The notes below the pieces were generated by a model, which did not search any database, was not told where the DNA came from, and was given only the letters and a program-made list of their open reading frames with translations. 64,000 nt of DNA. Source: Oscillospiraceae bacterium. Its GTDB lineage: Bacteria; Bacillota; Clostridia; Oscillospirales; Oscillospiraceae. This document shows, in pieces, positions 1 to 64,000 of this stretch. Positions within the stretch are counted from its first letter, which is position 1. Every line of letters starts with the position of its first letter. Location: contig AP025582.1 of NCBI GenBank assembly GCA_022846075.1, forward strand, positions 1,860,001-1,924,000, read 5' to 3'. A program made the translations under genes and the position numbers.

Positions 1-1
1 C

Positions 2-250
2 GGCTCCTTCCCGGAGTTCAAGCTGGAGGTCTATCTGAAGGACGGCAGGGTCCTCCACAAGAGCAAGCAGTTCCCCAAGGGGCACCCCAAAAACAACTTC
101 ACCCTGGCGGAGGAGTATGACCATTTCCGCCTGTGCTGCTCCCCCTATCTGCCGCAAGAGCAGATCGAACGCTTCATCGCCATCGTAGACAAGCTGGAGG
201 AGGCGCAGGATCTGGACGAGCTGATCGGCCTGACCACCATTCGGGGGTGA
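2..250 (+). CDS. MmgE/PrpD family protein, C-terminal fragment
   Basis: The last 82 residues of a protein whose start lies outside the window. The segment FPKGHPKNNFTLAEEYDHF matches the conserved end of MmgE/PrpD proteins (2-methylcitrate dehydratase, cis-aconitate decarboxylase and relatives), where a basic K-G-(D/H)-P-x-N stretch precedes a final helical region. The family dehydrates or decarboxylates tricarboxylic acids and similar compounds. The gene ends 4 bases before a TRAP transporter pair, so one transcript probably links import of an organic acid to its breakdown. The substrate cannot be told from this fragment. Confidence 0.75.
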   Translation, partial: GSFPEFKLEVYLKDGRVLHKSKQFPKGHPKNNFTLAEEYDHFRLCCSPYLPQEQIERFIAIVDKLEEAQDLDELIGLTTIRG

Positions 251-254
251 CGCC

Positions 255-791
255 ATGAAAACGCTGAAAAAGGTCTGGGATGCCTTCGTCAAAGGCTACA
301 CCTGGGTAGAACTGAACTTCATCGCCGCCTTCACCATGATCATCGGCATCCTCATCATCTACGAAGTCATCATCCGGGCTTTGGGATTTCAGGGGATCAA
401 GTGGATGGAGGAGATGGGCCGTTTCATGCTGGTGGTCACCACCACCATCGGATGCAGCTACGCCGCCCGGGAAAACGGCCACATGGTCATGGATACCTTT
501 TACCAGCTACTCAGGCCCCGGGCCGCCTACTGTCTCAAATCGGTGGCCTACTTCATCAGCGGGCTCCTGTACAGCTACATGGGCTACTACGCCATCCAGT
601 GGTGCATTCGCCTGTTCAAGATGAAGAAAAAGATGGAGAGCGTCAACTTCCCTACTTACGTGATGTGGATCTTCGTCTGTATCGGGCTGTGCACCATGGG
701 CCTTCGCTATTTCATTGAGACTGGAAAATGCGCCGGCAGAGCCGTCAAGGGCGCGCAGGAGTTCACGGAAGTGAACACCAAAGAGAATTGA
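255..791 (+). CDS. TRAP transporter small permease (DctQ family)
   Basis: A 178-residue membrane protein with four predicted helices, the expected size and topology of the small DctQ subunit of tripartite ATP-independent periplasmic (TRAP) transporters. It pairs with the large permease encoded 13 bases downstream and needs an extracytoplasmic solute receptor. That receptor is not in the window and is probably encoded upstream of the MmgE/PrpD gene. A GGGGGTG sequence lies 5 bases before the ATG. TRAP systems use sodium or proton gradients to take up carboxylates; the substrate here is likely an organic acid, by context only. Confidence 0.9.
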   Translation: MKTLKKVWDAFVKGYTWVELNFIAAFTMIIGILIIYEVIIRALGFQGIKWMEEMGRFMLVVTTTIGCSYAARENGHMVMDTFYQLLRPRAAYCLKSVAYFISGLLYSYMGYYAIQWCIRLFKMKKKMESVNFPTYVMWIFVCIGLCTMGLRYFIETGKCAGRAVKGAQEFTEVNTKEN

Positions 792-804
792 GGAGGGAAA
801 ACGT

Positions 805-2076
805 ATGGCAGTCGTAATGATCGTGTTTTTCGTTCTCCTCATCATCGGCGTCCCCGTGGCTCACGTGGTGCTGGGCGCCGCCGCCATCGGCATCATCGCC
901 GGCGGCAACAACGGAATCCTGCTGGCCCAGCAGACTGTGCTGGGCATGAACAGCTATGTCCTGCTGGCCGTACCCTTTTTCATTATCTCCGGCGACCTGG
1001 CTGCCAAGGGGGAGACCTCCCGCCGCCTGGTCAACGCCATCAATGCCTTCCTGGGAAGCATCCGGGGCGGGCTGGGCATCGCCACCATTTTTGCCTGCGC
1101 CCTCTTCGGAGCCATCACCGGCTCCTCCATCGCCTGCGTGGTGGCCATCGGCGCGCTGATGCTTCCCCAGCTGCTGGAGGCCGGCTATCCCAAGCCGCTG
1201 GTCCTGGGCATTATCACCACCGCGGGCACGCTGGGGGTCATGATCCCGCCCTCTATCCCCATGCTCCAGATCTCGGTGGCTATGGGCACCTCCGTGGCCG
1301 CGGGCTTCACCTCCGGCTTTGTCCCCGGGATCCTTACCGCTATCTTGATGAGCGTTTGGGTCTACCTCTACGCCAAAAAGCACAACGTCCCCAAGCAGCC
1401 GCCCATGCCCTGGCGGCAGAAGCTCCATGTCCTCAAGGAGAGCTTCTGGGCCCTCATGTTCCCCGTGGTCATCCTGGGCACCATCTACGGCGGCCTGGCC
1501 ACCCCCACCGAGGCGGCGGTCATCTCGGTGCTCTACGTCCTGTTTGTGGAGATCTGCATCTACCGCACCACAAGCATCAAGCAGCTGTGGAACACCATCA
1601 AGGGCTCCACCGTCAGCGCCGCCACCCTGACCCTGACCATCGCCACAGCCCAGGTCTTTGTGTGGTTCATGACCACGGAAAATATCCCGGCCATCCTCTA
1701 CAACACCCTGACCTCGGCCATCTCCGGCAAGTACGCCCTGCTCTTCCTGCTGTGCCTGCTGTTCCTCATCGTGGGCTGCTTCACCAACGTGGCCACCGTG
1801 GTCATCATCATCGGCCCCATCCTGGCGCCGGTGCTGGAGTTTTTCACCATCGACACCCTGCAGTTCGGCGTCCTGGCCATCCTGTTGTCCCAAATCGGCT
1901 TTGTCTCTCCCCCCTTCGGCCTGTGCCTGTTCGTGGCAATGAAGGTGGCGAAGGCCTCTATGCCGGAGGTAGTAAAGGGCTCCATCCCCTTCCTGGTCTG
2001 CGTGGCGCTCTCCGCCCTTCTTATCATCTTCTTCCCCGCGCTCGCCACCTGGCTCCCCCATCTGATTTACGGATAA
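805..2076 (+). CDS. TRAP transporter large permease (DctM family)
   Basis: 423 residues, typical for DctM, with about 12 hydrophobic segments. Family motifs are clear: a loop with FGAITGSSIA near residue 112 and GTLGVMIPPSIPM near residue 141, where the Pro-rich re-entrant region sits. It carries the ion-coupled transport path of the TRAP system. An AGGAGG site lies 8 bases upstream of the ATG, directly after the dctQ stop. A terminator hairpin 24 bases after the stop closes the operon. Confidence 0.93.
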   Translation: MAVVMIVFFVLLIIGVPVAHVVLGAAAIGIIAGGNNGILLAQQTVLGMNSYVLLAVPFFIISGDLAAKGETSRRLVNAINAFLGSIRGGLGIATIFACALFGAITGSSIACVVAIGALMLPQLLEAGYPKPLVLGIITTAGTLGVMIPPSIPMLQISVAMGTSVAAGFTSGFVPGILTAILMSVWVYLYAKKHNVPKQPPMPWRQKLHVLKESFWALMFPVVILGTIYGGLATPTEAAVISVLYVLFVEICIYRTTSIKQLWNTIKGSTVSAATLTLTIATAQVFVWFMTTENIPAILYNTLTSAISGKYALLFLLCLLFLIVGCFTNVATVVIIIGPILAPVLEFFTIDTLQFGVLAILLSQIGFVSPPFGLCLFVAMKVAKASMPEVVKGSIPFLVCVALSALLIIFFPALATWLPHLIYG

Positions 2077-2099
2077 CCGTTCTCTACTCTCTGCGCTCA

Positions 2100-2139
2100 G
2101 GGCGGCAGTCGGCTCGATCCGCCGACTGCCGCCCTTTTT
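2100..2139 (+). terminator. Intrinsic terminator after the TRAP operon
   Basis: A 14-bp GC-rich stem (GGGCGGCAGTCGGC against its complement) with a 7-base loop is followed by TTTTT. It separates the TRAP genes from the MFS gene. Confidence 0.85.
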
Positions 2140-2168
2140 GGCCCAAAACGCCGGAAGGAGTATCCGCC

Positions 2169-3341
2169 ATGTCTGAATTAGCGGCACAAAGCAGACTTTT
2201 TACCCGCAACTATGTAATCATGGTCACGCTGAACCTCCTGGCCTGCCTGTACGGACAGTCCATGATGGCCATGATCCCCGTCATGATGAACGCCCGGGGT
2301 ATGCCGGAATTTGCCGCGGGCATCTTGGGTGCCCTTTTTCCCCTGTCCTCCATCTTTTTCCGAACCCACGCCTCCGCCCTGGGAAACCGTCTCCCCTGCC
2401 GTGGTATGATCTCCGTTTGTTTCGGGGTCTTGATGGTCAGCAGTCTCCTCTTTTATTCCTGCCACACATTTTTCGCCCTCGCCCTGCTGCGTATCGCGCA
2501 GGGCCTCTCCGTCTGTTTGAGCTGCCTGACCCTGGGGGCGGTAGTCGCCGCCACCATTCCCCCGGACCGCTTTGACGAGGGGATGGGCTATTACAGCATC
2601 GGCGTACCTGCCATGTCCTTTCTGGGCCCCGCCGCCAGCCGTATGCTGGTCGCGCGGCTTGGATACCAGCAGATGCTCTTTGCGCTCTCTCTTATCGCCG
2701 CCCTCGCTTTGGCGCTCTGCCTGGCCTCCACCATCGAGAATCCCGCCCGCTTCGCCGAAAGGTCTCCCCGCCGTCCAATCCCCATCTTTGCTCTGGAAAG
2801 GACCGCTCTGCCCTCCTCCCTGCTCCTGCTGGGGTCCGTGCTAGCTCATACCTGTGTGGTCTCCTTCCTGCCTCTCTATGCCCAGCGATACGAACTGGGC
2901 GGAATCCTCTTCTTTTACTTTGCCGCGGGGGCGGGGATCATCGCTGTCCGGCTGGCGGCGACGGTCTTTCAGCCCAAGTCGTCCTCCACACTCCCCGTCC
3001 TCCTCTCGTTTGCCGTGTGTATCCTGACCATGCTGCTGCTTCCCATGTTGAACGCCCCCCTTCCTTCCGCCGCCGTTGGCCTGTGCTACGGTGTATCGGT
3101 GGGTATCCTTCAGCCCCATTTCATCGCCCAGGCCTTGTTGAACACGCCCCCGGCCCGGAGAGACCAAGCTACTGTGACCTACTACATCTTCACCGACCTG
3201 GGCTACGCCGGCGGCAGCCTGCTCTGGGGTTATATCGCGCAGTTCCTGGGATATTTAAGCGTTTTCCTGGTGGCGGTCCTCATCCACGCAGCTACCCTAT
3301 GCGCCTGGATTTTATCCGGCCGCAGGGGCGGGAGGGCCTGA
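2169..3341 (+). CDS. MFS transporter
   Basis: 390 residues with about 12 hydrophobic helices. The stretch around residues 60-80 (SSIFFRTHASALGNRLPCRG) sits where MFS proteins have the cytoplasmic loop 2-3 motif. The open frame reaches far upstream into the TRAP gene, but the start at 2169 has a GGAAGGAG site 7 bases before it and begins the recognisable MFS sequence. Expressed apart from the TRAP operon because a terminator lies between. It may be an exporter or an uptake carrier; the substrate is unknown. Confidence 0.85.
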   Translation: MSELAAQSRLFTRNYVIMVTLNLLACLYGQSMMAMIPVMMNARGMPEFAAGILGALFPLSSIFFRTHASALGNRLPCRGMISVCFGVLMVSSLLFYSCHTFFALALLRIAQGLSVCLSCLTLGAVVAATIPPDRFDEGMGYYSIGVPAMSFLGPAASRMLVARLGYQQMLFALSLIAALALALCLASTIENPARFAERSPRRPIPIFALERTALPSSLLLLGSVLAHTCVVSFLPLYAQRYELGGILFFYFAAGAGIIAVRLAATVFQPKSSSTLPVLLSFAVCILTMLLLPMLNAPLPSAAVGLCYGVSVGILQPHFIAQALLNTPPARRDQATVTYYIFTDLGYAGGSLLWGYIAQFLGYLSVFLVAVLIHAATLCAWILSGRRGGRA

Positions 3342-3365
3342 TCCACGCAACGCGGCCAACCCGAC

Positions 3366-3394
3366 TTGCCAAAATGCTTCTCTTCCGCTATAAT
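3366..3394 (+). promoter_or_regulatory. Promoter of the SNF symporter gene
   Basis: TTGCCA, a 17-base spacer and TATAAT, ending about 56 bases before the start codon at 3451. Confidence 0.7.
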
Positions 3395-3450
3395 ATCGTT
3401 TGTGTCTTTTCGACTTTAAAGTGATGTGTTGTAAAAGGAGGAAGCATTTC

Positions 3451-4770
3451 ATGGCTTCAGATACCCACCGCAACGGGAGTTTTAGTTCCTCCCTCGGTTT
3501 CGTACTGGCCTGCGTGGGCTCCGCCGTGGGGCTGGGCAACATCTGGCTGTTCCCCTACCGCCTGGGCCAGTATGGCGGCGCGGCTTTCCTGATCCCCTAT
3601 CTCTTCTTTGTTTTCCTGTTCGGCTGGGTGGGGTTATCCGCCGAGTTCGGCATCGGGCGGCTGGCCCGGACAGGTACTCTGGGCGCTTACGCCTACTGCT
3701 TCAAGGCCCGGGGCCGGGAAAAGACCGGCGGGGCCCTTGGGTGGATCCCTCTGATGGGCTCTCTGGGCATCGCCATCGGCTACGCCATCATTGTGGGCTG
3801 GGTGGTCCGCTCCGCCGCCGGGGCGGTCACCGGGGCCCTTCTCTCGGAGCCGGACTTCTTCTCACAGGCCACCGGCAGCTTCGGAAGCCTGCCCTGGCAT
3901 ATCATCGTGGTGGCCGTGGTATGCCTTCTGCTCCTTTTGGGGGCGGCGGGCAGCATTGAGAAGGCCAGCAAGATCATGATGCCTCTCTTCTTTGTCCTTT
4001 TCCTGGTGGTGGCCGTTCGGGTGGGCTTCCTGCCCGGCGCCGCCGAGGGGTACCGCTTCCTCTTTGTCCCCGACTGGTCCGCGCTGGCCGATCCCTATAC
4101 CTGGGTCATGGCCATGGGCCAGGCCTTCTTCTCCCTGTCCATCACCGGTTCCGGTATGATTGTCTACGGCGCCTATCTGAACAAGGACGCCGACATCCCC
4201 GGTTCTGCCCTTCGGACCGCCCTCTTCGACACCTGCGCCGCCCTGCTCTCCGCCCTGGCCATCATGCCCGCCGTATTCTCCTTCGGCATCGACCCCTCCG
4301 CCGGGCCCTCCCTCCTCTTTATCACCCTCCCCGGGATCTTTGCCCAGATGCCGCTGGGCCGGGTCTTTGCCGTGGTGTTCTTCGTCTCGGTCATCTTCGC
4401 CGGGCTCACCTCCCTCATCAATATGTTCGAGGCCGTGTGCGAGAGCTGGCAGCATAAGTTCAAGCTCTCCCGCACCGCCGCGGTCCTGCTGTGCGGCGGC
4501 ATCGTCCTGGCGGTGGGCGTCTTCCTGGAGGCCGAGCCCCTGGTAGGCTCCTGGATGGACTTCATCACCATCGTGGTGGTACCCATCGGCGCCATGCTGG
4601 GCGCTATCGCCGTCTACTACGTGCTGGGCTGGCCCACTATCCGCCGGGAGCTGGAGCTGGGGCGGACCAAGCCCCTCTCCCCCCTCTTCGGGCCCTGCGC
4701 CAAGTACCTGTACGTCCCCCTCACCATCCTCATCCTGGTGCTGGGCTTCGTGTTCCACGGCATCGGGTAA
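3451..4770 (+). CDS. Sodium-dependent transporter, SNF (neurotransmitter:sodium symporter) family
   Basis: 439 residues with about 11-12 membrane helices, the usual size of bacterial SNF (LeuT/MhsT-like) carriers. The first helix carries VGSAVGLGNIWLFPY, the signature of the family's sodium and substrate site. These proteins import amino acids or related amines with sodium. The ATG at 3451 has AAAGGAGG 8-10 bases upstream and follows a strong promoter. It is a single-gene unit ending in a strong bidirectional terminator. Which amino acid it carries cannot be read from the sequence. Confidence 0.92.
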   Translation: MASDTHRNGSFSSSLGFVLACVGSAVGLGNIWLFPYRLGQYGGAAFLIPYLFFVFLFGWVGLSAEFGIGRLARTGTLGAYAYCFKARGREKTGGALGWIPLMGSLGIAIGYAIIVGWVVRSAAGAVTGALLSEPDFFSQATGSFGSLPWHIIVVAVVCLLLLLGAAGSIEKASKIMMPLFFVLFLVVAVRVGFLPGAAEGYRFLFVPDWSALADPYTWVMAMGQAFFSLSITGSGMIVYGAYLNKDADIPGSALRTALFDTCAALLSALAIMPAVFSFGIDPSAGPSLLFITLPGIFAQMPLGRVFAVVFFVSVIFAGLTSLINMFEAVCESWQHKFKLSRTAAVLLCGGIVLAVGVFLEAEPLVGSWMDFITIVVVPIGAMLGAIAVYYVLGWPTIRRELELGRTKPLSPLFGPCAKYLYVPLTILILVLGFVFHGIG

Positions 4771-4780
4771 ATCAAACAAC

Positions 4781-4822
4781 AAAAAGCAGGGCGCCGGAAT
4801 ATTCCGGCGCCCTGCTTTTTTC
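4781..4822. terminator. Bidirectional terminator between convergent genes
   Basis: A perfect 30-base palindrome (15-bp arms beginning GCAGGGCGCCGG) is flanked by A5 on one side and T6 on the other. It can stop both the SNF gene and the minus-strand operon that ends at 4824. Confidence 0.95.
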
Positions 4823-4823
4823 T

Positions 4824-5477
4824 TTAAAAGTGGTACAGGTATTCTCTTCCCGCGCTGTCCTGGAACAAAATACCCTCGGCGGACACGCCTTGGTCGTCCT
4901 TGAACTGCACCCGTGACGCGGCGGCAGAGGATAGGTCAAGCTCCGTTTTGCCCAGTTCCTCCCGAATCGCATCCGCGTTTCTCAGGAAATCATACAGATA
5001 TGGTGTTTCCACCGTATCAATCCGCCTCAAAGCGTCTCCAGTAATTGCATCTGCGTTTCCCAGGAAACCGTACAAATATGGCGTTTTCACCGTATCAATC
5101 TGTTTCAAAGCGTCTCCAGTATAGGCCACCACGAGATAGCCGCATCTGCCGTCATCGGCGGAAAAGGTACAGCAGTACAGCGGTTCCTCCGTCAACTCCG
5201 GGTCCTGGTCCAGGACCGTATATTCTGTAAAGGTGTCATAGTTCCATCTCGCGTTTTGGATGTCCCCGAGATTTTCCAGCCAGCCGTTATTCAACAGCTG
5301 CCTGAACATCGACTTGTTCAGCATCCGATAGGCCCGGGAGTCCTGCCCCGCGTAATAGGAGGCGGCCGCCGCCTCAAATTCCGCCTCGGAACCGCTCGAT
5401 TTTTGATAGGCCTTCACACACCCTAAGGCAGCCAAAAGCAGGACACCGGCCAAAAGGACAGAGGTTAATTTCTTCAC
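4824..5477 (-). CDS. Secreted or lipid-anchored protein with internal tandem duplication
   Basis: 217 residues from a GTG at 5477, which has GAGG 6 bases before it; a GTG at 5489 would add four residues but lacks a ribosome site. The N-terminus VKKLTSVLLAGVLLLAALGC is a signal peptide, and its Cys may be lipidated, although the box (A-L-G-C) is not ideal. The rest is hydrophilic. Residues encoded by 4969-5124 are two near-identical 26-residue units containing GDAL..IDTV.TPYLY.FL.NADAI. No family recognised. It is the last gene of the PadR-DUF1700-DUF4097 operon, so it may act in envelope stress sensing; that is inference. Confidence 0.7.
   Translation of the reverse strand: MKKLTSVLLAGVLLLAALGCVKAYQKSSGSEAEFEAAAASYYAGQDSRAYRMLNKSMFRQLLNNGWLENLGDIQNARWNYDTFTEYTVLDQDPELTEEPLYCCTFSADDGRCGYLVVAYTGDALKQIDTVKTPYLYGFLGNADAITGDALRRIDTVETPYLYDFLRNADAIREELGKTELDLSSAAASRVQFKDDQGVSAEGILFQDSAGREYLYHF
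4969..5124 (-). repeat. Two tandem 78-bp units inside the secreted protein gene
   Basis: 4969-5046 and 5047-5124 align end to end without gaps and differ at scattered bases. The length is a multiple of three, so the frame is kept and the 26-residue unit is duplicated. Confidence 0.9.
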
Positions 5478-5495
5478 GCCGCACCTCACATTTCA

Positions 5496-6311
5496 TCAGT
5501 CCAAGTCCACGTCCACGTCGCCCATTTCGGTGTGGGCCTGCACATAGTAGCGCTGGTCTGAAGCCGTATGGGAGACATAGGCGTGCTGGCGCACCCCATT
5601 CAGCGTGACCTCCCCCAAATCGGTGTAGAGCTCATAGCTCACGCCGTTTCTCTCCGGGAATCCCACGTCCACGTTGCCCATCTCTGTCTTTGCCTCCAAT
5701 TCCGCCGCCAGGAGATTGTCGCAGTTTACGTCCCCCATCTCCGTGGAGAGTTCCGCCTTTTCCGCGGTGGCGGCGGCGAACCAGGTCACGTCGCCCATGT
5801 CGCTGTCCAGATCCACCTTTGTCAACGTGGTATTTCTGGGAATGGTGACCACTACTCCGGCGGAGGCGTTGCTGCCAAAGCGGTTGCGCATGTTCTGCAC
5901 CGTTTCGCTCCACACCTTCAGGGTGCCGTCCTTGTTCTCATAGTGGAGGGAATAATTGCTGATATTTCTGCTGTACAGGGACACGCCGAAGCTGGTACCC
6001 TCCACCACGTCCACGTCGCCGAAGTCGATGGAGACATCCAGCTGTGTAAACGCCTCCAGATCCTTTACCGTCACGTCCTGGGGACTGCCGATAACGGGGG
6101 TATCCCAGTCATCCCAATCGACCCAATCCACCCAGTCGCCCCAGTGGTTCCAGCCCGTCCAATGCCCGCGCCAGGTATAGGCCCAGTCCCGGAGGCTCCT
6201 GTCGGTCTCCGGCCGGCCGCCCATGGCGCCGCCCACCAGATGGAGGACCAGTCCCAGCGTGAATACGGCGCCGGCGGCGATAAGGACGATCTTGCTCACT
6301 TTCTTCATCAT
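5496..6311 (-). CDS. DUF4097-type membrane-anchored beta-helix protein
   Basis: 271 residues. A membrane helix at about residues 7-30 is followed by a Trp/Asp-rich linker (GDWVDWVDWDDWD near residue 60). The C-terminal domain repeats a short strand motif of the type S/T-E/D-M-G-D-V about every 20 residues (DMGDVTW, EMGDVNC, EMGNVDV, DLGEVTL, EMGDVDV), the pattern of DUF4097 putative adhesin/LiaF-like beta-solenoids. Its start overlaps the DUF1700 stop by 4 bases, so the two are translationally coupled. PadR-DUF1700-DUF4097 sets are common in Firmicutes and are linked to cell-envelope stress. The molecular role is unknown. Confidence 0.8.
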   Translation of the reverse strand: MMKKVSKIVLIAAGAVFTLGLVLHLVGGAMGGRPETDRSLRDWAYTWRGHWTGWNHWGDWVDWVDWDDWDTPVIGSPQDVTVKDLEAFTQLDVSIDFGDVDVVEGTSFGVSLYSRNISNYSLHYENKDGTLKVWSETVQNMRNRFGSNASAGVVVTIPRNTTLTKVDLDSDMGDVTWFAAATAEKAELSTEMGDVNCDNLLAAELEAKTEMGNVDVGFPERNGVSYELYTDLGEVTLNGVRQHAYVSHTASDQRYYVQAHTEMGDVDVDLD

Positions 6312-6886
6312 GACTGCTCGCCCCTCTCCACTAACTCATTCCACAGATAGCGCACGCCCTTGACGATGAGCCACACCAGCACCACCACCGCCAGAAGCAG
6401 GAGCGCCCCGATGGCGAAGGCCATCAGCCCGCCCCCCGCCTGATAGAGCCCGGCGGCCAGCGTGAGCTTGGTAAAGCTGCCGATCACGACCCCAAACCCC
6501 ACGCCCACACAGATGAGGCCCGCCAGCCCCAGTCCGCCCAGCAGCCCGCCCCACAGGGGCGTGGCGATGGCGAACACCAGAATGGCCAGGAGCACGAAGG
6601 CCCAGCCGGGCAGCTTTCCCCCCAGCTTGGGGGTGTAGTCGGGGGTGCGGCGGGCCTGATGCGCCGCGTCCGCCGCGGCGGTGAGGCCCTCGGTGGCCCG
6701 CTCCCCCAAGATCTGCCGGGCCAGCCGCTCCGGGGAGCCCAGCTCGTTGATGACGGAGGATTCCCGGTCCTGGCCCGCATCCTCGAAATATTCCTCATAA
6801 AAGCGCAAAATGTCTTCCATGTCGCTGACCGGCATCCGGCCGGCGAGCTGGGCTCTCAGAATTCTCATATAGGTCTCCCTATTCAT
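6308..6886 (-). CDS. DUF1700 (HAAS domain) membrane protein
   Basis: 192 residues. Residues 1-65 contain the short helical HAAS/DUF1700 signature (a LRAQL core, then DMEDILRFYEEYFEDA and a SPERLARQIL segment). Two or three hydrophobic helices fill residues 90-180. The ATG at 6886 was chosen because AGGAGG lies 8 bases before it. It overlaps the PadR gene by 8 bases and the DUF4097 gene by 4, so all three are co-translated. HAAS domains are thought to pass signals between PadR-type regulators and membrane sensors; that is family knowledge, not shown here. Confidence 0.85.
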   Translation of the reverse strand: MNRETYMRILRAQLAGRMPVSDMEDILRFYEEYFEDAGQDRESSVINELGSPERLARQILGERATEGLTAAADAAHQARRTPDYTPKLGGKLPGWAFVLLAILVFAIATPLWGGLLGGLGLAGLICVGVGFGVVIGSFTKLTLAAGLYQAGGGLMAFAIGALLLLAVVVLVWLIVKGVRYLWNELVERGEQS

Positions 6887-7202
6887 CCCGCGCACCTCCT
6901 GACAAGATTTGATTCACTCGGCCGTTGAACTCCGCCCAGTCTCTCCGGCAGTCCGCCAGCAGCTCCCGGCCCGACTGGGTGATGGTGTAGTAGCGCCGGT
7001 TCCGTCCCTGGAACTGCCGGTCGTATACCGCCAGGCACCCCTCCCGCTGCAATCGGCGCAGGACCGGGTAAAGCGTGGACTCGGAGATGTCGATCTCCTG
7101 CTTGAGCTGCTGGGTCAGGCTGTATCCATAGGCGTCTCCCTGGTCCAGGATCGCCAGCACGCAGCCGTCCAGCAGTGGCGAGGTCAGCTGGAATATCATT
7201 GT
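6879..7202 (-). CDS. PadR family transcriptional regulator
   Basis: 107 residues, the short PadR class (winged helix plus one C-terminal dimer helix). The core reads YGYSLTQQLKQEIDISESTLYPVLRRLQREGCL, the classic PadR recognition region, ending with the wing RRYYTITQSGRE. The ATG at 7202 has GGAAGG and GGGGAG upstream and lies about 25 bases after the expected transcription start. It probably represses its own operon through the palindrome over the -10 box at 7233-7251. Confidence 0.93.
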   Translation of the reverse strand, partial: TMIFQLTSPLLDGCVLAILDQGDAYGYSLTQQLKQEIDISESTLYPVLRRLQREGCLAVYDRQFQGRNRRYYTITQSGRELLADCRRDWAEFNGRVNQILSGGARDE

Positions 7203-7232
7203 CTCCCCACCTTCCTTTTTTGATTTCGTCAA

Positions 7233-7262
7233 TATTATATCTTGTATAATATGCAGTGTCAA
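7233..7262 (-). promoter_or_regulatory. Promoter of the PadR operon with overlapping operator palindrome
   Basis: On the minus strand, TTGACA (7257-7262), a 17-base spacer and TATAAT (7234-7239) form a full consensus promoter. The -10 box lies inside an inverted repeat, TATTATA-5-TATAATA, at 7233-7251. This is a natural place for PadR autorepression; the assignment to PadR is inferred. Confidence 0.8.
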
Positions 7263-7371
7263 GCTATATTGATTAAGAAACTATTAAGCAACCTGTAAGA
7301 AATACCATCACCCGTTACCGCCAGGGCGGAAACGGACGGTCTTTTCCTTCTATTTCCGTATGAAATAACAG

Positions 7372-7400
7372 TTGTCATTTGCGGTCTTTTGCGATAGAAT
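7372..7400 (+). promoter_or_regulatory. Promoter of the activase genes
   Basis: TTGTCA, a 17-base spacer and TAGAAT, with the start codon 45 bases after the -10 box. Divergent from the PadR operon promoter about 110 bases away. Confidence 0.65.
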
Positions 7401-7444
7401 ATAGGCTAAGTAATTATGGTTAGCAACCTATTCGAGGTGTATTT

Positions 7445-10411
7445 ATGAACCTTCGCGTCGGCATCGACATCGGCTCCACCACCGTTAAGGTGGTTGTGCT
7501 GGGTGAGCAGAACGAACTGCTCTTCCGCTCTTACGAGCGGCATTTTTCCAAGACCCGTGAGCGGGCCGCCGAGACCCTGCGGTCCATCGGCGATATGCTC
7601 TCCGGCAAAAACGTACATATGGTCATCACCGGCTCCGCCGGTCTGGGGGTGTCCAAGGCCAGCGGCATCGACTTCGTCCAGGAGGTCTACGCCACCGCCG
7701 CCGCCGTCAACACCTATGTTCCCGGTACCGACGCCGTCATTGAATTGGGCGGCGAGGACGCAAAGATCATCTTCTTCGGCGGCGCGCTGGAGGAGCGGAT
7801 GAACGGCTCCTGCGCCGGCGGCACCGGGGCCTTTATCGACCAGATGGCCTCCCTGCTGAACGTCTCCATCGACGAGCTGGACACCCTGTCCCTCAAGCAT
7901 GAGAAGATCTACCCCATCGCCTCCCGCTGCGGCGTGTTCGCCAAGAGCGACATCCAGCCCATCCTCAACCAGGGCGGGCAGAAGGAGGACATCGCCGCCT
8001 CCATTTTCCAGGCGGTGGTGGACCAGACCGTGGCCGGCCTCACCCAGGGCCGGGAGCTGAAGGGCAAGATCGTCTTTTTGGGCGGCCCCCTCCACTTCCT
8101 CAAGGGCCTGCGGGAGCGGTTCGTGGACACTCTGGACCTGGATGCGGAGCACGCCGTGTTCCCGGAGGACGGCGACTGTTTTGCCGCCATGGGCGCCGCC
8201 CTCTGCTCCACCGACTACGCCGCCCGGCCCTTCGACGAGTGCCTGAAGCTGCTGGAGGAGAGCGTGGACGCCACCGAGGCCCTGGACACCATGCCCCCCC
8301 TCTTCGCCGACAAGGCGGAATACGACGCCTTCCTGGCCCGGCACAACGCCAACCACCCCCCCGAGGCCGATCTGGCCACTTATTCCGGTCCCGCCTGGCT
8401 GGGCATCGACGCCGGCTCCACCACCACCAAGATGGTCCTCATCGACCCCCAGGGCGGCATCCTCTACGACTATTATCACTCCAATCTGGGCAACCCGGTG
8501 TCCATCGTGCTGGAACAGCTCCGGGAAATCTACAAGCGCGCCGGGGGCCGGGTGAGCATCCAGGGCGCCGCCGTCACCGGCTACGGCGAGGATCTCATCA
8601 AGAACGCCTTCCAGTGCGACCTGGGCCTGGTGGAGACCATGGCCCACTACAACGCCGCCAAGCACTTTAATCCCAACGTGGACTTCATCATCGACATCGG
8701 CGGACAGGACATGAAGTGCTTCAAGATCCGCAACGGCGCCGTGGATTCCATCATGCTCAACGAGGCCTGCTCCTCCGGCTGCGGCTCCTTTATTGAGACC
8801 TTCGCCAAGGCCCTGGGCTATGACATCGCCGAATTCTCCAAGATCGGCCTCTTCTCCCCCCGGCCGGTGAACCTTGGCTCCCGCTGCACCGTGTTCATGA
8901 ACTCCTCGGTGAAGCAGGCCCAGAAGGACGGGGCCGGCGTGGAGGATATCTCCGCGGGTCTGTCCATCTCTATCGTGAAGAACGCCGTTTACAAGGTCAT
9001 CCGGGCCGCCAACGCCGACGACCTGGGCAAGCACATCGTGGTCCAGGGGGGTACCTTTTTGAATGACGCCGTCCTCCGTGCCTTTGAGCAGGAGCTGGGG
9101 CGGGACGTCATCCGGCCCACCATCGCCGGGCTCATGGGGGCCTTCGGCGCCGCCCTGGCCGCCCGGGATCTGGGTCTGGAGCGGTCCGAGCTGTTAAGTG
9201 AAGAGGCTTTGCAGTCCTTCACCCACACCGCCAAGCCCACCACCTGCGGGCTGTGCACCAACCACTGCTCCCTCACCGTCAACCAGTTCGACAACGGCCG
9301 GCGCTTCATTTCGGGCAACCGCTGCTCCCGCCCTCTGGGCAAGGAAAAAGCGGAGCTGCCCGACCTGGGGGCCTACAAATATCAAAAACTCCGGGCCATG
9401 GAGGGCAAGGGGGCCGGCAGCGGGGTCCGCGGCACCATGGGCATCCCCTTCGGCCTGAATATGTACGAGAACCTCCCCTTCTGGTACGAGTTCTTCACCC
9501 GCCTCAACTTTGAGGTGGTCCTCTCCCCCGAGTCCTCCCGGAAGCTGTATCTCAAGGGCCAGCACACCATTCCCTCGGACACGGTGTGCTACCCCGCCAA
9601 GCTCCTCCACGGCCACGTGGAAGCCCTGGTGGAGATGGGGGTGGACGCCATCTGGTACCCCTGCATGTCCTACAACTACGACGAGGGCATCGGCGACAAC
9701 CACTACAACTGCCCCGTGGTGGCCTACTACCCCGAGCTGCTGGCGGCCAATGTGCCGGTTTTGAAACAGACCCGCTTCCTCTTCCCTTACGTGGGCCTTT
9801 GGCGGCACAAGGACTTCGAAAAGCGCATCTCCAAGCTGATGGAGGAGGAGTTCTCCATCCCCAAAAAGGAGACCGTGGCCGCCGCCAGGGCCGCCTTCGA
9901 CGCCTACGACGCCTACAAGCATGACCTTTGGGCCACCGGCCAGAGCTACGTGGCCCAGGCCAGGGCCCAAGGCCTGCCCATCCTGGTCCAGGCCGGACGC
10001 CCCTACCACATCGACCCGGAGATCAACCACGGCATCAACGACCTCATCACCGGCCAGGGCTTCGTCCTCATCACCGAGGACGCCATCTCCCATCTGGAGG
10101 GCTACGAGTCCCGGAAGGTGCTCAATCAGTGGACCTTCCAGTCCCGGATGTACAACGCGGCCCGGTATGTGTGCACCCAGCCAGACATGCAGCTTGTCCA
10201 GCTTGTGAGTTTCGGCTGCGGCACCGACGCCATCACCGCCGACGAGGTCCGCTCCATCCTGGAGGAGGGCGGCAAGCTCTATACCCAGCTGAAAATCGAC
10301 GACATCAACAACCTGGGCGCCGTGAAGATCCGCATCCGCTCCCTCATGGCAGCCATGGACGCACGGGCGGTCACTTCGGCAAAAGAAAGCGCCCAGAGAG
10401 ACCCCGCATAA
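7445..10411 (+). CDS. Acyl-CoA dehydratase activase with two ASKHA ATPase domains plus DUF2229
   Basis: 988 residues. Two BadF/BadG/BcrA/BcrD-type ATPase domains follow each other: the first starts GIDIGSTTVKVVVLG (residue 6), the second GIDAGSTTTKMVLID (near residue 319). Each carries the conserved Cys that joins the 4Fe-4S cluster of dimeric activases (NGSCAGGTGAF; EACSSGCGSF). The C-terminal third (CGLCTNHC, then GIPFGLNMYENLPFW) is the DUF2229/HgdC-related region. Such proteins use ATP to send low-potential electrons to 2-hydroxyacyl-CoA dehydratases. The remaining C-terminal part of the common ~1400-residue form is encoded separately just downstream. No dehydratase genes are nearby, so the target enzyme is unknown. 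Confidence 0.9.
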   Translation: MNLRVGIDIGSTTVKVVVLGEQNELLFRSYERHFSKTRERAAETLRSIGDMLSGKNVHMVITGSAGLGVSKASGIDFVQEVYATAAAVNTYVPGTDAVIELGGEDAKIIFFGGALEERMNGSCAGGTGAFIDQMASLLNVSIDELDTLSLKHEKIYPIASRCGVFAKSDIQPILNQGGQKEDIAASIFQAVVDQTVAGLTQGRELKGKIVFLGGPLHFLKGLRERFVDTLDLDAEHAVFPEDGDCFAAMGAALCSTDYAARPFDECLKLLEESVDATEALDTMPPLFADKAEYDAFLARHNANHPPEADLATYSGPAWLGIDAGSTTTKMVLIDPQGGILYDYYHSNLGNPVSIVLEQLREIYKRAGGRVSIQGAAVTGYGEDLIKNAFQCDLGLVETMAHYNAAKHFNPNVDFIIDIGGQDMKCFKIRNGAVDSIMLNEACSSGCGSFIETFAKALGYDIAEFSKIGLFSPRPVNLGSRCTVFMNSSVKQAQKDGAGVEDISAGLSISIVKNAVYKVIRAANADDLGKHIVVQGGTFLNDAVLRAFEQELGRDVIRPTIAGLMGAFGAALAARDLGLERSELLSEEALQSFTHTAKPTTCGLCTNHCSLTVNQFDNGRRFISGNRCSRPLGKEKAELPDLGAYKYQKLRAMEGKGAGSGVRGTMGIPFGLNMYENLPFWYEFFTRLNFEVVLSPESSRKLYLKGQHTIPSDTVCYPAKLLHGHVEALVEMGVDAIWYPCMSYNYDEGIGDNHYNCPVVAYYPELLAANVPVLKQTRFLFPYVGLWRHKDFEKRISKLMEEEFSIPKKETVAAARAAFDAYDAYKHDLWATGQSYVAQARAQGLPILVQAGRPYHIDPEINHGINDLITGQGFVLITEDAISHLEGYESRKVLNQWTFQSRMYNAARYVCTQPDMQLVQLVSFGCGTDAITADEVRSILEEGGKLYTQLKIDDINNLGAVKIRIRSLMAAMDARAVTSAKESAQRDPA

Positions 10412-10446
10412 TAAGGCAAACCCGCTCCGGAAAGGAAACTGACAGT

Positions 10447-11784
10447 ATGGCACAACTTGTTTATGACAAAACCGGCCGCCTCCTCTTCACCAAAGAGATG
10501 AAGAAGGAGTACACCCTCCTGGTCCCCCAGATGCTCCCCGACCATTTCGCCATGCTGGTGAGCATCATCCGGGGCGAGGGCTACAACGTGGAGATGCTGG
10601 AGAACACCGGCCGCCCGGTCATCGACGCCGGACAGAAATACGTCCACAACGACGCCTGCTACCCCGCCATCCTGGTTATCGGCCAGCTCATCGACGCGGT
10701 GCAGTCGGGCCGATACGACCCCCACAAGGTGGCCCTGGTCATCACCCAGACCGGCGGCGGATGCCGGGCCTCCAACTACATCCATCTTCTGCGCAAGGCT
10801 CTGGAGAAGGCGGGGCTCTCCTTCGTCCCCGTCATCTCGGTGAACCTCTCCGGGCTGGAGTCCAACCCCGGCTTCAAGCTGAGTCTGAACCTCCTGCGGA
10901 AGGTGGTCTACGCCATCATTTACGGCGACCTCATCATGAACGTGGCCAACCAGGTGCGGCCCTACGAGGTCAACAAAAATGAGACCGACGCCACGGTGCA
11001 AAAGTGCATGGACTTCCTCCTGGCGGACATGGACGCCGGAAAGGGCATGACCTTCAAAAGCATGGTGGCCAACTTCGACCGCATCATCGACGCCTTCAAA
11101 GCTGTCCCCGTCTCCGGGGAGGAGAAGGTCCGGGTGGGCATCGTGGGCGAGATCTACGTCAAATACGCCCCCCTGGGCAACAATAACCTGGCCGACTTCC
11201 TCCTGGCCGAGGGAGCCGAGCCGGTGATCCCCGGGCTGGTGGACTTCATCATCTTCAAGATCAACAACCGGGAGGTGGACGTGGGCCTCTACGGCGGCAA
11301 GTGGATCAAGGAGCGGTTCTGCCGGTGGCTGCAAAAGTACGTCATGAAGTACCAGCACGCCATGATCGACGCCCTCAAGCGCTCCGGCCGCTTCCGGGCC
11401 CCCGGCGACTTCGAGGACCTGCACGGCTACATCAAGGGCTACCTGGGCGACGGCAACAAGATGGGCGAGGGCTGGCTCCTCACCGCCGAAATGTTGGAGC
11501 TGATCAACACCGGCGTGCCCAACATTGTCTGCACCCAGCCTTTCGGGTGCCTGCCCAACCACATCGTCGGCAAGGGCATGATCCGCAAGATTAAGGACGA
11601 CTACCCCTGGTCCAACGTGGTGGCCATCGACTACGACCCCGGCGCCACCAAGATCAATCAGGAAAACCGCATCAAGCTGATGCTGGCCAACGCCCGGGCC
11701 CTGGCCAAGACGCTGCAGGGCCAGGAACAGGCTGCGGAGGAGAAGGAGGAGACGCAGGATGGTCAACCCGTCCCCGCTTCCTGA
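10447..11784 (+). CDS. Activase C-terminal partner (2-hydroxyglutaryl-CoA dehydratase D-like component)
   Basis: 445 residues from an ATG 35 bases after the preceding stop. The sequence (conserved NDACYPAILVIGQ, TQTGGGCRASNY, QPFGCLPNHIVGKG and AIDYDPGA segments) matches the last third of the large double-ATPase activase family, where it resembles the HgdB/HgdC-type dehydratase component with Fe-S-binding cysteines. In many Clostridia this is fused to the upstream protein. Here there is a real stop, spacer and new start, so the two chains presumably form one complex. The open frame also runs upstream inside the previous gene, but that part is out of frame with it. Confidence 0.85.
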   Translation: MAQLVYDKTGRLLFTKEMKKEYTLLVPQMLPDHFAMLVSIIRGEGYNVEMLENTGRPVIDAGQKYVHNDACYPAILVIGQLIDAVQSGRYDPHKVALVITQTGGGCRASNYIHLLRKALEKAGLSFVPVISVNLSGLESNPGFKLSLNLLRKVVYAIIYGDLIMNVANQVRPYEVNKNETDATVQKCMDFLLADMDAGKGMTFKSMVANFDRIIDAFKAVPVSGEEKVRVGIVGEIYVKYAPLGNNNLADFLLAEGAEPVIPGLVDFIIFKINNREVDVGLYGGKWIKERFCRWLQKYVMKYQHAMIDALKRSGRFRAPGDFEDLHGYIKGYLGDGNKMGEGWLLTAEMLELINTGVPNIVCTQPFGCLPNHIVGKGMIRKIKDDYPWSNVVAIDYDPGATKINQENRIKLMLANARALAKTLQGQEQAAEEKEETQDGQPVPAS

Positions 11785-12343
11785 GGGTCTTCGTTTTGTG
11801 GACGCCGTAAAGGAAGAACACTTTGCGGCTATGTCCCTCATCCACGCTCTGGGCTGGAGGGATACCTACAAGGGCTACGTCCCTGATGAGTATATGTCCC
11901 GGGAAATCACCGACGACCGCTGGGTCCGCTTTTTTCAGGAGGACTACGCCACAGGCCGCTGTCACGGTCTTCTCCTTTACAGAGAGGAGAACCCCGTGGC
12001 CTGCATCAACTACGGCCCCGCCCGCACCGAGAACTACAACGCCGGGACCAAGGAGGGCTCCGACTTTCCCAACGACGCCTACCAGGGCTGGGGGGAGATC
12101 ATCTCCTTCTACACCCACCCGGCGGAGCGGGGCAAGGGTTACGGCGGAATCCTCTTTGAAGAGGCCCTCCGGCAGCTGAAGGCGGCGGGGCATCAAAAGG
12201 CCTTCGTCTTTGTCCTCCGGGAAAATGCGGGTGGGCGGCGGTTTTACGCCGCCCACGGCTTTGCATGGGACGGCACCCACGCCGACATCCCCTTCCCTCC
12301 GGATGCCGTCTGCGTTGACTTGAGATATACAAAGGAACTGTGA
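11759..12343 (+). CDS. GNAT family N-acetyltransferase
   Basis: 194 residues. The acetyl-CoA loop reads HPAERGKGYGGILFEEAL (near residue 122), matching the GNAT Q/R-x-x-G-x-G/A motif, and the C-terminal strand-helix (FVLRENAGGRRFYAAHGF) is typical. The ATG lies inside the last codons of the activase gene (26-base overlap) with a GGAGGAG site 6-9 bases upstream, so it is in the same operon. The acetyl acceptor is unknown. Confidence 0.9.
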   Translation: MVNPSPLPEGLRFVDAVKEEHFAAMSLIHALGWRDTYKGYVPDEYMSREITDDRWVRFFQEDYATGRCHGLLLYREENPVACINYGPARTENYNAGTKEGSDFPNDAYQGWGEIISFYTHPAERGKGYGGILFEEALRQLKAAGHQKAFVFVLRENAGGRRFYAAHGFAWDGTHADIPFPPDAVCVDLRYTKEL

Positions 12344-12346
12344 GCC

Positions 12347-13183
12347 ATGAAAAAGCTGATCCCCCTGCTGGTGGTCTTCGCCTTCCTGACCGGCTGCGCC
12401 GGCCCAAAGGAGCCAGCCCAGTCCCCGGAGCCGACGCCGGAGCTTTCCGCTCCCCTTCCCTTAGGGCCCCAGGCCGCTCCGACGGCGGACTGGAAAACAG
12501 AGGCCCCCTGGTGGACGGGCGTGGACGCGGACAAGCTGCCGGCCCGATGCGGTGAACCGGAATATGTGGACGGTGAAACCCACTACGCCCCCTTTCAGGC
12601 GTCCGAAGAACTGGGCCTGCTCCTCTACGCCGTGACCCGGGACGGCCGGGAGGGCGTCCAGTTTGTCCTGCGCAAAGACGACACCCTGGGAGAGGCCTTC
12701 CGCCGGGAGGGCTCTTTTTCCAATGGCCTGTGCGCCTTTTCCTCCGGGGATTATGACGGGGACGGGGATGAGGAATATATCATTTCCCTGTCCCGTGCCG
12801 GCGGCAGCAGCGACCTCATCCTTTGTGAATGGGACGAGGCCGGAGGCTGGACCTTCCACCCCTATGACCGAGATGTGTATAATCCTCAACTGTCAGAACT
12901 CTTGTCCTTCCGTTTCACCGGCGGAACCGTGACCCTGATCTGCGGCGCCGACTCCGCCTCTTATTCTCTGCGGGAGCATGAGGCGGAAGCGGCGCCCATG
13001 GAGGATTTCTCCGGGGTAGCCATGCTCACCCCCAGCGGCGACGCCATTGCCGCCGCCTTCGGCGTGGGGGCGGTCATCGACGGCACGCCCAAAATTTTTG
13101 CCGTCCTCCGGGCTGAATTGGCCTACGACGGCAAAACGTTCACCCTGCAAGCCCCCCACCTGGAGGAGATGATCGGCGTCTGA
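12347..13183 (+). CDS. Lipoprotein with calcium-loop-like motif
   Basis: 278 residues. MKKLIPLLVVFAFLTGC is a lipoprotein signal peptide with a good lipobox (L-T-G-C, Cys17), followed by a Pro/Glu-rich tether. The segment SSGDYDGDGDEEYIISL (near residue 130) is a D-x-D-G-D-x-(D/E) loop as in FG-GAP/VCBS-like or EF-hand-like calcium sites. Starts 3 bases after the acetyltransferase stop. No named family recognised. Confidence 0.75.
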   Translation: MKKLIPLLVVFAFLTGCAGPKEPAQSPEPTPELSAPLPLGPQAAPTADWKTEAPWWTGVDADKLPARCGEPEYVDGETHYAPFQASEELGLLLYAVTRDGREGVQFVLRKDDTLGEAFRREGSFSNGLCAFSSGDYDGDGDEEYIISLSRAGGSSDLILCEWDEAGGWTFHPYDRDVYNPQLSELLSFRFTGGTVTLICGADSASYSLREHEAEAAPMEDFSGVAMLTPSGDAIAAAFGVGAVIDGTPKIFAVLRAELAYDGKTFTLQAPHLEEMIGV

Positions 13184-13213
13184 CCCCAAGCCCGTGAAAG
13201 GATTGAGACTTTT

Positions 13214-14578
13214 TTGGAAGAAAACAAGCTGGGCACTACCCCCATCCGGCGGCTCATCGTGGATATGTCCTGGCCTATGATGCTCTCGATGCTCGTCCAG
13301 GCCCTCTATAACATGGTAGACAGCTACTATGTCTCTCTGGCCGATCCCAAAGGGTTCCTGGCCCTCTCCTTCGTGTTCCCCGCCCAATCCCTGATGATCG
13401 CCATCTGCGTGGGCACCGGGGTGGGCGTCAACGCCATGCTCTCCCGCCGCCTGGGGGAAAAACGGCCGGAGGAAGCCAGCGCCGTGGCGGAAAACGGCTA
13501 TTTCGTCTACTTTCTCACCTGGCTTGTCTACCTGCTGCTGGGTGTGACTCTGGGCCCCCGGTTCGTGGGCTTTTTCAGCTCCGACCCCCAGGTGGTAGCC
13601 TACGGCGGGCAGTACCTTACCATCGTGCTGTGCGGTTCCATCGGGATGTGCATGCAGTTCGCCGGGGAGCGGGTGCTCCAGGCAAGCGGCCAGCCAGTGG
13701 GACCAATGATCATTCAGGGCATCGGCGCGGTCATCAATCTGGTGCTGGATCCCATCCTTATCTTCGGCCTGGGCCCTTTCCCCGTCATGGGGGTGGCGGG
13801 GGCCGCCATCGCCACGGTCTTCGGACAGCTGGTGGGCATGTGCGCCGGCTTTTTCCTGGTTCACCGAAAGCCGGTGGTGAAGCTCTCCTTTCGGAAATTT
13901 CGCCCCGATATGGCCGCTATCCGGGATATCTACCGCATCGGTATGCCCGCTATGGCCATGCAGTCCCTCGGCACCTTCATGACCCTGGGCCTCAACAAGA
14001 TCCTGGTCCTCCCTTCGGTGACTGCCGCCGCCGGGGACGCCCCGGTGTTCGTGCTGGGGGCCTACTTTAAGCTTCAATCCTTCGTGTTCATGCCGGTGGC
14101 CGGGCTCAACAACGGCTTGACCCCGGTCCTCAGCTACAACTACGGCGCCAAGCACCACCGGCGCATCGTGGAGGGCCTTCATTTCGCCTTGAAGCTGGCC
14201 CTCGTCATCATGGGCCTCGGCACCCTCATTTTTCAGATCTTCCCCGCCTCCCTCCTCGCCATTTTCAGCACGCCGGCGGAAATGATGGAAACGGGTGTGT
14301 TCGCCCTGCGGATCATCAGCATCACCTTCCTGTGCGCCGGGGCCACCTTCATTTTCTCCGGCGCCTTCCAGGCACTTGGCTCCCCCAACCTGGCCCTGAT
14401 CCTGGGGCTCACCCGTCAGATCGTCATTGTCCTGCCCGTATGCCTCATCCTGGCTTTGACGGATCCCGCGCTGGTGTGGTTCTGCTTCCCCGCCGCGGAA
14501 ATTATTTCCTGCCTGCTTGCCGTTCTTTTCTACCGCAGGCTCCGGCTGCAAAAAATTGACCGGATAGCGGACGTCTGA
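13214..14578 (+). CDS. MATE family efflux transporter
   Basis: 454 residues with 12 expected helices. Motifs include SMLVQALYNMVDSYYVS near the N-terminus and the repeated GIGAVINLVLDPILIFG segment of the NorM/DinF-type MATE fold. It exports cationic drugs or metabolites against sodium or protons. The start is a TTG with a weak AAAGGATTGAG site; the first ATG downstream would delete part of helix 1, so TTG is preferred. Possibly co-transcribed with the lipoprotein 30 bases upstream. A hairpin and T-run at 14598-14640 close the gene. It resembles a second MATE at 29911-31293. Confidence 0.9.
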   Translation: MEENKLGTTPIRRLIVDMSWPMMLSMLVQALYNMVDSYYVSLADPKGFLALSFVFPAQSLMIAICVGTGVGVNAMLSRRLGEKRPEEASAVAENGYFVYFLTWLVYLLLGVTLGPRFVGFFSSDPQVVAYGGQYLTIVLCGSIGMCMQFAGERVLQASGQPVGPMIIQGIGAVINLVLDPILIFGLGPFPVMGVAGAAIATVFGQLVGMCAGFFLVHRKPVVKLSFRKFRPDMAAIRDIYRIGMPAMAMQSLGTFMTLGLNKILVLPSVTAAAGDAPVFVLGAYFKLQSFVFMPVAGLNNGLTPVLSYNYGAKHHRRIVEGLHFALKLALVIMGLGTLIFQIFPASLLAIFSTPAEMMETGVFALRIISITFLCAGATFIFSGAFQALGSPNLALILGLTRQIVIVLPVCLILALTDPALVWFCFPAAEIISCLLAVLFYRRLRLQKIDRIADV

Positions 14579-14597
14579 TCCCTCTCCGCGGTTGTTT

Positions 14598-14640
14598 CCC
14601 TCCTTTTCCGCTCATACTAAGCGGGAAAGGAGGGATTTTT
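14598..14640 (+). terminator. Terminator-like hairpin that includes the next gene's ribosome site
   Basis: A 15-bp stem with one G-U pair (14598-14612 with 14620-14634), a 7-base loop, then ATTTTT. The right arm contains AAAGGAGGG, the Shine-Dalgarno sequence of the gene starting at 14641. It can therefore act both as terminator for the MATE gene and as a block on translation downstream. Confidence 0.8.
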
Positions 14641-14838
14641 ATGACTGGTTTTGACCCCTTCGCCGAGCTGCCCGAGGGCTTCGCCATGGCGCTGGCCCAG
14701 GACCCCGCCGCGCTCGACGCCTTCGGGCGGCTCCCCAAGGACGAAAAGGCCCACTATGTCACCCGCTCCCATCAGGTCAGCAGCCGGGACGAAATGCGTG
14801 CCCTGGTCTCCGAGCTGGACCACAAGCGAACCTTTTGA
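14641..14838 (+). CDS. Small conserved hypothetical protein (65 aa)
   Basis: 65 residues, no signal or membrane segment. The pattern F.ELPEGFAMALAQDP.AL..F..L...EK.HYV....QVSSRDEMRALV..L resembles a small soluble protein common in Firmicutes; no function is known to me. Strong AAAGGAGGG site, which is buried in the hairpin just upstream. Followed by another small gene with a 39-base gap. Confidence 0.7.
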   Translation: MTGFDPFAELPEGFAMALAQDPAALDAFGRLPKDEKAHYVTRSHQVSSRDEMRALVSELDHKRTF

Positions 14839-14877
14839 CCCCTGAACGCGTAAAATGGGCCGATGGGGGTGGTGTGG

Positions 14878-15093
14878 ATGGGAAAAAGCGGGCCGAACTG
14901 CGACGCTTTGCTCCTGCTGGCCGCTCTGGTCTCCATCCAGATGTCCCGCCAGCTCACCCCCGACCAGATGGGGCTGCTGGCCGCCTTTTTCGAGGTCCTG
15001 GGCGACAATCTGGCCCTGCTGGCCCTGTGCCCGGCCGCGGCGGAAGCCGCCGCTGAACCGGACCCTTCCCACAAAGAAAGCGGAGAAGCCTGA
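14878..15093 (+). CDS. Small helical hypothetical protein (71 aa)
   Basis: 71 residues from the ATG at 14878, which has a GGGGGTGG sequence before it; an in-frame ATG at 14863 is possible but has a weaker site. The protein is mostly one or two amphipathic or hydrophobic helices (LLLLAALVSIQMSRQLTPDQMGLLAAFFEVL, shown by its Leu/Ala richness) and an acidic tail. Similar short proteins occur in Clostridia without known function. A terminator overlaps its stop. Confidence 0.5.
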   Translation: MGKSGPNCDALLLLAALVSIQMSRQLTPDQMGLLAAFFEVLGDNLALLALCPAAAEAAAEPDPSHKESGEA

Positions 15094-15111
15094 CGGCTTC
15101 TCCGCTTTTTG
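15075..15111. terminator. Terminator between convergent small gene and nfnB
   Basis: AAGCGGAGAAGCC pairs with GGCTTCTCCGCTT around TGAC, followed by TTT. The left side has an A-rich run, so it may serve both directions. Confidence 0.85.
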
Positions 15112-15120
15112 ATCGATTAC

Positions 15121-16512
15121 TCAGTTCTTTCCGCTCAAATACTCGTCGATGGCCTGGGCCGCGGTTTTGCCCGCGCCCATGGCCAGGATGACGGTGGCCG
15201 CGCCGGTGACGGCGTCGCCGCCGGCGTAGATGCCCTCCCGGGTGGTGCGCATGGTGTCCTCGTCCACCATGAGACAGCCCTTCCGGTTGGCTTCCAGGCC
15301 GGGGGTGGTGGAGCGGATCAGGGGGTTGGGGCTGGTGCCCAGGGCCATGATGACCGTGTCCACATTGAGGAAAAAGTTGGAGCCGGGCACCTCCTTGGGG
15401 GAGCGGCGGCCGCTCTCGTCAGGGGCCTGGAGGCGCATCCGCACGCACTCGATCTGGCTGACCTGCCCCTTTTCGTTGCCCAGGATGCGCACGGGATTGC
15501 ACAGAAGGCGGAAGTCGATATCCTCCTCCTTGGCGTGGTTCACTTCCTCCCGGCGGGCGGGCATCTCCTCCTCGTCCCGGCGGTACATGAGGTAGACTTT
15601 CTCCGCCCCCATCCGCTTGGCGCAGCGGGCAGCGTCCATGGCCACGTTGCCGCCGCCCACCACAGCCACAGTCCTGCTGCGCTTGAGGGGGGTGTCGTGG
15701 TCGTCCAGATAAGCCTTCATCAGGTTGACCCGGGTGAGGTACTCGTTGGCGGAGTAAACCCCCGCCAGGCTCTCCCCCTCGATGCCCATGAACATGGGAA
15801 GGCCCGCGCCGGAGCCCACGAAAACGGCCTTGTAGCCCTCGTCCATCAGCTCGTCGATGGTGATGGTGCGGCCCACCACCACGTCCAGCTGGAGGTCCAC
15901 GCCCAGGGCTTTCAGCTTGTCCACCTCGCTCTGGACGATGGCCTTGGGCAGGCGGAACTCGGGGATGCCATAGACCAGCACGCCGCCGGCGGTGTGAAAG
16001 GCCTCGAACACGGTGACCTCATAGCCCCGCTTGGCCAGGTCACTGGCGCAGGTGAGCCCGGCGGGGCCGGAGCCCACCACCGCCACCTTGATGCCGTTGC
16101 TCTCGGGCTTTACCGGCATGACGTTGCAGTTTTTCAGATACCAGTCGGCCACGAACCGCTCCAGGCGGCCAATGGCCACAGACTCGCCCTTGATGCCCCG
16201 GACGCAGCGCTCCTCGCACTGGTTCTCCTGGGGACAGACCCGGCCGGAGACGCAAGGCAGGGCGTTGGTGTCGGAGATGATCTCATAGGCGGCCTTGAAG
16301 TCCCCGGCGGCCACCTTCTCGATAAACTCGGGGATGCGCACGTTCACCGGGCAGCCGTCCACACAGGGCTTGTTTTTGCAGTTGAGGCATCTTCTCGCCT
16401 CTTCGACGGCCTGCTCGGGGGTATAGCTCATGGTGACTTCCAAAAAGTTTTTGTTGCGTACCAGGGGCTCCTGCTCCTCAGAGGGGACCTTGGTCAAACT
16501 CATATTCGGCAT
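15121..16512 (-). CDS. nfnB: NfnB: electron-bifurcating NADH-dependent ferredoxin:NADP+ oxidoreductase, large subunit (GltA-like)
   Basis: 463 residues. The N-terminal Fe-S region has Cys42-x2-Cys45-x4-Cys50-x3-Cys54 and a second Cys set (CVSGRVCPQENQCEERC near residues 80-100). The FAD-binding GSGPAGLTCASDLAKRG and NADPH-binding VVGGGNVAMDAAR motifs follow, as in glutamate synthase small subunit relatives. Pairing with NfnA upstream (13-base gap) makes NfnAB the best call. The complex couples NADH and reduced ferredoxin oxidation to NADP+ reduction, typical of anaerobes. Without the partner it would be called glutamate synthase beta chain. GAGGAGG lies 8 bases before the ATG. Confidence 0.9.
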   Translation of the reverse strand: MPNMSLTKVPSEEQEPLVRNKNFLEVTMSYTPEQAVEEARRCLNCKNKPCVDGCPVNVRIPEFIEKVAAGDFKAAYEIISDTNALPCVSGRVCPQENQCEERCVRGIKGESVAIGRLERFVADWYLKNCNVMPVKPESNGIKVAVVGSGPAGLTCASDLAKRGYEVTVFEAFHTAGGVLVYGIPEFRLPKAIVQSEVDKLKALGVDLQLDVVVGRTITIDELMDEGYKAVFVGSGAGLPMFMGIEGESLAGVYSANEYLTRVNLMKAYLDDHDTPLKRSRTVAVVGGGNVAMDAARCAKRMGAEKVYLMYRRDEEEMPARREEVNHAKEEDIDFRLLCNPVRILGNEKGQVSQIECVRMRLQAPDESGRRSPKEVPGSNFFLNVDTVIMALGTSPNPLIRSTTPGLEANRKGCLMVDEDTMRTTREGIYAGGDAVTGAATVILAMGAGKTAAQAIDEYLSGKN

Positions 16513-16525
16513 TTCGTTTCCCTCC

Positions 16526-17383
16526 TCAATGGATCAGGGCCTTGCCCAGCTGGTCCAGGCGGCAGGTGTGGCGCTCTTTCTCCTCGGCCTCCCGCTCCCG
16601 ATAGACGGCATTGCGGTTCATCAGCTCGTCAAAATCCACCTGGTGGCCGTCGAAGTCGGGGCCGTCCACACAGGCGAAACGGACCTTACCTCCCACGGTG
16701 ACCCGGCAGCAGCCGCACATGCCGGTGCCGTCGATCATCAGGGGGTTCAGGCTGACCAGAGTCTTGAGGCCGTATGGCTCAGTGGTCTTACAAACGAACT
16801 TCATCATGGGGATGGGGCCGATGGCGATGACGCAGTCATACTTCACCCCGCCGTCGATGAGCTCCTGGAGCTTATTGGTGACAAGGCCCTTCTCCCCGTA
16901 TGTACCGTCGTCTGTCATCAGATAGAAGTTGTCGCTGGCGGCCTGGAACTCCTCCTCCAGGATGACGATATCCTTGGAGCGGAACCCGGCGATGACGTCC
17001 ACGGAGACACCCTCAGCGTGGAGAGTCTTGGCCTGGGGATAGGCGATGGCGCAGCCCACGCCGCCGCCGATGACGCACACCCGCTTGGCCCCCTCCGGGA
17101 TCTCGGTGGGCATGCCCAGGGGACCTACGAAGTCAAGAATGGTGTCCCCCTCGTTCAGGTCGGCCAGCAGTTCGGTGGACAGGCCCACCTTCTGGAAGAT
17201 GATGGTGACGGTCCCCTTCTCCCGGTCATAGTCGGCAATGGTCAGGGGCACCCGCTCACCGTACTCGTCCAGCCGGAAGATGATGAATTGTCCGGCGTGG
17301 GCCTTCTTCGCGATCAGGGGCGCCTCCACCTCCAACAGGGTGACCGTGGGGTTGAGCACCTTTTTTCGTACGATCTTTACCAT
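16526..17383 (-). CDS. nfnA: NfnA: ferredoxin-NADP+ reductase-like small subunit
   Basis: 285 residues from the ATG at 17383, where MVKIVRKK begins the conserved fold and GAGG lies 10 bases upstream. The N-terminal FAD domain contains R-x-P-L-T-I-A-D, the central NAD domain starts CVIGGGVGCAIAYPQA, and a C-terminal Cys cluster (GMCGCCRV...FACVDGPDFDG) binds 2Fe-2S. This is the dihydroorotate dehydrogenase electron transfer/NfnA family. It forms a heterodimer with NfnB and holds the bifurcating NAD-side chemistry. Confidence 0.9.
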   Translation of the reverse strand: MVKIVRKKVLNPTVTLLEVEAPLIAKKAHAGQFIIFRLDEYGERVPLTIADYDREKGTVTIIFQKVGLSTELLADLNEGDTILDFVGPLGMPTEIPEGAKRVCVIGGGVGCAIAYPQAKTLHAEGVSVDVIAGFRSKDIVILEEEFQAASDNFYLMTDDGTYGEKGLVTNKLQELIDGGVKYDCVIAIGPIPMMKFVCKTTEPYGLKTLVSLNPLMIDGTGMCGCCRVTVGGKVRFACVDGPDFDGHQVDFDELMNRNAVYREREAEEKERHTCRLDQLGKALIH

Positions 17384-17433
17384 TTGCAGAAGACCTCTTT
17401 CGTCCTTGATTTGGGTCAAAACATATCAGTAAA

Positions 17434-17462
17434 ACTCTATCAGTTTCCGGCCCCGATGTCAA
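17434..17462 (-). promoter_or_regulatory. Promoter of nfnAB
   Basis: Minus strand TTGACA (17457-17462), 17-base spacer and TAGAGT (17434-17439), about 50 bases before the nfnA start. It abuts the terminator of the upstream HK operon. Confidence 0.75.
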
Positions 17463-17465
17463 GGA

Positions 17466-17507
17466 AAAGCGGCGGACTTCTTACTGTTTGCAAGAAATCC
17501 GCCGCTA
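17466..17507 (-). terminator. Terminator of the ABC-HK operon
   Basis: AGCGGCGGA with its complement around a 24-base interior containing a second weak stem, followed on the minus strand by TTTTCC. Confidence 0.75.
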
Positions 17508-17515
17508 TTGCGCCG

Positions 17516-18406
17516 CTATGCTTTCCACGTCAGGATCACTGTAAATACCCTGTCCGCCAGCTCCGCCTCCGCCCGGCCTTCCATCTTGTCCGCCAGAGCC
17601 TTCACGATGGCCAGACCCAGGCCGGCGTTCCGGCCGGAGCGGGTCTGGTCGGAGGTGAAGAAGCGGTCAAAGACATGGGACAGGGCCTCCGGGCGCAGGT
17701 CGGCGCCGCCGTTGGAAAAACGGGTCTCCACCCCGGCGTCCGTCCGCCGGGCGGAGATGGAGAGTGTCTCCCCGCCATGCTCCAGGGCGTTTCGGATAAG
17801 ATTCGCATAGACCCGGGCCAGGGCCGCCCGGTCCCCCCACACCTGGGGCAGGTCCTCGGGCAGGTCCACCGTCACCTGGAACTTTTCCTCCAGATCGGCG
17901 TAAAAGGCGGCCAGCAGCTCGCTGATGACCTCCCGCAGGTCCACCTTTTCCCGGTCGATGGGGTATTCCCCCGCCTCCAGGCGGGAAAGGTCGTAGAAAC
18001 TGGTAATTAGGCCCTGAAGCACCCTGGCCCGGCCCTCCACGATATCCAGATACTCCCGGCGCTGGGCCTCGCTGAGCCCCGTGTCCTCCAAAAGCTGAAG
18101 ATACCCCAGGATCGAGGTCAGCGGGGTCCTCAGGTCATGGGAGACATTGGCGATCTGCTCCCGGAGGGCCTTCTCCCGGCGGCAGAAATCCGCCCGATCG
18201 TCCTCCCGCAGGTGGAGAAGCGCGTTGACCTCCGCCATCAGCTCCTCCGCGGCCCCGTTGGGCGCGGCGAGGCGGAGGGGGGCCCCGCCTCCCTCCGCCC
18301 TGCGCTGTTTGAGCTGTGCCGCCCCCTGCCGCAGATTCCGCTCCAGGGCGTACACCCGGAGCAGAAGGAGCAGGCAGACAAGGGCCAAAACCACGGTCAG
18401 AAGCAT
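17516..18406 (-). CDS. Sensor histidine kinase (BceS/VanS-like, single membrane helix)
   Basis: 296 residues. One membrane helix at residues 2-19, a short linker, then HisKA with SHDLRTPLTS (phospho-acceptor His90) and a HATPase domain with N box (NLIRNALEHGG), F box (VFDRFF) and G box (GRNAGLGLAIVKAL). There is almost no extracellular part, so it probably senses through the ABC permeases encoded before it, as in bacitracin-type detoxification modules. GGGGAGGGG lies just upstream of the ATG at 18406. No response regulator gene is in the operon; the partner is unknown. Confidence 0.9.
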   Translation of the reverse strand: MLLTVVLALVCLLLLLRVYALERNLRQGAAQLKQRRAEGGGAPLRLAAPNGAAEELMAEVNALLHLREDDRADFCRREKALREQIANVSHDLRTPLTSILGYLQLLEDTGLSEAQRREYLDIVEGRARVLQGLITSFYDLSRLEAGEYPIDREKVDLREVISELLAAFYADLEEKFQVTVDLPEDLPQVWGDRAALARVYANLIRNALEHGGETLSISARRTDAGVETRFSNGGADLRPEALSHVFDRFFTSDQTRSGRNAGLGLAIVKALADKMEGRAEAELADRVFTVILTWKA

Positions 18407-18423
18407 GGCGCCCCTCCCCTTTC

Positions 18424-19185
18424 CTATCGAATCTCCCGCCGGCGCAGCACCAGCATCCCCAGGGCGCTGGCGCCTACCACCCAGGCCAGGCCCAGGAGCC
18501 AGCAGTAGAGCGCCGCGTGTGCCTCCAAAAAGCCCAGCCGTGCCCCCGCGTTCCCGTAGATGACCTGGAAGGGCCCCGCGTAAAAAAACGTGCCCAGCCG
18601 AAAAACCAACGGGCTGTCCTTCATCTGGGACGCCACCAGCGCCAGCGGCGTCCCGAAAATGGTGGTCAAAAAGGCGATGGCCATGGCTCCCGCCGCACTT
18701 TTGACCGCCGTCAGCAGAAAGAACGTGAAGGAAAGACAGCCCAGCCACAGGGGATAGGCGCAGAACGCCGCCTGTACCGCGGCGGACAAGGCCTCCTTAT
18801 CCTCCGCTCCAATGGGGCCCAGGATGAGTGTGGAGAGGCCCAGATAACCCGCCACGGCCACCGCCGCGATCACCGTCCCCGCCAGGATGGCGGCGGCCAG
18901 CTTCCCCAGATAGATCCGGCTGCGGGGGATGCCGTAAATGACCTCATTTTTCAGCGTACCGTGTCCGTACTGGTCGTCGAATACCAGGGCCGCCAGGATG
19001 GGGGCGATGAACAGCCCCACCGGCAGAAAGACGGTCAAAAAGAGATAGGCTATTTTTGCCTCGAGGTCGGTCCCAATCTGGGGCAGGATCACGAACAGCT
19101 CCAGCACGATCAAAAGGCCGGTGCCGATGTACAGCCCCTTTTTATGTCGGAGCTTATAGAGTTCAGCCGCGATATAGTTGAGCAT
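18424..19185 (-). CDS. ABC-2 type permease, second subunit
   Basis: 253 residues with six hydrophobic segments. The N-terminus (AAELYKLRHKKGLYIG) and LKNEVIYGIPRSRIYLGK near residue 75 are typical of BcrB/LanEG-like ABC-2 permeases. Its ATG shares one base with the stop of the first permease (TGATG), so the pair are translationally coupled. Homologous to the neighbour at 19185-19940, evidently by duplication (both have LKNEV.YG.PR.RIYLGKL). Confidence 0.88.
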   Translation of the reverse strand: MLNYIAAELYKLRHKKGLYIGTGLLIVLELFVILPQIGTDLEAKIAYLFLTVFLPVGLFIAPILAALVFDDQYGHGTLKNEVIYGIPRSRIYLGKLAAAILAGTVIAAVAVAGYLGLSTLILGPIGAEDKEALSAAVQAAFCAYPLWLGCLSFTFFLLTAVKSAAGAMAIAFLTTIFGTPLALVASQMKDSPLVFRLGTFFYAGPFQVIYGNAGARLGFLEAHAALYCWLLGLAWVVGASALGMLVLRRREIR

Positions 19186-19940
19186 CAGGAAATCTCTCTC
19201 TTTCGGAAGGCAATCAGCCCCACGACGGTGGAGCCGGCCAGCCAGGCCAAGCCCAAAATCCAGGCGTAGGCAATCAGCCCATTCGTGTTCCCCGCGATGA
19301 GCCGGTCAAAGGGCGTGGTCAAAAGACAAGTCTTGACGACCCGGACCACCGGCTCCAGCTTGGGCATAAACAGCACGAACAAATCCAGGGTCCCGCCCCC
19401 CAGCACGGCCACCACCACCATGTAGACGATGGAGGCGGCGGTGGAGCCTTTTATGACGAAGAGGAGCATGTGGAACAGCCCCAGCCCGCCCAGCCACAGG
19501 GGGAAGGCCACCAAAAGCGCCTGCCCCAGCGTTTCCAGGGCTGCGTCCACCCCCGCTCCCAGGGGAAAGAGGAGCAGATTCAGCCCCAGATAAAAGGCCA
19601 CGATGACGGCGCACAGCGCCACCGCCACGATGATGGTGGACAACAGCTTGCCCAGGTAGATGCGCGCCCTGGGCAGGCCGTAGGACACCTCGTTCTTCAA
19701 AGTGTTGTACTTGTACTGGTCGGAAAAGACCATATCGCACACGGCTACCACCAGATAGAGCCCGGCGGAGAGCATCATGGACAGCGCCCCCGCCATAAAG
19801 GCGAAGTCTGCGCCGGGGCCCGCGTTCTGCCACAGCAGGACCAGCACCAGCGTGATCAGGCCCAGAATGACGCCCAAAAAGCCCAGCGGGTACTTCCGAT
19901 GACAGACCTTGTAGAGCTCCGCATTCAGATACTTACCCAT
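19185..19940 (-). CDS. ABC-2 type permease, first subunit
   Basis: 251 residues from the ATG at 19940, preceded by GGGGGTG; a GTG at 19949 is possible. Six hydrophobic segments and the conserved LKNEVSYGLPRARIYLGKLL. It overlaps the ATPase gene by 8 bases. With the second permease it would form the membrane part of a BcrAB- or LanFEG-type exporter that protects against a peptide antibiotic; the substrate is inferred from the family only. Confidence 0.88.
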   Translation of the reverse strand: MGKYLNAELYKVCHRKYPLGFLGVILGLITLVLVLLWQNAGPGADFAFMAGALSMMLSAGLYLVVAVCDMVFSDQYKYNTLKNEVSYGLPRARIYLGKLLSTIIVAVALCAVIVAFYLGLNLLLFPLGAGVDAALETLGQALLVAFPLWLGGLGLFHMLLFVIKGSTAASIVYMVVVAVLGGGTLDLFVLFMPKLEPVVRVVKTCLLTTPFDRLIAGNTNGLIAYAWILGLAWLAGSTVVGLIAFRKREIS

Positions 19941-20856
19941 GATGGACACCCCCGATCAGCCCCAGGAAGTAGTCCTCCAAATTGGCCCCCCGGTGCTCCA
20001 TGCCGTAAAGGGAAATCCCTTGCCCAATCAACAGTCCCGTGACCCTCTGGGGCTCCTCCAGCCCCTCGTAGAGCCGGATGGCCCCGCCGGGCAAGACCTC
20101 GAAGTCCCGTAGGCCCAGCTCCCGCTCCAGCAGAGCGGCGGCCCGGGGCGCGTCGTCCACCTTCAATTCCAGGCAGTCCCGGCACTTCTCCCGGAGCTTG
20201 GCGGCGCTGATCTGCTCCAGCATCTTGCCCTTGTCCAAAAAGCCGTAGCAGGTGGCCAGGTTTTGCAGCTCGGAGAGGATGTGGCTGGAGATGAGGATGG
20301 TGGTCTGATACTGGCGGTTCAGCTCCAGCAGGAGGTTCCGAAACTCCACGATGCCCTCCGGGTCCAGCCCGTTGATGGGCTCATCCAGCAGCAGCAGGTC
20401 GGGGCGGTTCATCAGCGCCAGGGCCAGGCCAAGCCGCTGCTTCATGCCCAGGGAGAAGGCCTTGAACTTCTTCTTCCCCGTGTCCGCCAGCCCCACCTGC
20501 TCCAGGGCGTCCTCCACGGCGTGGGCCCCGGCGATGCCCCGCTGGCGGCGGTAGTATTCCAGGTTCTCCCTGGCGGTGAGATAGGGGTAAAAGCTGGGGA
20601 TCTCCACCATGGCCCCCGTCCGGGCCCGGGCCTTTTCCAGCTCCTTCTCCCCGGTGGCGCCGAAGAGCTCCACCTCCCCCTCGGTGGGGACGGTCTGGGC
20701 GGCGGCCATGCGGATGATGGTGGTCTTTCCCGCCCCGTTGCGGCCCACCAGGCCGTAGATCTCCCCCTTAGCCAGGGTGATGTCGGCGTGGTCCACCGCC
20801 AGCGTTCCGCCGTAGCGCTTGGTCAGCGCCCGGGTCACCAATACGTTTTCTGCCAT
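19933..20856 (-). CDS. ABC transporter ATP-binding protein (BcrA/LanF-type)
   Basis: 307 residues. Walker A is GRNGAGKTT (residues 38-46), the signature is LGMKQRLGLALAL and Walker B is LLLLDEP. The ~85-residue C-terminal extension is usual for the BcrA/CcmA-like subclass. First gene of a four-gene operon: ATPase, two permeases, histidine kinase. Such modules export or detoxify bacitracin-like or lantibiotic peptides, or serve as self-defence in gut bacteria. The 5-prime region has TTGACT near 20908 but only a weak -10. Confidence 0.93.
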   Translation of the reverse strand: MAENVLVTRALTKRYGGTLAVDHADITLAKGEIYGLVGRNGAGKTTIIRMAAAQTVPTEGEVELFGATGEKELEKARARTGAMVEIPSFYPYLTARENLEYYRRQRGIAGAHAVEDALEQVGLADTGKKKFKAFSLGMKQRLGLALALMNRPDLLLLDEPINGLDPEGIVEFRNLLLELNRQYQTTILISSHILSELQNLATCYGFLDKGKMLEQISAAKLREKCRDCLELKVDDAPRAAALLERELGLRDFEVLPGGAIRLYEGLEEPQRVTGLLIGQGISLYGMEHRGANLEDYFLGLIGGVHHG

Positions 20857-20961
20857 ATGCCATGACCTCTCTTTCCTGATTGTGACTTTATTCTAGCGGA
20901 AAGTCAACAAGAGAGTTTCAAGGGAAGGTGAAGAAAATCTAAAGCCGTCCCTTCCCTCCGC

Positions 20962-21849
20962 TCAGGGGGAGACACTCCCGCCCGCCAGGCGGACGAACTC
21001 GTCCATCTCCCGGGTCTTCCACTTATCCTTGTGGTAAAAGATCTGCCGGTACATGGAGGCGTGAAAATCCGCCACGGTCAATTCCCGCAGCTTCCCCTGG
21101 CGCACGCTCTCCTCCACGGCGAAGCGGGGCAGAAAGGACAGGGCCCGGGTCTCCTCCAGCATCTTGATGATGAAAGCGGTGTCGCTGACCTCCAGGAAGG
21201 GGGTAACCACCATCTCCCGGGAGGCCAGATAGCGGTCGAACACCCGGCGGTAGTTGGCCTCCCGCTCCGTGAGGAAGAAGGGCTTGTCCAGGAGCGCTTC
21301 CATGGGAAAGGGCCCCTCCCCCTCCAGCTCCAGCTCCGCGGAGGCCACAAAGACCACCTCCTCCTTCTCCTCCATCAGCTTGTACCAGTTGTTGCTGTAC
21401 CGGGGCTCGTCCAATATGTAAATGAGGTCCAGCTCCCCCCGCTCCATTTTCTCGATGAGCTCCTCGGGAGAGCCGATGGTGACCTGGAGCGCCACTCCGG
21501 AGTGGCACTCCCGGAAACGGCGCAGGATGGCGGGGAGCTTGGCGAAGCACAGGGATTCGATGGTCCCCACGTGGAGCTGTCCGTGCATCTCGCTCTCGTC
21601 GGCAACCGACAGCTTGGCCTTGTTCACCTCATACATGATGTCGTAGGCGCTGGAGAGGAATTGTTCCCCCTGGACGGTGAGGGACACCCGCTTTCCCATC
21701 CGGTCAAAGAGCCGGGTGTTCAGCTCCTCCTCCAGCCGCCGGATCTGCACCGTCACCGCCGATTGGGAATAGCCCAGGCTTTCCGCCGCCTTGGAAAAGC
21801 TCTGAAGCTGGGCCGCCCGGATAAAGGTGTTGAGCTGCCGGATCTCCAT
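20962..21849 (-). CDS. LysR family transcriptional regulator
   Basis: 295 residues. The N-terminal winged helix starts MEIRQLNTFIRAAQLQSFSKAAE and continues with the LysR recognition helix (SQSAVTVQIRRLEEELN). The C-terminal effector domain is the usual substrate-binding fold. It is divergent from the serine symporter-dehydratase genes, and a T-N11-A type palindrome (ATGAAT-3-ATTCAT) sits between them, so it very likely regulates that operon, perhaps in response to serine. Confidence 0.93.
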   Translation of the reverse strand: MEIRQLNTFIRAAQLQSFSKAAESLGYSQSAVTVQIRRLEEELNTRLFDRMGKRVSLTVQGEQFLSSAYDIMYEVNKAKLSVADESEMHGQLHVGTIESLCFAKLPAILRRFRECHSGVALQVTIGSPEELIEKMERGELDLIYILDEPRYSNNWYKLMEEKEEVVFVASAELELEGEGPFPMEALLDKPFFLTEREANYRRVFDRYLASREMVVTPFLEVSDTAFIIKMLEETRALSFLPRFAVEESVRQGKLRELTVADFHASMYRQIFYHKDKWKTREMDEFVRLAGGSVSP

Positions 21850-21924
21850 ACTCCTCCCGTCCCCTTTCTGTCAAAATGCCCCAAATTTTATACTTGAATT
21901 ATTTTCAACGATATAATAAAATTT

Positions 21925-21959
21925 ATGAATTTGATTCATGAATATTGACATGTTATACT
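21925..21959 (+). promoter_or_regulatory. Symporter promoter with LysR-type operator
   Basis: TTGATT (21931-21936), a 17-base spacer and TATACT (21954-21959). The palindrome ATGAAT-TTG-ATTCAT at 21925-21939 overlaps the -35 box, a standard position for a LysR-type site. Confidence 0.75.
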
Positions 21960-22020
21960 AAATCCGCCAAGAGGTCAAGGGAGAATTTGGAAAATATTAT
22001 TTGAGAGGGTGTTTCAACAA

Positions 22021-23244
22021 ATGGAAAAGAAAACGTTCAAACTGGGTCTTCTTCCAAAATTGATCATCGCAATCATCCTGGGTATCCTGATCGGACAGTT
22101 CCTCCCGATCTGGTTCTGCCGGATCATCGTCACCGCCTCCAGCATCTTCAGCACGTTCCTTAAGTTCATCATCCCCCTGATGATCCTGGCCTACGTCACC
22201 ATGGGCATTGCCGACCTGAAGAGCGGCGCAGGCAAACTGCTGCTCATCACGGTGGCTCTGGCCTACGGCTCCACCCTGATTTTCGGCTCCGCCTCCTATC
22301 TGGTGTCCTCCACCCTGTTCCCCAGCTTCATGAGCCAGGGGGCCCTGGAGCAGATCGCCGCCACCGCCGGCAACTCCCTGGATAGCTACCTCAGCCTGTC
22401 CATCCCCCCTCTGCTGGACACCCTGTCCGCCGTGGTTCTGGCTTTTGTGCTGGGCCTGTGCCTGTCCAACCTGCGGGGCCGGACCATCGGCAACACGCTC
22501 TATGACGGCATCAAGGACTTCTCCGGCATCATCGACCAGGTCCTCCACTCCGTCATTATCCCCCTGCTGCCCCTCTACATCTGCGGCACCTTCATCGACA
22601 TGACCAAGTCCGGCAAGACTTTCGCTATTCTGGGCATCCTGTGGAAGGTGTTCCTGGTGGTCATCGCCATGCACCTCATCTGCATCTGCATCCAATTCCT
22701 GCTGGCCGGCTTCATCAGCAAGAAGAACCCCCTGACCCTGATCAAAAATCAGATCCCCGGCTACGCCACCGCCCTGGGCACCCAGTCCTCCGCCGCCACC
22801 ATCCCGGTGAACCTCCAGTGCGCCGCGGCCGACGGCGTCTCCGAGCAGATCCGCAATTTTGTGGTGCCCCTGTGCGCCAACATCCACATGGCCGGCTCCA
22901 TGATCACCATCACCGCCTGCGCCACCGCCGTGTGCCTGATGAACCAGCTGCCCATCAGCCTGGGCACCGTCATTCCCTTCATCATGACCCTGGGCATCGC
23001 CATGGTGGCCTCTCCCGGCGCCCCCGGCGGCTCCATCATGACCGCCCTGCCCTTCCTCTACATGATCTTCGGCGCTGAGGCCGGGGATCCCAACGGCCCC
23101 ATCTGCGCCATCATGGTGGCCCTCTATATCACCCAGGACTCCTTCGGAACCGCCTGCAACGTCTCCGGCGACAACGCCATCGGCGTGATCGTGGAGGCCA
23201 TCTACCGGAAATTCATCGTGAAAAAGGACGCCGTTACGGCTTAA
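22021..23244 (+). CDS. Dicarboxylate/amino acid:cation symporter (DAACS), probable serine/threonine transporter
   Basis: 407 residues from the ATG at 22021 (a GTG at 22009 is less likely). About eight helices with the DAACS re-entrant regions: the serine-rich ALGTQSSAATIPVN near residue 257 and the NIHMAGSMITIT and SPGAPGGSIM segments. The family includes GltP and SstT, sodium- or proton-coupled carriers of glutamate, aspartate, serine or threonine. It stands 9 bases before the two serine dehydratase genes, so serine is the best substrate guess. Confidence 0.88.
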   Translation: MEKKTFKLGLLPKLIIAIILGILIGQFLPIWFCRIIVTASSIFSTFLKFIIPLMILAYVTMGIADLKSGAGKLLLITVALAYGSTLIFGSASYLVSSTLFPSFMSQGALEQIAATAGNSLDSYLSLSIPPLLDTLSAVVLAFVLGLCLSNLRGRTIGNTLYDGIKDFSGIIDQVLHSVIIPLLPLYICGTFIDMTKSGKTFAILGILWKVFLVVIAMHLICICIQFLLAGFISKKNPLTLIKNQIPGYATALGTQSSAATIPVNLQCAAADGVSEQIRNFVVPLCANIHMAGSMITITACATAVCLMNQLPISLGTVIPFIMTLGIAMVASPGAPGGSIMTALPFLYMIFGAEAGDPNGPICAIMVALYITQDSFGTACNVSGDNAIGVIVEAIYRKFIVKKDAVTA

Positions 23245-23253
23245 GGAACATCT

Positions 23254-23922
23254 ATGTCATTCATCAGTGTTTTCGACGTATTGGGGCCCAACATGATCGG
23301 CCCCTCCAGCTCCCACACGGCGGGAGCCTCGGTCATCGCCTATCTGGCCCAGAAGATGATCGCCCCGCCTCTCCAAAAGGTGGAATTCACCCTGTACGGC
23401 TCCTTCGCCCGCACCTATCACGGCCACGGCACGGACCGGGCCCTGCTGGGTGGTATCATGGGCTTCTCCACCGACGACACCCGCATCCGGGACTCCTTCC
23501 AGATCGCGGAGATGCGGCATCTGGAGTACAGCTTCGTCCCCAATGAGACGGAGACCGAGCTCCACCCCAATACCGTGGACATCCGCATGGAAAACACCGC
23601 CGGGCAGGTCATGCGGGTCCGGGGCGAGTCCCTGGGCGGCGGCAAGGTCCGCATTGTGCGGATCAACGGGGTCAAGGTGGACTTTACCGGCGAGTACAGC
23701 GCCGTGATCGTCGTCCACCAGGATAAGCCCGGCGTGGTGGCCCACATCACCAAGGCCCTCAGCGACCGCAACGTGAACATTGCCTTCATGCGGCTGTTCC
23801 GGGAGGCCAAGGGGCACACCGCCTATACCATCGTGGAGTCGGATGACCGTCTCCCTGAAGAGGTCAACGAGACCCTCCGGGAGAACCCCAACATTCACGA
23901 TGTCATGATCGTGCAGTCGTAA
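23254..23922 (+). CDS. sdaAB: L-serine ammonia-lyase, iron-sulfur-dependent, beta subunit
   Basis: 222 residues. The N-terminal half has GPSSSHTAGA, the family phosphate/serine-loop motif, and the C-terminal part (AVIVVHQDKPGVVAHIT..) is an ACT domain that may bind serine. The enzyme with SdaAA deaminates serine to pyruvate and ammonia using an oxygen-labile 4Fe-4S cluster, supplying pyruvate and energy in anaerobes. Start at 23254 with AAGGA upstream. Confidence 0.95.
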   Translation: MSFISVFDVLGPNMIGPSSSHTAGASVIAYLAQKMIAPPLQKVEFTLYGSFARTYHGHGTDRALLGGIMGFSTDDTRIRDSFQIAEMRHLEYSFVPNETETELHPNTVDIRMENTAGQVMRVRGESLGGGKVRIVRINGVKVDFTGEYSAVIVVHQDKPGVVAHITKALSDRNVNIAFMRLFREAKGHTAYTIVESDDRLPEEVNETLRENPNIHDVMIVQS

Positions 23923-23935
23923 GGGGGAGGTCATC

Positions 23936-24805
23936 ATGGATTTCAAATCTGCCAAAGAATTATTGGAGACCTGTGAGCGGGAGCACTGCCCCATCTCGGA
24001 AGTGATGCGCCGGCGGGAATGCGAGCTGGGCGAGACCACACCGGACACGGTGGAACACCGCATGGCCCGGGCGCTGGAGATCATGCGCGCCTCGGCCACC
24101 CAGCCCTTGAAGACCCCCAGCAAGTCCATGGGCGGGCTCATCGGCGGCGAGGCGAAAAAGCTGGCCGCCCACCGGGCCAAGGGCAAGGACATCTGCGGCG
24201 ACGTGCTGGACCGGGCCATCACCTACGCCATGGCCGTCCTGGAGGTCAACGCCTCCATGGGCCTCATCGTGGCCGCTCCCACCGCCGGGTCCGCAGGCGT
24301 GGTGCCCGGACTGCTTTTGTCCCTCCAGGACGTGTACAACATCTCCGACGCCCGGATCATCGACGCCCTCTTCAACGCCGGCGCCATTGGCTATCTGGCC
24401 ATGCGCAACGCCACCGTGGCCGGCGCCGTGGGCGGCTGCCAGGCCGAGGTGGGCGTGGCGGCCGCCATGGCCGCCTCCGCCGCGGTGGAGCTGATGGGCG
24501 GGACGCCGGACCAATGCCTGAGCGCCGCCTCCGTGGTCCTGATGAACATGCTGGGACTGGTGTGCGACCCGGTGGGCGGGCTGGTGGAATACCCCTGCCA
24601 GAACCGCAACGCCGCCGGAGTGGCCAACGCCCTTATCGCCGCCGAGATGTCCCTGAGCGGCATCCGCCAGCTGATCCCCTTCGATCAAATGCTGGAGACC
24701 ATGTATTCCGTCGGCAAGCGCCTGCCCGCCGAGCTGCGGGAGACCGCCAAGGGGGGCTGCGCCACCGCCCCCGCCGCCTGTGAAATGTGCGGAGGATGCG
24801 GCTGA
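23936..24805 (+). CDS. sdaAA: L-serine ammonia-lyase, iron-sulfur-dependent, alpha subunit
   Basis: 289 residues. AAPTAGSAGVVPG (near residue 110) is the conserved active-site stretch, and Cys residues that hold the catalytic 4Fe-4S cluster include those near the C-terminus (GCATAPAACEMCGGCG). GGGGGAGG lies 6-8 bases upstream of the ATG, which is 13 bases after sdaAB. The operon ends at the terminator at 24817. Confidence 0.95.
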   Translation: MDFKSAKELLETCEREHCPISEVMRRRECELGETTPDTVEHRMARALEIMRASATQPLKTPSKSMGGLIGGEAKKLAAHRAKGKDICGDVLDRAITYAMAVLEVNASMGLIVAAPTAGSAGVVPGLLLSLQDVYNISDARIIDALFNAGAIGYLAMRNATVAGAVGGCQAEVGVAAAMAASAAVELMGGTPDQCLSAASVVLMNMLGLVCDPVGGLVEYPCQNRNAAGVANALIAAEMSLSGIRQLIPFDQMLETMYSVGKRLPAELRETAKGGCATAPAACEMCGGCG

Positions 24806-24816
24806 GAAACAGAAAC

Positions 24817-24845
24817 AAAGGGAGAGGCTTTGCCTCTCCCTTTTT
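24817..24845. terminator. Terminator of the serine operon
   Basis: AAAGGGAGAGGC pairs with GCCTCTCCCTTT around TTT, followed by a T-run. It also lies just beyond the end of the convergent AraC gene. Confidence 0.88.
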
Positions 24846-24879
24846 CTGTCCGCGCTGTCGCAGCTTGTTCCAAAGAATA

Positions 24880-25872
24880 TCACCGCGTACCGCCGGCCGG
24901 ATCAGCCTCCCGCCGCACCGGCCGGATATACTTAAAATACTGTTCCGGGTCATAGTAAAAGTACATCAGCCTGCCGGGGGACGTGTCCAGGCAGTACCCG
25001 GTGCCGGAAAAATCAAAGGCCGCCATGGCCTGTTCCATCTTTTCCTCCACACTGCGGTTTTCCTGCTCATAGTCGAAGGCCCCGTGCTCAAAGACAAGGT
25101 ACTCAGCCTCCGGAACGTCGATCAGAAGCATTTGCGGCGGCACCTCCCCCTGATAATCAAAGGGGAGCCGCACCCCCCAGCATTCGGTGCGCGGAAATCC
25201 CCAGTCACAAAGCCTGCCCTCCGGATCGTTTTGATACGCCATGATCTGCCCGCCGCCGCAGTTGGGCTCGCTCCCGCCGCAGTCGTCCAGCTTGTCCTTG
25301 ATGCTGTCCAGCAGGCCGCAAATCGTATCCTGGTCCTGCCCCGGGATGCGGTTTTGTCTCTGCCAGAAATCCCAATACCCGTTGCTCTCCCGATTCTTGA
25401 TGTGCAGGAATTTATGCGCCGGAATGGTCACAAAATAGGCCTTAACACCATCCGCGGATCTTACCATACCGATCTCTCCCAGTCCAAAAAAGTAGCGGTC
25501 AAAGGGATTTATTTTGGTACGCAGCACGACAGGCCTGGGGCTTCTCCGGTATTCGCTGGGCGCCACGCCATAGGTTCCCTTGAAGGCCCGGGTAAATGCC
25601 TCGTGTGAGGAAAAACCGTAATCAACGGCGATGTCCAAAATGCTTTTCCCGCTGTCCCGGACCTCTTTCAGCGCGAAGGCCAGCTTCCGCCGCCGCAGGT
25701 AATCCTGAAACCGCATCCCCGAGATCTCCTTGAACTTTCTCGCGGTATAGTATTCGGAATACCCCAGCCTTTGGGACAGGGCGCGCAGTGTCAGGGCTTC
25801 GTCCTGATAGTTTTTAACGCTCCTGTCAATCTCGTCAACGATGGTCTGGATCTGCCTGCGCCACTCGTACAT
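24880..25872 (-). CDS. AraC family regulator with C-terminal effector domain
   Basis: 330 residues from the ATG at 25872, which has AGGAGG 11 bases upstream. The two helix-turn-helix units are at the N-terminus: LTLRALSQRLGYSEYYTARKF (about residues 28-48) and ILDIAVDYGFSSHEAFTRAF (about 78-97), followed by GVAPSEYRR. The C-terminal ~200 residues look like a GyrI/effector-binding fold used by AraC-MarR chimeras. Transcribed alone. The ligand is unknown. Confidence 0.88.
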   Translation of the reverse strand: MYEWRRQIQTIVDEIDRSVKNYQDEALTLRALSQRLGYSEYYTARKFKEISGMRFQDYLRRRKLAFALKEVRDSGKSILDIAVDYGFSSHEAFTRAFKGTYGVAPSEYRRSPRPVVLRTKINPFDRYFFGLGEIGMVRSADGVKAYFVTIPAHKFLHIKNRESNGYWDFWQRQNRIPGQDQDTICGLLDSIKDKLDDCGGSEPNCGGGQIMAYQNDPEGRLCDWGFPRTECWGVRLPFDYQGEVPPQMLLIDVPEAEYLVFEHGAFDYEQENRSVEEKMEQAMAAFDFSGTGYCLDTSPGRLMYFYYDPEQYFKYIRPVRREADPAGGTR

Positions 25873-25907
25873 GGATCTGTTCACCTCCTGCCGACCGCTC
25901 TGCGCCT

Positions 25908-25913
25908 ATTATA
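25908..25913 (-). promoter_or_regulatory. -10 box of the AraC regulator gene
   Basis: TATAAT on the minus strand, 35 bases upstream of the start codon. No convincing -35 box was seen, so expression may need activation. Confidence 0.45.
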
Positions 25914-26062
25914 ATGTACCAGGGAGATCACCGCTTGATTTTACTTGCTGTGATTTTACCCTTTTTTCTTCCTGCTCTCCGCTTATTCTGCAATATCACA
26001 GCCGCAAGCGGCAATCATGCTGGATCGCGCAAATAATCCACGACGGCGCTTCGCTCCTGTGG

Positions 26063-26068
26063 TATAAT
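26063..26068 (+). promoter_or_regulatory. Extended -10 promoter of the small zinc protein
   Basis: TGGTATAAT contains TGn before TATAAT, with the start codon 48 bases downstream. No clear -35 box. Confidence 0.55.
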
Positions 26069-26116
26069 AGACATGGGGATGAACCCCAATTTCGAACATC
26101 AGTGAGGAGGGATCGT

Positions 26117-26281
26117 ATGTTCACCAGAGAATTTGAGGCGGACCGGTGTCCTCTCTGCGGCTCCATCATGATGGACGGCCGCTGCGCGGACAACACCTGC
26201 GAGTTCCACTGGCGTCCGGCGGAACCTGAAGAACTCCTGGAATTCGAAACTGGCGAGGACGCCCAGCGGGAAGCCGGGTGA
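26117..26281 (+). CDS. Small zinc-ribbon-like protein (54 aa)
   Basis: 54 residues, acidic. One CPLCG pair and a second CADNTC pair give a four-Cys treble-clef or ribbon (Cys at about residues 11, 14, 22 and 27), followed by FHWRPAEPEELLEFE. GAGGAGG lies 6-8 bases before the ATG, and a promoter and terminator bracket it, so it is a real monocistronic gene. Function unknown; similar short Zn proteins are often nucleic-acid- or protein-binding. Confidence 0.75.
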   Translation: MFTREFEADRCPLCGSIMMDGRCADNTCEFHWRPAEPEELLEFETGEDAQREAG

Positions 26282-26292
26282 AAACTCCCCAA

Positions 26293-26328
26293 AAACAAGA
26301 GGCAGACCGAATGGTCTGCCTCTTGTTT
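26293..26328. terminator. Bidirectional terminator after the small zinc protein
   Basis: AAACAAGAGGCAGACC and its exact complement flank GAAT, a perfect 16-bp stem with A/T-rich ends. The minus-strand response regulator ends about 75 bases to the right. Confidence 0.9.
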
Positions 26329-26401
26329 TCTTTGTCTTTTATCTCCACGGGCACCCTAAGCCCATACGGCGGCATCCGGGACGCCGGAAGGCCCCACAGG
26401 C

Positions 26402-27097
26402 TCAGCTCTCCAGCTCCGCCATCTTGAAGCCGATCCCCCACACCGTTTTGATGTACTCCCTCTCGCTCACCTTGGACAGCTTGGAGCGGAGGTTGGAGAC
26501 ATGGACGTTCACCGTGTTGTCGTCCCCCATATAGTCCTCCCCCCAGACCCGCTCATAGATCTGCTCCCGGGTAAAGACCTTCTTGGGGTGCTCCATCAAA
26601 AGGGCCAGGATCTCGAACTCCCTCACCGTTAAGGTAATATCCTTGCCGCCCGCCGTCACGGAGACGCTCTCCCGGTCCAGGACCAGATCGCCCAGCCGCA
26701 GGGTCTCCCCCGCCGCCTCGCCGGAGAATTTCTTATACCGGCGCAGCTGGGCCTCGATGCGGGCAAGGACCTCAGCGTTGTCAAAGGGCTTGGGAATAAA
26801 GTCGTCGGCCCCCAGCTTGAGGACGTTCACCCGGTCCTCCAGCCCCGCCTTGGCGGAGAGGACGATGATGGGCATGGTCTTGCCCTGGCGCAGGCGCTCA
26901 ATAAACTCCTCCCCCGTGAGACCGGGGAGCATCAGATCCAGAAGGATCAGGTCATAGGTGTACTGCTCGGCCAAAAGGGCCGCCTCACTGCCGGAAAAAG
27001 CCTGGCGGCAGTCGTATCCGGCGTCGGTGACGATCTTGAAAAGCAGATTGTTGATGTCGGGATCGTCCTCCACCACCAGGATGTGAAAGCTGTCCAT
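26402..27097 (-). CDS. OmpR/PhoB family response regulator
   Basis: 231 residues. Receiver domain with acidic Asp11/Asp12, phospho-acceptor Asp54 (ILLDLMLPG) and the Lys of FIPKPF. The C-terminal winged helix ends VNVHVSNLRSKLSK..YIKTVWGIGFKM, typical of OmpR-type DNA binding. AGGAGG lies 7 bases before the ATG. It follows rqcH by 11 bases in the same direction, and no kinase gene adjoins it. The kinase may be elsewhere; the only kinase in the window is at 17516-18406, which itself lacks a regulator. Confidence 0.93.
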   Translation of the reverse strand: MDSFHILVVEDDPDINNLLFKIVTDAGYDCRQAFSGSEAALLAEQYTYDLILLDLMLPGLTGEEFIERLRQGKTMPIIVLSAKAGLEDRVNVLKLGADDFIPKPFDNAEVLARIEAQLRRYKKFSGEAAGETLRLGDLVLDRESVSVTAGGKDITLTVREFEILALLMEHPKKVFTREQIYERVWGEDYMGDDNTVNVHVSNLRSKLSKVSEREYIKTVWGIGFKMAELES

Positions 27098-27108
27098 GTC
27101 CTTCCCTC

Positions 27109-28731
27109 CTATTTGACCCGCAGCCGCTTGGCCAGGGCCTCGTCCGGCTGGGCCATCAGGGTCCGGTAGGTAGTGTAGACCACCATACCAGGCCTGGCCC
27201 CCGCCGGCTTTTTCACAAACTTCACCGGTGTATAGTCCACGGGGATCTTCCCCGCCGCCCGGCCCTGGGAAAACCAGGCCGCCAGGCTGGCCGCCTGGGC
27301 CACGCTCACCTCGTCCGGCTCCTCCCCGCCCGTCCAGAGGATGACGTGGGAGCCGTGGATCTTCTGGGTGTGCAGCCACCAGTCGCCCTTCGAGGCCAAT
27401 TTGGTGGTAAGCTGGTCGTTCTGGCTGTTGTTCTTTCCTACGCTCACCCGAAGCCCGGCGTCGGTGCGGAACTCCATGGGCTTGCCCGCCACCCGCTTTT
27501 CCCGCTTGGCGGATTTGGAGGGACGGCGGAGGTAGCCCGTGTCGGTCAGCTCTTGGCGGATCTCCTGGAGATCCCGCTCCCCTTCAGCCAGGGACAGATT
27601 TTCCAGCACGCTGTCCAGATAGGAGAGATCGTTCTCTCCCTTTTCTATCTGTAAAGTTAAAGCGCTTTCTGCATTTTTCGCCTTGTTATACTCCTTATAG
27701 TATCTGGCGGCGTTCTGCTGGGGAGTGAGCAGGGGGTCTATGGGGATCTCTACCTCTCCGCATTCGGGGTCATAGTAGTCCTGGAGCCGGACGGTGGAGC
27801 GGCCCTTCTCCAAAGCGTGGAGGTTGGTGGTCAGAATGTCCCCCAGCTGGCGCAGACGCTCCCGGTCCTGGGTAGCCAGAAGCTCCCGGCGCTGGTTCTC
27901 CAGCTTTCGGGCTGTGCGGTCCCGAGCGTTTTTCACCGCCCGGAGGAGGTCCTCACCCCGCTGCTTGGTCCGCTCCTGCCGCTCCCGGTTCTCGTAAAAG
28001 TCATCCAGCAATGCCCCAAAGGAGGGATACTCCTGAAGCTGGGTGGCGGGGCCGTACTGGAGGATAGGCAGAAAAGAAAAATCCACGGCTTTTCCGTCCC
28101 GGAGTAAGAGAGTCGGTGTAAAATGTCCTTCCTTTACATCGTTCCACAGGCCCTCCACCGCTGGAGCCAGGTCCCCCTCCTCTCCCCGGAAGCGGAGCTC
28201 CCGCTCCAGCAGGGGCGGCACGCCGAACCGGGGCTCCGGCAGGCGGTAGAAGAGGCCGGGAAGGATCTGGCGGGCACCGGTGGTCAAATCCCCGTCCACC
28301 CGGCGCAGGCAGTCCACGATCCGCTCCTCCCCGTCCAGCAGGATCAGGTTGGCGTGGCGGCCCATGGCCTCCAGCACCAGGGAGCGCCGCACCCGGTCCC
28401 CCAGCTCGTCCAGGGCCTCCAGCCGGAAGGTGACGACGCGCTCCATATAGGGCTGCTCCAGGGCCAGGATGCGGGCTCCCGTGAGGTATTTGCGCAGCAG
28501 CATGCAGAACATGGGGGGCTTGTCCGGGTTCTCCCGGTCCAGCGCAGTCAGATGGAGCCGGGGATGGCTGGGGTTGGCGGAGAGCAAAACCCGTACGTTC
28601 CCCCCGGGGCCCCGGACGGCCAATACCACGTCCTGACTGCCCGGCTGGTGGATCTTATCGATTTTTCCGCCCTCGATGGCGGCACGGAGCTCCGCCACCA
28701 CGGCGGAGAGGCATATCGCGTCAAGCGCCAT
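27109..28731 (-). CDS. rqcH: RqcH (Rqc2/NEMF homologue, NFACT family)
   Basis: 540 residues. The N-terminal NFACT-N domain begins MALDAICLSAVVAELRAAIEGG; a long coiled coil covers about residues 255-400; the NFACT-R domain near the C-terminus has GDWWLHTQKIHGSHVIL. It was once called fibronectin-binding protein A. RqcH binds stalled 50S subunits with peptidyl-tRNA and adds C-terminal alanine tails that mark nascent chains for degradation. Its start overlaps mrnC by 11 bases. Confidence 0.92.
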   Translation of the reverse strand: MALDAICLSAVVAELRAAIEGGKIDKIHQPGSQDVVLAVRGPGGNVRVLLSANPSHPRLHLTALDRENPDKPPMFCMLLRKYLTGARILALEQPYMERVVTFRLEALDELGDRVRRSLVLEAMGRHANLILLDGEERIVDCLRRVDGDLTTGARQILPGLFYRLPEPRFGVPPLLERELRFRGEEGDLAPAVEGLWNDVKEGHFTPTLLLRDGKAVDFSFLPILQYGPATQLQEYPSFGALLDDFYENRERQERTKQRGEDLLRAVKNARDRTARKLENQRRELLATQDRERLRQLGDILTTNLHALEKGRSTVRLQDYYDPECGEVEIPIDPLLTPQQNAARYYKEYNKAKNAESALTLQIEKGENDLSYLDSVLENLSLAEGERDLQEIRQELTDTGYLRRPSKSAKREKRVAGKPMEFRTDAGLRVSVGKNNSQNDQLTTKLASKGDWWLHTQKIHGSHVILWTGGEEPDEVSVAQAASLAAWFSQGRAAGKIPVDYTPVKFVKKPAGARPGMVVYTTYRTLMAQPDEALAKRLRVK

Positions 28732-29134
28732 TTGATTCCTCCATCATCATCCCGAACAGCTCGTTCAACCGCTCGTTCCGGCCCTTCAGATAGAGCCAGC
28801 CGAACAGCGCCTCCAAGGCAGTGGCGGTCTGGTACTCCTCCCGGCTGGCGTTCTGGGGCACGGAGTGGGGGCTCGCGTTGCGGCCCCGGCGGAACACGTC
28901 CTGCTCCTCCTGGGTGAGAACGTCCTTGATCCGCTCCACCGCCCGCGCCTGGGCGGGGGCGGCCACATAGCGGACGGCGGCCCGGTGCAGGCCCTTCGCC
29001 GTGGCCTTCCCGTGCAGACACAGCCAGGAGCGCACCATCAGCTCAAAAACGGCGTCCCCCAAGTGGGCCAGGCCCAGATTGCTGATGGTCCCAACGGTCT
29101 CCTGGGGCGCCTCCAAGTGAAAATAATCTGTCAT
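28721..29134 (-). CDS. mrnC: Mini-ribonuclease III (MrnC)
   Basis: 137 residues from the ATG at 29134 (AGGGAG 5-7 bases upstream). The RNase III-like signature NLGLAHLGDAVFELMVR contains the catalytic acidic residues, and there is no double-stranded RNA-binding domain, as usual for Mini-III. It matures 23S rRNA. The C-terminus (ALEALFGWLYLKG) carries the second conserved motif. First gene of the mrnC-rqcH-response regulator run. Confidence 0.93.
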   Translation of the reverse strand: MTDYFHLEAPQETVGTISNLGLAHLGDAVFELMVRSWLCLHGKATAKGLHRAAVRYVAAPAQARAVERIKDVLTQEEQDVFRRGRNASPHSVPQNASREEYQTATALEALFGWLYLKGRNERLNELFGMMMEESNGA

Positions 29135-29194
29135 CGGTCTCCCTGCTCTCTTGCTCCAAAAAGTAGTTTCAGTATACCGCAAAAGAGAAAAATA

Positions 29195-29276
29195 GACAAG
29201 GGGCAGGGATCTGTAATGTCCCCTGCCCCTTGTCAAAAGCCATCCCGGCGGCGCAGCGCGCCGCCGGGATGGCTTT
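29195..29276. terminator. Two adjacent hairpins between mrnC and the cytidylate-kinase-like gene
   Basis: The first stem is 14 bp (GACAAGGGGCAGGG, 29195-29208 with 29221-29234). The second is a 19-bp stem (29236-29276) with a 3-base loop. On the minus strand, the second, distal stem (29195-29234) is followed by TATTTTTC, so the pair can terminate the kinase gene. Confidence 0.7.
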
Positions 29277-29280
29277 CTCT

Positions 29281-29871
29281 TTATTTCCCGTCCAATGCCT
29301 GGGCGGCCTTCTCAATGACGTCCACCGCGGCATCCAGGCCGATGCGGCTGTTGATACACAGATCGTAGCTGCTGCCGTCGCCCCATTTTCCGGTGGCAAA
29401 GTAGTTGTAGTAGGAGGCCCGCTGCTTGTCCTGCCGCTGGACATAGCTCTCCAGGTTGGCGTTTTGGACGCCGTAGTCCCTCTTGGCCCGCTCCACCCGC
29501 TCTTCCAGCGGGGCGCAGACAAAGACGCTGAGCCGGTGGGGTGTCTCCCGCAGGACGTAGTCGGCGCACCGGCCCACGATAACGCAGGGCCCCTCCTCCG
29601 CCACCCGGCGGATAACCTTGCTCTGGGCGATATACACCTGATCCGGGATGGTGGGCCCCTGGGTAGCGAACACCAGATCATAGAGGAAACTGTTGGTGGG
29701 CTTCTGGTCGATCTCCTTGATATAGGACTCGGAGAGTCCCGTCTCCTTTGCCACGCTTTGGATGATCTCTTTGTCGTAGTAAGGGATGCCCAGACGCTCC
29801 GCCAGCCTTTGGGCGATGACGCGTCCGCCAGAGCCATACTGCCTGCCGATGGTAATCACTGTCTTCTTCAT
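29281..29871 (-). CDS. Cytidylate kinase-like family protein
   Basis: 196 residues from ATG 29871 with GGGGG 7 bases before it. The P-loop-like start TVITIGRQYGSGGRVIAQRLAERLG and the YDKEIIQ segment match the cytidylate kinase-like (AAA_22-type Cmk2) family, which is separate from housekeeping Cmk and of unsettled function. The central VIVGRCADYVLRE is conserved. Probably a nucleotide or small-molecule kinase. Confidence 0.85.
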   Translation of the reverse strand: MKKTVITIGRQYGSGGRVIAQRLAERLGIPYYDKEIIQSVAKETGLSESYIKEIDQKPTNSFLYDLVFATQGPTIPDQVYIAQSKVIRRVAEEGPCVIVGRCADYVLRETPHRLSVFVCAPLEERVERAKRDYGVQNANLESYVQRQDKQRASYYNYFATGKWGDGSSYDLCINSRIGLDAAVDVIEKAAQALDGK

Positions 29872-29910
29872 GGGTAGGCCCCCTTTCATATTTATATTAT
29901 ACGCTTCAGT

Positions 29911-31293
29911 TTACTCTTTTTCAAGAGTCGCGTCTTCACCCAGAGGCTCAATGACCTTCTTGACGATATGGCGGGTAAAGACGATACACAGGATCACGGA
30001 GAAGATCTCCGCGATGGGGAAGGCAAACCACACCAGCTCCACCCGACCGCTGAGGGACAGGAGGAAGGCGGCGGGCAGGAGCACCACCAGCTGGCGGATG
30101 ATGGAGACGATCATGCTGAGAACGCCGTTGCCCAATGCCTGGAAGGTGGAGGAGGACACCACGCAGAAGCCGGCGAATACAAAGCTGACGCAGATGGTCC
30201 GAAGGGCCGGGATGCCGATGGCCAGCATCTCCTCCGAGGCGTTGAAGAGGCTTAGGAGCTGGCCGGGGAAAAGCTCGGCCACGGCCAGGCCCACCAGCAT
30301 GATGGAAATAGCGATGATGGCGGCCAGCTTCATGGTCTGCAGGATGCGCTCCTTCTTCCGGGCGCCGTAGTTGTAGGCAATAATGGGCACCATGCCGTTG
30401 TTGAGGCCAAAGACCGGCATGAAAATGAAGGACTGGAGCTTGAAGTAGACGCCGAAGACGGCGGTGGCGGCGTCGGTGAAAGAGATCAGGATCTTGTTCA
30501 TGGCGAAGACCATGATGGAGCCGATGGAGTTCATCACCATGGTGGGCACACCCACGGTGTAGATGCGCTTCACCACCCGGCCCATGGGCTTCAAGTACCG
30601 GGGGGCGAAGGTCAGATCGTGGTTGAAGCCCAGATTCATGATGACGGACATCACCGCGCCCACGATCTGGCCCACGACGGTGGCGGCGGCGGCGCCGGCC
30701 ACCCCCATTTCCGGGAAGGGCCCCAGACCGAAGATGAGCACCGGGTCCATGACGATGTTGATGACGGCCCCTACCCCCTGGGTGCACATGGTGAGGGCGG
30801 TCTTGCCTGTGGACTGGAGCAGGCGGTCGAACATGACGCTGAAGAAAAGGCCCGCGGAGCAGGCGCAGCAGATGGTAAGGTAGGTGGAGCCCTGCTCCAC
30901 GATGCCGGGGATATCGGTCTGTGCCAGGAAGAAGGTCCGGGGGACCGTCAGTCCGATGACCACGAACACTAGGCAGCTCACCACCGAGAGGAAAATGCCG
31001 TTGCCGGCGGCCTCGTTGGCGGCCTCGAAATCTTTCTCCCCCAGGCTTCTGGACAGCAGGGCGTTGACGCCCACGCTGGTGCCCACCGCCACGGCGATCA
31101 TCAGGTTTTGCATGGGGAAGGCCAGGCTCACGGCATTGAGTGCGTCCTGGCTGATCTTGGCCACGAAATAGCTGTCCACCACGTTATAAAGGGCCTGGAC
31201 CAGCATGGCGATCATCATGGGGATGGACATGTTCATGAGCAGCTTGCCCACCGGCATGACACCCATCTTGTTCTCTTGTACTTGCTCTGACAC
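29911..31293 (-). CDS. MATE family efflux transporter
   Basis: 460 residues from a GTG at 31293 with AAAGGAGG 8 bases upstream. Twelve helices; N-terminal MLVQALYNVVDSYFVAKIS and the internal QGVGAVINIVMDPVLIFGLGPFPEMGV repeat-type motif. Closely parallels the MATE at 13214-14578. Exports toxic compounds using an ion gradient. Transcribed from the promoter at 31374 with a leader hairpin before the ribosome site. Confidence 0.92.
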   Translation of the reverse strand: MSEQVQENKMGVMPVGKLLMNMSIPMMIAMLVQALYNVVDSYFVAKISQDALNAVSLAFPMQNLMIAVAVGTSVGVNALLSRSLGEKDFEAANEAAGNGIFLSVVSCLVFVVIGLTVPRTFFLAQTDIPGIVEQGSTYLTICCACSAGLFFSVMFDRLLQSTGKTALTMCTQGVGAVINIVMDPVLIFGLGPFPEMGVAGAAAATVVGQIVGAVMSVIMNLGFNHDLTFAPRYLKPMGRVVKRIYTVGVPTMVMNSIGSIMVFAMNKILISFTDAATAVFGVYFKLQSFIFMPVFGLNNGMVPIIAYNYGARKKERILQTMKLAAIIAISIMLVGLAVAELFPGQLLSLFNASEEMLAIGIPALRTICVSFVFAGFCVVSSSTFQALGNGVLSMIVSIIRQLVVLLPAAFLLSLSGRVELVWFAFPIAEIFSVILCIVFTRHIVKKVIEPLGEDATLEKE

Positions 31294-31327
31294 AGTTGGA
31301 CCTCCTTTTCTCTCCAAAGGCGTGAAA

Positions 31328-31352
31328 GAGGCCGCAACCGATGTTGCGGCCC
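31328..31352 (-). other. Leader hairpin in the MATE mRNA
   Basis: GGCCGCAAC pairs with GTTGCGGCC around a 4-base loop. It lies between the promoter and the ribosome site of the minus-strand MATE gene. It has no T-run, so it is not a plain terminator; it may stabilise or regulate the leader. Confidence 0.5.
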
Positions 31353-31373
31353 ACAGGCTTTACATGAACTTAT

Positions 31374-31402
31374 AGTATACAGGAAAAGGTTTTTTTCGTC
31401 AA
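31374..31402 (-). promoter_or_regulatory. Promoter of the second MATE gene
   Basis: Minus strand TTGACG (31397-31402), 17-base spacer, TATACT (31374-31379). It overlaps the stop codon of the upstream NlpC/P60 gene. Confidence 0.75.
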
Positions 31403-32046
31403 GAAAAACTCTTCTCCACCGCCGAAAAAATGCCGGGCGTCCCGTAGAGGGTAAAGCCCACGGCCGCCGGGGTGACCACCACGCCCCCCAGACTGTAGGA
31501 GCAGTGGACCACCCAGAGCACTCCCTCCCCGTCCCAGCCCAGGACCACGCCCACATGGGACAGGTCGGGGAAAAAGGCCAGGTCGCCGGGACGGGGGCTG
31601 TCCGTGGGGGCGCACAGGGCATACTGGGCCCGGACCCCCTCCCCCACCGCCTCGTAGGCCGACGGGTCATGCAGGGCCGCGGAAGCCGCCCAGGCCGTGA
31701 GGCCGGAGCAGTCCAGGCCATAGGGCCGCCAGTGGCCGGAGCCGGGGCCGTCTGGGGACGTCACCTTTTTGGGCCAGCCCCAGGCGTGGTCCCAGCCCAG
31801 GATGTGGGATTTCCCGCCCCAGAAGTATTTGACCCGGCCCACCAGGCCGCAGGCGGAGCGGACGTAGGCCAGCCGGGCCGGGTCGGTCTCCCCCGCCAGG
31901 GTCTCTGACAGAAGGGCCTCCACCTCGTCGGGCACCCGGAGCCCGCCGTGGGGCAGAAGCATGGGCAGAAGAAAGCCCAGCAGGAGCAAAAGAGCCGCCG
32001 CCCGGTATCGGGCGGCGGCTTCGCGTCTTTTATGAGCATACCGCAT
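31399..32046 (-). CDS. NlpC/P60 family secreted peptidase
   Basis: 215 residues from ATG 32046 (GGGGGG 6 bases upstream; an ATG at 32052 has no spacer). One N-terminal helix (AAALLLLLGFLLPMLLP) acts as signal or anchor. The catalytic Cys is in GLDCSGLTAWAA, the His in SHVGVVLG, as in NlpC/P60 (C40) peptidoglycan endopeptidases. The WGG and WGW stretches between are unusual insertions. Last gene of the glycosyltransferase-ligase operon, so it may trim wall peptides in that context. Confidence 0.82.
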   Translation of the reverse strand: MRYAHKRREAAARYRAAALLLLLGFLLPMLLPHGGLRVPDEVEALLSETLAGETDPARLAYVRSACGLVGRVKYFWGGKSHILGWDHAWGWPKKVTSPDGPGSGHWRPYGLDCSGLTAWAASAALHDPSAYEAVGEGVRAQYALCAPTDSPRPGDLAFFPDLSHVGVVLGWDGEGVLWVVHCSYSLGGVVVTPAAVGFTLYGTPGIFSAVEKSFS

Positions 32047-32085
32047 GTTCATCCCCCCGGCCAGCATACGCGGCGGGGGCGGCGG

Positions 32086-33624
32086 TCATGCCTGGGTTTT
32101 CGCGCTCTGGTGGGCCAGCTTGATACAGGCGGCAATGATGCCGAAGAGGAAGAAGTAAACGAACATGTTCCGGGGATAGAACCAGGTGTACTCGGCCACG
32201 GAGATGAGGAGGATGCCGCAGAAGCCGGCGATGGCGGCGGCCAGCAGGTTCTTCACCCGCTTGTCCGTGGACACCAGGAAAGCCTTGACCCCCGATTTGA
32301 GCTGATAGAGAAGGGTCCCCAGGAAGGCCAGGGCCCCAAAGAGGCCGGTCTCCGCCCACACCTGGAGGTAATTGTTATGGGTGTGGATGGGGAAATTGCC
32401 GTCGAACATGGGCGGATAGCCCTTGAAGGTGGCCTTCAGCACGTCGCTGCCCAGGCCCACGCCCCGGAGCCAGTAGTCCTCCATCAGCACGCCGCTAGCC
32501 TTGTAGATGGCAAAGCGGTAGCTGGTGGAGCTGTCCTTGGTGTTGCCGATGGTGAGGATGCGGTTATAGATGCTTTCGGGCAGGATGGGGATACAGCACA
32601 GCCCCAGGACCACCAGCAGGGGCAGGAGCTTCCAGTTCCAGAAGGCGACGAACACCACCGCGGCCAGGGTGAAGCCCAGCCAGCTGGAGCGGGAAAGGGT
32701 GAAGCCCAGGGCCGCCAGACAGACCCCAAAGGAAAAGAGGGCGGCCACCTTACCCCGCCAGCCCTTGGCATTGAGGAAGAGGGCGTAGAGCAGGGGCATG
32801 AGCATAGCCAGCAGCTCGGCAAAGTTGTTGGGGTTGTCAAAGAAAGAGTAGACCCGGCCCGGCATCCCGGCGTTGACCGCCATGTCCTGCTGGTTGGGTA
32901 CCACCTCCACGCCGATGATCCCCTGGTAGCAGCCGTAGAGGGCGGCGATGGTCAGCCCCGCCACAGCCAGCACGGCGATGAGCTGGAGCTGCTCATACTT
33001 CTTTACCGAGCTCACCACCAGCAGAGTCAGGAGGAAGGCGGTGATGTAGAAGCCCACGAACCGCAGCGAGGCTCCGGAGTTGAGCGAGCACAAAAAGGCG
33101 TAGCAGACAAAGGCCATGAAGAGGGTCAGATACGGCCCCACCGAGACCATTTCCAGCCGGTGGCTGGGCCGCGCGGCGGCCCCCAGGGCAAAGAGGGCCA
33201 CCAGGGCCACCGTCCCCATCAGCGCCCACCGGTTGTCCCAGCTGCCGTGGGGCACCATCAGCATCAGGGCCAGGAAGGCGCCGACGAAGAGGAAGGCGGC
33301 CCCGCCCAGGGCGGACACCGCCCGGAAGGCAAGGCTCCCGTCCCAGACATTTTTCCCGATCTTGTAGATCCACCGGCAGATGGCGCAGGGAATGTTCAAA
33401 ATCACCGTCAGCACCCGGCAGACGACGCTCCCGGGCCAGCTTTTGGAGATGGCCCCCTCCCGCCAAAGGAAGCGGCAGACGGCGCTATTCCGAACGCTGG
33501 CGGCGAGCCCCCGGCAGAACCCCCGCAGGCCACGGCCCACGGCGCTGTCCTCCCAGGCCCCGGTGAGGGCGGCCCAGAGGGCCATGAAGAACCGGCAGAC
33601 GAGACTGTTTTGTACCATAACCAT
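32086..33624 (-). CDS. O-antigen ligase family polysaccharide ligase
   Basis: 512 residues, about 12 helices. The large loop and the RGVGLGSDVLKATF and HTHNNYLQVWAETGLFG segments (residues ~385-435) match the Wzy_C/O-antigen ligase domain, which joins surface polysaccharides to carriers. The first ~90 residues are an extension with repeated S-x-V-C/G-R motifs (NSLVCRF, DSAVGRG, NSAVCRF, GSVVCRV), each with an aromatic/hydrophobic tail. Lies 19 bases after the glycosyltransferase. Gram-positive relatives act on teichuronic-like or capsular polymers. Confidence 0.82.
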   Translation of the reverse strand: MVMVQNSLVCRFFMALWAALTGAWEDSAVGRGLRGFCRGLAASVRNSAVCRFLWREGAISKSWPGSVVCRVLTVILNIPCAICRWIYKIGKNVWDGSLAFRAVSALGGAAFLFVGAFLALMLMVPHGSWDNRWALMGTVALVALFALGAAARPSHRLEMVSVGPYLTLFMAFVCYAFLCSLNSGASLRFVGFYITAFLLTLLVVSSVKKYEQLQLIAVLAVAGLTIAALYGCYQGIIGVEVVPNQQDMAVNAGMPGRVYSFFDNPNNFAELLAMLMPLLYALFLNAKGWRGKVAALFSFGVCLAALGFTLSRSSWLGFTLAAVVFVAFWNWKLLPLLVVLGLCCIPILPESIYNRILTIGNTKDSSTSYRFAIYKASGVLMEDYWLRGVGLGSDVLKATFKGYPPMFDGNFPIHTHNNYLQVWAETGLFGALAFLGTLLYQLKSGVKAFLVSTDKRVKNLLAAAIAGFCGILLISVAEYTWFYPRNMFVYFFLFGIIAACIKLAHQSAKTQA

Positions 33625-33643
33625 AGGTCAATACGCTCCAAAC

Positions 33644-34750
33644 TCAGCCGTTGACGGCCTTTTCATAGACTTGATAGGTGGCGTCGGCCATCTTGTGTAT
33701 CTCGAACTTCTCCTGGATGGTCCTCCTGGCCCCCTCCCGGCACTGGGCCAGGAAGTCGGGCTCCTCCAGCATCACCTTCATGGCCCCCGCCATGGAGTCG
33801 GGGTTGTCATACTCCACCAGCAGGCCGCAGCCCGCGTCGTCGTTGACGATGTCGTCGTTGCCCCCCATATCGGTGGCGATGACGGGCAGGCCGGCGGCCA
33901 TGGCCTCAATGATGAGGAAGCTGAGGGCCTCGTGCTGGGAGGAGTTGATGTAAAGGTCAGAGCCTTTATAGAGGTTCTTGATGTCCTGGCGGAAGCCGAT
34001 GAACCGCACCTGGTCCTCCGTCAAACCAAGGGCCTTTACCTGCTCCTTGCAGGGCTCCAGCAGGGGGCCATCCCCCGCCAGCACCAGGGTGAAGGGCACC
34101 GCGCACAGCTCGGTGAGGCGCTTGATGGAGTCGATGAGGTATCTGTGGCCCTTGTCGTCGGCGAACCGGGAGGCGCAGAGCATCACGAAGCGGTCCGCCG
34201 GGATGCCCAGCTCCTCCCGCATGGTGGATTCACTCCGCTCCCCCGCCCAGACCTCCGGGTCCACGGCGTTGAAAATGACCTGGATGTGCTTCCCGCTCCA
34301 GCCGTTGGCCATGAGCTGGTCCCGGCCCCGGTTGCACACGGCGATCATCTGGTCCTGGCGCTTGTCCAGCAGGCGGTTGGTCAGGCGGGTGACAGCGTCG
34401 TTGGGCAGGATGAAGTGGTTGGTGTAGACCACCCGGATCTTCTTAGTGTAGCCTTTCGCCAGCATGGCGATGTAGTTTTCCCGCAGGTAGTGGCAGTGGA
34501 TAAGGTCGATGTCCCACTCCTCGCACAGCTTGGCCAGCGCCTTGGCGGCCTTCCGGTCGAACCGGCTGGACATGGTGAGCTGGCGGGTGGGGACCCCCAT
34601 GGCCTCCAGCCGCTCCACCAGGAGCCCGCCCTCATTGTAGGCGAAAAACGGCTTCACCCGGCCGTCGGCGGAGAGATAGGAGACCAGGGTCTCCACATAC
34701 CGCTCGGTCCCGGCCTTTCCAGCGAAGTTTAAAAGATAGAGTACGTTCAT
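33644..34750 (-). CDS. Glycosyltransferase family 4 protein
   Basis: 368 residues, a GT-B fold. The C-terminal half has the GPLLEPCKEQVKALGL and SSQHEALSFLIIEAMAAGLPVIATDMGGNDDIV (E-x7-E-like) nucleotide-sugar signature of GT4 enzymes. The N-terminal acceptor domain begins MNVLYLLNFAGKAGTERYV. It probably adds a hexose during surface polysaccharide synthesis, given the ligase next to it. Confidence 0.9.
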   Translation of the reverse strand: MNVLYLLNFAGKAGTERYVETLVSYLSADGRVKPFFAYNEGGLLVERLEAMGVPTRQLTMSSRFDRKAAKALAKLCEEWDIDLIHCHYLRENYIAMLAKGYTKKIRVVYTNHFILPNDAVTRLTNRLLDKRQDQMIAVCNRGRDQLMANGWSGKHIQVIFNAVDPEVWAGERSESTMREELGIPADRFVMLCASRFADDKGHRYLIDSIKRLTELCAVPFTLVLAGDGPLLEPCKEQVKALGLTEDQVRFIGFRQDIKNLYKGSDLYINSSQHEALSFLIIEAMAAGLPVIATDMGGNDDIVNDDAGCGLLVEYDNPDSMAGAMKVMLEEPDFLAQCREGARRTIQEKFEIHKMADATYQVYEKAVNG

Positions 34751-34794
34751 ATGGGTTCTCCCTTCCTGTCGAAGAACATAACCACTATTTTGTT

Positions 34795-34823
34795 ATTGTA
34801 CAGGAAAGAGGCCGGGAAATCAA
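34795..34823 (-). promoter_or_regulatory. Promoter of the glycosyltransferase operon
   Basis: Minus strand TTGATT (34818-34823), 17-base spacer, TACAAT (34795-34800), 45 bases before the start codon. Confidence 0.65.
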
Positions 34824-34858
34824 CCCGCTTTTCCGCCGGGGCTCCACACCGCCCCTCG

Positions 34859-34891
34859 GAAAAAACCGCCGGGTCATTTCTGACCCGGCGG
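34859..34891 (-). terminator. Terminator of metK
   Basis: CCGCCGGGTCA pairs with TGACCCGGCGG around a 4-base loop, followed on the minus strand by TTTTTT. Confidence 0.9.
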
Positions 34892-34903
34892 GGCGGTTCC
34901 CTC

Positions 34904-36085
34904 TTACAGCGCGGCCTTCAGGGCGTCCACCATGTCGGTGTGCTCCCAGGGCAGGTCGATGTCGGTGCGGCCAAAGTGGCCGTAGGCGGCGGTCTGCTCG
35001 TAGATAGGCCGTCTGAGATCCAGCTTTTCTATGATCTTGGCCGGGCGCAGATCGAAGCAGCGGCCCACCAGCTCGGAGAGCTTCTCGTCGGAGACGGCGC
35101 CGGTGCCGTAGGTGTCCACCAGCACGGAGACGGGGTGGGCCACGCCGATGGCGTAGGCCACCTCAATCTGGCACTTTCGGGCCAGGCCGGCCGCCACGAT
35201 ATTCTTGGCCACGTACCGGGCCATATAGGCGGCGGAGCGGTCCACCTTGGTGGGGTCCTTTCCGGAGAAGCAGCCGCCGCCGTGGGCGGCGGAGCCGCCG
35301 TAGGTGTCCACAATGATCTTCCGGCCGGTGAGGCCCGTATCCCCAACGGGGCCGCCCACCACAAACCGGCCGGTGGGGTTGACGTAGAACCTGGTATCCT
35401 GATCGATGTATTCCGCCGGAATGACAGGCTTGATGATGGTCTCCACCACGGCCTCCCGCAGGTCTTTCAGGGCGATCTCCGGATCGTGCTGGGTGGAGAC
35501 CACGATGGCCGGGCACCGGAGGACCTGGCCGTTGTCGCCGTACTCCACGGTGACCTGGCTCTTGCCGTCGGGCCGCAGCCAGGGCAGCTCCCCGGACTTG
35601 CGGGCGGCGGCCAGCTTCCGGGAGAGCTGGTGGGCCATGGAGATGGGGGCGGGCATCAGCTCGGGGGTCTCGTCGCAGGCGTAGCCGAACATCATGCCCT
35701 GATCCCCGGCGCCCACCCGGTCGGCCTCGTCGGTGCCCCCCTGCTGGAGCTCAAAGGACTCGTTGACCCCCATGGCGATGTCGGGGGACTGCTCGTCGAT
35801 GGCGGTCATGACGGCGCAGGAGCGGTAGTCAAAGCCGTAGGAGGGGTCGGTATAGCCGATGCGCTCCACCGTCCGGCGGACGATGGAGGGGATATCGGTA
35901 TAGTGGCTGGTGGTGATTTCCCCCATCACCACTACCATGCCGGTGGTGGTAAAGGTCTCACAGGCCACGTGGGCAGTGGGGTCGTGGGCGATGATGTCGT
36001 CCAGAACAGCGTCGGAGATTTGGTCGCACACCTTGTCGGGGTGCCCTTCGGTGACCGATTCAGAAGTAAAAAGCCGCTTTGCCAT
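34904..36085 (-). CDS. metK: S-adenosylmethionine synthetase
   Basis: 393 residues, full length. Signatures: [19 protein letters not shown] near the N-terminus, [12 protein letters not shown] and GGGAFSGKD-type loop (here [19 protein letters not shown]). It makes SAM from methionine and ATP. The 5-prime leader is a SAM-I riboswitch with a terminator, so metK is switched off when SAM is high. Own promoter at 36274. Confidence 0.98.
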
Positions 36086-36119
36086 TGGTGTTCATCCTTT
36101 CTGTTTGGGGAAATAAAAA

Positions 36120-36143
36120 TGCCCTGTCACAACCGACAGAGCA
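36120..36143 (-). terminator. Riboswitch-controlled terminator of metK
   Basis: TGCTCTGTC pairs with GACAGGGCA around 6 bases, followed on the minus strand by TTTTTATTT. It lies just after the SAM aptamer. Confidence 0.85.
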
Positions 36144-36157
36144 CAGGTCTTCCCCGT

Positions 36158-36252
36158 CCTCATCTTTCGATTGCTTCGCCGGATTTGGCACCTTGCGTCA
36201 CCGCAGGTTGCCGGGTTTCATCGGGCCGTTCCCTCCACCGCTCTTGATAAGG
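36158..36252 (-). ncRNA. SAM-I (S-box) riboswitch aptamer
   Basis: The minus-strand leader shows the S-box core: P1 strands CCTTATC and GATGAGG, then AGAG.GGTGGAGGGA, GCCCGATGAAACCCGGCAACC and GGTGCCAAATCC. These are the conserved SAM-I elements, including the pseudoknot and kink-turn parts. It sits between the promoter and the metK start and is followed by the terminator at 36120-36143. SAM binding should favour termination. Confidence 0.96.
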
Positions 36253-36273
36253 CGTTATTCACTTGTCAAAATT

Positions 36274-36302
36274 ATTATACATATGTCGGGTATTCTTGTC
36301 AA
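36274..36302 (-). promoter_or_regulatory. Promoter of the metK leader
   Basis: Consensus TTGACA (36297-36302), 17-base spacer and TATAAT (36274-36279) on the minus strand, about 20 bases before the aptamer. Confidence 0.88.
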
Positions 36303-36353
36303 GCGGGACCGGCGGCACGATGTTCCCGGCGGAAAATGTTCACACTTTATTCC

Positions 36354-36382
36354 TTTACTTTTACTCATAAAACGGGTACAAT
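36354..36382 (+). promoter_or_regulatory. Promoter of the rhomboid-like gene
   Basis: TTTACT, 17-base spacer, TACAAT, 34 bases before the TTG start. Confidence 0.6.
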
Positions 36383-36416
36383 TCTTTTCGTATCTTAAAC
36401 TTAGGAGGTTCTTGCC

Positions 36417-37253
36417 TTGCGTGCCATTGAAAAACGGCTGGACCAATTTTGCCGGGACCATCCCCGGTTCGGGATCCCCAATTTGATGAACATCCTTGTC
36501 ATCGGCACTGTCATCGTCTTTCTGCTGGACCGGTTCAGCGGATACCGCGCCTCTTACCTGCTGTCCTTCAGCGCCTCCGCTATATTCCACGGCCAGATCT
36601 GGAGGCTCGTCTCCTTCGTTTTTGTTCCGCTGGGGAGCGATATCCTCACGGTGGCCCTCTCCCTCTATTTTTACTGGTGGATCGGCTCCAGCCTGGAGCG
36701 GGAATGGGGCACCGCCCGGTTCAGCCTGTTCTACCTGCTGGGTGTGGTGTTCAACATCGTCTTCGGCCTGATCGCCGGATACACCAGCGTGACTTACCTG
36801 AACCTGTCCATGTTCTTCGCTTTCGCGGTCCTGTACCCCGATATGCGCGTCCTCCTCTTTTTCTTCATCCCCATCAAGATCAAGTGGCTGGCCCTGGCCG
36901 ACGCCCTGCTCTTCGTCCTGGCTTTCCTCTCCAGCCTGATCCGCCTGGATATCGTAGGCGCCTTCCTCCCTCTGGTATCCATCCTCAACTTCTTCCTCTT
37001 CTTCTGGTCGGACATGATGGATGTCCTCCAGTACCGGCGGCAGCGCTATCAGCATCAGCACTCCAAGCAGACCGTAAACTTCAAAAAGGCCACCAAGCAG
37101 GCCCAGCAGCAAAAGGGCTATATCCACAAATGCGCCGTCTGCGGCAAGACCGATACCGACTTCCCCGATATGGAGTTCCGCTATTGTTCCAAGTGCAACG
37201 GCTACTACTGCTACTGCATGGAGCATATCAACAACCATGTCCATATCGAGTGA
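36417..37253 (+). CDS. Rhomboid-fold membrane protein lacking the catalytic dyad, with C-terminal zinc ribbon
   Basis: 278 residues starting at TTG 36417 with AGGAGG 8 bases upstream. Six helices with the rhomboid-like segment IWRLVSFVFVPLG and WIGSSLEREWGTARFSLFYLLG (the E-x-x-W-G-t region). Where active rhomboids have G-x-S-G, this has LNLSMFF, and the expected catalytic His helix has none, so it is probably not a protease. A tail at about residues 235-270 has CAVCGK, YCSKCNGYYCYCMEH: a Cys-rich zinc ribbon. Monocistronic. Function unknown; inactive rhomboids elsewhere chaperone or route membrane proteins. Confidence 0.75.
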   Translation: MRAIEKRLDQFCRDHPRFGIPNLMNILVIGTVIVFLLDRFSGYRASYLLSFSASAIFHGQIWRLVSFVFVPLGSDILTVALSLYFYWWIGSSLEREWGTARFSLFYLLGVVFNIVFGLIAGYTSVTYLNLSMFFAFAVLYPDMRVLLFFFIPIKIKWLALADALLFVLAFLSSLIRLDIVGAFLPLVSILNFFLFFWSDMMDVLQYRRQRYQHQHSKQTVNFKKATKQAQQQKGYIHKCAVCGKTDTDFPDMEFRYCSKCNGYYCYCMEHINNHVHIE

Positions 37254-37260
37254 AAAAAGG

Positions 37261-37288
37261 CCCGACGCCGAGCGTCGGGTCTTTTTTT
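37261..37288 (+). terminator. Terminator of the rhomboid-like gene
   Basis: CCCGACGC-CGA-GCGTCGGG followed by a run of T with one C. An A-run precedes it, so the convergent gene may use it too. Confidence 0.9.
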
Positions 37289-37306
37289 CCACGCAAATCC
37301 CTGGGA

Positions 37307-38341
37307 TCACAGCGCCGCGCCGTAGCGCATCAGGTGCGCCGAACGCTCCCGTGAGACCAAAAGGCGGCAGAAATAATCCTCCGGCGGAAGGCTCTCACAC
37401 GTCTCCGTTTCAGAGAACACCAGGAAATTTCCGTGGGGGATCAAAAACAGCCGGCTGCTCCCCGGGTAGCGCATGGTGAGCTGCTGATAGAGCCGCGGGG
37501 CGTACACCAGCCCCCGGCCCTCCTTTTCCCGGACCTGGATATCCCCTTCCCCGTCACTCCCAAGGGCGAGGTAAGGGCCGCACAGGTAGACCGACAGCCC
37601 CCGCCCCAAGCTGTCGATCACCGCCGGGGAAAAGCGCAGGCAGAAATCCCGCCCCAGCTCCGCGGTCATGGAGGCCGTTGCTCTCAAAGGGGCAAAGCCG
37701 TCCAAGTCATGGAGCCGGGCCAGGGCGCGGATATCGGGGGAAACCACGGTACCCCGCTCCAGGAAGCGGTTGTACAGCGTTTTATCCTTCCAGTGCTTCC
37801 AGGCAAAGGAAACTACCTCCGGCTTCCGGATGATGCCCTCCTCCCCCTCTGTTTCCAGAACCACCTCACCCGCGTTCCGTTTGAGGAAGGCCAAGTGACA
37901 GCCTTTGAACAGCGCCTCCGAGCGGTTTTGAAAGGTCTGCCGGATACGCAGATATCCCGGGGCGATCTGGCAGGGAAAGCGGTGGATCCTGGAGAGGTCC
38001 AGGCGGCGGAAGGCCTGATGGTCAAATTCCGTCTCCATCCCGTCATCCCCCAGCAGCAGCGCGCCCATTGCGGCGTCATACCAGGCGGAGATGTGCCCCC
38101 GGCTTCCCCTTTGAAGGGGGCGCAGGCAGTCGACCAGGACGCGGGAATAGACCACCCGCTTCACCCCCTGGCCGTTCACCGTGCTGCTGACCTCCAGCTG
38201 GCCGTCCTTTTCGTTGCGCAGCGCCAGCACGCTTCCATTTTTCTGCTCGTAGAGCGCCACACGCTTTTCCATGTACCCGGCAACGGAGGCGCTCAGGTAC
38301 ACATAGCTGCCGTCTTTGGAGGGCATCACGTATTCTCTCAT
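37307..38341 (-). CDS. Hypothetical protein (344 aa)
   Basis: 344 residues, no signal peptide or membrane helix. It begins MREYVMPSKDGSYVYLSASV and contains repeated beta-rich, charged segments such as KPEVVSFAWKHWKDK and GRGLSVYLCGPYLALG; the latter recalls a short swapped-hairpin AbrB-like strand, but this is not enough for a call. The ribosome site is weak. It lies between the rhomboid-like gene and the solitary recombinase and ends close to the terminator at 37261. Cargo of a small mobile unit or a chromosomal regulator are both possible. Confidence 0.55.
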   Translation of the reverse strand: MREYVMPSKDGSYVYLSASVAGYMEKRVALYEQKNGSVLALRNEKDGQLEVSSTVNGQGVKRVVYSRVLVDCLRPLQRGSRGHISAWYDAAMGALLLGDDGMETEFDHQAFRRLDLSRIHRFPCQIAPGYLRIRQTFQNRSEALFKGCHLAFLKRNAGEVVLETEGEEGIIRKPEVVSFAWKHWKDKTLYNRFLERGTVVSPDIRALARLHDLDGFAPLRATASMTAELGRDFCLRFSPAVIDSLGRGLSVYLCGPYLALGSDGEGDIQVREKEGRGLVYAPRLYQQLTMRYPGSSRLFLIPHGNFLVFSETETCESLPPEDYFCRLLVSRERSAHLMRYGAAL

Positions 38342-38468
38342 CTTTCAACACCGCTCTCCCATTTCTTTTTATTCCCACAGCGGCGGATGCGCTTCCCTCT
38401 GTCCGTTCTCCTCCCGGCATGACTAACCGCCTCTTTTTGAGGGCAGAATAGCAGGGTCCAGCAGAAAA

Positions 38469-38504
38469 ATGTGGAGGGGGTCGTAAAGGTAGAACCTTTA
38501 CGAC
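38469..38504 (+). repeat. Left 36-bp repeat flanking the tyrosine recombinase
   Basis: ATGTGGAGGGG followed by a 25-base palindrome at 38480-38504: arms GTCGTAAAGGT and ACCTTTACGAC around AGA. The same 36 bp recurs at 39736-39771 with TCT as its centre, the reverse complement of AGA. Confidence 0.92.
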
Positions 38505-38617
38505 AAAAAATAGGAACTGCCTTTGCCGCGTATGAGATATATAAGTGTATTATAACGCCTGTGAGGGGAAAAACCAACCCCTTTTTCCCTTTTTCAACAA
38601 TAGAATGGAGGTTTAAA

Positions 38618-39721
38618 ATGCGATCGATTACGGATACTGAACAGCTTTCCACTCAAATGAGGATAATCATCGATGGGCTTCAGGCCATCATGCCCCTCTG
38701 GGCGCACCCGGTTTGGAACGGGGAAAAGGAGATGACGCTGGAAGCGCTGCTCTCCCGGTGGCTTCTGCGCTGTGAGCAGGACAAAAACGTGAAGGCCACC
38801 ACCGTGAGCTGTTACGCCCAAACCGTATACCGTCAGATCATTCCCGGCCTTGGACACTGCTTTGTCAGCGAGGTCACGGATGAAAAGCTGGAAGAATTCC
38901 TGGCGGAAAAGCGGGAGACAGGACGGCTGGACGGACGGGGGGGCCTCTCCTCCAAAAGTGTTCTGGGGATCTATCAAATCATTTTGGACGCCGTCCGCTG
39001 GGGTGTGCGGGAGGGATTGGTGCCCGCCAACCCTATTCTGGGAAAGGCCAGCCCCAAGGCCAGACTCGCTGATATGCGGGTCCTGACGGAGGATGAACAG
39101 ATCCGCCTGGAGGATGCGCTCTCGGAAGAGGAACACGTCCTGGCCGTCGCGGTGTGGCTCTCCCTCTATTTAGGGCCCCGGGTGGGTGAGGTGTGCGCCT
39201 GCCAGTGGCGGCATCTGGATTATCACAGACACCGCCTGCACATCTGCGGCACGCTCCAGCGGATGCAGGTTTTGGAAGGGGGCAGGCCGACGGGGAGGAC
39301 CACCATCCAGATCGGGCCGCCCAAGAGCGCCAAGGGCAACCGCTGGCTCCCCATGCAGGATTTTCTATGGGACATCCTCATGAAGCATCAGGCAAGATTT
39401 CCGGCCATGGAAGCCGAACCGGATCAATTCATCCTCCATCAGCCGGGCGGGAAGTTTTTTGAGCCCCGGTCCGTACAGCGCTATTTTGCAAAAGTATGTC
39501 GGAAAGCGGGCGTCGCGGACGCCAATTATCACTGCCTGCGCCACACGTTCGCCACACGGGCGCTGGAGTGCGGGATGGACTATAAGACCCTCAGCGAGCT
39601 GTTGGGCCACGCCAACCTGGAAATCACCATGCGGTATGTCCACGCTCTGGATGTGATGAAGCAGCGGGAGATAAAAAAATTAAACCGAATTTCCCCTATG
39701 TCGAAAAACTTCGAATTGTGA
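38618..39721 (+). CDS. Tyrosine recombinase (phage integrase/Xer-like)
   Basis: 367 residues from ATG 38618 with GGAGG 7 bases before it. Residues ~45-140 form the SAM-like core-binding domain; the catalytic domain has Arg in LGPRVGEVCACQ, HCLRHTFATRAL (H-x-x-R) and LLGHANLEITMRYVH with the final Tyr. This complete R-H-R-H-Y set indicates activity. An N-terminal stretch of about 45 residues precedes it. Flanked by two near-identical 36-bp repeats, so it may be a minimal mobile or invertible unit. There is no excisionase gene and no tRNA next to it. Confidence 0.93.
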   Translation: MRSITDTEQLSTQMRIIIDGLQAIMPLWAHPVWNGEKEMTLEALLSRWLLRCEQDKNVKATTVSCYAQTVYRQIIPGLGHCFVSEVTDEKLEEFLAEKRETGRLDGRGGLSSKSVLGIYQIILDAVRWGVREGLVPANPILGKASPKARLADMRVLTEDEQIRLEDALSEEEHVLAVAVWLSLYLGPRVGEVCACQWRHLDYHRHRLHICGTLQRMQVLEGGRPTGRTTIQIGPPKSAKGNRWLPMQDFLWDILMKHQARFPAMEAEPDQFILHQPGGKFFEPRSVQRYFAKVCRKAGVADANYHCLRHTFATRALECGMDYKTLSELLGHANLEITMRYVHALDVMKQREIKKLNRISPMSKNFEL

Positions 39722-39735
39722 TGAACGCTTAAATC

Positions 39736-39771
39736 ATGTGGAGGGGGTCGTAAAGGTTCTACCTTTACGAC
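39736..39771 (+). repeat. Right 36-bp repeat flanking the tyrosine recombinase
   Basis: 33 of 36 bases match 38469-38504 in direct orientation. The three mismatches are the central bases TCT at 39758-39760, against AGA on the left. Because the arms are palindromic, the 25-base core here equals the reverse complement of the left core. Confidence 0.92.
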
Positions 39772-39897
39772 TTCCGTGTTCACACAAAAACCAGATCGTT
39801 CTCATAATTGTCATGGCTCATTTTTCAATCGGAACCGCGTCCATCTGCCCCTTCATGCTCCACATCCCGGTTCTTGGGTCCCATAAATATAAAATAA

Positions 39898-39938
39898 GCC
39901 CCCTTGGCAACAGGATCGTCTCTTGTTGTCAAGGGGGC
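39898..39938. other. Long stem-loop in the recombinase 3-prime spacer
   Basis: GCCCCCTTG.CAACA pairs with TGTTG.CAAGGGGGC, a 15-bp stem with one mismatch and a loop of 11 bases, followed by GTCTCTTTT. It may terminate the recombinase gene. The rest of 39722-40067 contains only the right repeat and no gene I can support. Confidence 0.6.
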
Positions 39939-40025
39939 GTCTCTTTTGCTGTTGATCCTTTGCCGAAACTATGGTTCAAGGCGATACTTAATTTCGTATC
40001 ATCAAGTTTTTTCGGAATATAAAAA

Positions 40026-40055
40026 GAGCGGGGACCACGAACGTGGTCCCCGCTC
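40026..40055 (-). terminator. Terminator of rubredoxin
   Basis: GAGCGGGGACCAC pairs with GTGGTCCCCGCTC around 4 bases; TTTTT follows on the minus strand. Confidence 0.92.
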
Positions 40056-40067
40056 CGAGGATGAACT

Positions 40068-40223
40068 TTATTCCTTCTCAAAAACGTCCTTGCCCATACC
40101 GCACACGGGGCACTCCCAGCTCTCGGGAACAGCCTCCCAGGGGGTGCCGGGGGCAATGCCGTGCTCGGGATCACCCACGGCAGGGTCATAGACGTAACCG
40201 CAGGGGCAGACATACTTATCCAT
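40068..40223 (-). CDS. Rubredoxin with a CxCG first metal motif
   Basis: 51 residues: [14 protein letters not shown] at the start and [15 protein letters not shown] near the end. It has the rubredoxin fold signature and a full C-terminal C-P-V-C-G knuckle. The N-terminal knuckle is C6-P-C8-G, one residue shorter than the normal C-x-x-C-G; both flanks are in frame and a frameshift would destroy the protein. AAGGAG lies 9 bases before the ATG. It follows rubrerythrin by 27 bases in the same direction, so it likely feeds electrons to it for peroxide reduction. Confidence 0.9.
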
Positions 40224-40250
40224 GGTACGCTTCTCCTTTGCCCTGGCGGA

Positions 40251-40793
40251 TCAACCGAAGTAACGGTTCAGCAGGCCCTCGAAAGCCTTGCCGTGGCGGG
40301 CCTCGTCCCGGGCCATCTCGTGGACAGTGTCGTGGATGGCATCCAGGTCCAGAGCCTTGGCGCGCTTGGCCAGGTCCACCTTGCCGGCAGTGGCGCCATT
40401 CTCGGCATCCACACGCAGCTCAAGGTTCTTCTTGGTGGAGTCGGTGACCACCTCGCCCAGCAGCTCGGCGAACTTGGCGGCGTGCTCGGCCTCCTCGTAA
40501 GCGGCCTTCTCGTAGTACATGCCGATCTCGGGATAGCCCTCACGATGGGCCACACGGGCCATGGCCAGGTACATACCGACCTCGGAGCACTCGCCCTCGA
40601 AGTTCATGCGCAGATCCTTGATGATATCCTCGGGAGCGCCCTTGGCCACGCCCACCACATGCTCGGCGGCCCAGACCTTGTCGCCGCCCTGGAGCACGAA
40701 CTTATCCTTGGGGGCCTTGCAGATGGGGCAGAAATCAGGGGCCTCGGGACCCTCGTAAACGTAACCACAAACAGAACAAACCCACTTTTTCAT
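40251..40793 (-). CDS. Rubrerythrin with N-terminal rubredoxin domain (reverse rubrerythrin)
   Basis: 180 residues from ATG 40793, with GGAGG 9 bases before it. The N-terminal rubredoxin domain has Cys6-x2-Cys9 and Cys22-x2-Cys25. The ferritin-like diiron domain follows with [19 protein letters not shown] and [11 protein letters not shown]. In usual rubrerythrins the rubredoxin domain is C-terminal; the reverse form is known in Clostridia as an NADH-linked peroxidase that detoxifies hydrogen peroxide and oxygen. Strong promoter at 40876. Confidence 0.95.
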
Positions 40794-40875
40794 CTTAAAA
40801 TTACCTCCTACAAAATAATTGATGTAAATCACGATTTGCTTTTCTTAAACAGTAATAATTCCTTTTTCTGATATG

Positions 40876-40904
40876 AGAATACCATAGTGGTCACGTTCTG
40901 TCAA
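40876..40904 (-). promoter_or_regulatory. Promoter of rubrerythrin-rubredoxin
   Basis: Minus strand TTGACA (40899-40904), 17-base spacer, TATTCT (40876-40881). The ~80-base leader is AT-rich; no clear PerR box was identified. Confidence 0.75.
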
Positions 40905-40952
40905 GTATTTTTTTCATTTTTTTAGAAAATATTTTCCAATCCCCGCGCCATG

Positions 40953-40989
40953 AAAAAGCGCCGTCCGGCCCGCTGGGCTGACGGCGCTT
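40953..40989 (-). terminator. Terminator of glmS
   Basis: AAGCGCCGTC pairs with GACGGCGCTT around a GC-rich interior, followed on the minus strand by TTTTT. Confidence 0.88.
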
Positions 40990-40995
40990 CCCCTG

Positions 40996-42828
40996 TTATT
41001 CCACAGTGACGGACTTTGCCAGATTGCGGGGCTTGTCGATGTCGCAGCCCCGCTGAAGGGCCACATAGTAGGCGAACAGTTGGAGCGGGACCACGTCCAG
41101 GCTGGGCAGGAGCATGGGGTGGGTGTCGGGGACGGTGATGGTGTGGTCCACCGTCTTGGCCATCTCAGCCCCCTTGGCGTCGGTGGCCAGGCCCAGCACG
41201 TCGGCCCCCCGGCTTTTGACCTCCACCACGTTGCTCATGAGCTTTTCAAAGAGTGGCTGGTAGCTGGCCAGGGCCACCACCAGGGTGCCGGGCTCGATGA
41301 GGGAGATGGTGCCGTGCTTCAGCTCCCCGGCGGCATAGGCCTCGGAGTGGATATAGGAGATCTCCTTCAGCTTCAGGGAGCCCTCCATGCCGATGGCGTA
41401 ATCGATGTTCCGGCCGATGAAAAAAATGGAGGGGTGATTGAAATAGATAGAGGCATAATATTGGATGGCCTGCCGCCGCTCCAAAATGGACTCCAGCTTG
41501 GTGGGGATGAGCAGCAGCTCCGAAATAATGGCGTCGTACTCTTTTTTCTCGATGGTCCCCATCAGGTCGGCGAAATAGAGGCCGATGAGGTAGGTCACCG
41601 CCAGCTGGGTGGAATAGGCCTTTGTGGTGGCCACGGCGATCTCCGGCCCAGCCCAGGTGTAGATGACATCGTCGGACTCCCGGGCGATGGTGGAGCCCAC
41701 CACATTGACGACGGAGAGCACCCGGGCCCCCAGCCGCTTGGCCTCCCGCATAGCCGCCAGGGTGTCGATGGTCTCGCCTGACTGGCTGATGACAAGGGCC
41801 AGGGTCTTTTCCGTCACGATGGGGTCGCAGTAGCGGAACTCCGAGGCCAGGGCCACCTCCACCGGCTTACGCAGCAGCTTTTCCAGGTTGTACTTGGCGG
41901 CCATGCCCACGTGGTAGGAGGAGCCGCAGGCGATGATGTAGAGTTTGTCCAGCTCCTTGAGGTACCCGGCGTCGAAGCACAGGTCGTCCAGCACCACCCG
42001 GCCCTCTTTGATCCGGGGGAAAACGGTCTTGCGGAAGGCCTCGGGCTGCTCCATGATCTCCTTGGCCATGAAATGCTCATAGCCGCCCTTCTCAGCGGCG
42101 GAGATCTCCCAGTCCACGTGGTGGCGCTCCTTCTCCACCGGTTGGAGATAGGCGTCGTAGACCTGCGCGCCGTCCTGGGTGAGCACCGCCACCTCCCCGT
42201 CGTCCAGGTAGCTCACCTCCCGGGTGTACTTGATGACGGCGGTGACGTCGCTGGCCAAAAGCTGGAAGCCATCCCCGTGGCCCAGGATGAGGGGACTGTC
42301 CTTGCGGACGGCCACCAGCTTGTCCGGGCAGTCGGCGCAGACGATGCCGAAGGCGTAAGCCCCGTTGATGCGGTGGAGCACCTTGCTCACGGCGTTCAGA
42401 ATATCCCCGTCGTAGTAGTACTCCAAAAGCTGGGCCACTACCTCGGTGTCGGTCTGGGAGACAAATTTGACCCCCTTATGCTGTAAAAACTCCTTGATTT
42501 CCACGTAGTTTTCAATGATGCCGTTGTGGACCACAGCGAACCGGCCGTTTTCCGACACCTGGGGGTGGGAGTTCACGTCGGAGGGCTCCCCGTGGGTGGC
42601 CCAGCGGGTGTGCCCCAGGCCCACCGTGCCGTGGACGGTGGCGCCGTCCTGGGTCAGGTCGGACAGCACCTTCAGCCGCCCCTTGGCCTTCACTACCTGC
42701 AGCCCCAGCTTCCCGTCATAGATGGCCAGGCCCGCCGAATCATAACCGCGGTACTCCAGGCGGGACAAGCCGTCCAACAGGATGGGCGCCGCCTCTTCTT
42801 TCCCGATAAAACCAACGATGCCGCACAT
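40996..42828 (-). CDS. glmS: Glutamine-fructose-6-phosphate aminotransferase
   Basis: 610 residues from the ATG at 42828, so that the nucleophile Cys2 follows Met (MCGIVGFIG). N-terminal glutaminase domain; two SIS isomerase domains (C-terminal half with SQSGETIDTLAAMREAK); C-terminus DKPRNLAKSVTVE. It makes glucosamine-6-phosphate, the first step of amino-sugar and peptidoglycan synthesis. The leader is only about 60 bases, too short for a glmS ribozyme. Confidence 0.97.
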   Translation of the reverse strand: MCGIVGFIGKEEAAPILLDGLSRLEYRGYDSAGLAIYDGKLGLQVVKAKGRLKVLSDLTQDGATVHGTVGLGHTRWATHGEPSDVNSHPQVSENGRFAVVHNGIIENYVEIKEFLQHKGVKFVSQTDTEVVAQLLEYYYDGDILNAVSKVLHRINGAYAFGIVCADCPDKLVAVRKDSPLILGHGDGFQLLASDVTAVIKYTREVSYLDDGEVAVLTQDGAQVYDAYLQPVEKERHHVDWEISAAEKGGYEHFMAKEIMEQPEAFRKTVFPRIKEGRVVLDDLCFDAGYLKELDKLYIIACGSSYHVGMAAKYNLEKLLRKPVEVALASEFRYCDPIVTEKTLALVISQSGETIDTLAAMREAKRLGARVLSVVNVVGSTIARESDDVIYTWAGPEIAVATTKAYSTQLAVTYLIGLYFADLMGTIEKKEYDAIISELLLIPTKLESILERRQAIQYYASIYFNHPSIFFIGRNIDYAIGMEGSLKLKEISYIHSEAYAAGELKHGTISLIEPGTLVVALASYQPLFEKLMSNVVEVKSRGADVLGLATDAKGAEMAKTVDHTITVPDTHPMLLPSLDVVPLQLFAYYVALQRGCDIDKPRNLAKSVTVE

Positions 42829-42876
42829 AGGCGATCCTCCAGTCTGTAAATTGCGCTTCTTTGCGTTTGACGAGGT

Positions 42877-42906
42877 ATTATACCACCACAGGCCCGTCAG
42901 GCGCAA
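42877..42906 (-). promoter_or_regulatory. Promoter of glmS
   Basis: Minus strand TTGCGC (42901-42906), 18-base spacer, TATAAT (42877-42882) preceded by TGG (extended -10). Confidence 0.7.
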
Positions 42907-42921
42907 TATTTCTCCCTCATT

Positions 42922-43188
42922 TTATCGCCGGCGGCGGGCTGACAGGGCGGGGGCGTCGGCCTCCACCAGAATGATATCCTCCCCAAACCGGCGCACCGCC
43001 GACCAGGGAAACACCCGCTCGGCCTCCCGGCCCAGCAGGCCGAAAAAGCGCAGCCGGCCCGGCACTACCAGGGTGCGGACCTGGCCGGTCTCCAGGTCCA
43101 CCTCCACATCTCCCACATAGCCGTAGCGGGTGCCGTCGGTGACGTTGATGACTTCTTTATAGCGCAGTTCGCCAATGCGGCTGTCCAT
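42922..43188 (-). CDS. YlmC/YmxH family sporulation protein (PRC-barrel)
   Basis: 88 residues: MDSRIGELRYKEVINVTDGTRYGYVGDVEVDLETGQV, the PRC-barrel repeat typical of YlmC/YmxH proteins found in spore-forming Firmicutes. A Arg-rich tail replaces the usual short end. GGGGAGG lies 8 bases before the ATG. It is divergent from the C92-like gene at 43268. Function in sporulation is by family association only. Confidence 0.85.
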   Translation of the reverse strand: MDSRIGELRYKEVINVTDGTRYGYVGDVEVDLETGQVRTLVVPGRLRFFGLLGREAERVFPWSAVRRFGEDIILVEADAPALSARRRR

Positions 43189-43267
43189 ATCGCGCGCCTC
43201 CCCTCATCCAAGGATATGGAGGCCGGGCGTTGTCCCATACCTGAAATCTGAGAAAGAAGGCGAGGCT

Positions 43268-44119
43268 ATGTCCCGTCAGCGCGTCCGCCGCCTCTGCCGG
43301 CGGGTCATCCTTCTCTTCCTGGCCGCCGCCTTCACCGTGGCCCTGCTCCAGCTTTGGGCCCACCGCACCCCCTCCTTTTTTCCGGACTACCCCCGTGAGG
43401 ATCTGTCCACGGTTTTGGCAAAGGCCGCCCTCTCTCCCGCCGACTATACCCTCCTCCTGGCCCAGACTGGTCTGGGGAAGCCCGCCGTGGACCTGCTGCG
43501 GGCCACCGACCCCGCCGCGATCCCCGCCCGGCAGGAGGCCTTTTTCACCCCCAGGAAGGTGGACTGCATGGTGCTCTTTCCCCCCTTCATCCGGGAGGAC
43601 CATATGAAGGACCCGGAGACCGGCGCCCCCTTCTTCGGCCCCCTCCCCGCCGCCCTGCGGGAGGGGGACCTCCTCCTCACCCTGGACACCCACGCCCTGG
43701 GCTGGCGGCACGGCCACGCCGGCATCGTGGTGGACGCCCGGGAGGGGATCGTCCTGGAGGCGGTGGGGGTGGGCACCACCGCCATCCTCCGCCCCCTGGA
43801 CCACTGGCGGGAGTACCGCAGCTATATGGTATTTCGCTATTCCGGCAGCGGGGAGCTGGCCGGGAACGCGGCGGAATACGCCAGGGACCGCCTGGCCGGG
43901 CGGCCCTATACCCTCTTTTCCGGGCTGTGGGGAGATAAATTTGCCGCCCTGGAGGAGGTCGGCGCCCAGTGCGCCTACCTGGTCTGGTACGCCTACATGG
44001 CCCAGGGGGTGGATCTGGACAGCGACGGGGGACGGCTGGTGACGGTGTACGACCTGGCCCGCTCGTCCCAGCTGGAGCTGGTGGAGCTCTACGGCACCGA
44101 TCCGGGCGCGTGGTCATAG
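43268..44119 (+). CDS. YiiX/C92-like permuted NlpC/P60 hydrolase, membrane-anchored
   Basis: 283 residues from ATG 43268 (AGAAGGCGAGG upstream). N-terminal anchor helix (residues ~13-30). The segment EGDLLLTLDTH...RHGHAGIVV near residue 140 supplies the His part and ...GAQCAYLVWYAYMAQG near residue 237 the Cys, the inverted order of YiiX/C92-type papain-like hydrolases. These cut amide or thioester bonds in lipids, peptides or cell-wall components. It begins a three-gene hydrolase run with 26 bases to the next gene. Confidence 0.78.
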   Translation: MSRQRVRRLCRRVILLFLAAAFTVALLQLWAHRTPSFFPDYPREDLSTVLAKAALSPADYTLLLAQTGLGKPAVDLLRATDPAAIPARQEAFFTPRKVDCMVLFPPFIREDHMKDPETGAPFFGPLPAALREGDLLLTLDTHALGWRHGHAGIVVDAREGIVLEAVGVGTTAILRPLDHWREYRSYMVFRYSGSGELAGNAAEYARDRLAGRPYTLFSGLWGDKFAALEEVGAQCAYLVWYAYMAQGVDLDSDGGRLVTVYDLARSSQLELVELYGTDPGAWS

Positions 44120-44145
44120 GATGGGGCAAAAAAGGAGGTATCCCC

Positions 44146-44886
44146 ATGCCCATCATCTATCTCTCCCCTTCCACTCAGGAAAACAACCTCTACGTCAACG
44201 GCGGCACCGAAGAGGAGTGGATGAACCGCCTGGCCGACGCTATGGAGCCCTATCTCACGGCCTCCGGCATCCGGTACGTCCGCAACTCCCCCGACATGAC
44301 CGCCGCCTCATCCATCCGCCAGTCCAACCAGGGCCGGTACGACCTGCACCTGGCCCTCCACTCCAACGCCGCCCCCGAGGGGCTTTACGGCCAGCGGCGG
44401 GGCATCATCGTCTTTTACTACCCCGGCAGCAGCCAGGGCCAGGTAGCCGCCGAGCTGGTGGCCAACGGTCTCAAGGACATCTATCCCCTTCCCAACCGGG
44501 TGCGGGCGGAGCCCACCACCACCATCGGCGAGGTACGCCAGCCCCGGGCCCCGTCGGTCTTTATTGAACTGGGCTATCACGACAACCGGGACGACGCCAT
44601 CTGGATCAAGAGCAATTTGGACGCCATCGCCCGAAATATCGTCCTCTCCCTCACCGAATATTTCGGCGTTCCCTTCCTCTCTCCGCGGCCCTATCAGAAC
44701 GCGGTAGTGGATGTGAACTGGGGCTCTTTGAACATCCGGGACAAACCGGACCCGGCCTCCTATGTGATCACCCGGGCCCCGGACGGCGCAAGGCTCACTG
44801 TCATCAATCGCTATCAGGGCTGGTACGTGGTCCGCTACGACGGGGTCGTGGGTTGGGCCAACTCCAACTTCGTCACACTGGTGTAA
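44146..44886 (+). CDS. N-acetylmuramoyl-L-alanine amidase-like protein with SH3 domain
   Basis: 246 residues from ATG 44146 with AAAGGAGG 6-8 bases upstream. The first ~175 residues are an Amidase_3-like zinc fold (DLHLALHSNA, PSVFIELGYHDN); the C-terminal ~65 residues are an SH3b domain (VDVNWGSLNIRDKPDP...GWYVVRYDGVVGWANSNFV). There is no signal peptide, as in spore-associated amidases exported or trapped in the mother cell. Probably part of a spore-wall or germination set. Confidence 0.85.
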   Translation: MPIIYLSPSTQENNLYVNGGTEEEWMNRLADAMEPYLTASGIRYVRNSPDMTAASSIRQSNQGRYDLHLALHSNAAPEGLYGQRRGIIVFYYPGSSQGQVAAELVANGLKDIYPLPNRVRAEPTTTIGEVRQPRAPSVFIELGYHDNRDDAIWIKSNLDAIARNIVLSLTEYFGVPFLSPRPYQNAVVDVNWGSLNIRDKPDPASYVITRAPDGARLTVINRYQGWYVVRYDGVVGWANSNFVTLV

Positions 44887-44890
44887 GGCC

Positions 44891-46177
44891 ATGGTCATCC
44901 ACGTGGTACAGCCGGGGGACACCCTCTACTCCATCGCTTTGGATTATGACGTCCCCATGTCCCAGATCGTCCTGGACAACGGCCTGGAGGCCCCCGAGCG
45001 GCTGGTGACGGGGCAGGCCCTGGTCATCCGCTTCCCCGAGACGACCCACACCGTCCTCGCCGGTGAGAACCTCACCTCCATCGCCCGGGAATACGGCGTG
45101 AGCCTGCGGACCCTCTATCAGAACAACCCCGCCCTGGGGGGCGAGCCCTCGGTGTGGCCGGGGCAGACCCTAGTCATCTCTTACCGGGAGGAGCCGGGGC
45201 AGACCATCTCGGTGAACGGCTACGCCTATCCCTTCATCAGCAAGTCCCTCCTCCAGGCAACCCTCCCCTATCTCACCTTCCTCACCCCCTTCACCTATGG
45301 CTTTAATGAGGAAGGCTCCCTGGTGGACCTGGACGACGAGACCCTCCTGGCTATGGCCAAATCCGCCGGAGTGGCCCCTCTGATGCACCTGTCCACGCTG
45401 ACGGAGAGCGGCGGCTTTTCCAACGAGCTGGCCCATCTGGCCCTGACGGATCTCAGCGTCCGGGCCAGGCTCATGGACAATATCTCGGTGACGCTGATGG
45501 AAAAGGGCTACCGGGGGCTGGACGTTGATTTTGAGTATGTCTACCCCGAGGACGCCCAGGCCTACGCCGACTTTCTGGCCGCCCTGACCCGGCGGCTCAA
45601 CCCGCGGGGCTACCCCGTCATCGCCGCCCTGGCCCCCAAAACCTCCGCCACCCAGCAGGGCACCCTTTACGAGGGCCATAATTTCGCCGCCATCGGTGCC
45701 GCCGTCAATGAGGTGCTACTCATGACATATGAGTGGGGTTATACCTACGGCCCGCCCATGGCTGTGGCCCCCCTGCCCAACGTGCGGCAGGTGGTGGAGT
45801 ACGCCCTCACGGAGATCCCGGCGGAAAAGATCTGGCTGGGGATGCCCAACTACGGCTACGACTGGCCTCTCCCCTTCGTCAAGGGGCAGACCAAGGCCAC
45901 CTCCATCTCCAGCCAGCAGGCCGTGGCCCTGGCCCGGCGGTATGGGGCGGAAATTCAATACGACGAAACGGCCCAGTCTCCCTGGTTCCGCTATACCGAC
46001 GGGTCCGGTGTCCTTCACGAGGTCTGGTTCGAGGACGCCAGGAGCATTCAGGCCAAGCTGGCCCTCATCCCGGAGTACGGCCTCATTGGGGCGGGCTACT
46101 GGAACCTGATGCGCCCCTTTCCGCAAAACTGGCGGGTGCTGTCCACCCTCTATCAGCCCCGGGAGAGCCAGTCCTAA
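44891..46177 (+). CDS. LysM-GH18 spore cortex/peptidoglycan hydrolase (SleL/YaaH-like)
   Basis: 428 residues. Two LysM domains at ~1-48 (VVQPGDTLYSIALDY) and ~50-100 (VLAGENLTSIAREYG), then a GH18 barrel with the D-x-D-F-E catalytic motif in GLDVDFEYVYP. This is the architecture of SleL/YaaH N-acetylglucosaminidases active on spore cortex fragments. Starts 4 bases after the amidase stop, so all three wall genes are one unit. Confidence 0.93.
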   Translation: MVIHVVQPGDTLYSIALDYDVPMSQIVLDNGLEAPERLVTGQALVIRFPETTHTVLAGENLTSIAREYGVSLRTLYQNNPALGGEPSVWPGQTLVISYREEPGQTISVNGYAYPFISKSLLQATLPYLTFLTPFTYGFNEEGSLVDLDDETLLAMAKSAGVAPLMHLSTLTESGGFSNELAHLALTDLSVRARLMDNISVTLMEKGYRGLDVDFEYVYPEDAQAYADFLAALTRRLNPRGYPVIAALAPKTSATQQGTLYEGHNFAAIGAAVNEVLLMTYEWGYTYGPPMAVAPLPNVRQVVEYALTEIPAEKIWLGMPNYGYDWPLPFVKGQTKATSISSQQAVALARRYGAEIQYDETAQSPWFRYTDGSGVLHEVWFEDARSIQAKLALIPEYGLIGAGYWNLMRPFPQNWRVLSTLYQPRESQS

Positions 46178-46319
46178 AACGTTCATAAATTATTCATGAG
46201 AAGTTCCAAAACTGTACATCACTTTTTTCAGAGGTATGGTAATCTATACTCGTCAGGACAGACAGGCTAAGATAAATGCCAAAAACCTCCTCTCTCTTTT
46301 CCTTTCTCTCTCAAAAACG

Positions 46320-46362
46320 CTGTCCCCCGTGGGCTGGCAGACGCCGCCCACGGGGGAACAGA
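46320..46362. other. Stem-loop in the spacer after the GH18 gene
   Basis: GTCCCCCGTGGGC pairs with GCCCACGGGGGAAC with one bulge. The spacer 46178-46446 also has a TATACT near 46246 and a terminator at 46398-46427, and no convincing gene. A small RNA is possible but not shown. Confidence 0.45.
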
Positions 46363-46397
46363 CCAAAATCTCCGCGCCACACGGCGCGTTTTGATTC

Positions 46398-46427
46398 GGG
46401 ACGGTTAACGCCGTCCCCTTTTTTTAT
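46398..46427 (+). terminator. Terminator in the GH18-thioredoxin spacer
   Basis: GGGACGG and CCGTCCC around TTAACG with a long T-run following. Confidence 0.85.
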
Positions 46428-46446
46428 TTTCCAGGGCAAAAAAGAG

Positions 46447-46800
46447 TCAGCATTCCCGTATCTTTTGTAATATCTCCGCCACTTCCTCGGTTTTGAGGAC
46501 TTTACCATAGGACACCACCTTTCCGTCTACCACTAGCGCCGGGGTGGTCATTACGCCATAAGCGGCAATCTGTGTGAAATCCGTCACATGCTCAATGGTG
46601 TCCTCCATGCCGAGCTGAGCAAGGGCCTCACGGGCAGCGGCTTCCAGCTGGTTGCACTTCGCACAGCCGGAGCCGAGTATTTTAACGGATGTGCCCTCGA
46701 CCTTGGCAGTTTCCGCTTTCTCCATTGATTCGGCGGCGCTGCTTCCTCCACAGCAGCAAGAGGTTGTTTTTTCCTTCTTTTTCTTTCCAAACAAAGCCAT
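46447..46800 (-). CDS. Thioredoxin-family small redox protein (TM0996/MTH895 type)
   Basis: 117 residues. A Cys-rich head (SCCCGGSS) of about 35 residues is followed by a thioredoxin fold with VKILGSGCAKCNQLEAAAREAL (C-x-x-C at about residues 46-49) and the cis-Pro loop GVMTTPALVVDGKV. This short thioredoxin/glutaredoxin-like family often accompanies ArsR and permease genes. It may reduce a metalloid or keep permease thiols reduced. Confidence 0.88.
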   Translation of the reverse strand: MALFGKKKKEKTTSCCCGGSSAAESMEKAETAKVEGTSVKILGSGCAKCNQLEAAAREALAQLGMEDTIEHVTDFTQIAAYGVMTTPALVVDGKVVSYGKVLKTEEVAEILQKIREC

Positions 46801-46821
46801 TATAAAATCTCCTTTATAGAT

Positions 46822-47820
46822 TTATAGAATGAACGCTTGAACCGCGTTAAAGAAATATCCCACGAGAATGATACCCACAGCGCAAATACCGATGAATAGG
46901 CCCAACAGCCTCGGCTTAACAGCCTTTTTCAGCATGATCATGGACGGCAGACTCAACGTGGTCACGGCCATCATAAAAGATAAGATGGTGCCGAGCTGCG
47001 CGCCCTTAAAAAGCAGGGCCTCCGCAATGGGAATGGTGCCAAAAATATCGGCATACATGGGAATGCCTACCAGCGTGGCGAGAATGACGCCAAAGGGATT
47101 GTTGCTTCCCAAGGCGGCCTCAATCCAGTGTTCGGGGATCCAGTTGTGGATAAGAGCGCCAATGCCAACACCCGCGAGAATATAGGGAACCACCTTTTTG
47201 AACGTGGAGAGCATCTGCTCTTTGGCATAGGCCAGCCGGTCCTTTTTTGTCAGGTCGGGTGATTCAATGTCTACGCCGCCTGCTGTAAGAATGAAGCTCT
47301 CCACATACTTTTCCATGTGTAGCTTCTCGATGACGGTTCCGCCTACCACGGCGATGATCAGCCCAACCACCACATAGAGGATGGCGACCTTTGACCCGAA
47401 AATGCTCATAAGCAGGACAAGGCTTCCCAGGTCCACCATTGGGGAAGAGATCAAAAATGAAAATGTAACACCTAATGGTAAGCCCGCACTGGTAAAGCCG
47501 ATAAACAGTGGGATAGAAGAGCAGGAACAAAAGGGTGTTACCGTACCCAGCAGGGCCGAAATGCAATTTGCCCAAATACCATGAAACCCTCCAAGAATCT
47601 TTCTGCTCCTCTCCGGAGGGAAATAGCTCTGGATATAACTGATGAAAAAAATCAGGAAACAGAGTAGAATAGTGATCTTCACCGTATCATACAGGAAAAA
47701 CTGAACGCTGCCGCCCATGGGGCTTCCTACATCCAGCCCCAGGTTAGAAAGCCCCGTGCCGATCAGCTCATTGAGCCATTTCATACCGAGAATTTGATTT
47801 TGGACAAAATCCCAGATCAT
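46822..47820 (-). CDS. Permease (DUF318/ArsP-like), probable organoarsenical or metalloid exporter
   Basis: 332 residues, eight helices. The TVTPFCSCSSIPLFIGFTSAG motif (Cys-x-Cys in the first repeat) and the repeat GALLFK/GIPMYADIFG are those of the DUF318 permease family that contains ArsP, an exporter of trivalent organoarsenicals. Start ATG 47820 overlaps the ArsR stop (ATGA). The arsenic role is inferred from the ArsR neighbour and Cys motif. Confidence 0.82.
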   Translation of the reverse strand: MIWDFVQNQILGMKWLNELIGTGLSNLGLDVGSPMGGSVQFFLYDTVKITILLCFLIFFISYIQSYFPPERSRKILGGFHGIWANCISALLGTVTPFCSCSSIPLFIGFTSAGLPLGVTFSFLISSPMVDLGSLVLLMSIFGSKVAILYVVVGLIIAVVGGTVIEKLHMEKYVESFILTAGGVDIESPDLTKKDRLAYAKEQMLSTFKKVVPYILAGVGIGALIHNWIPEHWIEAALGSNNPFGVILATLVGIPMYADIFGTIPIAEALLFKGAQLGTILSFMMAVTTLSLPSMIMLKKAVKPRLLGLFIGICAVGIILVGYFFNAVQAFIL

Positions 47821-48113
47821 TGGCAGCACCCCAAACTCTCCCTAGCGCAGGAAAGGCCGTCGATAAAACGCCTAAACGCAGCCAGCGTTTCACAGCTCAA
47901 GGAGTAGTGGCTCCACTTGCCTTCTTTCCGCACCTCCACCAAGCCGCACTCACAGAGAATTTTCATGTGGTGAGAAAGGGTCGGCTGTGTAATTTTAAAG
48001 TCTTCCAGCAGCTTGCAAGCGCACTTCTCTCCGCCAGACAACCTTTGTACGATTTGCAGACGGTTGGAATCTCCCAACGCCTTACAAATCAACGCAACAT
48101 CAATCGTATTCAT
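47817..48113 (-). CDS. ArsR family metalloregulatory repressor
   Basis: 98 residues from ATG 48113 with GAGG 8 bases upstream. Winged helix with SGGEKCACKLLEDFKITQPTLSHHMKIL: the C-A-C pair in helix 3 is the arsenic/antimony-type sensor site and LSHHMK the recognition helix. Extra Cys at CECGLVEV and a C-terminal GCCQ may also bind metal. It heads the ArsR-permease-thioredoxin operon and should repress it until metalloid binds. Confidence 0.92.
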   Translation of the reverse strand: MNTIDVALICKALGDSNRLQIVQRLSGGEKCACKLLEDFKITQPTLSHHMKILCECGLVEVRKEGKWSHYSLSCETLAAFRRFIDGLSCARESLGCCQ

Positions 48114-48148
48114 AATTTGCACCTCACATTGATAGCTGTCTATGTTTT

Positions 48149-48177
48149 ATTATATGCAACGCATAGATAAATGTCAA
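48149..48177 (-). promoter_or_regulatory. Promoter and likely ArsR operator
   Basis: Minus strand TTGACA (48172-48177), 17-base spacer and TATAAT (48149-48154). An interrupted inverted repeat TCTATG-17-CATAGA straddles the -10, fitting an ArsR operator. Confidence 0.8.
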
Positions 48178-48194
48178 TATGAAATTTAAATGAA

Positions 48195-48320
48195 TCAACG
48201 AGCTGCGCAGCGCCAGACAACCTCACCGGTGGGACAAGTGACACGGCGATAATTGGCACCGCACTCCACATATACGGAAAAGCCGATCAGTATAATCTTT
48301 GAGCTATACCGCCAGCCTTC
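48195..48320 (-). pseudogene. Decayed fragment of a serine recombinase zinc-ribbon region
   Basis: Minus-strand translation gives YSSKIILIGFSVYVECG, then ANYRRVTCPTGEVVWRC and AAR before a stop at 48195. This aligns with the recombinase zinc beta-ribbon seen in the intact gene at 62889-64000 (YALSERLVCGECG, YRRCTWSKQG, IVWRC). No upstream resolvase or recombinase domain remains. It suggests the ars operon arrived on, or was next to, a mobile element. Confidence 0.65.
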
Positions 48321-48465
48321 CGTTTGCCTGTCTATTCATCCATGTTGTTACGATATCCCTTTGCTTCCTGCGTAATGAGAATAAGGCGCCCATCTGCCCT
48401 ATGTTGACGAAAAAGATACTCTGTCCATTTAAGGAAACCCCGCATGATTAAAAATCTCACGACAT

Positions 48466-48490
48466 TTTTACGACGCAAGGCGTCGTAAAA
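48466..48490. repeat. 25-bp palindrome with 11+3+11 geometry
   Basis: Arms TTTTACGACGC and GCGTCGTAAAA around AAG. It shares TTTACGAC/GTCGTAAA and the exact geometry with the recombinase-flanking sites at 38480-38504 and 39747-39771. No T-run follows, so it is not a plain terminator. Confidence 0.7.
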
Positions 48491-48533
48491 CACAGGAAAT
48501 CAACAAAAAGAAGCAGAGGCGTAAAACCAGCAA

Positions 48534-48576
48534 AAACCCTTGTGACGACTGGATTTTCCAGCAATCACAAGGGTTT
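48534..48576 (-). terminator. Terminator after tRNA-Ser(CGA)
   Basis: AAACCCTTGTGA pairs with TCACAAGGGTTT; the minus strand continues with TTTTGC. Confidence 0.8.
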
Positions 48577-48582
48577 CTCTTT

Positions 48583-48671
48583 TGGCGGAGCGGGTGGGAT
48601 TCGAACCCACGTGAGGTTGCCCTCAAACTGATTTCGAATCAGCCCCGTTATGACCACTTCGATACCGCTCC
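48583..48671 (-). tRNA. tRNA-Ser(CGA)
   Basis: 89 bases including encoded CCA. The acceptor stem is GGAGCGG/CCGCTCC, the anticodon loop is TTCGAAA on a 5-bp stem, the variable arm is long (serine class II), and the T arm has GGTTCGAATCC. The anticodon CGA reads UCG. Confidence 0.97.
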
Positions 48672-48727
48672 ATCTTCTGTTTTGAACGCTTTAAGTAGGA
48701 TACCTTATTTTCATCCGCTTGTCAATA

Positions 48728-48756
48728 TTGCGCCTGGGACTGATTTGGGATATAAT
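48728..48756 (+). promoter_or_regulatory. Promoter of the C26 amidotransferase operon
   Basis: TTGCGC, 17-base spacer, TATAAT, with the start codon 37 bases downstream. Confidence 0.8.
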
Positions 48757-48792
48757 CTCCCTATTCTTTCAAATGGAACGGAGGTCCCCGCC

Positions 48793-49473
48793 ATGATGCC
48801 CAGCATCCTCCTCTCCCCCTCCAAAGGCGGCTGCTCCAACTATGAAAACGCCGTGCTCGCCGCGGGGGGCCGCCCCCTCGCCCGATACTGCCCCGCCGAG
48901 ACGGACTGGGACTGCGACGGTCTGCTGCTCTGCGGCGGCGATGACATCGACCCCGCCCGGTTCGGCCAGGAAAATCAAGGCTCCACGGGGATCGACCCAG
49001 AGCGGGACGAGGCGGAATTTGCGGCGGTCCGGGCCTTCCTGGCGGCCGGAAAACCCATTTTGGCCATCTGCCGGGGACACCAGATCCTAAACGTGGCTCT
49101 GGGCGGCAGCCTCAGGCAGGACATCTCCCCCGCCCAACGGCTGTTCCACGCCCATGATCCCGCGGAGAAAAAGGACCGCGTCCACCCCCTCCGCGCCGCG
49201 GAGGGTTCCCTTCTTCATCGGTTTTACGGCCCTGTCTTTCCCGTCAACAGCTCCCACCATCAGGCGTTGGACCGGCTGGGGGAGGGACTGCTCCCCACCG
49301 CCTGGAGCGAGAGCGAATTGATTGAGGCCGTGGAACTGCCCGGCCGGGACGTATTGGGGGTCCAGTTCCATCCGGAGCGAATGACCGGCGCTCTGAGCCG
49401 CCCGGACACCATAGACGGCCAGGCCATCTTCTCCTGGTTCCTGGCCCGCTGCGGGGAGGCCGCCCATGGGTGA
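48793..49473 (+). CDS. Gamma-glutamyl-gamma-aminobutyrate hydrolase family (peptidase C26)
   Basis: 226 residues from ATG 48793 (CGGAGG 8 bases before). Class I glutamine amidotransferase-like fold: FLAAGKPILAICRGHQILNVALGG has the nucleophile Cys (AICRG), and the C-terminal VQFHPER gives His-x-Glu. PuuD-type enzymes free GABA or related amines from gamma-glutamyl conjugates. A gene for the Smr protein overlaps its end by 8 bases. The substrate is uncertain. Confidence 0.88.
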   Translation: MMPSILLSPSKGGCSNYENAVLAAGGRPLARYCPAETDWDCDGLLLCGGDDIDPARFGQENQGSTGIDPERDEAEFAAVRAFLAAGKPILAICRGHQILNVALGGSLRQDISPAQRLFHAHDPAEKKDRVHPLRAAEGSLLHRFYGPVFPVNSSHHQALDRLGEGLLPTAWSESELIEAVELPGRDVLGVQFHPERMTGALSRPDTIDGQAIFSWFLARCGEAAHG

Positions 49474-49825
49474 GCTTCGGGAGGTCAATCTGGAGCTGGG
49501 CATGCCCACGGCGGACGCCGCCGTCCGGCGGCTGACCTATGAGCTCAATCACAGCAGAGTCACCGGGGCGGCGGTGCTGAAAATCATCCACGGCTACGGC
49601 TCCACCGGGGCCGGGGGCCGCATCCGGGTGGAGGCCCGGAGCTATCTGGAACGGCTGAAAAACCGGGGCGAGATCGCCGGCTTTATCCCCGGGGAGCGCT
49701 TCTCCATCTTTGACGCCGAGACCCTCGCCGCCTTCCGGCTGTGCGGCGACCTGCGCCGGGACCGGGACCTGGAACGGCACAACAACGGCGTCACATTCAT
49801 TATTTTAAAAGGAAAAGGAGTTTAG
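49466..49825 (+). CDS. Smr/MutS2-type domain protein
   Basis: 119 residues. The core DLH-like start (EVNLELGMPTADAAVRRL) and IIHGYGSTGAGGRIR is the Smr domain loop with the HGxG motif that cuts or binds branched nucleic acids. It has only the Smr domain plus an extra helical tail, so it may act as a small nuclease. Translationally coupled to the C26 gene. Confidence 0.85.
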   Translation: MGELREVNLELGMPTADAAVRRLTYELNHSRVTGAAVLKIIHGYGSTGAGGRIRVEARSYLERLKNRGEIAGFIPGERFSIFDAETLAAFRLCGDLRRDRDLERHNNGVTFIILKGKGV

Positions 49826-49830
49826 AAGAT

Positions 49831-50235
49831 ATGGGTATGGAAGAGGACATGCAGGCGCTGTGCACCGCCAATGAATTCATGAACCACAACCACATCAAGC
49901 TTAAGGAGCTGAGCGAGGGCCGGGCCGTTATGGAGCTCACCGTCGTCAAGGAGAGCCTGAATCCCTACGGCATCGTTCACGGCGGCGCCCTCTATACCAT
50001 GGGGGACTGCGCCTCCGGCATCGCCGCCCGCAGCGACGGGCGGCGGTATGTCACCCTCTCCAGCAGCCTGAACTTCCTGCGCAGCGGCAAGGAGGGAGAC
50101 ACCATCCAGGCCGTGGGCCAGGTCCGCCACCGGGGCCGCACCACCTGTTATGTGGATGTGGACATCCTGGGGCCCGACGGCAGACTGCTGGCCAGCGGGA
50201 ATTACACCTTCTTCTGCATCTCGGCGGAAAAATGA
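49831..50235 (+). CDS. PaaI family hotdog thioesterase
   Basis: 134 residues from ATG 49831 with AAAGGAG 9 bases upstream. The hotdog signature LNPYGIVHGGALYTMGDCASGIAA holds the catalytic Asn/His/Asp region, and SSSLNFLRS is the second strand motif. It hydrolyses acyl-CoA, often aryl- or phenylacetyl-CoA. Third gene of the operon begun by the C26 gene; ends at a terminator. Confidence 0.9.
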   Translation: MGMEEDMQALCTANEFMNHNHIKLKELSEGRAVMELTVVKESLNPYGIVHGGALYTMGDCASGIAARSDGRRYVTLSSSLNFLRSGKEGDTIQAVGQVRHRGRTTCYVDVDILGPDGRLLASGNYTFFCISAEK

Positions 50236-50242
50236 AATCCAT

Positions 50243-50272
50243 AAAAAGGCGGCGCCTATGGCGCCGCCTTTT
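50243..50272. terminator. Bidirectional terminator
   Basis: AAAAAGGCGGCGCC-TAT-GGCGCCGCCTTTT. Ends the thioesterase operon and the convergent GGDEF gene. Confidence 0.93.
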
Positions 50273-50273
50273 C

Positions 50274-52754
50274 TTATTCTGATACCGGCGGATCCTCGTC
50301 CGCCACCACGAAGCAGTCCCGGCCCTTTTCCTTGGCCTGATAGAGGGCCTTATCCGCCCGGGCATACAGCTCATCGTAGGTCTCCCCCGGCCGGACCAGG
50401 GCGGCGCCCATGCTCACCGTGACGCAGTTCCCGTCCAGGAGGCGGAGCTCACGCACCCGCTCCCGGATCACCGCGCAGCGCTTGTCCAGCGCTTCCCGCG
50501 CCCCCACGCCGGGGAGGAAGATCAAAAATTCGTCGCCGCCGGGGCGGCCCACCAAATCGTCCTCCCGGATGCTCCCGGCCACCGTCTGGGTGATCCCCAC
50601 CAGAACCCGGTCCCCCTCCAGGTGGCCCAGAGTGTCGTTGATGTTCTTAAAACGGTCCACATCCATGATGATCAGGGCCCCGCCCTGAGACAGTTCCGCC
50701 TCCACCCGCTCCCGGATGGTGGCGGCGTTATAGGCCCGGGTCAGGCTGTCCCGCTGGGCCAGAGCCAGCAGGCTGTCCTTTTCCCGCCTCTCGTCGTCGA
50801 TCAGGTTGAGCTTTCCGATGCTGTACACCGGCCGGTCCCCGTCCCGGACCGTCTGCATGGCCAGCCGGATCCAGTGCTCCGTCCCGTCCACACAGAGGAG
50901 TGCCACCTCGTCGACCCCGTCCCGCTGGGCCCGCAGCTGGCGGATCAGCTCCCGGCGGGTCCGCTTCTGGGCTGCCGTGGGGTCCTCCGCGTCATAGGCC
51001 AGCAGCACGCGCAGGGGCCTCAACTCCCCCTCCGGGTATGTGAGGGTAAGCTGTCCGCTTCGGTAGTCATACTCGAAAAACACGTCGTTCACCAGCGCGT
51101 AGATCTGACGGTGCTTCTCCATCTCCAGCGCCAGCCGGCGGTTCGCCTTTGTCCTCTGGTGCTGGATGGTCAGGATCATGACGATAATGAGCCCCGCCAG
51201 GGCCACCACCCCGGCCACCACGGCCACCGGATTCTCCTCAATGAGCTGCCGAACCGTCAGCGGCGATGAGATGGCGATATTCTGGGTCACGATGGATTGA
51301 ATATTCTCATCCGGCAGGGACAGGATGGCCCGGTTCAGGATGGAGATCAGCCCGGACTCTCTGGGACTGACCAGCCCGCAGGTGATCTGCCGGATCTCTC
51401 CGGGGGTCGGGATGACCCGAAGCCGGTTATAGCCGGACTGATTCCGGTAATACTGGGCGGTATAGCTGTCCACGATGGCACAGTCCGCCTCTCCGTCCGC
51501 CACCGCCTGCACACACAGGCTGGCCCCCGAGTAGAGCAGTTCCTCGCCCCCGGTGATCCCCCGGTAGGGGCTGTCCATGGAAAGGGCCACCCGCTTTCCC
51601 TCCGTGGTCCCGTCCGGGTCGGCCGTGACCATGGAATAGCCGCTGGAGAGGAAGGGCCGGAGCAGGGAAAAGTCAAACTGCCGGGCCAGCTCATAGCTGT
51701 ATGGGATCCCGGCGATCAGCTCCACGTCCCCCGACGCGGCAACCTCAAACAAGTGCTTGGATTCCGGCACCGGCACGAACGACAGCTCAAGCCCCGTTAC
51801 CTCCGCCACCTGCCGCAGAAGGTCCACCGCGATCCCCCGCAGCTCGCCCTGCTCGTCCCGCCACTGGTATGGAGGCCAGTCCTCCAGAACCCCTACCCGC
51901 AGAACGCCCAGATCTTTGATGTATGCCTTCTCCGCCTCCGAGAGGGTAAAAGACCGGGTCCCGGTGGAGGGAAAATACTCCTCCATCAGCTCCGTCATAA
52001 ACGTGGGGTTGCTCTGGGCAATGTCATGGATCGCCTGGTTGAGCTGGCTCATCATGTCGTTGTCCCAGTCCTTCCGGCTGGCGAAATACACCGGCTTGGA
52101 GGCAAAGGCGGCAATCGTCTTTACGTTCGCGATGGCGTTCATACTGGTGTTGAGCAGGGCGTCGGCACGGCCCTCCCGCACCGCCGCCACCTGCTCCTCT
52201 TCCGTGCCGCACGGGACAAAGGAGAGATGGAAGCGGTTGATGGAGCAGTAGTCCCTCAGCTCCCGGGCATACTGCCCCTCCGGGTTGCCGGCCGCCACCC
52301 GAAGATCCTGCCACACCTGGGAATTGATCGCAAATTCCGACGCCATATCATCGGGGACCTGGAGCACCGTCTCCACCATCCCATAGTTGTAAGAGGAAAA
52401 GCTGTACCGCTCCGCCATTTGGTCGCTGTACAGCATGGCGCCCATCAGATCCACCGTCCCCTCATCCAGCATCTCCATGAGCGTGACGAGCTGTTCCTGG
52501 ACGTTCTCCCCGGGGACCTCCACAAACTCATAGTCCCAGCCTGTGTATTGCGCGACCTCCTCCAGAAATTCATAGGTATAGCCGGTGTACCTGCCCTCTC
52601 CGTCCTTGTCGGTGATCCCTTTCTGGATCGGATAGGCCACCCGGACCGTGGCCTGGTCCTTCACCGAGGCCGAGGCCGCCGGAAGCAGGGACGGCGCCAG
52701 GACAGCCAGCAGGGCCAGGGCGGCCGCTCTCACCTTCTGATGTTGTCCGCGCAC
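50274..52754 (-). CDS. Membrane diguanylate cyclase with two periplasmic-binding-protein sensor domains
   Basis: 826 residues from a GTG at 52754 (GGGAGG upstream). Signal peptide at 1-30; two SBP_bac_3-type solute-binding domains at ~35-270 and ~285-510; one membrane helix near 515-540 (VAVVAGVVALAGLIIVMIL); a PAS-like segment; and a GGDEF domain ending the protein with GRPGGDEFLIFLPG. The intact GGDEF motif predicts c-di-GMP synthesis, controlled by an external amino acid-like ligand. No EAL domain. Confidence 0.92.
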   Translation of the reverse strand: MRGQHQKVRAAALALLAVLAPSLLPAASASVKDQATVRVAYPIQKGITDKDGEGRYTGYTYEFLEEVAQYTGWDYEFVEVPGENVQEQLVTLMEMLDEGTVDLMGAMLYSDQMAERYSFSSYNYGMVETVLQVPDDMASEFAINSQVWQDLRVAAGNPEGQYARELRDYCSINRFHLSFVPCGTEEEQVAAVREGRADALLNTSMNAIANVKTIAAFASKPVYFASRKDWDNDMMSQLNQAIHDIAQSNPTFMTELMEEYFPSTGTRSFTLSEAEKAYIKDLGVLRVGVLEDWPPYQWRDEQGELRGIAVDLLRQVAEVTGLELSFVPVPESKHLFEVAASGDVELIAGIPYSYELARQFDFSLLRPFLSSGYSMVTADPDGTTEGKRVALSMDSPYRGITGGEELLYSGASLCVQAVADGEADCAIVDSYTAQYYRNQSGYNRLRVIPTPGEIRQITCGLVSPRESGLISILNRAILSLPDENIQSIVTQNIAISSPLTVRQLIEENPVAVVAGVVALAGLIIVMILTIQHQRTKANRRLALEMEKHRQIYALVNDVFFEYDYRSGQLTLTYPEGELRPLRVLLAYDAEDPTAAQKRTRRELIRQLRAQRDGVDEVALLCVDGTEHWIRLAMQTVRDGDRPVYSIGKLNLIDDERREKDSLLALAQRDSLTRAYNAATIRERVEAELSQGGALIIMDVDRFKNINDTLGHLEGDRVLVGITQTVAGSIREDDLVGRPGGDEFLIFLPGVGAREALDKRCAVIRERVRELRLLDGNCVTVSMGAALVRPGETYDELYARADKALYQAKEKGRDCFVVADEDPPVSE

Positions 52755-52793
52755 AAGCCCTCACCTCCCTGTTTTCCTGTCCCGATCCGTTTT

Positions 52794-53525
52794 TTAAACC
52801 GGAGTCACCCGGATCTGTTCCATCAAACCGCCGATTTTCCCCGTCAGGATCAAGTCCGCCCGGCTGTCGTAGGGGGTGGGCGTCTTGTTGATCAGCACCA
52901 GCCGATGGCCCCGATAGTAGTTGATCAGCCCCGCCGCCGGGTAGACCGCCAGCGAGGTCCCGCCCACCATCAGCAGGTCGGCCTCTTCGATATAACGCAC
53001 CGCCGTCTCAAGGGTACGGCCGTCCAAAGGCTCCTCGTAGAGGACCACGTCCGGCTTTATCACACCCCCGCAGGCGCCACAGCGGGGGACCCCATCCGCC
53101 CCCTTGACATATGCGGCGTCGAACGCCTTATGGCAGTGCTGGCAGTAATTGCGGCGCACACTGCCGTGGAGCTCCAGCACGTTCCGGCTCCCGGCGTCCT
53201 GGTGAAGCCCATCGATATTCTGGGTCAGCACCGCGGCCAAATGTCCCGCCGCCTCCAGCTCCGCCAGCTTTTTGTGGGCGGCGTTGGGCTTGGCGTCCAG
53301 ATAAAGCATTTTATCCCGATAAAAGCGAAAAAAATCCTCCGGCCGGGACATAAAAAAGCTGTGGCTGATAATGGTCTCCGGAGGGAAATCATACTTCTGG
53401 TGATACAGCCCGTCCACACTGCGGAAATCCGGGATCCCGCTCTCCGTGGATACCCCGGCGCCGCCAAAGAAGACGGCACGGCGGCTCTCGTCCAGCCACT
53501 TCTGTAATATTTGCAATTCTTCCAA
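52794..53525 (-). CDS. Sir2-family NAD-dependent deacetylase
   Basis: 243 residues from the TTG at 53525, chosen because GGGGAGG lies 8 bases before it; an upstream ATG at 53549 has no ribosome site. Motifs: FFGGAGVSTESGIPDFRS (NAD site), TQNIDGLH, ELHGSVRRNYC, with zinc Cys pairs CQHC and CGAC. It removes acyl groups from lysines with NAD. Own promoter at 53575 preceded by a perfect palindrome. Confidence 0.9.
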   Translation of the reverse strand: MEELQILQKWLDESRRAVFFGGAGVSTESGIPDFRSVDGLYHQKYDFPPETIISHSFFMSRPEDFFRFYRDKMLYLDAKPNAAHKKLAELEAAGHLAAVLTQNIDGLHQDAGSRNVLELHGSVRRNYCQHCHKAFDAAYVKGADGVPRCGACGGVIKPDVVLYEEPLDGRTLETAVRYIEEADLLMVGGTSLAVYPAAGLINYYRGHRLVLINKTPTPYDSRADLILTGKIGGLMEQIRVTPV

Positions 53526-53574
53526 GCGTGCCGCCTCCCCAAAAAACATCTTTTATGCCAATAAAGCATGATCC

Positions 53575-53626
53575 ATTATAATACAAAAGGTGGAGCGGCG
53601 CAATAACGTTCCATTGTAATGGAACG
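53575..53626 (-). promoter_or_regulatory. Sir2 promoter with an upstream palindrome
   Basis: Minus strand TTGCGC (53598-53603), 17-base spacer, TATAAT (53575-53580). A perfect palindrome CGTTCCATT-GT-AATGGAACG sits at 53607-53626, ending 3 bases upstream of the -35 box. It looks like an operator for an unknown regulator. Confidence 0.75.
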
Positions 53627-53692
53627 CTTCTTTTCACAAAAAACGGCTTGTTTCACGCACTAATATTCCTTTTCCGTCCCACACAATAAAGC

Positions 53693-53720
53693 GGGCGGGC
53701 GGTCCAAAGACCGCCCGCCC
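53693..53720 (-). terminator. Terminator of the CD1247-like gene
   Basis: GGGCGGGCGGTC pairs with GACCGCCCGCCC around 4 bases, followed on the minus strand by TTTATTG. Confidence 0.85.
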
Positions 53721-53739
53721 ATGAAATGCTTGTCGGAGC

Positions 53740-54153
53740 TTATTCGCCCTCGTGGTCGCAGCCGCACTCGTCGTCACTGAGGTCAATGGCAAACTTCTCA
53801 TTGCAGCTGGGACACTGGACCGTGCCGGACTCCAGCACAGTCTCGTCGATCTCCAGGTCCTCCCCGCAGTTGGGACACTCCACCTCGAAGAAGTCCTCGT
53901 CGCCGCAGCAGCAATCGTCGTCGTCATCCTCGTCGTAGACCAGCTCTTCCACGTCGGCCAGGTCGTCGGACACCGCGTCCAGCTCCTCGCCCAGAGCCAC
54001 GGCGTTCTCCTCCAGATCCTCCAGGGAGAGGCCCACTTCCTCCAGGATGCCGATCATCACAGAGATGAGCTTGCCCTCCTTGGATTTCTCGGTATCCAGG
54101 CCCAGACCCTCGGCCAGTCCTTTCAGGTACGCGACCTTCTCAGAAATCGTCAT
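53740..54153 (-). CDS. CD1247 N-terminal-domain protein with acidic linker and zinc ribbon
   Basis: 137 residues. The first ~65 residues (TISEKVAYLKGLAEGLGLD.. helical) match the CD1247 N-terminal domain of Clostridia. An Asp-rich linker with CCCGDEDFFEVECPNCGEDL and a second VQCPSCNEKF pair make a four-Cys ribbon. Strongly acidic (net charge very negative). Function unknown; a transcription-coupled or adaptor role is speculation. Confidence 0.8.
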   Translation of the reverse strand: MTISEKVAYLKGLAEGLGLDTEKSKEGKLISVMIGILEEVGLSLEDLEENAVALGEELDAVSDDLADVEELVYDEDDDDDCCCGDEDFFEVECPNCGEDLEIDETVLESGTVQCPSCNEKFAIDLSDDECGCDHEGE

Positions 54154-54265
54154 ATCGAAACTCCTTTCAGCGGCGGGCCTTCCAGGGCCCGGCTAGCGGC
54201 CACATTCGCCGTGGCCTCGCGGTAGGGCAGACAAGGTGTCTGCCGCTCAATCCGTCTGTGGGCGA

Positions 54266-54835
54266 TCAGCCCTTGCAGCGCTCCAGATACTCGCCGGTGC
54301 GGGTGTCGATCTTGATGCGGTCGCCGGGGTTGATGAAGAGGGGCACCTTAATCTCGGCGCCGGTCTCCACGGTGGCGGGCTTGGTGACGTTGGTGGCGGT
54401 GTCGCCCTTGAAGCCGGGGTCGGTCTCGGTGACCTCCAGCTCCACAAAGTTGGGAGCCTCCACGCCCACGACCTTCTCCTTGTAGATCATCAGCTTGCAC
54501 ATGGTCTCCTCCTTGACGAAGGCAAAACCGTCAGGCAGGTCGGCCTTGGACACGGGGACCATATCAAAGGTCTCCTGGTCCATAAAGTAGTACAGGTCGC
54601 CGTCATTGTAGCTGTACTGGGCGTCCTTGCGCTCGATATAGGCGCTCTCGAACTTGGCGGTGGGGTTGAAAGAAGTCTCGGTCACGCCGCCGTTGAGCAC
54701 GTTCTTCATCTTGGTCCGCACAAAGGCGGCGCCCTTTCCGGGCTTCACGTGCTGAAACTCGACGACCTGCATGACCTGTCCGTCCATCTCAAAGGTCACA
54801 CCGTTGCGAAACTCACTGGCAGTAATCGTAGGCAT
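54266..54835 (-). CDS. efp: Elongation factor P
   Basis: 189 residues, full length. KPGKGAAF holds Lys34 at the tip that is modified in many bacteria. It relieves ribosome stalling at polyproline. The proline-rich protein at 55407 is one possible client nearby. Its ATG is followed by the canonical [11 protein letters not shown]. Confidence 0.97.
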
Positions 54836-54998
54836 GGGTATTCATCCTCCAAAAAACATTTTAAATAAAATCAGGCGATGATATTTTACCCTATATACAA
54901 AGGATTTGCAAGGGCTTTTGTACCAAAAGGCAAAAAACAGTGAAAAATGAAGCCTCTCCTTCCCCGGTCCCGCCCAAGACCGCACCCTCACTTTCCAG

Positions 54999-55027
54999 TT
55001 GACAGGCGCTTTAAAATATGTTAATAT
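54999..55027 (+). promoter_or_regulatory. Promoter of the tRNA-Ser pair
   Basis: TTGACA, 17-base spacer, TAATAT, 43 bases before the first tRNA. Confidence 0.75.
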
Positions 55028-55069
55028 AATTTTCACATCTGACCGACCTCGCCCACAGGGGACATACGT

Positions 55070-55158
55070 GGAGAGATGTCCGAGTGGTTTAAGGAGCCAG
55101 TCTTGAAAACTGGTGACTCCGCAAGGGGCCGTGGGTTCGAATCCCACTCTCTCCGCCA
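55070..55158 (+). tRNA. tRNA-Ser(TGA)
   Basis: 89 bases with encoded CCA. Acceptor GGAGAGA/TCTCTCC, anticodon loop CTTGAAA (anticodon TGA), long variable arm, T arm GGTTCGAATCC. Reads UCA, UCG and possibly UCU/UCC by wobble. Confidence 0.97.
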
Positions 55159-55195
55159 CGAAATATGATCCGTCAGGTGTCGATACATTCGGCTT

Positions 55196-55286
55196 GGAGA
55201 AGTACCCAAGTGGCCGAAGGGGCTCCCCTGCTAAGGGAGTAGGGCGGGAAACCGTCGCGAGGGTTCAAATCCCTCCTTCTCCGCCA
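55196..55286 (+). tRNA. tRNA-Ser(GCT)
   Basis: 91 bases with encoded CCA. Acceptor GGAGAAG/CTTCTCC, anticodon loop CTGCTAA (GCT), long variable arm, T arm GGTTCAAATCC. Reads AGC and AGU. It lies 37 bases after tRNA-Ser(TGA), so they are one transcript. Confidence 0.97.
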
Positions 55287-55324
55287 AAGTCCGAAGCATT
55301 GAGTTTCAATGCTTCGGACTTTTT
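55287..55324 (+). terminator. Terminator of the tRNA-Ser pair
   Basis: AAGTCCGAAGCATTGA and its complement around GTT, then TTTT. Confidence 0.93.
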
Positions 55325-55406
55325 ATACCCCTTCCTCCCGGCCGGACCCGTGACCGTGCATCCTTGTCCGGCATATCCTGGGGTACACCGATAGGAGGTG
55401 TCCCGC

Positions 55407-55778
55407 ATGATTATGCAAGCCGTCGTGATCGAGGTGCAGTGGGAGCGCCTGCTCGTGCTGGATCTCGATACTCGGCAAAATGTCATTGTATATACCCCAA
55501 ACGCGGGTTGGTTCCGCCCCGGCAACCTCATCCGCATCTGGTATAACGGCGTGATGACGAACAGCATTCCGCCGCAGATCTCCGCGCTGAACATCACCGC
55601 TATCCCCCAAGACTCTTTTCCGCCGTTCCAGCCCCCCGTGGGCTGTCCCCCCGCAGGCTGTCTGCCCGTGATGCGTCCACCGGTGGTCCTGCCCCCGGTC
55701 CTGCTCCCGCCGGTGTTCCGGCCTCCCATGCGTCCGCCGGTCCGCCCGCCCCATAACCGCCCCGGCAGGCCCAGATGA
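55407..55778 (+). CDS. Small protein with proline-rich tail, possible spore surface protein
   Basis: 123 residues from ATG 55407 (AGGAGG 9 bases upstream). The first ~65 residues form a small beta domain (MIMQAVVIEVQWERLLVLDL...NNYNGVMTNSIPPQISA), shared with uncharacterised proteins of Clostridia. The tail has six or more P-P-V repeats (MRPPVVLPPVLLPPVFRPPMRPPVRPP), a polyproline II stretch that would need EF-P. No signal peptide. Spore surface location is a guess. Confidence 0.7.
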   Translation: MIMQAVVIEVQWERLLVLDLDTRQNVIVYTPNAGWFRPGNLIRIWYNGVMTNSIPPQISALNITAIPQDSFPPFQPPVGCPPAGCLPVMRPPVVLPPVLLPPVFRPPMRPPVRPPHNRPGRPR

Positions 55779-55784
55779 TCCAGA

Positions 55785-55812
55785 GCCGCCCCTTCCCGGG
55801 GCGGCTTTTTTA
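55785..55812 (+). terminator. Terminator of the proline-rich protein gene
   Basis: GCCGCCCC-TTCC-GGGGCGGC followed by TTTTTTATT. Confidence 0.92.
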
Positions 55813-55832
55813 TTGTCCGGAAAATATTGCAT

Positions 55833-55861
55833 TTGCAAAATAGTTACAAAACAGTTACAAT
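55833..55861 (+). promoter_or_regulatory. Promoter of the CAP protein gene
   Basis: TTGCAA, 17-base spacer, TACAAT, 49 bases before the ATG. The spacer contains two direct AGTTACAA copies. Confidence 0.7.
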
Positions 55862-55910
55862 CCAAACAGCCTTGCAAGGGAAATAAATCAACGACAGAGA
55901 GGTGTTTCCA

Positions 55911-56609
55911 ATGAAGAAAATTTGTACCTACCTTGTCGCCGCTGCTTTGACCGGCACTGTGCTTACCGTTTCCGCCGCCGCCGCCCCCATCACTATGACC
56001 GTGTACCAGGGGAATGCCGCACAGATGCCGTCCGGATATCAGATCCAGGCGGGCTCCTGCCAGCTCGACCTGTCGGATCTTTTCAACAACGGCCTGAACG
56101 GGCTTTTGTCCAACTGCCCGGATCTCACTCCGCCGGGCCAGCTGCCTGGTTTCCCCGGCGGCGATACGCTCTGGCCGGAGCAGACGCCGGACGCTCCCGG
56201 CGGAGAGAACACGCCCCCCGCTGACGAAGGCTCCCTCTCCAGCTACGAGTCTGAAGTGGTCCGGCTGGTCAACGACGCCCGCCAGGAAAATGGTCTCCAG
56301 CCCTTGGCGGCCAGCGGGGAGCTCTCCCGCGTGGCCCGGATCAAATCTCAGGACATGGTGGATCAGAATTACTTCTCCCACACCAGCCCCACCTACGGCA
56401 CCCCCTTCCAGATGTTGACCTCCTTCGGCATGTCCTACCACGCCGCGGGGGAAAACATCGCCTACGGCCAGCGGACGCCCCGGGAGGTGGTGGCCGCCTG
56501 GATGAACTCTCCCGGCCACCGCGCCAACATCCTCAACGCCTCCTACACCCAAATCGGCGTGGGCTATGTGGCCAGCGGGAACTATTGGACCCAGCTGTTT
56601 ATTGGCTGA
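55911..56609 (+). CDS. Secreted CAP domain (SCP/YkwD-like) protein
   Basis: 232 residues from ATG 55911. Signal peptide MKKICTYLVAAALTGTVLT...AAA; a Pro/Gly-rich region; then a CAP domain at ~115-230 with VVRLVNDARQENGLQPL, NYFSHTSPTYG, GENIAYG and WMNSPGHRANIL. YkwD-type proteins are found in spore coat or cell wall of Firmicutes; the molecular activity is debated. Expressed alone. Confidence 0.92.
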   Translation: MKKICTYLVAAALTGTVLTVSAAAAPITMTVYQGNAAQMPSGYQIQAGSCQLDLSDLFNNGLNGLLSNCPDLTPPGQLPGFPGGDTLWPEQTPDAPGGENTPPADEGSLSSYESEVVRLVNDARQENGLQPLAASGELSRVARIKSQDMVDQNYFSHTSPTYGTPFQMLTSFGMSYHAAGENIAYGQRTPREVVAAWMNSPGHRANILNASYTQIGVGYVASGNYWTQLFIG

Positions 56610-56613
56610 ATCA

Positions 56614-56650
56614 GAGCACCGGAGGACGGTTTGTCTTCCGGTGCTTTTTT
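56614..56650 (+). terminator. Terminator of the CAP protein gene
   Basis: AGCACCGGAAGAC-like stem around GGTTTGTC, ending in TTTTTT. Confidence 0.85.
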
Positions 56651-56742
56651 ATGGCGCCTCCTCTGCCGCCGGTATAAAATCCTCCGGTCCGCAGAACATA
56701 GGGAAAACCACTTGGCTGAAAAAACCAGGACAGGAGGAACTT

Positions 56743-57483
56743 ATGGACAGGAAAAAGTGGTACTGGATCATCGGCATCGCCGCCGCCATTGTGATCGCCG
56801 CATTGATCTGGGGTGCCAACACCTATAAAAAAGCCCCCGGCTCCAGCCCGGAACCCACCGCCACGGACGGCGGCCGGATGGATCACGCCGGCATGGACCA
56901 TGGCTCCGGAGAACAAGAGTCCTCCGGCCAGCCGGAGGACTTCAATCTGCGCGGCTACCTGGAGGACCAGGACGCCATCATGGCGGCCATGATGACGGAC
57001 ATGGAGAACATCGAGCACTCGGGCAGCGCCTCCATCGACTTTCTGACCGGGATGATCCCCCACCATGACGCCGCCATCAATATGGCCCAGAGCTATCTGA
57101 AATACGGCGGCGTCCACGAAGTCCTGGCCCCTCTCGCCCAGGATATCATTACGGCCCAGACCGCGGAGATCGAACAGATGCAGGAAATGATCGAAACGCT
57201 GCGGGAAACAGGCACCTACGACGAGGCACAGGCCCAGGCCTATCTGGAGGCCTATGACGGGCTGATGGACCATTCCATGTCCCACGCCGCCGCCAAGAGC
57301 CTGGACGAGGCCTTTGCCGACGGGATGATCATGCACCACCAGATGGCCGTGGACATGGCCAACGCCATCCTGAACCACACCGACGAGGAAGAGGTCAAAA
57401 CCCTGGCCCAGACGATCGTGAACGCCCAGGAGAAGGAAATTTCCGAAATGCGGGACGTCCTCAATAATCTGAAGGTCTCCTGA
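56743..57483 (+). CDS. DUF305 double-domain membrane protein
   Basis: 246 residues from ATG 56743 (CAGGAGG upstream). One N-terminal helix (WIIGIAAAIVIAALIWG), a His/Met-rich linker (MDHAGMDHG), and two DUF305 ferritin-like halves: GMIPHHDAAINMAQ (residue ~98) and GMIMHHQMAVDMA (residue ~190). The paired HH motifs suggest metal binding; DUF305 proteins are linked to copper resistance and the linker looks like a Cu chelator. Substrate not proved. Confidence 0.88.
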   Translation: MDRKKWYWIIGIAAAIVIAALIWGANTYKKAPGSSPEPTATDGGRMDHAGMDHGSGEQESSGQPEDFNLRGYLEDQDAIMAAMMTDMENIEHSGSASIDFLTGMIPHHDAAINMAQSYLKYGGVHEVLAPLAQDIITAQTAEIEQMQEMIETLRETGTYDEAQAQAYLEAYDGLMDHSMSHAAAKSLDEAFADGMIMHHQMAVDMANAILNHTDEEEVKTLAQTIVNAQEKEISEMRDVLNNLKVS

Positions 57484-57484
57484 G

Positions 57485-57516
57485 CAAGAGCGCCGCCCTC
57501 CGGGGCGGCGCTCTTG
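57485..57516. terminator. Terminator of the DUF305 gene
   Basis: CAAGAGCGCCGCCC and GGGCGGCGCTCTTG around TCCG, with TTCC following. Confidence 0.8.
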
Positions 57517-57582
57517 TTCCAAAACGGCGGAAAAGGTGATATAATCAATCAGAAAGACCCGCAGGAAAAGGAGCGATTTGAA

Positions 57583-57930
57583 ATGAAGGTCCTGTTTCAC
57601 ATTGACGAGAGCGCCCGCTGGAAAATGGCTCTGGGAAATATCCTGAACATGCTCCAGTATGGGAGGGAAAACACCGAGGCCTTTACCATCGAGCTGGTGG
57701 CGAACGGGCCGGCGGTCCAAGAGCTTCAGCCGGAGGCAGCGGAGCGGACCGGCCTCTCCGCCCTCTTCGGCGCCCTTGGACCCCAGGTCCGCATCTGCGC
57801 CTGCCGCAACGCCCTCCAGGCCAACGGCATCCCGGCCAGTACCCTCTTCCCCTTTGTCCAGGTGGTGCCCGCCGGCGTCGTGGAGATCGCCGCCCGCCAG
57901 CAGGAGGGTTACGCATACATCAAGCCCTGA
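57583..57930 (+). CDS. DsrE/DsrF-like family protein
   Basis: 115 residues from ATG 57583 (AAAGGAG 8 bases upstream). The DsrE fold MKVLFHIDESARWKMALGNILNML and a Cys pair RICACRNAL are like sulfur-relay DsrE/TusD/YchN proteins. It may carry persulfide. It is monocistronic, with a TATAAT near 57540. Confidence 0.85.
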   Translation: MKVLFHIDESARWKMALGNILNMLQYGRENTEAFTIELVANGPAVQELQPEAAERTGLSALFGALGPQVRICACRNALQANGIPASTLFPFVQVVPAGVVEIAARQQEGYAYIKP

Positions 57931-57984
57931 TCCGCCCCGTGTAATTCCCTGCGGCTCGGGAAAACTATCCCCGAGGTGAGTGAT

Positions 57985-58119
57985 ATGCCAAAGGACAGCC
58001 AGCCGGACAACAAGCGCGCCCGGCAAAAGAAATGCAAAGGCCAAACGCCCATCACCCGGGAAAACCAGAACCAGAGCCGAAACGCGAAAAAGCACTCCGT
58101 TCAAAATAACGACGTGTAA
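57985..58119 (+). CDS. Tiny basic hydrophilic protein (44 aa)
   Basis: 44 residues: MPKDSQPDNKRARQKKCKGQ then a Gln/Asn/Lys-rich tail. GAGGTGAG lies 6-7 bases before the ATG. No known family recognised. Very basic, with one Cys; resembles nucleic-acid-binding or spore-type small basic proteins only in composition. The next tiny gene starts 10 bases later, so they look like a pair. Confidence 0.5.
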   Translation: MPKDSQPDNKRARQKKCKGQTPITRENQNQSRNAKKHSVQNNDV

Positions 58120-58129
58120 GGGAGACGAC

Positions 58130-58261
58130 ATGGCAAAGCAGGGAATGAAGCGGCCAGAGCGCACCCACACCAAGCCCCGCAATGAGGTGCCCCCGGTGCC
58201 CGAACTCCAGGTCAAGGCCAAAACCACCAAACAGAAGGCAAAGCCCATCACAGAGCCCTGA
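58130..58261 (+). CDS. Tiny basic proline-rich protein (43 aa)
   Basis: 43 residues: MAKQGMKRPERTHTKPRNEVPPVPELQ and a Lys/Thr tail. AAGGGAG lies 6-8 bases upstream of the ATG. The P-R-N-x-V-P-P-V-P-E core is well formed and similar short proteins occur in Oscillospiraceae, but I know of no function. Terminator just after. Confidence 0.6.
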   Translation: MAKQGMKRPERTHTKPRNEVPPVPELQVKAKTTKQKAKPITEP

Positions 58262-58268
58262 ACAGCAG

Positions 58269-58306
58269 CCGCCCCTGTGGCCGTTTGGCCACAGGGGCGG
58301 TCTCTT
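58269..58306. terminator. Bidirectional terminator after the tiny genes
   Basis: CCGCCCCTGTGGCC and GGCCACAGGGGCGG around GTTT, then TCTCTTTTG. It also lies beyond the stop of the convergent yaaA. Confidence 0.85.
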
Positions 58307-58316
58307 TTGAGCGGCA

Positions 58317-59063
58317 TTATTTTGCAAGGATGAATACAAAATGATTGGGACCGGAGCGGCCCTGGTCATACCGGTAGCCCAAGTCGGAAAAAGCCCTGAT
58401 CTCCCCGGCCCGCGTCACCTGCCGCTCCGCCAGCCAGCGCACCATCTGCCCCCGGGCCATCTTGCACATGGTCCCCTTTTCCACCACCCGGCCCGCCTTC
58501 TCCTCCCCGAAGGTACAGGTGAGCAGGCGCACCGACGGCGGCAGGTATGGGACCACGGCCCGGCTGTACTCCTTGGAGGACAGGTTCAGGACAAAGTCCG
58601 TCTCCTCCGCCAGCCGCCGGGCCAGCTTGTCTCCCCAGAACCCGTACAGGTCCCTGTGGCCCCCCACCACCAGCCTGGCCTGCATCTCCAGGCGGTAGGG
58701 TGTCACGCCGTCAAAGGGCCGCAGCAGGCCGTAGAAGCCGGAGAGGATGCGCAGATGCTCCTGGAGGAAGGAAAACTGCTCCCGCTCAAAGACCCCGGGG
58801 GCCATGTACTGGTACTGGATGCCCACGTAGGCCAGGATGGCCGGGGTCAGGTTCCGCTCCAGTTCCATTTCCCGCAGCCGGTCCACGTTAAGCTTGGCGA
58901 TGGAGCCGCTGCATTTCCAGAGAGCTTGCAGGGCATGCTCCGGCATCCCCCGCAGCGCCGTCCGGAGGGTCCGGGCCTCCTCCAGGAATTCCGGCAGGCC
59001 GGCACAGGGGAGGCTGTCCACATCCACCCGCATTTTTTTTGCGGGGGAAATGATGATCCTCAC
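58317..59063 (-). CDS. yaaA: Peroxide stress protein YaaA
   Basis: 248 residues from a GTG at 59063 (GGAGGGAAGG upstream). The sequence starts VRIIISPAKKM and carries LSGFYGLLRPFDGVTPYRLEM and NLSSKEYSRAV, conserved in UPF0246/YaaA proteins, which protect DNA and iron homeostasis under hydrogen peroxide. Its start overlaps the previous gene by 4 bases. Confidence 0.93.
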   Translation of the reverse strand: MRIIISPAKKMRVDVDSLPCAGLPEFLEEARTLRTALRGMPEHALQALWKCSGSIAKLNVDRLREMELERNLTPAILAYVGIQYQYMAPGVFEREQFSFLQEHLRILSGFYGLLRPFDGVTPYRLEMQARLVVGGHRDLYGFWGDKLARRLAEETDFVLNLSSKEYSRAVVPYLPPSVRLLTCTFGEEKAGRVVEKGTMCKMARGQMVRWLAERQVTRAGEIRAFSDLGYRYDQGRSGPNHFVFILAK

Positions 59064-59575
59064 TGCCCTTCCCTCCTCTCTAGACAATACAGAAACCGCT
59101 CCTCCGCCCTTCCAAGGCCGTCAAATCCCGCGCAGCGAACCAACCGCCGGTTCACCGCCCGGTCCAGCATCGGCTGGCTCCGGGCAGCGGTGTCCATGGT
59201 ATAGTCCAGCGCCGTCACATCCTCCCACGCCCGGTTGAGGAAGGCCACCTCCCTCCGGCCGTGGGTCCTGGTATACCCCACCTGCCCCGCCCGGCGCAGA
59301 TAGCCTTCCACCTTCTCCGAAGAGATACCGGCAGCCACGAGACTTCCCCGCAGCCCATCCTGAAACAGGGCGGGCAGGTCCGCCCAGGCGGAGGGGGCCA
59401 GGTCATAGAGGACAAAGGTGTACCGGCTCTCGCAGTGGACTGCCAGCAGGCTGGGCCGCCCACCCAGCGGGATGACGTGCAGGTCCCAGCAGTACCGCCG
59501 GTCCGGAGAAACGCCGTGCGGAAGTGTCCCCAGCCCCAGGCGGCGCTGGAGGGGGATGGTCAGCCCCAGCTCCAT
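59060..59575 (-). CDS. DUF6933-like hypothetical protein
   Basis: 171 residues, no signal or membrane helix. The block WDLHVIPLGGRPSLLAVHCESRYTFVLY matches my recollection of DUF6933 proteins, whose function is unknown. It overlaps yaaA and follows the phosphoesterase by 4 bases, so it belongs to a three-gene operon. Confidence 0.65.
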   Translation of the reverse strand: MELGLTIPLQRRLGLGTLPHGVSPDRRYCWDLHVIPLGGRPSLLAVHCESRYTFVLYDLAPSAWADLPALFQDGLRGSLVAAGISSEKVEGYLRRAGQVGYTRTHGRREVAFLNRAWEDVTALDYTMDTAARSQPMLDRAVNRRLVRCAGFDGLGRAEERFLYCLERREGQ

Positions 59576-59579
59576 CCCC

Positions 59580-60053
59580 TCACCGCCCTCCGGCCGCGCC
59601 GTCCCGGGGAATCAGGACCTTTTCGACGCGGTACTTCCCCTGATCCGCCTCCATGACGCACATGGTGAGCTCCAGATCAAAGCGCCGCCTGCCGCAGCTT
59701 CCCGGGTTGAGCCACAGCACGCCGTCCACGGTCTCCTCCCGGTACCGGTGAGAGTGGCCGTAGACCACCACGTCAACGTCCTTTAAGTCCTGGGGCACAT
59801 CCTTTTTCTTGTGGACCAGGAAGAACCGCACCCCCTCGATGGTGACGGTAAGGTTCTGGGGCAGGTCCCCGGCCCACTCCTTATCGTTGTTGCCCCGCAC
59901 CACGTAGGTCTCCCCCAGTTCCCGCATGGCTTCAATGATACCGGGGGTATCCACGTCTCCTCCGTGCAGGATCACATCCGCCCCGGCCAGCCGTTCCCTG
60001 ACCTCATCCCGCAGAAGGCCGTGGGTATCCGACAAAATGGCGATCCGCTTCAT
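59580..60053 (-). CDS. YfcE/MJ0936-type metallophosphoesterase
   Basis: 157 residues from ATG 60053 (GGAAGGAGG 7-9 bases before). Calcineurin-like metal motifs: LSDTHG, HGGDVD, RGNND and YGHSHR. It probably hydrolyses phosphodiesters; the natural substrate is unknown. First gene of the operon phosphoesterase-DUF6933-yaaA. Confidence 0.93.
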   Translation of the reverse strand: MKRIAILSDTHGLLRDEVRERLAGADVILHGGDVDTPGIIEAMRELGETYVVRGNNDKEWAGDLPQNLTVTIEGVRFFLVHKKKDVPQDLKDVDVVVYGHSHRYREETVDGVLWLNPGSCGRRRFDLELTMCVMEADQGKYRVEKVLIPRDGAAGGR

Positions 60054-60130
60054 CCTGTGTCCTCCTTCCTGCCGCGAAAGGCTGTTATCCCGCGTTTCTC
60101 TTCTTGTGCCAAACCCGTGAGACGGCACAA

Positions 60131-60170
60131 AAAAGGAAGCGCCGGCAAAAGCCAGCGCTTCCTTTTTTGG
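60131..60170. terminator. Bidirectional terminator
   Basis: AAGGAAGCGC..GGC and GCC..GCGCTTCCTT around AAAA, with T-run and A-run ends. It separates the chromosomal operon from the minus-strand module at 60.2-64 kb. Confidence 0.88.
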
Positions 60171-60233
60171 AACATCGCAACACTATAGATGCCACGGCCT
60201 TCGCCCATTTGCAAGCGTCCAGTATATTATTTT

Positions 60234-61067
60234 TTACTCCATGGGAGATAGTTCTTCGCTATGAGCCTCCAGAGCTTCGATGCGGTGATCCTGCGTCAAG
60301 ATCTCCATCTGGCTTATAGCGATGGCATTGAGTTTTGTCAGCCGTTCGGCCTGAGACATCCCCTCATTGATGAACACCGCATTCAGGTTCTCCAGATTGG
60401 ACAGGCAGACCAGCTGAGAGACATTGGCGTAGTCACGGATATTCCCTTTCAGATCGGGATGGCTGTCCCGCCACTGCTTTGCAGTCATACCGAACAGGGC
60501 CATGTTCAACACATCGGCTTCACTGGCATACACCATGGAAATCTGCTTTGCGGAAAGCTCCGGCGGAATCAGGTTCTCCTTGATAGCATCTGTATGGATG
60601 CGGTAATTGATCTTGGCCAGATTTCGCTTGATGTCCCAGCCAAGCTGTTTCATTTCCTCGGCCTTGAGTCGTTCGAATTCTTTGATCAGATAGATTTTGA
60701 ACTCAGGGCTGATCCACATGCCGAACTCAAAGGCAATGTCTTTGTAGGCATATGTACCGCCATATCTTCCGGCCTTTGCCCGCAGTCCAATTGCATGCGT
60801 CTTTTCAACCCACTCTTTGACGCTGAGTTTGTAGCTGTTCAAACCAGCCTGACTTCTAATTGCGGCGAATTCGCCATAATTAAAATCCGGGTTGTGGATC
60901 TGTTCCCATATCCCGAGGAATTCAACTGTGTTTCGGTTTCGCAGCCAGTCGGAGATGAAAAAGTCTCCGTCTTTCGCCCTGAGCATATCAGTCAGGGAGA
61001 TATAATCCTTGTCGTCAATGGTGGTGACCGAAATTTCTGTCCCATGGACAATCAATTTATTATTCAT
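60234..61067 (-). CDS. KilA-N domain protein
   Basis: 277 residues. The KilA-N/Bro-type DNA-binding region covers ~1-125 (MNNKLIVHGTEISVTTIDDKD, then GGTYAYKDIAFEFGMWISPEFKIYLIKEFERLK, in pieces here). The C-terminal part (residues ~150-277) is helical with a coiled-coil-like end. KilA-N proteins are typical of phages and mobile elements, often as antirepressors. It is the last gene of the element-like module and lies next to the terminator at 60131. Confidence 0.9.
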   Translation of the reverse strand: MNNKLIVHGTEISVTTIDDKDYISLTDMLRAKDGDFFISDWLRNRNTVEFLGIWEQIHNPDFNYGEFAAIRSQAGLNSYKLSVKEWVEKTHAIGLRAKAGRYGGTYAYKDIAFEFGMWISPEFKIYLIKEFERLKAEEMKQLGWDIKRNLAKINYRIHTDAIKENLIPPELSAKQISMVYASEADVLNMALFGMTAKQWRDSHPDLKGNIRDYANVSQLVCLSNLENLNAVFINEGMSQAERLTKLNAIAISQMEILTQDHRIEALEAHSEELSPME

Positions 61068-61547
61068 TCAGAAATCACCTCCATGAATTGCTGATTGCAA
61101 CTGGATATGGTGCAACAGCCCCCGGCAGCCTTCCTCCACATCCCGCCAGGTCGTGTCAAAATCGTCGGTATACCACGGATCGGCCACCTCGCCGGGGCGG
61201 TCGGTAAAGTCCATCAGCAGGTGCATCTTGTCGGCAAAATCGCCGCCGCAGATCCGGTACATACTCCGCAGGTTGGCTTGATCCATGCCAATCAGAAGGT
61301 CGTACTTCTCGTAATCGCTGTTCAGAAGTTGCCGGGCTCGTTTGCCGGAACAGTCGATGCCATGCTCGGACAGCTTGCGGCGAGCCGGCGGATACACCGG
61401 ATTGCCGATCTCCTCGGTGCTGGTAGCCGCCGACTCGATTTGAATGCTCTGCTCCAGACCGGCTTTCTTCACCAGATCCTTCATGATAAACTCGGCCATC
61501 GGGCTTCTGCAAATATTGCCGTGGCAGAGAAAAAGTATCCTGATCAT
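61068..61547 (-). CDS. Low-molecular-weight protein-tyrosine phosphatase
   Basis: 159 residues from ATG 61547, which starts the family sequence MIRILFLCHGNICRS. Catalytic loop C8-H-G-N-I-C-R14-S15 and the general acid in DPWYTDDFD. It removes phosphate from tyrosine (or arsenate-type substrates). It lies in a mobile module, where it may be cargo. The gene overlaps the DUF1016 frame by about 390 bases. Confidence 0.93.
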   Translation of the reverse strand: MIRILFLCHGNICRSPMAEFIMKDLVKKAGLEQSIQIESAATSTEEIGNPVYPPARRKLSEHGIDCSGKRARQLLNSDYEKYDLLIGMDQANLRSMYRICGGDFADKMHLLMDFTDRPGEVADPWYTDDFDTTWRDVEEGCRGLLHHIQLQSAIHGGDF

Positions 61548-62028
61548 GCTCCGTACACTCCAACTCGTTGCTATCGCACTCAGTATAGCACGGAATCTCA
61601 GATTCGTCGAGTTGGATTTCCAGATGGGCGTCAGAATCGATTTTTCTCTGGAGTTCCACCTTTGACCAGCTAAAACGACCAGCGGCACGAAGATACCAGC
61701 GCCGCTCATCCGGCTCCATGTCTGCTTCCAAAATGACTACATTCTGGGTCCAACTGATCTCCATGGCCAGGGCCAGCAACTCGGGGGTGTCCTCATACAT
61801 CCGATAGAACTCCCGCATCCGGCGAAGGTTGCGCGGGGAGAAGCCGGAAGCATCGGGGAAACGGCTGTGCAGGTGTTCGGCTGCGGCCACAGCCGCGCCT
61901 TTCTCCGGCCTGGAGCAGACGATGCGGCCCAGTTCGCAGCAGAGTTTCATCTGGGGCAGCTCAGCGTTCAGCGCGGCGTCCAGGGCTGCAAACATGGCGG
62001 AATAATCGATATTTTTGCGGATGTTCAT
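61156..62028 (-). CDS. DUF1016 (YhcG-type) N-terminal domain protein, truncated
   Basis: The open frame is 290 residues, but only residues 1-~140 match the DUF1016 N-terminal domain (SGFSPRNLRRMREFYRMY, ISWTQNVVILE, DERRWYLRAAGRFSWSKVELQRKI). In full-length YhcG the C-terminus is a PD-(D/E)xK nuclease. Here from about residue 160 the frame runs through the phosphatase gene in another frame, so the tail is likely junk and the nuclease is missing. AAAGGAG lies before the ATG at 62028. I judge it a truncated remnant or a stand-alone DUF1016-N. Confidence 0.6.
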   Translation of the reverse strand: MNIRKNIDYSAMFAALDAALNAELPQMKLCCELGRIVCSRPEKGAAVAAAEHLHSRFPDASGFSPRNLRRMREFYRMYEDTPELLALAMEISWTQNVVILEADMEPDERRWYLRAAGRFSWSKVELQRKIDSDAHLEIQLDESEIPCYTECDSNELECTEHDQDTFSLPRQYLQKPDGRVYHEGSGEESRSGAEHSNRVGGYQHRGDRQSGVSAGSPQAVRAWHRLFRQTSPATSEQRLREVRPSDWHGSSQPAEYVPDLRRRFCRQDAPADGLYRPPRRGGRSVVYRRF

Positions 62029-62064
62029 GGCTTCTCCTTTCCGGCAGAACCTGCCTTATTTAGA

Positions 62065-62118
62065 AACAGGCCAAAGAGAAGCACAGGAGGCGCCTCCTGC
62101 GTTTCTCTTTGGCCTGTT
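62065..62118. repeat. 54-bp imperfect palindrome
   Basis: Outer arms AACAGGCCAAAGAGAA and TTCTCTTTGGCCTGTT; inner perfect palindrome CAGGAGGCGCCTCCTG. It lies between the truncated DUF1016 gene and the metallophosphatase and touches the stop codon of the latter. Confidence 0.88.
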
Positions 62119-62864
62119 CACACCACTTGTACCATCTGCTCCCAGAGCAGGACGAAGCGGTCGTCGATGATTTTGTTGTCGTGGTAATGTCCGAACAGCC
62201 AGTAGTGGAACTTGGCTCGTTCTTTGACTTCCTCCAGGAAGCCGGTCAGGTGGTCGTGAACATATCCACCGTTTCCCAGTATGTCCACGATGCTGTTTGG
62301 GGCGCAGTGTGTGATCACATAGTCCATCTCATAGTGAATGCTTTCCAAGCTGTGCCGAGCTTCCTCATACTCGGATTTATCGGGAAGCTCTTGTTTCCAC
62401 CAGGAGTGGTGGTTGACCCGGAATCGGGCGCCCATTCTGCGAAGGGCCCAGTATTGTTCTTCGTAATCGGGTGCTTTGGGGTTCAGAATACCGTCCTCGA
62501 TATCATGGCTTCTGGCACCGCCCATGGTAAAGAGGGAGTATCCTTGCAGGTCAAAGACCTGCCCGCGCATCAGGTGGATCACATGAGGCCGGATTCGCTG
62601 AATCTTTCCGCCGTTCCATTCCTCTGTCGGGTATTTTCTCAGCAGGTCGAAGTTTTCATGGTTGCCGCTGATGAACAGCGTGGTAAAGGGCAGATCCTCC
62701 AGCCAGTCCAGATTCCGCTCCTCCTTCTTGCCCCCATCCCATACGCCGCCAAAATCTCCGCAGATGATCATGTAGTCTTCCTTGGTCATTCCGGCCTGCT
62801 CGGGGAAGTGTTCGGGTGCGAACCGCTGAAAGTTGCCATGGGTATCGCCTGTGGCATAGATCAT
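62118..62864 (-). CDS. Calcineurin-like metallophosphoesterase
   Basis: 248 residues. Metal motifs: GDTHGN, CGDFGG, SGNHENF and GHYHD. The family acts on phosphoesters. It is encoded between the serine recombinase and the DUF1016 gene on the same strand and is probably carried by the element; a link to defence has not been shown. AGGTGAATTCATC upstream is a weak ribosome site. Confidence 0.92.
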   Translation of the reverse strand: MIYATGDTHGNFQRFAPEHFPEQAGMTKEDYMIICGDFGGVWDGGKKEERNLDWLEDLPFTTLFISGNHENFDLLRKYPTEEWNGGKIQRIRPHVIHLMRGQVFDLQGYSLFTMGGARSHDIEDGILNPKAPDYEEQYWALRRMGARFRVNHHSWWKQELPDKSEYEEARHSLESIHYEMDYVITHCAPNSIVDILGNGGYVHDHLTGFLEEVKERAKFHYWLFGHYHDNKIIDDRFVLLWEQMVQVV

Positions 62865-62888
62865 GATGAATTCACCTTCTTTCGCTTA

Positions 62889-64000
62889 TTATATCATATC
62901 CTGCTCCACCTGAACGCCGCCGCGGAGGAAGACCGTGATTTTCTCCGCTGAGTTGACCTTGACCGTATCCACCAGCTGCCGGATGAGAGCTTCATCCCAT
63001 TCGCTGATGTGGGTGGACGCCTGAGCCATCGCGGCAGCCGCATCTTCAATGCGCCGTACAGCCTGAGCGTTGCTCTGACGCTGTTCTTCGATCAGGGCCC
63101 GCTTTTCTTTCAGTACGGCAGCCTCATTCATGACAGCTCTCAGCTGGGCGGTGCAGGCGGAGGCGTCCTCCGCTCGGGCGGATTCTGCCACCAGCTCACG
63201 GGTCTGGTCGTTCAGCTCGCCCAGCCGCCTTTCAATATCGGCAAGACTCATGCTCTCGCCGGGAACCGGAGCCAGCTCCATTTCCATGGCGGAGGTGATT
63301 TGTCGGATCAGCGTACTCTTTTGACTCATGACGGAGTTGATTGCGGCGAGGATTGCCTTCTGGAGCGGTTCCTCGTCCAGCGTTGGTGAGTTGTGGCAGT
63401 ACTTGGTACCGTAGTCCAACCGGCTGACACAGCGCCACACGATGCGCTTCCTGCCTTGCTTGGACCAGGTGCAGCGGCGGTACAGGGTGCCGCATTCGCC
63501 GCAGACAAGGCGCTCCGACAAGGCGTATTTGCTGGCATAGGATGTCATCCCTGTGGGGGCATTCTTTTTGGAAGGGCTTTTCCCGGCACTGCGCCGGGCC
63601 ATCTCTGCCTGTACCGCATCGAAGGTTTTGCGTTCCACAATGCCCTCATGATGATTCTGGACCAGATACATGGGGAGCTGCCCCGTGTTGCGGATGACCT
63701 TGCGGCTGATGCAGTCGCTGATGTAGGTCTTCTGGAGGAGGACATCTCCGCAATACTTCTCATTGGTCAGGATGCTTCGGATCGCCGTGATCGTCCATTG
63801 GGAGCCGCCGGTCACATTGGGGATCTGCTCCGCTTCCAGCCTGTCTTTGATCATCCGAAGGCTGGCTCCGCTCAAATACTGGTCATAGATCGAACGAACC
63901 ACTTCTGCTTGCTCCTGGATGATTTTCGGTTTGCCATCCTCGCCTTTTTCATAGGCGTACAGCCGGTTATACTGTATGATTGTCTTTCCCTCGCGCATGG
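62889..64000 (-). CDS. Large serine recombinase, 5-prime end outside the window
   Basis: At least 370 residues. It has the Recombinase domain (SLRMIKDRLEAEQIPNVTGGSQWTITAIRSILTNEKYCG), a zinc beta-ribbon with CGECGTLYRRC and KRIVWRCVSRL, and a coiled-coil tail ending in VQVEQDMI. The N-terminal resolvase domain with the catalytic Ser lies beyond position 64000. Such integrases move mobilisable elements and define the right side of the module here. Confidence 0.93.
   Translation of the reverse strand, partial: MREGKTIIQYNRLYAYEKGEDGKPKIIQEQAEVVRSIYDQYLSGASLRMIKDRLEAEQIPNVTGGSQWTITAIRSILTNEKYCGDVLLQKTYISDCISRKVIRNTGQLPMYLVQNHHEGIVERKTFDAVQAEMARRSAGKSPSKKNAPTGMTSYASKYALSERLVCGECGTLYRRCTWSKQGRKRIVWRCVSRLDYGTKYCHNSPTLDEEPLQKAILAAINSVMSQKSTLIRQITSAMEMELAPVPGESMSLADIERRLGELNDQTRELVAESARAEDASACTAQLRAVMNEAAVLKEKRALIEEQRQSNAQAVRRIEDAAAAMAQASTHISEWDEALIRQLVDTVKVNSAEKITVFLRGGVQVEQDMI

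Follow-up and report, generated by a model that had tools for sequence, protein, structure and literature searches.

The window analysed here, a stretch of 64,000 bp, corresponds to bases 1,860,001–1,924,000 of the one-contig 3.23-Mb genome of an Oscillospiraceae bacterium. It contains two copies of a 36-bp repeat (38469–38504 and 39736–39771), which lie 1267 bp apart and differ solely in their three central bases, AGA in the left copy and TCT in the right one. Each copy consists of an 11-bp element, ATGTGGAGGGG, and a 25-bp palindromic core, GTCGTAAAGGT-NNN-ACCTTTACGAC. The 11-bp elements are direct repeats, and the two cores are 100% complementary as inverted arms: all three centre bases mismatch in a direct alignment of the cores, and the inverted alignment gives a full match. 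The repeats, their reverse-complementary centres, and the palindromic 11-bp arms had been recognized in an earlier note on this DNA, and the present analysis confirmed them. A tyrosine recombinase gene is, as also claimed there, the only gene between the repeats (Table 1).

Both sites carry the exact half-site TCGYARAG on both arms, around the spacers GTAGAAC and GTTCTAC. Since the arms are palindromic, only the centre gives each site a direction. For tyrosine recombinases, centres that match in inverted alignment favour inversion. Because the cores are exact inverted repeats around the recombinase gene, recombination between them should lead to inversion of the unit rather than excision. The locus combines inverted sites with matching centres, as expected of an inverton, with the Hin-like layout of a recombinase gene between its presumed sites. 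Following a proposal of the earlier note, a pattern search for the 25-bp core (≤3 mismatches) was made in the whole 3.23-Mb genome; no copy was found beyond this pair.

Table 1. Features of the recombinase unit and its surroundings, in window coordinates
Feature	Position	Strand	Remarks
Likely switched gene, 344 aa	37307–38341	−	Reads away from the left site, its start lying 139 bp beyond it
11-bp element ATGTGGAGGGG, outside the left site	38469–38479		With AAAAA at 38465–38469, fixed half of the predicted OFF-state terminator
Left 25-bp palindromic recombination site, centre AGA	38480–38504		Spacer GTAGAAC (7 bp) between TCGTAAAG half-sites
Candidate outward promoter TTGGTT-17-TATAAT	38549–38577	−	9/12 matches; would read across the left site toward the 344-aa gene
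Tyrosine recombinase gene, 367 aa	38618–39721	+	Pfam PF00589, E 1.2e-19
Second 11-bp copy, inside the flipping segment	39736–39746		After inversion would face the first copy as an inverted repeat
Right 25-bp palindromic recombination site, centre TCT	39747–39771		Exact reverse complement of the left site
Intrinsic-terminator-like hairpin	39898–39938	+	Would end rightward transcripts leaving the segment
Terminator-like hairpin	40025–40056	−	Behind the convergent rubredoxin and rubrerythrin genes

Recombinase, neighbouring gene and the spot in congeners

An alternative coding start of the recombinase gene, GTG at 38471 inside the left repeat, was set aside in favour of the ATG at 38618 because the latter is preceded by GGAGG. 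Promoter scoring gave no convincing promoter for this gene. An alignment of 11 sequences, one of them the window's, showed no variation at R188, K236, H305, R308, H331, and Y340, which we take to be the catalytic positions of this kind of enzyme. A profile of 11 sequences, again including the window, identified the Int chains 6en0, 6emy, and 6emz as the nearest solved structures (best E 2.5e-33); 6EMZ is named in a paper on Tn1549 Int (PMC5871717). The window recombinase is thus related by sequence to the Tn916/Tn1549 Int. Four other recombinases of the same genome, which share 25–30% identity with it, are devoid of such repeats.

The 344-aa protein encoded next to the unit had no match in Pfam, NCBIfam, or PHROG and no solved relative at E 1. 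A predicted fold of the protein alone was discarded as useless (pLDDT 32). Matches were detected in two of 400 family genomes, its own included. A paralog in the same genome shares its strand with the gene for an SLH/SpaA surface protein of 1116 aa and lies downstream of it, separated by an opposite-strand ORF.

The earlier note had proposed to look for empty sites in related genomes. Seven congeners were examined at the window's spot. In three of them (G001, G003, G013), the rhomboid gene lies 55–80 bp from a rubredoxin or rubrerythrin gene and the spot is empty; three others (G002, G005, G007) have a gene there that we read as permease-like, and in G010 the stretch examined yielded no rhomboid gene. 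The recombinase locus is absent at this spot in six congeners, the seventh being uninformative. An empty spot was therefore found, but it does not fit the ends of the unit: the extra DNA of the window is made up of both the recombinase unit and the 344-aa gene. An integrative mobile element would have directly oriented, matching overlaps at its ends, and these are likewise missing, the centres being inverted. The spot between the rhomboid and the rubredoxin/rubrerythrin genes (window 37254–40025, L069–L074) is variable within the genus and may be empty or occupied by a permease-like gene or the putative switch.

Related loci in Clostridia

Matches at E 1e-20 were present in 32 of the 99 genomes searched (own included). 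Inverted repeats with a score of ≥16 on both sides of the gene occurred at eight of 30 loci (window included), all of them among the best 11 by E-value. A search profile of nine sequences, eight of which are repeat-bearing, matched at least 590 stretches of named genome contigs, with at least 576 encoding relatives. The best 80 of these at least 576 related loci were kept for analysis; judged from record titles, they belong mostly to Lachnospiraceae, Oscillospiraceae, and other Clostridia.

More than 500 bp were extracted on each side of 76 loci, a set that includes the window, ten earlier loci, and the near-copies L094 and L096. Inverted repeats scoring ≥16 around the recombinase were detected at 55 of the 76 loci. 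This rate is biased, since eight of the nine profile sequences carried repeats themselves and the analysis was limited to the best 80 of at least 576 loci. The score of the window is 25. Direct repeats of score ≥16 were present at nine of the 76 loci. As a control for chance, mismatched flank pairs of related loci gave inverted repeats of this score in two of 300 cases, a background lowered by the short-flank loci among these pairs. At the repeat-bearing loci, the distance from the 5′ repeat to the start of the match was 170–270 bp in most cases, and that from the end of the match to the 3′ repeat was 70–135 bp in most. Of the 15 closest relatives of the window in 400 family genomes, 11 had full flanks, and repeats at score 16 were present in three of these; the other four relatives had shorter flanks and were left out of the count.

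The following counts refer to 62 units, window included (64 units less L081 and L096, the near-copy of L094). The exact half-site TCGYARAG was present at one site at least in 29 of the 61 other units, and at both sites in 24 of them (0.24 expected from shuffled sites). The spacer between facing half-sites (≤2 mismatches each) was 7 bp long in 95 of 101 matches, window included, which fits the 7-bp core (GTAGAAC or GTTCTAC) suggested in the earlier note. The common half-site and the 7-bp spacing tie the window to this family by DNA.

The protein evidence was obtained from a quick tree of 124 rows, of which 57 have repeats, 49 have none, and 18 were left unscored. Repeat-bearing rows were clustered over the whole tree, with 18 changes versus 35.3 in shuffles and none of 500 shuffles as low. 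The branch of the window recombinase is long and falls within a supported group of 27 rows (SH-aLRT 97), 23 of which are without repeats and three unlabelled; the one repeat-labelled row is the window itself. The row nearest to it, L174, is without repeats. Since the window is tied to the family by its DNA sites and not by the protein tree, its unit may have arisen independently or have diverged.

An N-terminal GENIYKRKDGRWE-like stretch, presumably the arm-binding domain, was found in nine of the 11 aligned proteins and is missing in the window protein and L081. Pfam gave no name to this stretch. A separate test for it among the closest relatives was discarded because it overlooks variants, among them that of L005 (L078 in the alignment), where the stretch is easily recognized. 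Tandem GTCA sites (GTCA-N6..8-GTCA) were present inside the segment on the 5′ side in 37 and on the 3′ side in 23 of the 62 units (0.3 and 0.1 in shuffles), and no such pair was found in the window unit. The window unit is thus devoid of both the presumed arm-binding domain and the arm-type sites of the Tn916/Tn1549 type. For Tn1549 Int lacking its arm domain, cleavage and strand exchange persist in vitro (PMC5871717).

Promoters were scored by the number of matches, out of 12, to TTGACA/TATAAT, with dinucleotide shuffles as a background. An outward promoter (≥10/12) past the 5′ site was identified in 49 of the 62 units, a promoter toward the recombinase in eight, and 4.0 per strand in shuffles. 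Among the 59 units that scored at least 8 for an outward promoter, the −10 box ended 20–60 bp inside the site in 46. Both the layout and the outward promoter recur in many relatives. In the assembled orientation of the window, a weaker candidate promoter faces the orphan 344-aa gene. Its −10 box ends 44 bp from the site, a place like that of the family's outward promoters; its −35 box is weak, about 10% of shuffles reach 9/12, and it was absent from the list of a promoter scan tool.

The first neighbouring genes suggest an ON state for seven units (window included) and an OFF state for 21, the other 34 being ambiguous, with no clear target. A gene reads away on just one side in 28 of the 62 units. 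Neighbours of the units encode a sugar transferase (L131), Wzz (L156), AgrB (L095, L112), and a signal peptidase (L141), the neighbours of which are presumably SipW/TasA-like. Two divergent genes with a common start lie beside the L081 unit, and one of them is SLH by Pfam. In L095, L098, L105, and L112, the units precede response-regulator, kinase-like, and AgrB genes, the latter assigned by Pfam in L095 and L112 and by resemblance in L098 and L105. This suggests phase-variable quorum sensing.

Two related loci, L083 and L151, share homology over about 7.5 kb, in pieces of 65–83% identity. Both flanks are collinear and the recombinase segment is inverted, with the repeats located in the breakpoint intervals; ORFs of 170, 291, and 144 aa are found 5′ in L083, and ORFs of 170, 293, and 149 aa 3′ in L151. 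These two loci differ by an inversion. The same contrast in orientation was seen for L100 and L140 versus L117, at a protein-kinase and PP2C operon, where one flank alone aligns.

Several units display further peculiarities. L154 and L161 have two tandem copies of the recombination site per side, so that more than one inversion endpoint is possible. The 5′ flank of L104 runs to the edge of its contig and ends there in 55 bp that repeat the 3′ junction in inverted form, which is the pattern expected of an assembly break at a flipping segment. The records of L094 and L096 are named Butyricicoccus pullicaecorum and Blautia glucerasea and share 7.8 kb around a family unit at 99.99% identity, which points to recent transfer or contamination.

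No close relatives of the window recombinase were confirmed by peptide pattern in genome contigs. In a search of 300 family genomes, the core pattern (≤3 mismatches) occurred, besides the window, as one lone site each in L033 and L034. This is at chance level, since about 22 of the 300 genomes matched a reversed-pattern control. These sites (1501–1525) are palindromic and window-like, and similar secreted-protein-like genes are located directly after the site in L034 and near it in L033. The wider stretches around them contained no related recombinase and no partner site by motif. Viral contigs gave no matches. A second example of the locus did not turn up among the genome contigs, the 300 family genomes, or the viral contigs, and the integrases in all of the 5000 records listed by a plasmid search had <60% identity.

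Proposed switch and competing explanations

The 11-bp direct extension of the cores is present in the window alone among the 62 units. It was rejected as a family feature, the next best extension measuring 3 bp directly beside the core, or 8 bp with offsets. In silico, inversion of the left junction gave a perfect 22-bp stem closed by a loop of three bases, with −42.6 kcal/mol for the 61 nt; UUUUCU comes immediately after it, and the structure reads toward the 344-aa gene. The unflipped left junction can form the core hairpin of 11 bp only, with the U-run some 10 nt away, and the 25 bp between the recombinase stop and the right site contain no hairpin. Judged from these sequences, the flipped left junction is a predicted OFF-state terminator assembled by inversion. 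An internal terminator behind the recombinase was considered for all units and is not a general trait, since hairpins were present there in ten of the 62 units versus 3.5 by shuffling.

Taken together, the locus is quite probably a self-contained phase-variation switch (inverton) with a recombinase gene of its own. From the co-occurrence of gene and sites in relatives, we infer that the window recombinase acts on these very sites. The enzyme would bind the two palindromic sites and recombine them in the alignment in which their centres match, inverting 38480–39771 together with its own gene. The assembled orientation would be ON, with the candidate outward promoter between the left site and the recombinase start driving the 344-aa gene, the predicted target. 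After inversion, this promoter would read right, into the terminator-like hairpin at 39898–39938, and the recombinase gene would read left, toward the 344-aa gene. In this putative OFF state, the 11-bp elements would face each other around the site and form, with the U-run, the 22-bp hairpin that stops read-through from the recombinase gene.

The earlier note had left three options side by side: a minimal self-mobile unit, an invertible switch that flips its own recombinase gene, and a Tn916-like element with different overlaps at its ends. The reverse-complementary centres, the layout in relatives, the inverted pair of loci together with a second set that shows the contrast on one flank, and the outward promoter found across the family speak for the switch. 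The outward promoter, the likely target gene, and a role for the direct 11-bp part go beyond what that note contained. The other two options may be viewed as one, in which the 36-bp repeats are attL and attR of an integrase-only circle, or of a Tn916-type remnant, with overlaps differing per end. The direct orientation of the 36-bp copies and their asymmetric 11-bp extension agree with this, as do the Tn916/Tn1549 kind of the enzyme, its place on the tree mainly among repeat-less integrases, and the absence of the locus at this spot in six of seven congeners, the seventh being uninformative. However, the centres are exact reverse complements that mismatch at all three bases in direct alignment and favour inversion over excision, no other core exists in the genome, the accessory stretch takes in the 344-aa gene, the arm stretch and arm-type sites are missing, and a related pair of loci is inverted between collinear flanks. 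We therefore regard a mobile element as unlikely; the Tn916-like reading stands for the enzyme family and not for the element.

An inverton could also act on the recombinase itself, as a feedback on its own expression, with the 344-aa gene being incidental. The recombinase is indeed the only gene in the segment, and its transcript after inversion would meet a terminator-like hairpin, but the outward promoters are the strongest common feature of the family (49 of 62 units) and 28 of the 62 units have a gene reading away on just one side; self-feedback is accordingly rated as very improbable. Equally slight are the chances of a dead relic, a former switch locked in the assembled orientation. The long branch of the recombinase, the missing arm stretch, and the single orientation seen would suit a relic, but the reading frame is open, the catalytic positions are conserved, and both cores match each other exactly where drift would erode them.

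Beyond the switch at this locus, a broader reading is put forward tentatively, with somewhat less than even confidence. A large and so far little-described Clostridia clade of Tn916-type integrases may have been domesticated as self-inverting promoter cassettes at surface, capsule, SipW-like, and agr operons, of which the window would contain a stripped-down version, without arm domain and arm sites and with a terminator split between fixed and flipping DNA. If so, integrases that are usually read as marks of mobile elements would be built-in on/off switches in many Clostridia genomes, recognizable by inverted sites, one half-site motif, and a 7-bp spacer. The half-site motif would make a catalogue of such switches directly computable, and neighbours of the capsule, S-layer-type, SipW-like, and agr kinds would become candidate phase-variable traits. 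With the split terminator, one inversion would both remove the promoter and build an insulator.

Comparison with known systems

No description of this Clostridia family was found among the titles and abstract openings that were examined. Invertible sites near signalling genes in Clostridia are mentioned in PMC5903667 and may overlap with the window's family. According to a survey of gut invertons, invertases near invertons are mostly not regulatable by them (PMC11892184).

Tn916 and Tn1549 have 11-bp end repeats around a crossover region of 5–7 nt (PMC5871717), and the integrase subgroup keeps an N-terminal arm-binding domain (PMC8138268). These integrases move elements, whereas the window protein lacks the arm stretch and is encoded between mirror-image sites.

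The fimS switch of Escherichia coli resembles the proposed switch in promoter inversion by tyrosine recombinases and in orientation-dependent termination, which in the fimS/fimB/fimE system takes place downstream of fimE (PMC2784873, PMC6083910, PMC9993118). The terminator there is Rho-dependent, unlike the hairpin predicted for the window. The fimB and fimE genes are located outside this switch. A putative invertible fimbrial segment of Providencia stuartii, 844 bp in size, encloses a recombinase ORF (PMC5903667); compared by description, it differs from the window in its imperfect 14-bp repeats and fimbrial target.

Hin-type self-contained switches and the terminator switch of cwpV are already known. 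The hin gene of Salmonella is located inside the segment that its product flips (PMC5903667, PMC2784873), as is the recombinase gene of the window within its presumed invertible segment. Hin, however, is a serine recombinase (PMC3798978), while the window encodes a tyrosine recombinase of the Tn916/Tn1549 kind between palindromic 25-bp sites. The cwpV/RecV system of Clostridioides difficile shares with the proposed switch the inversion by a tyrosine recombinase, and it forms an OFF-state terminator through inversion (PMC2784873). In that system the promoter lies outside the segment, and recV is located away from cwpV; in the window, the segment contains both the candidate promoter and the recombinase gene, and the predicted hairpin would stop read-through from the recombinase gene itself.
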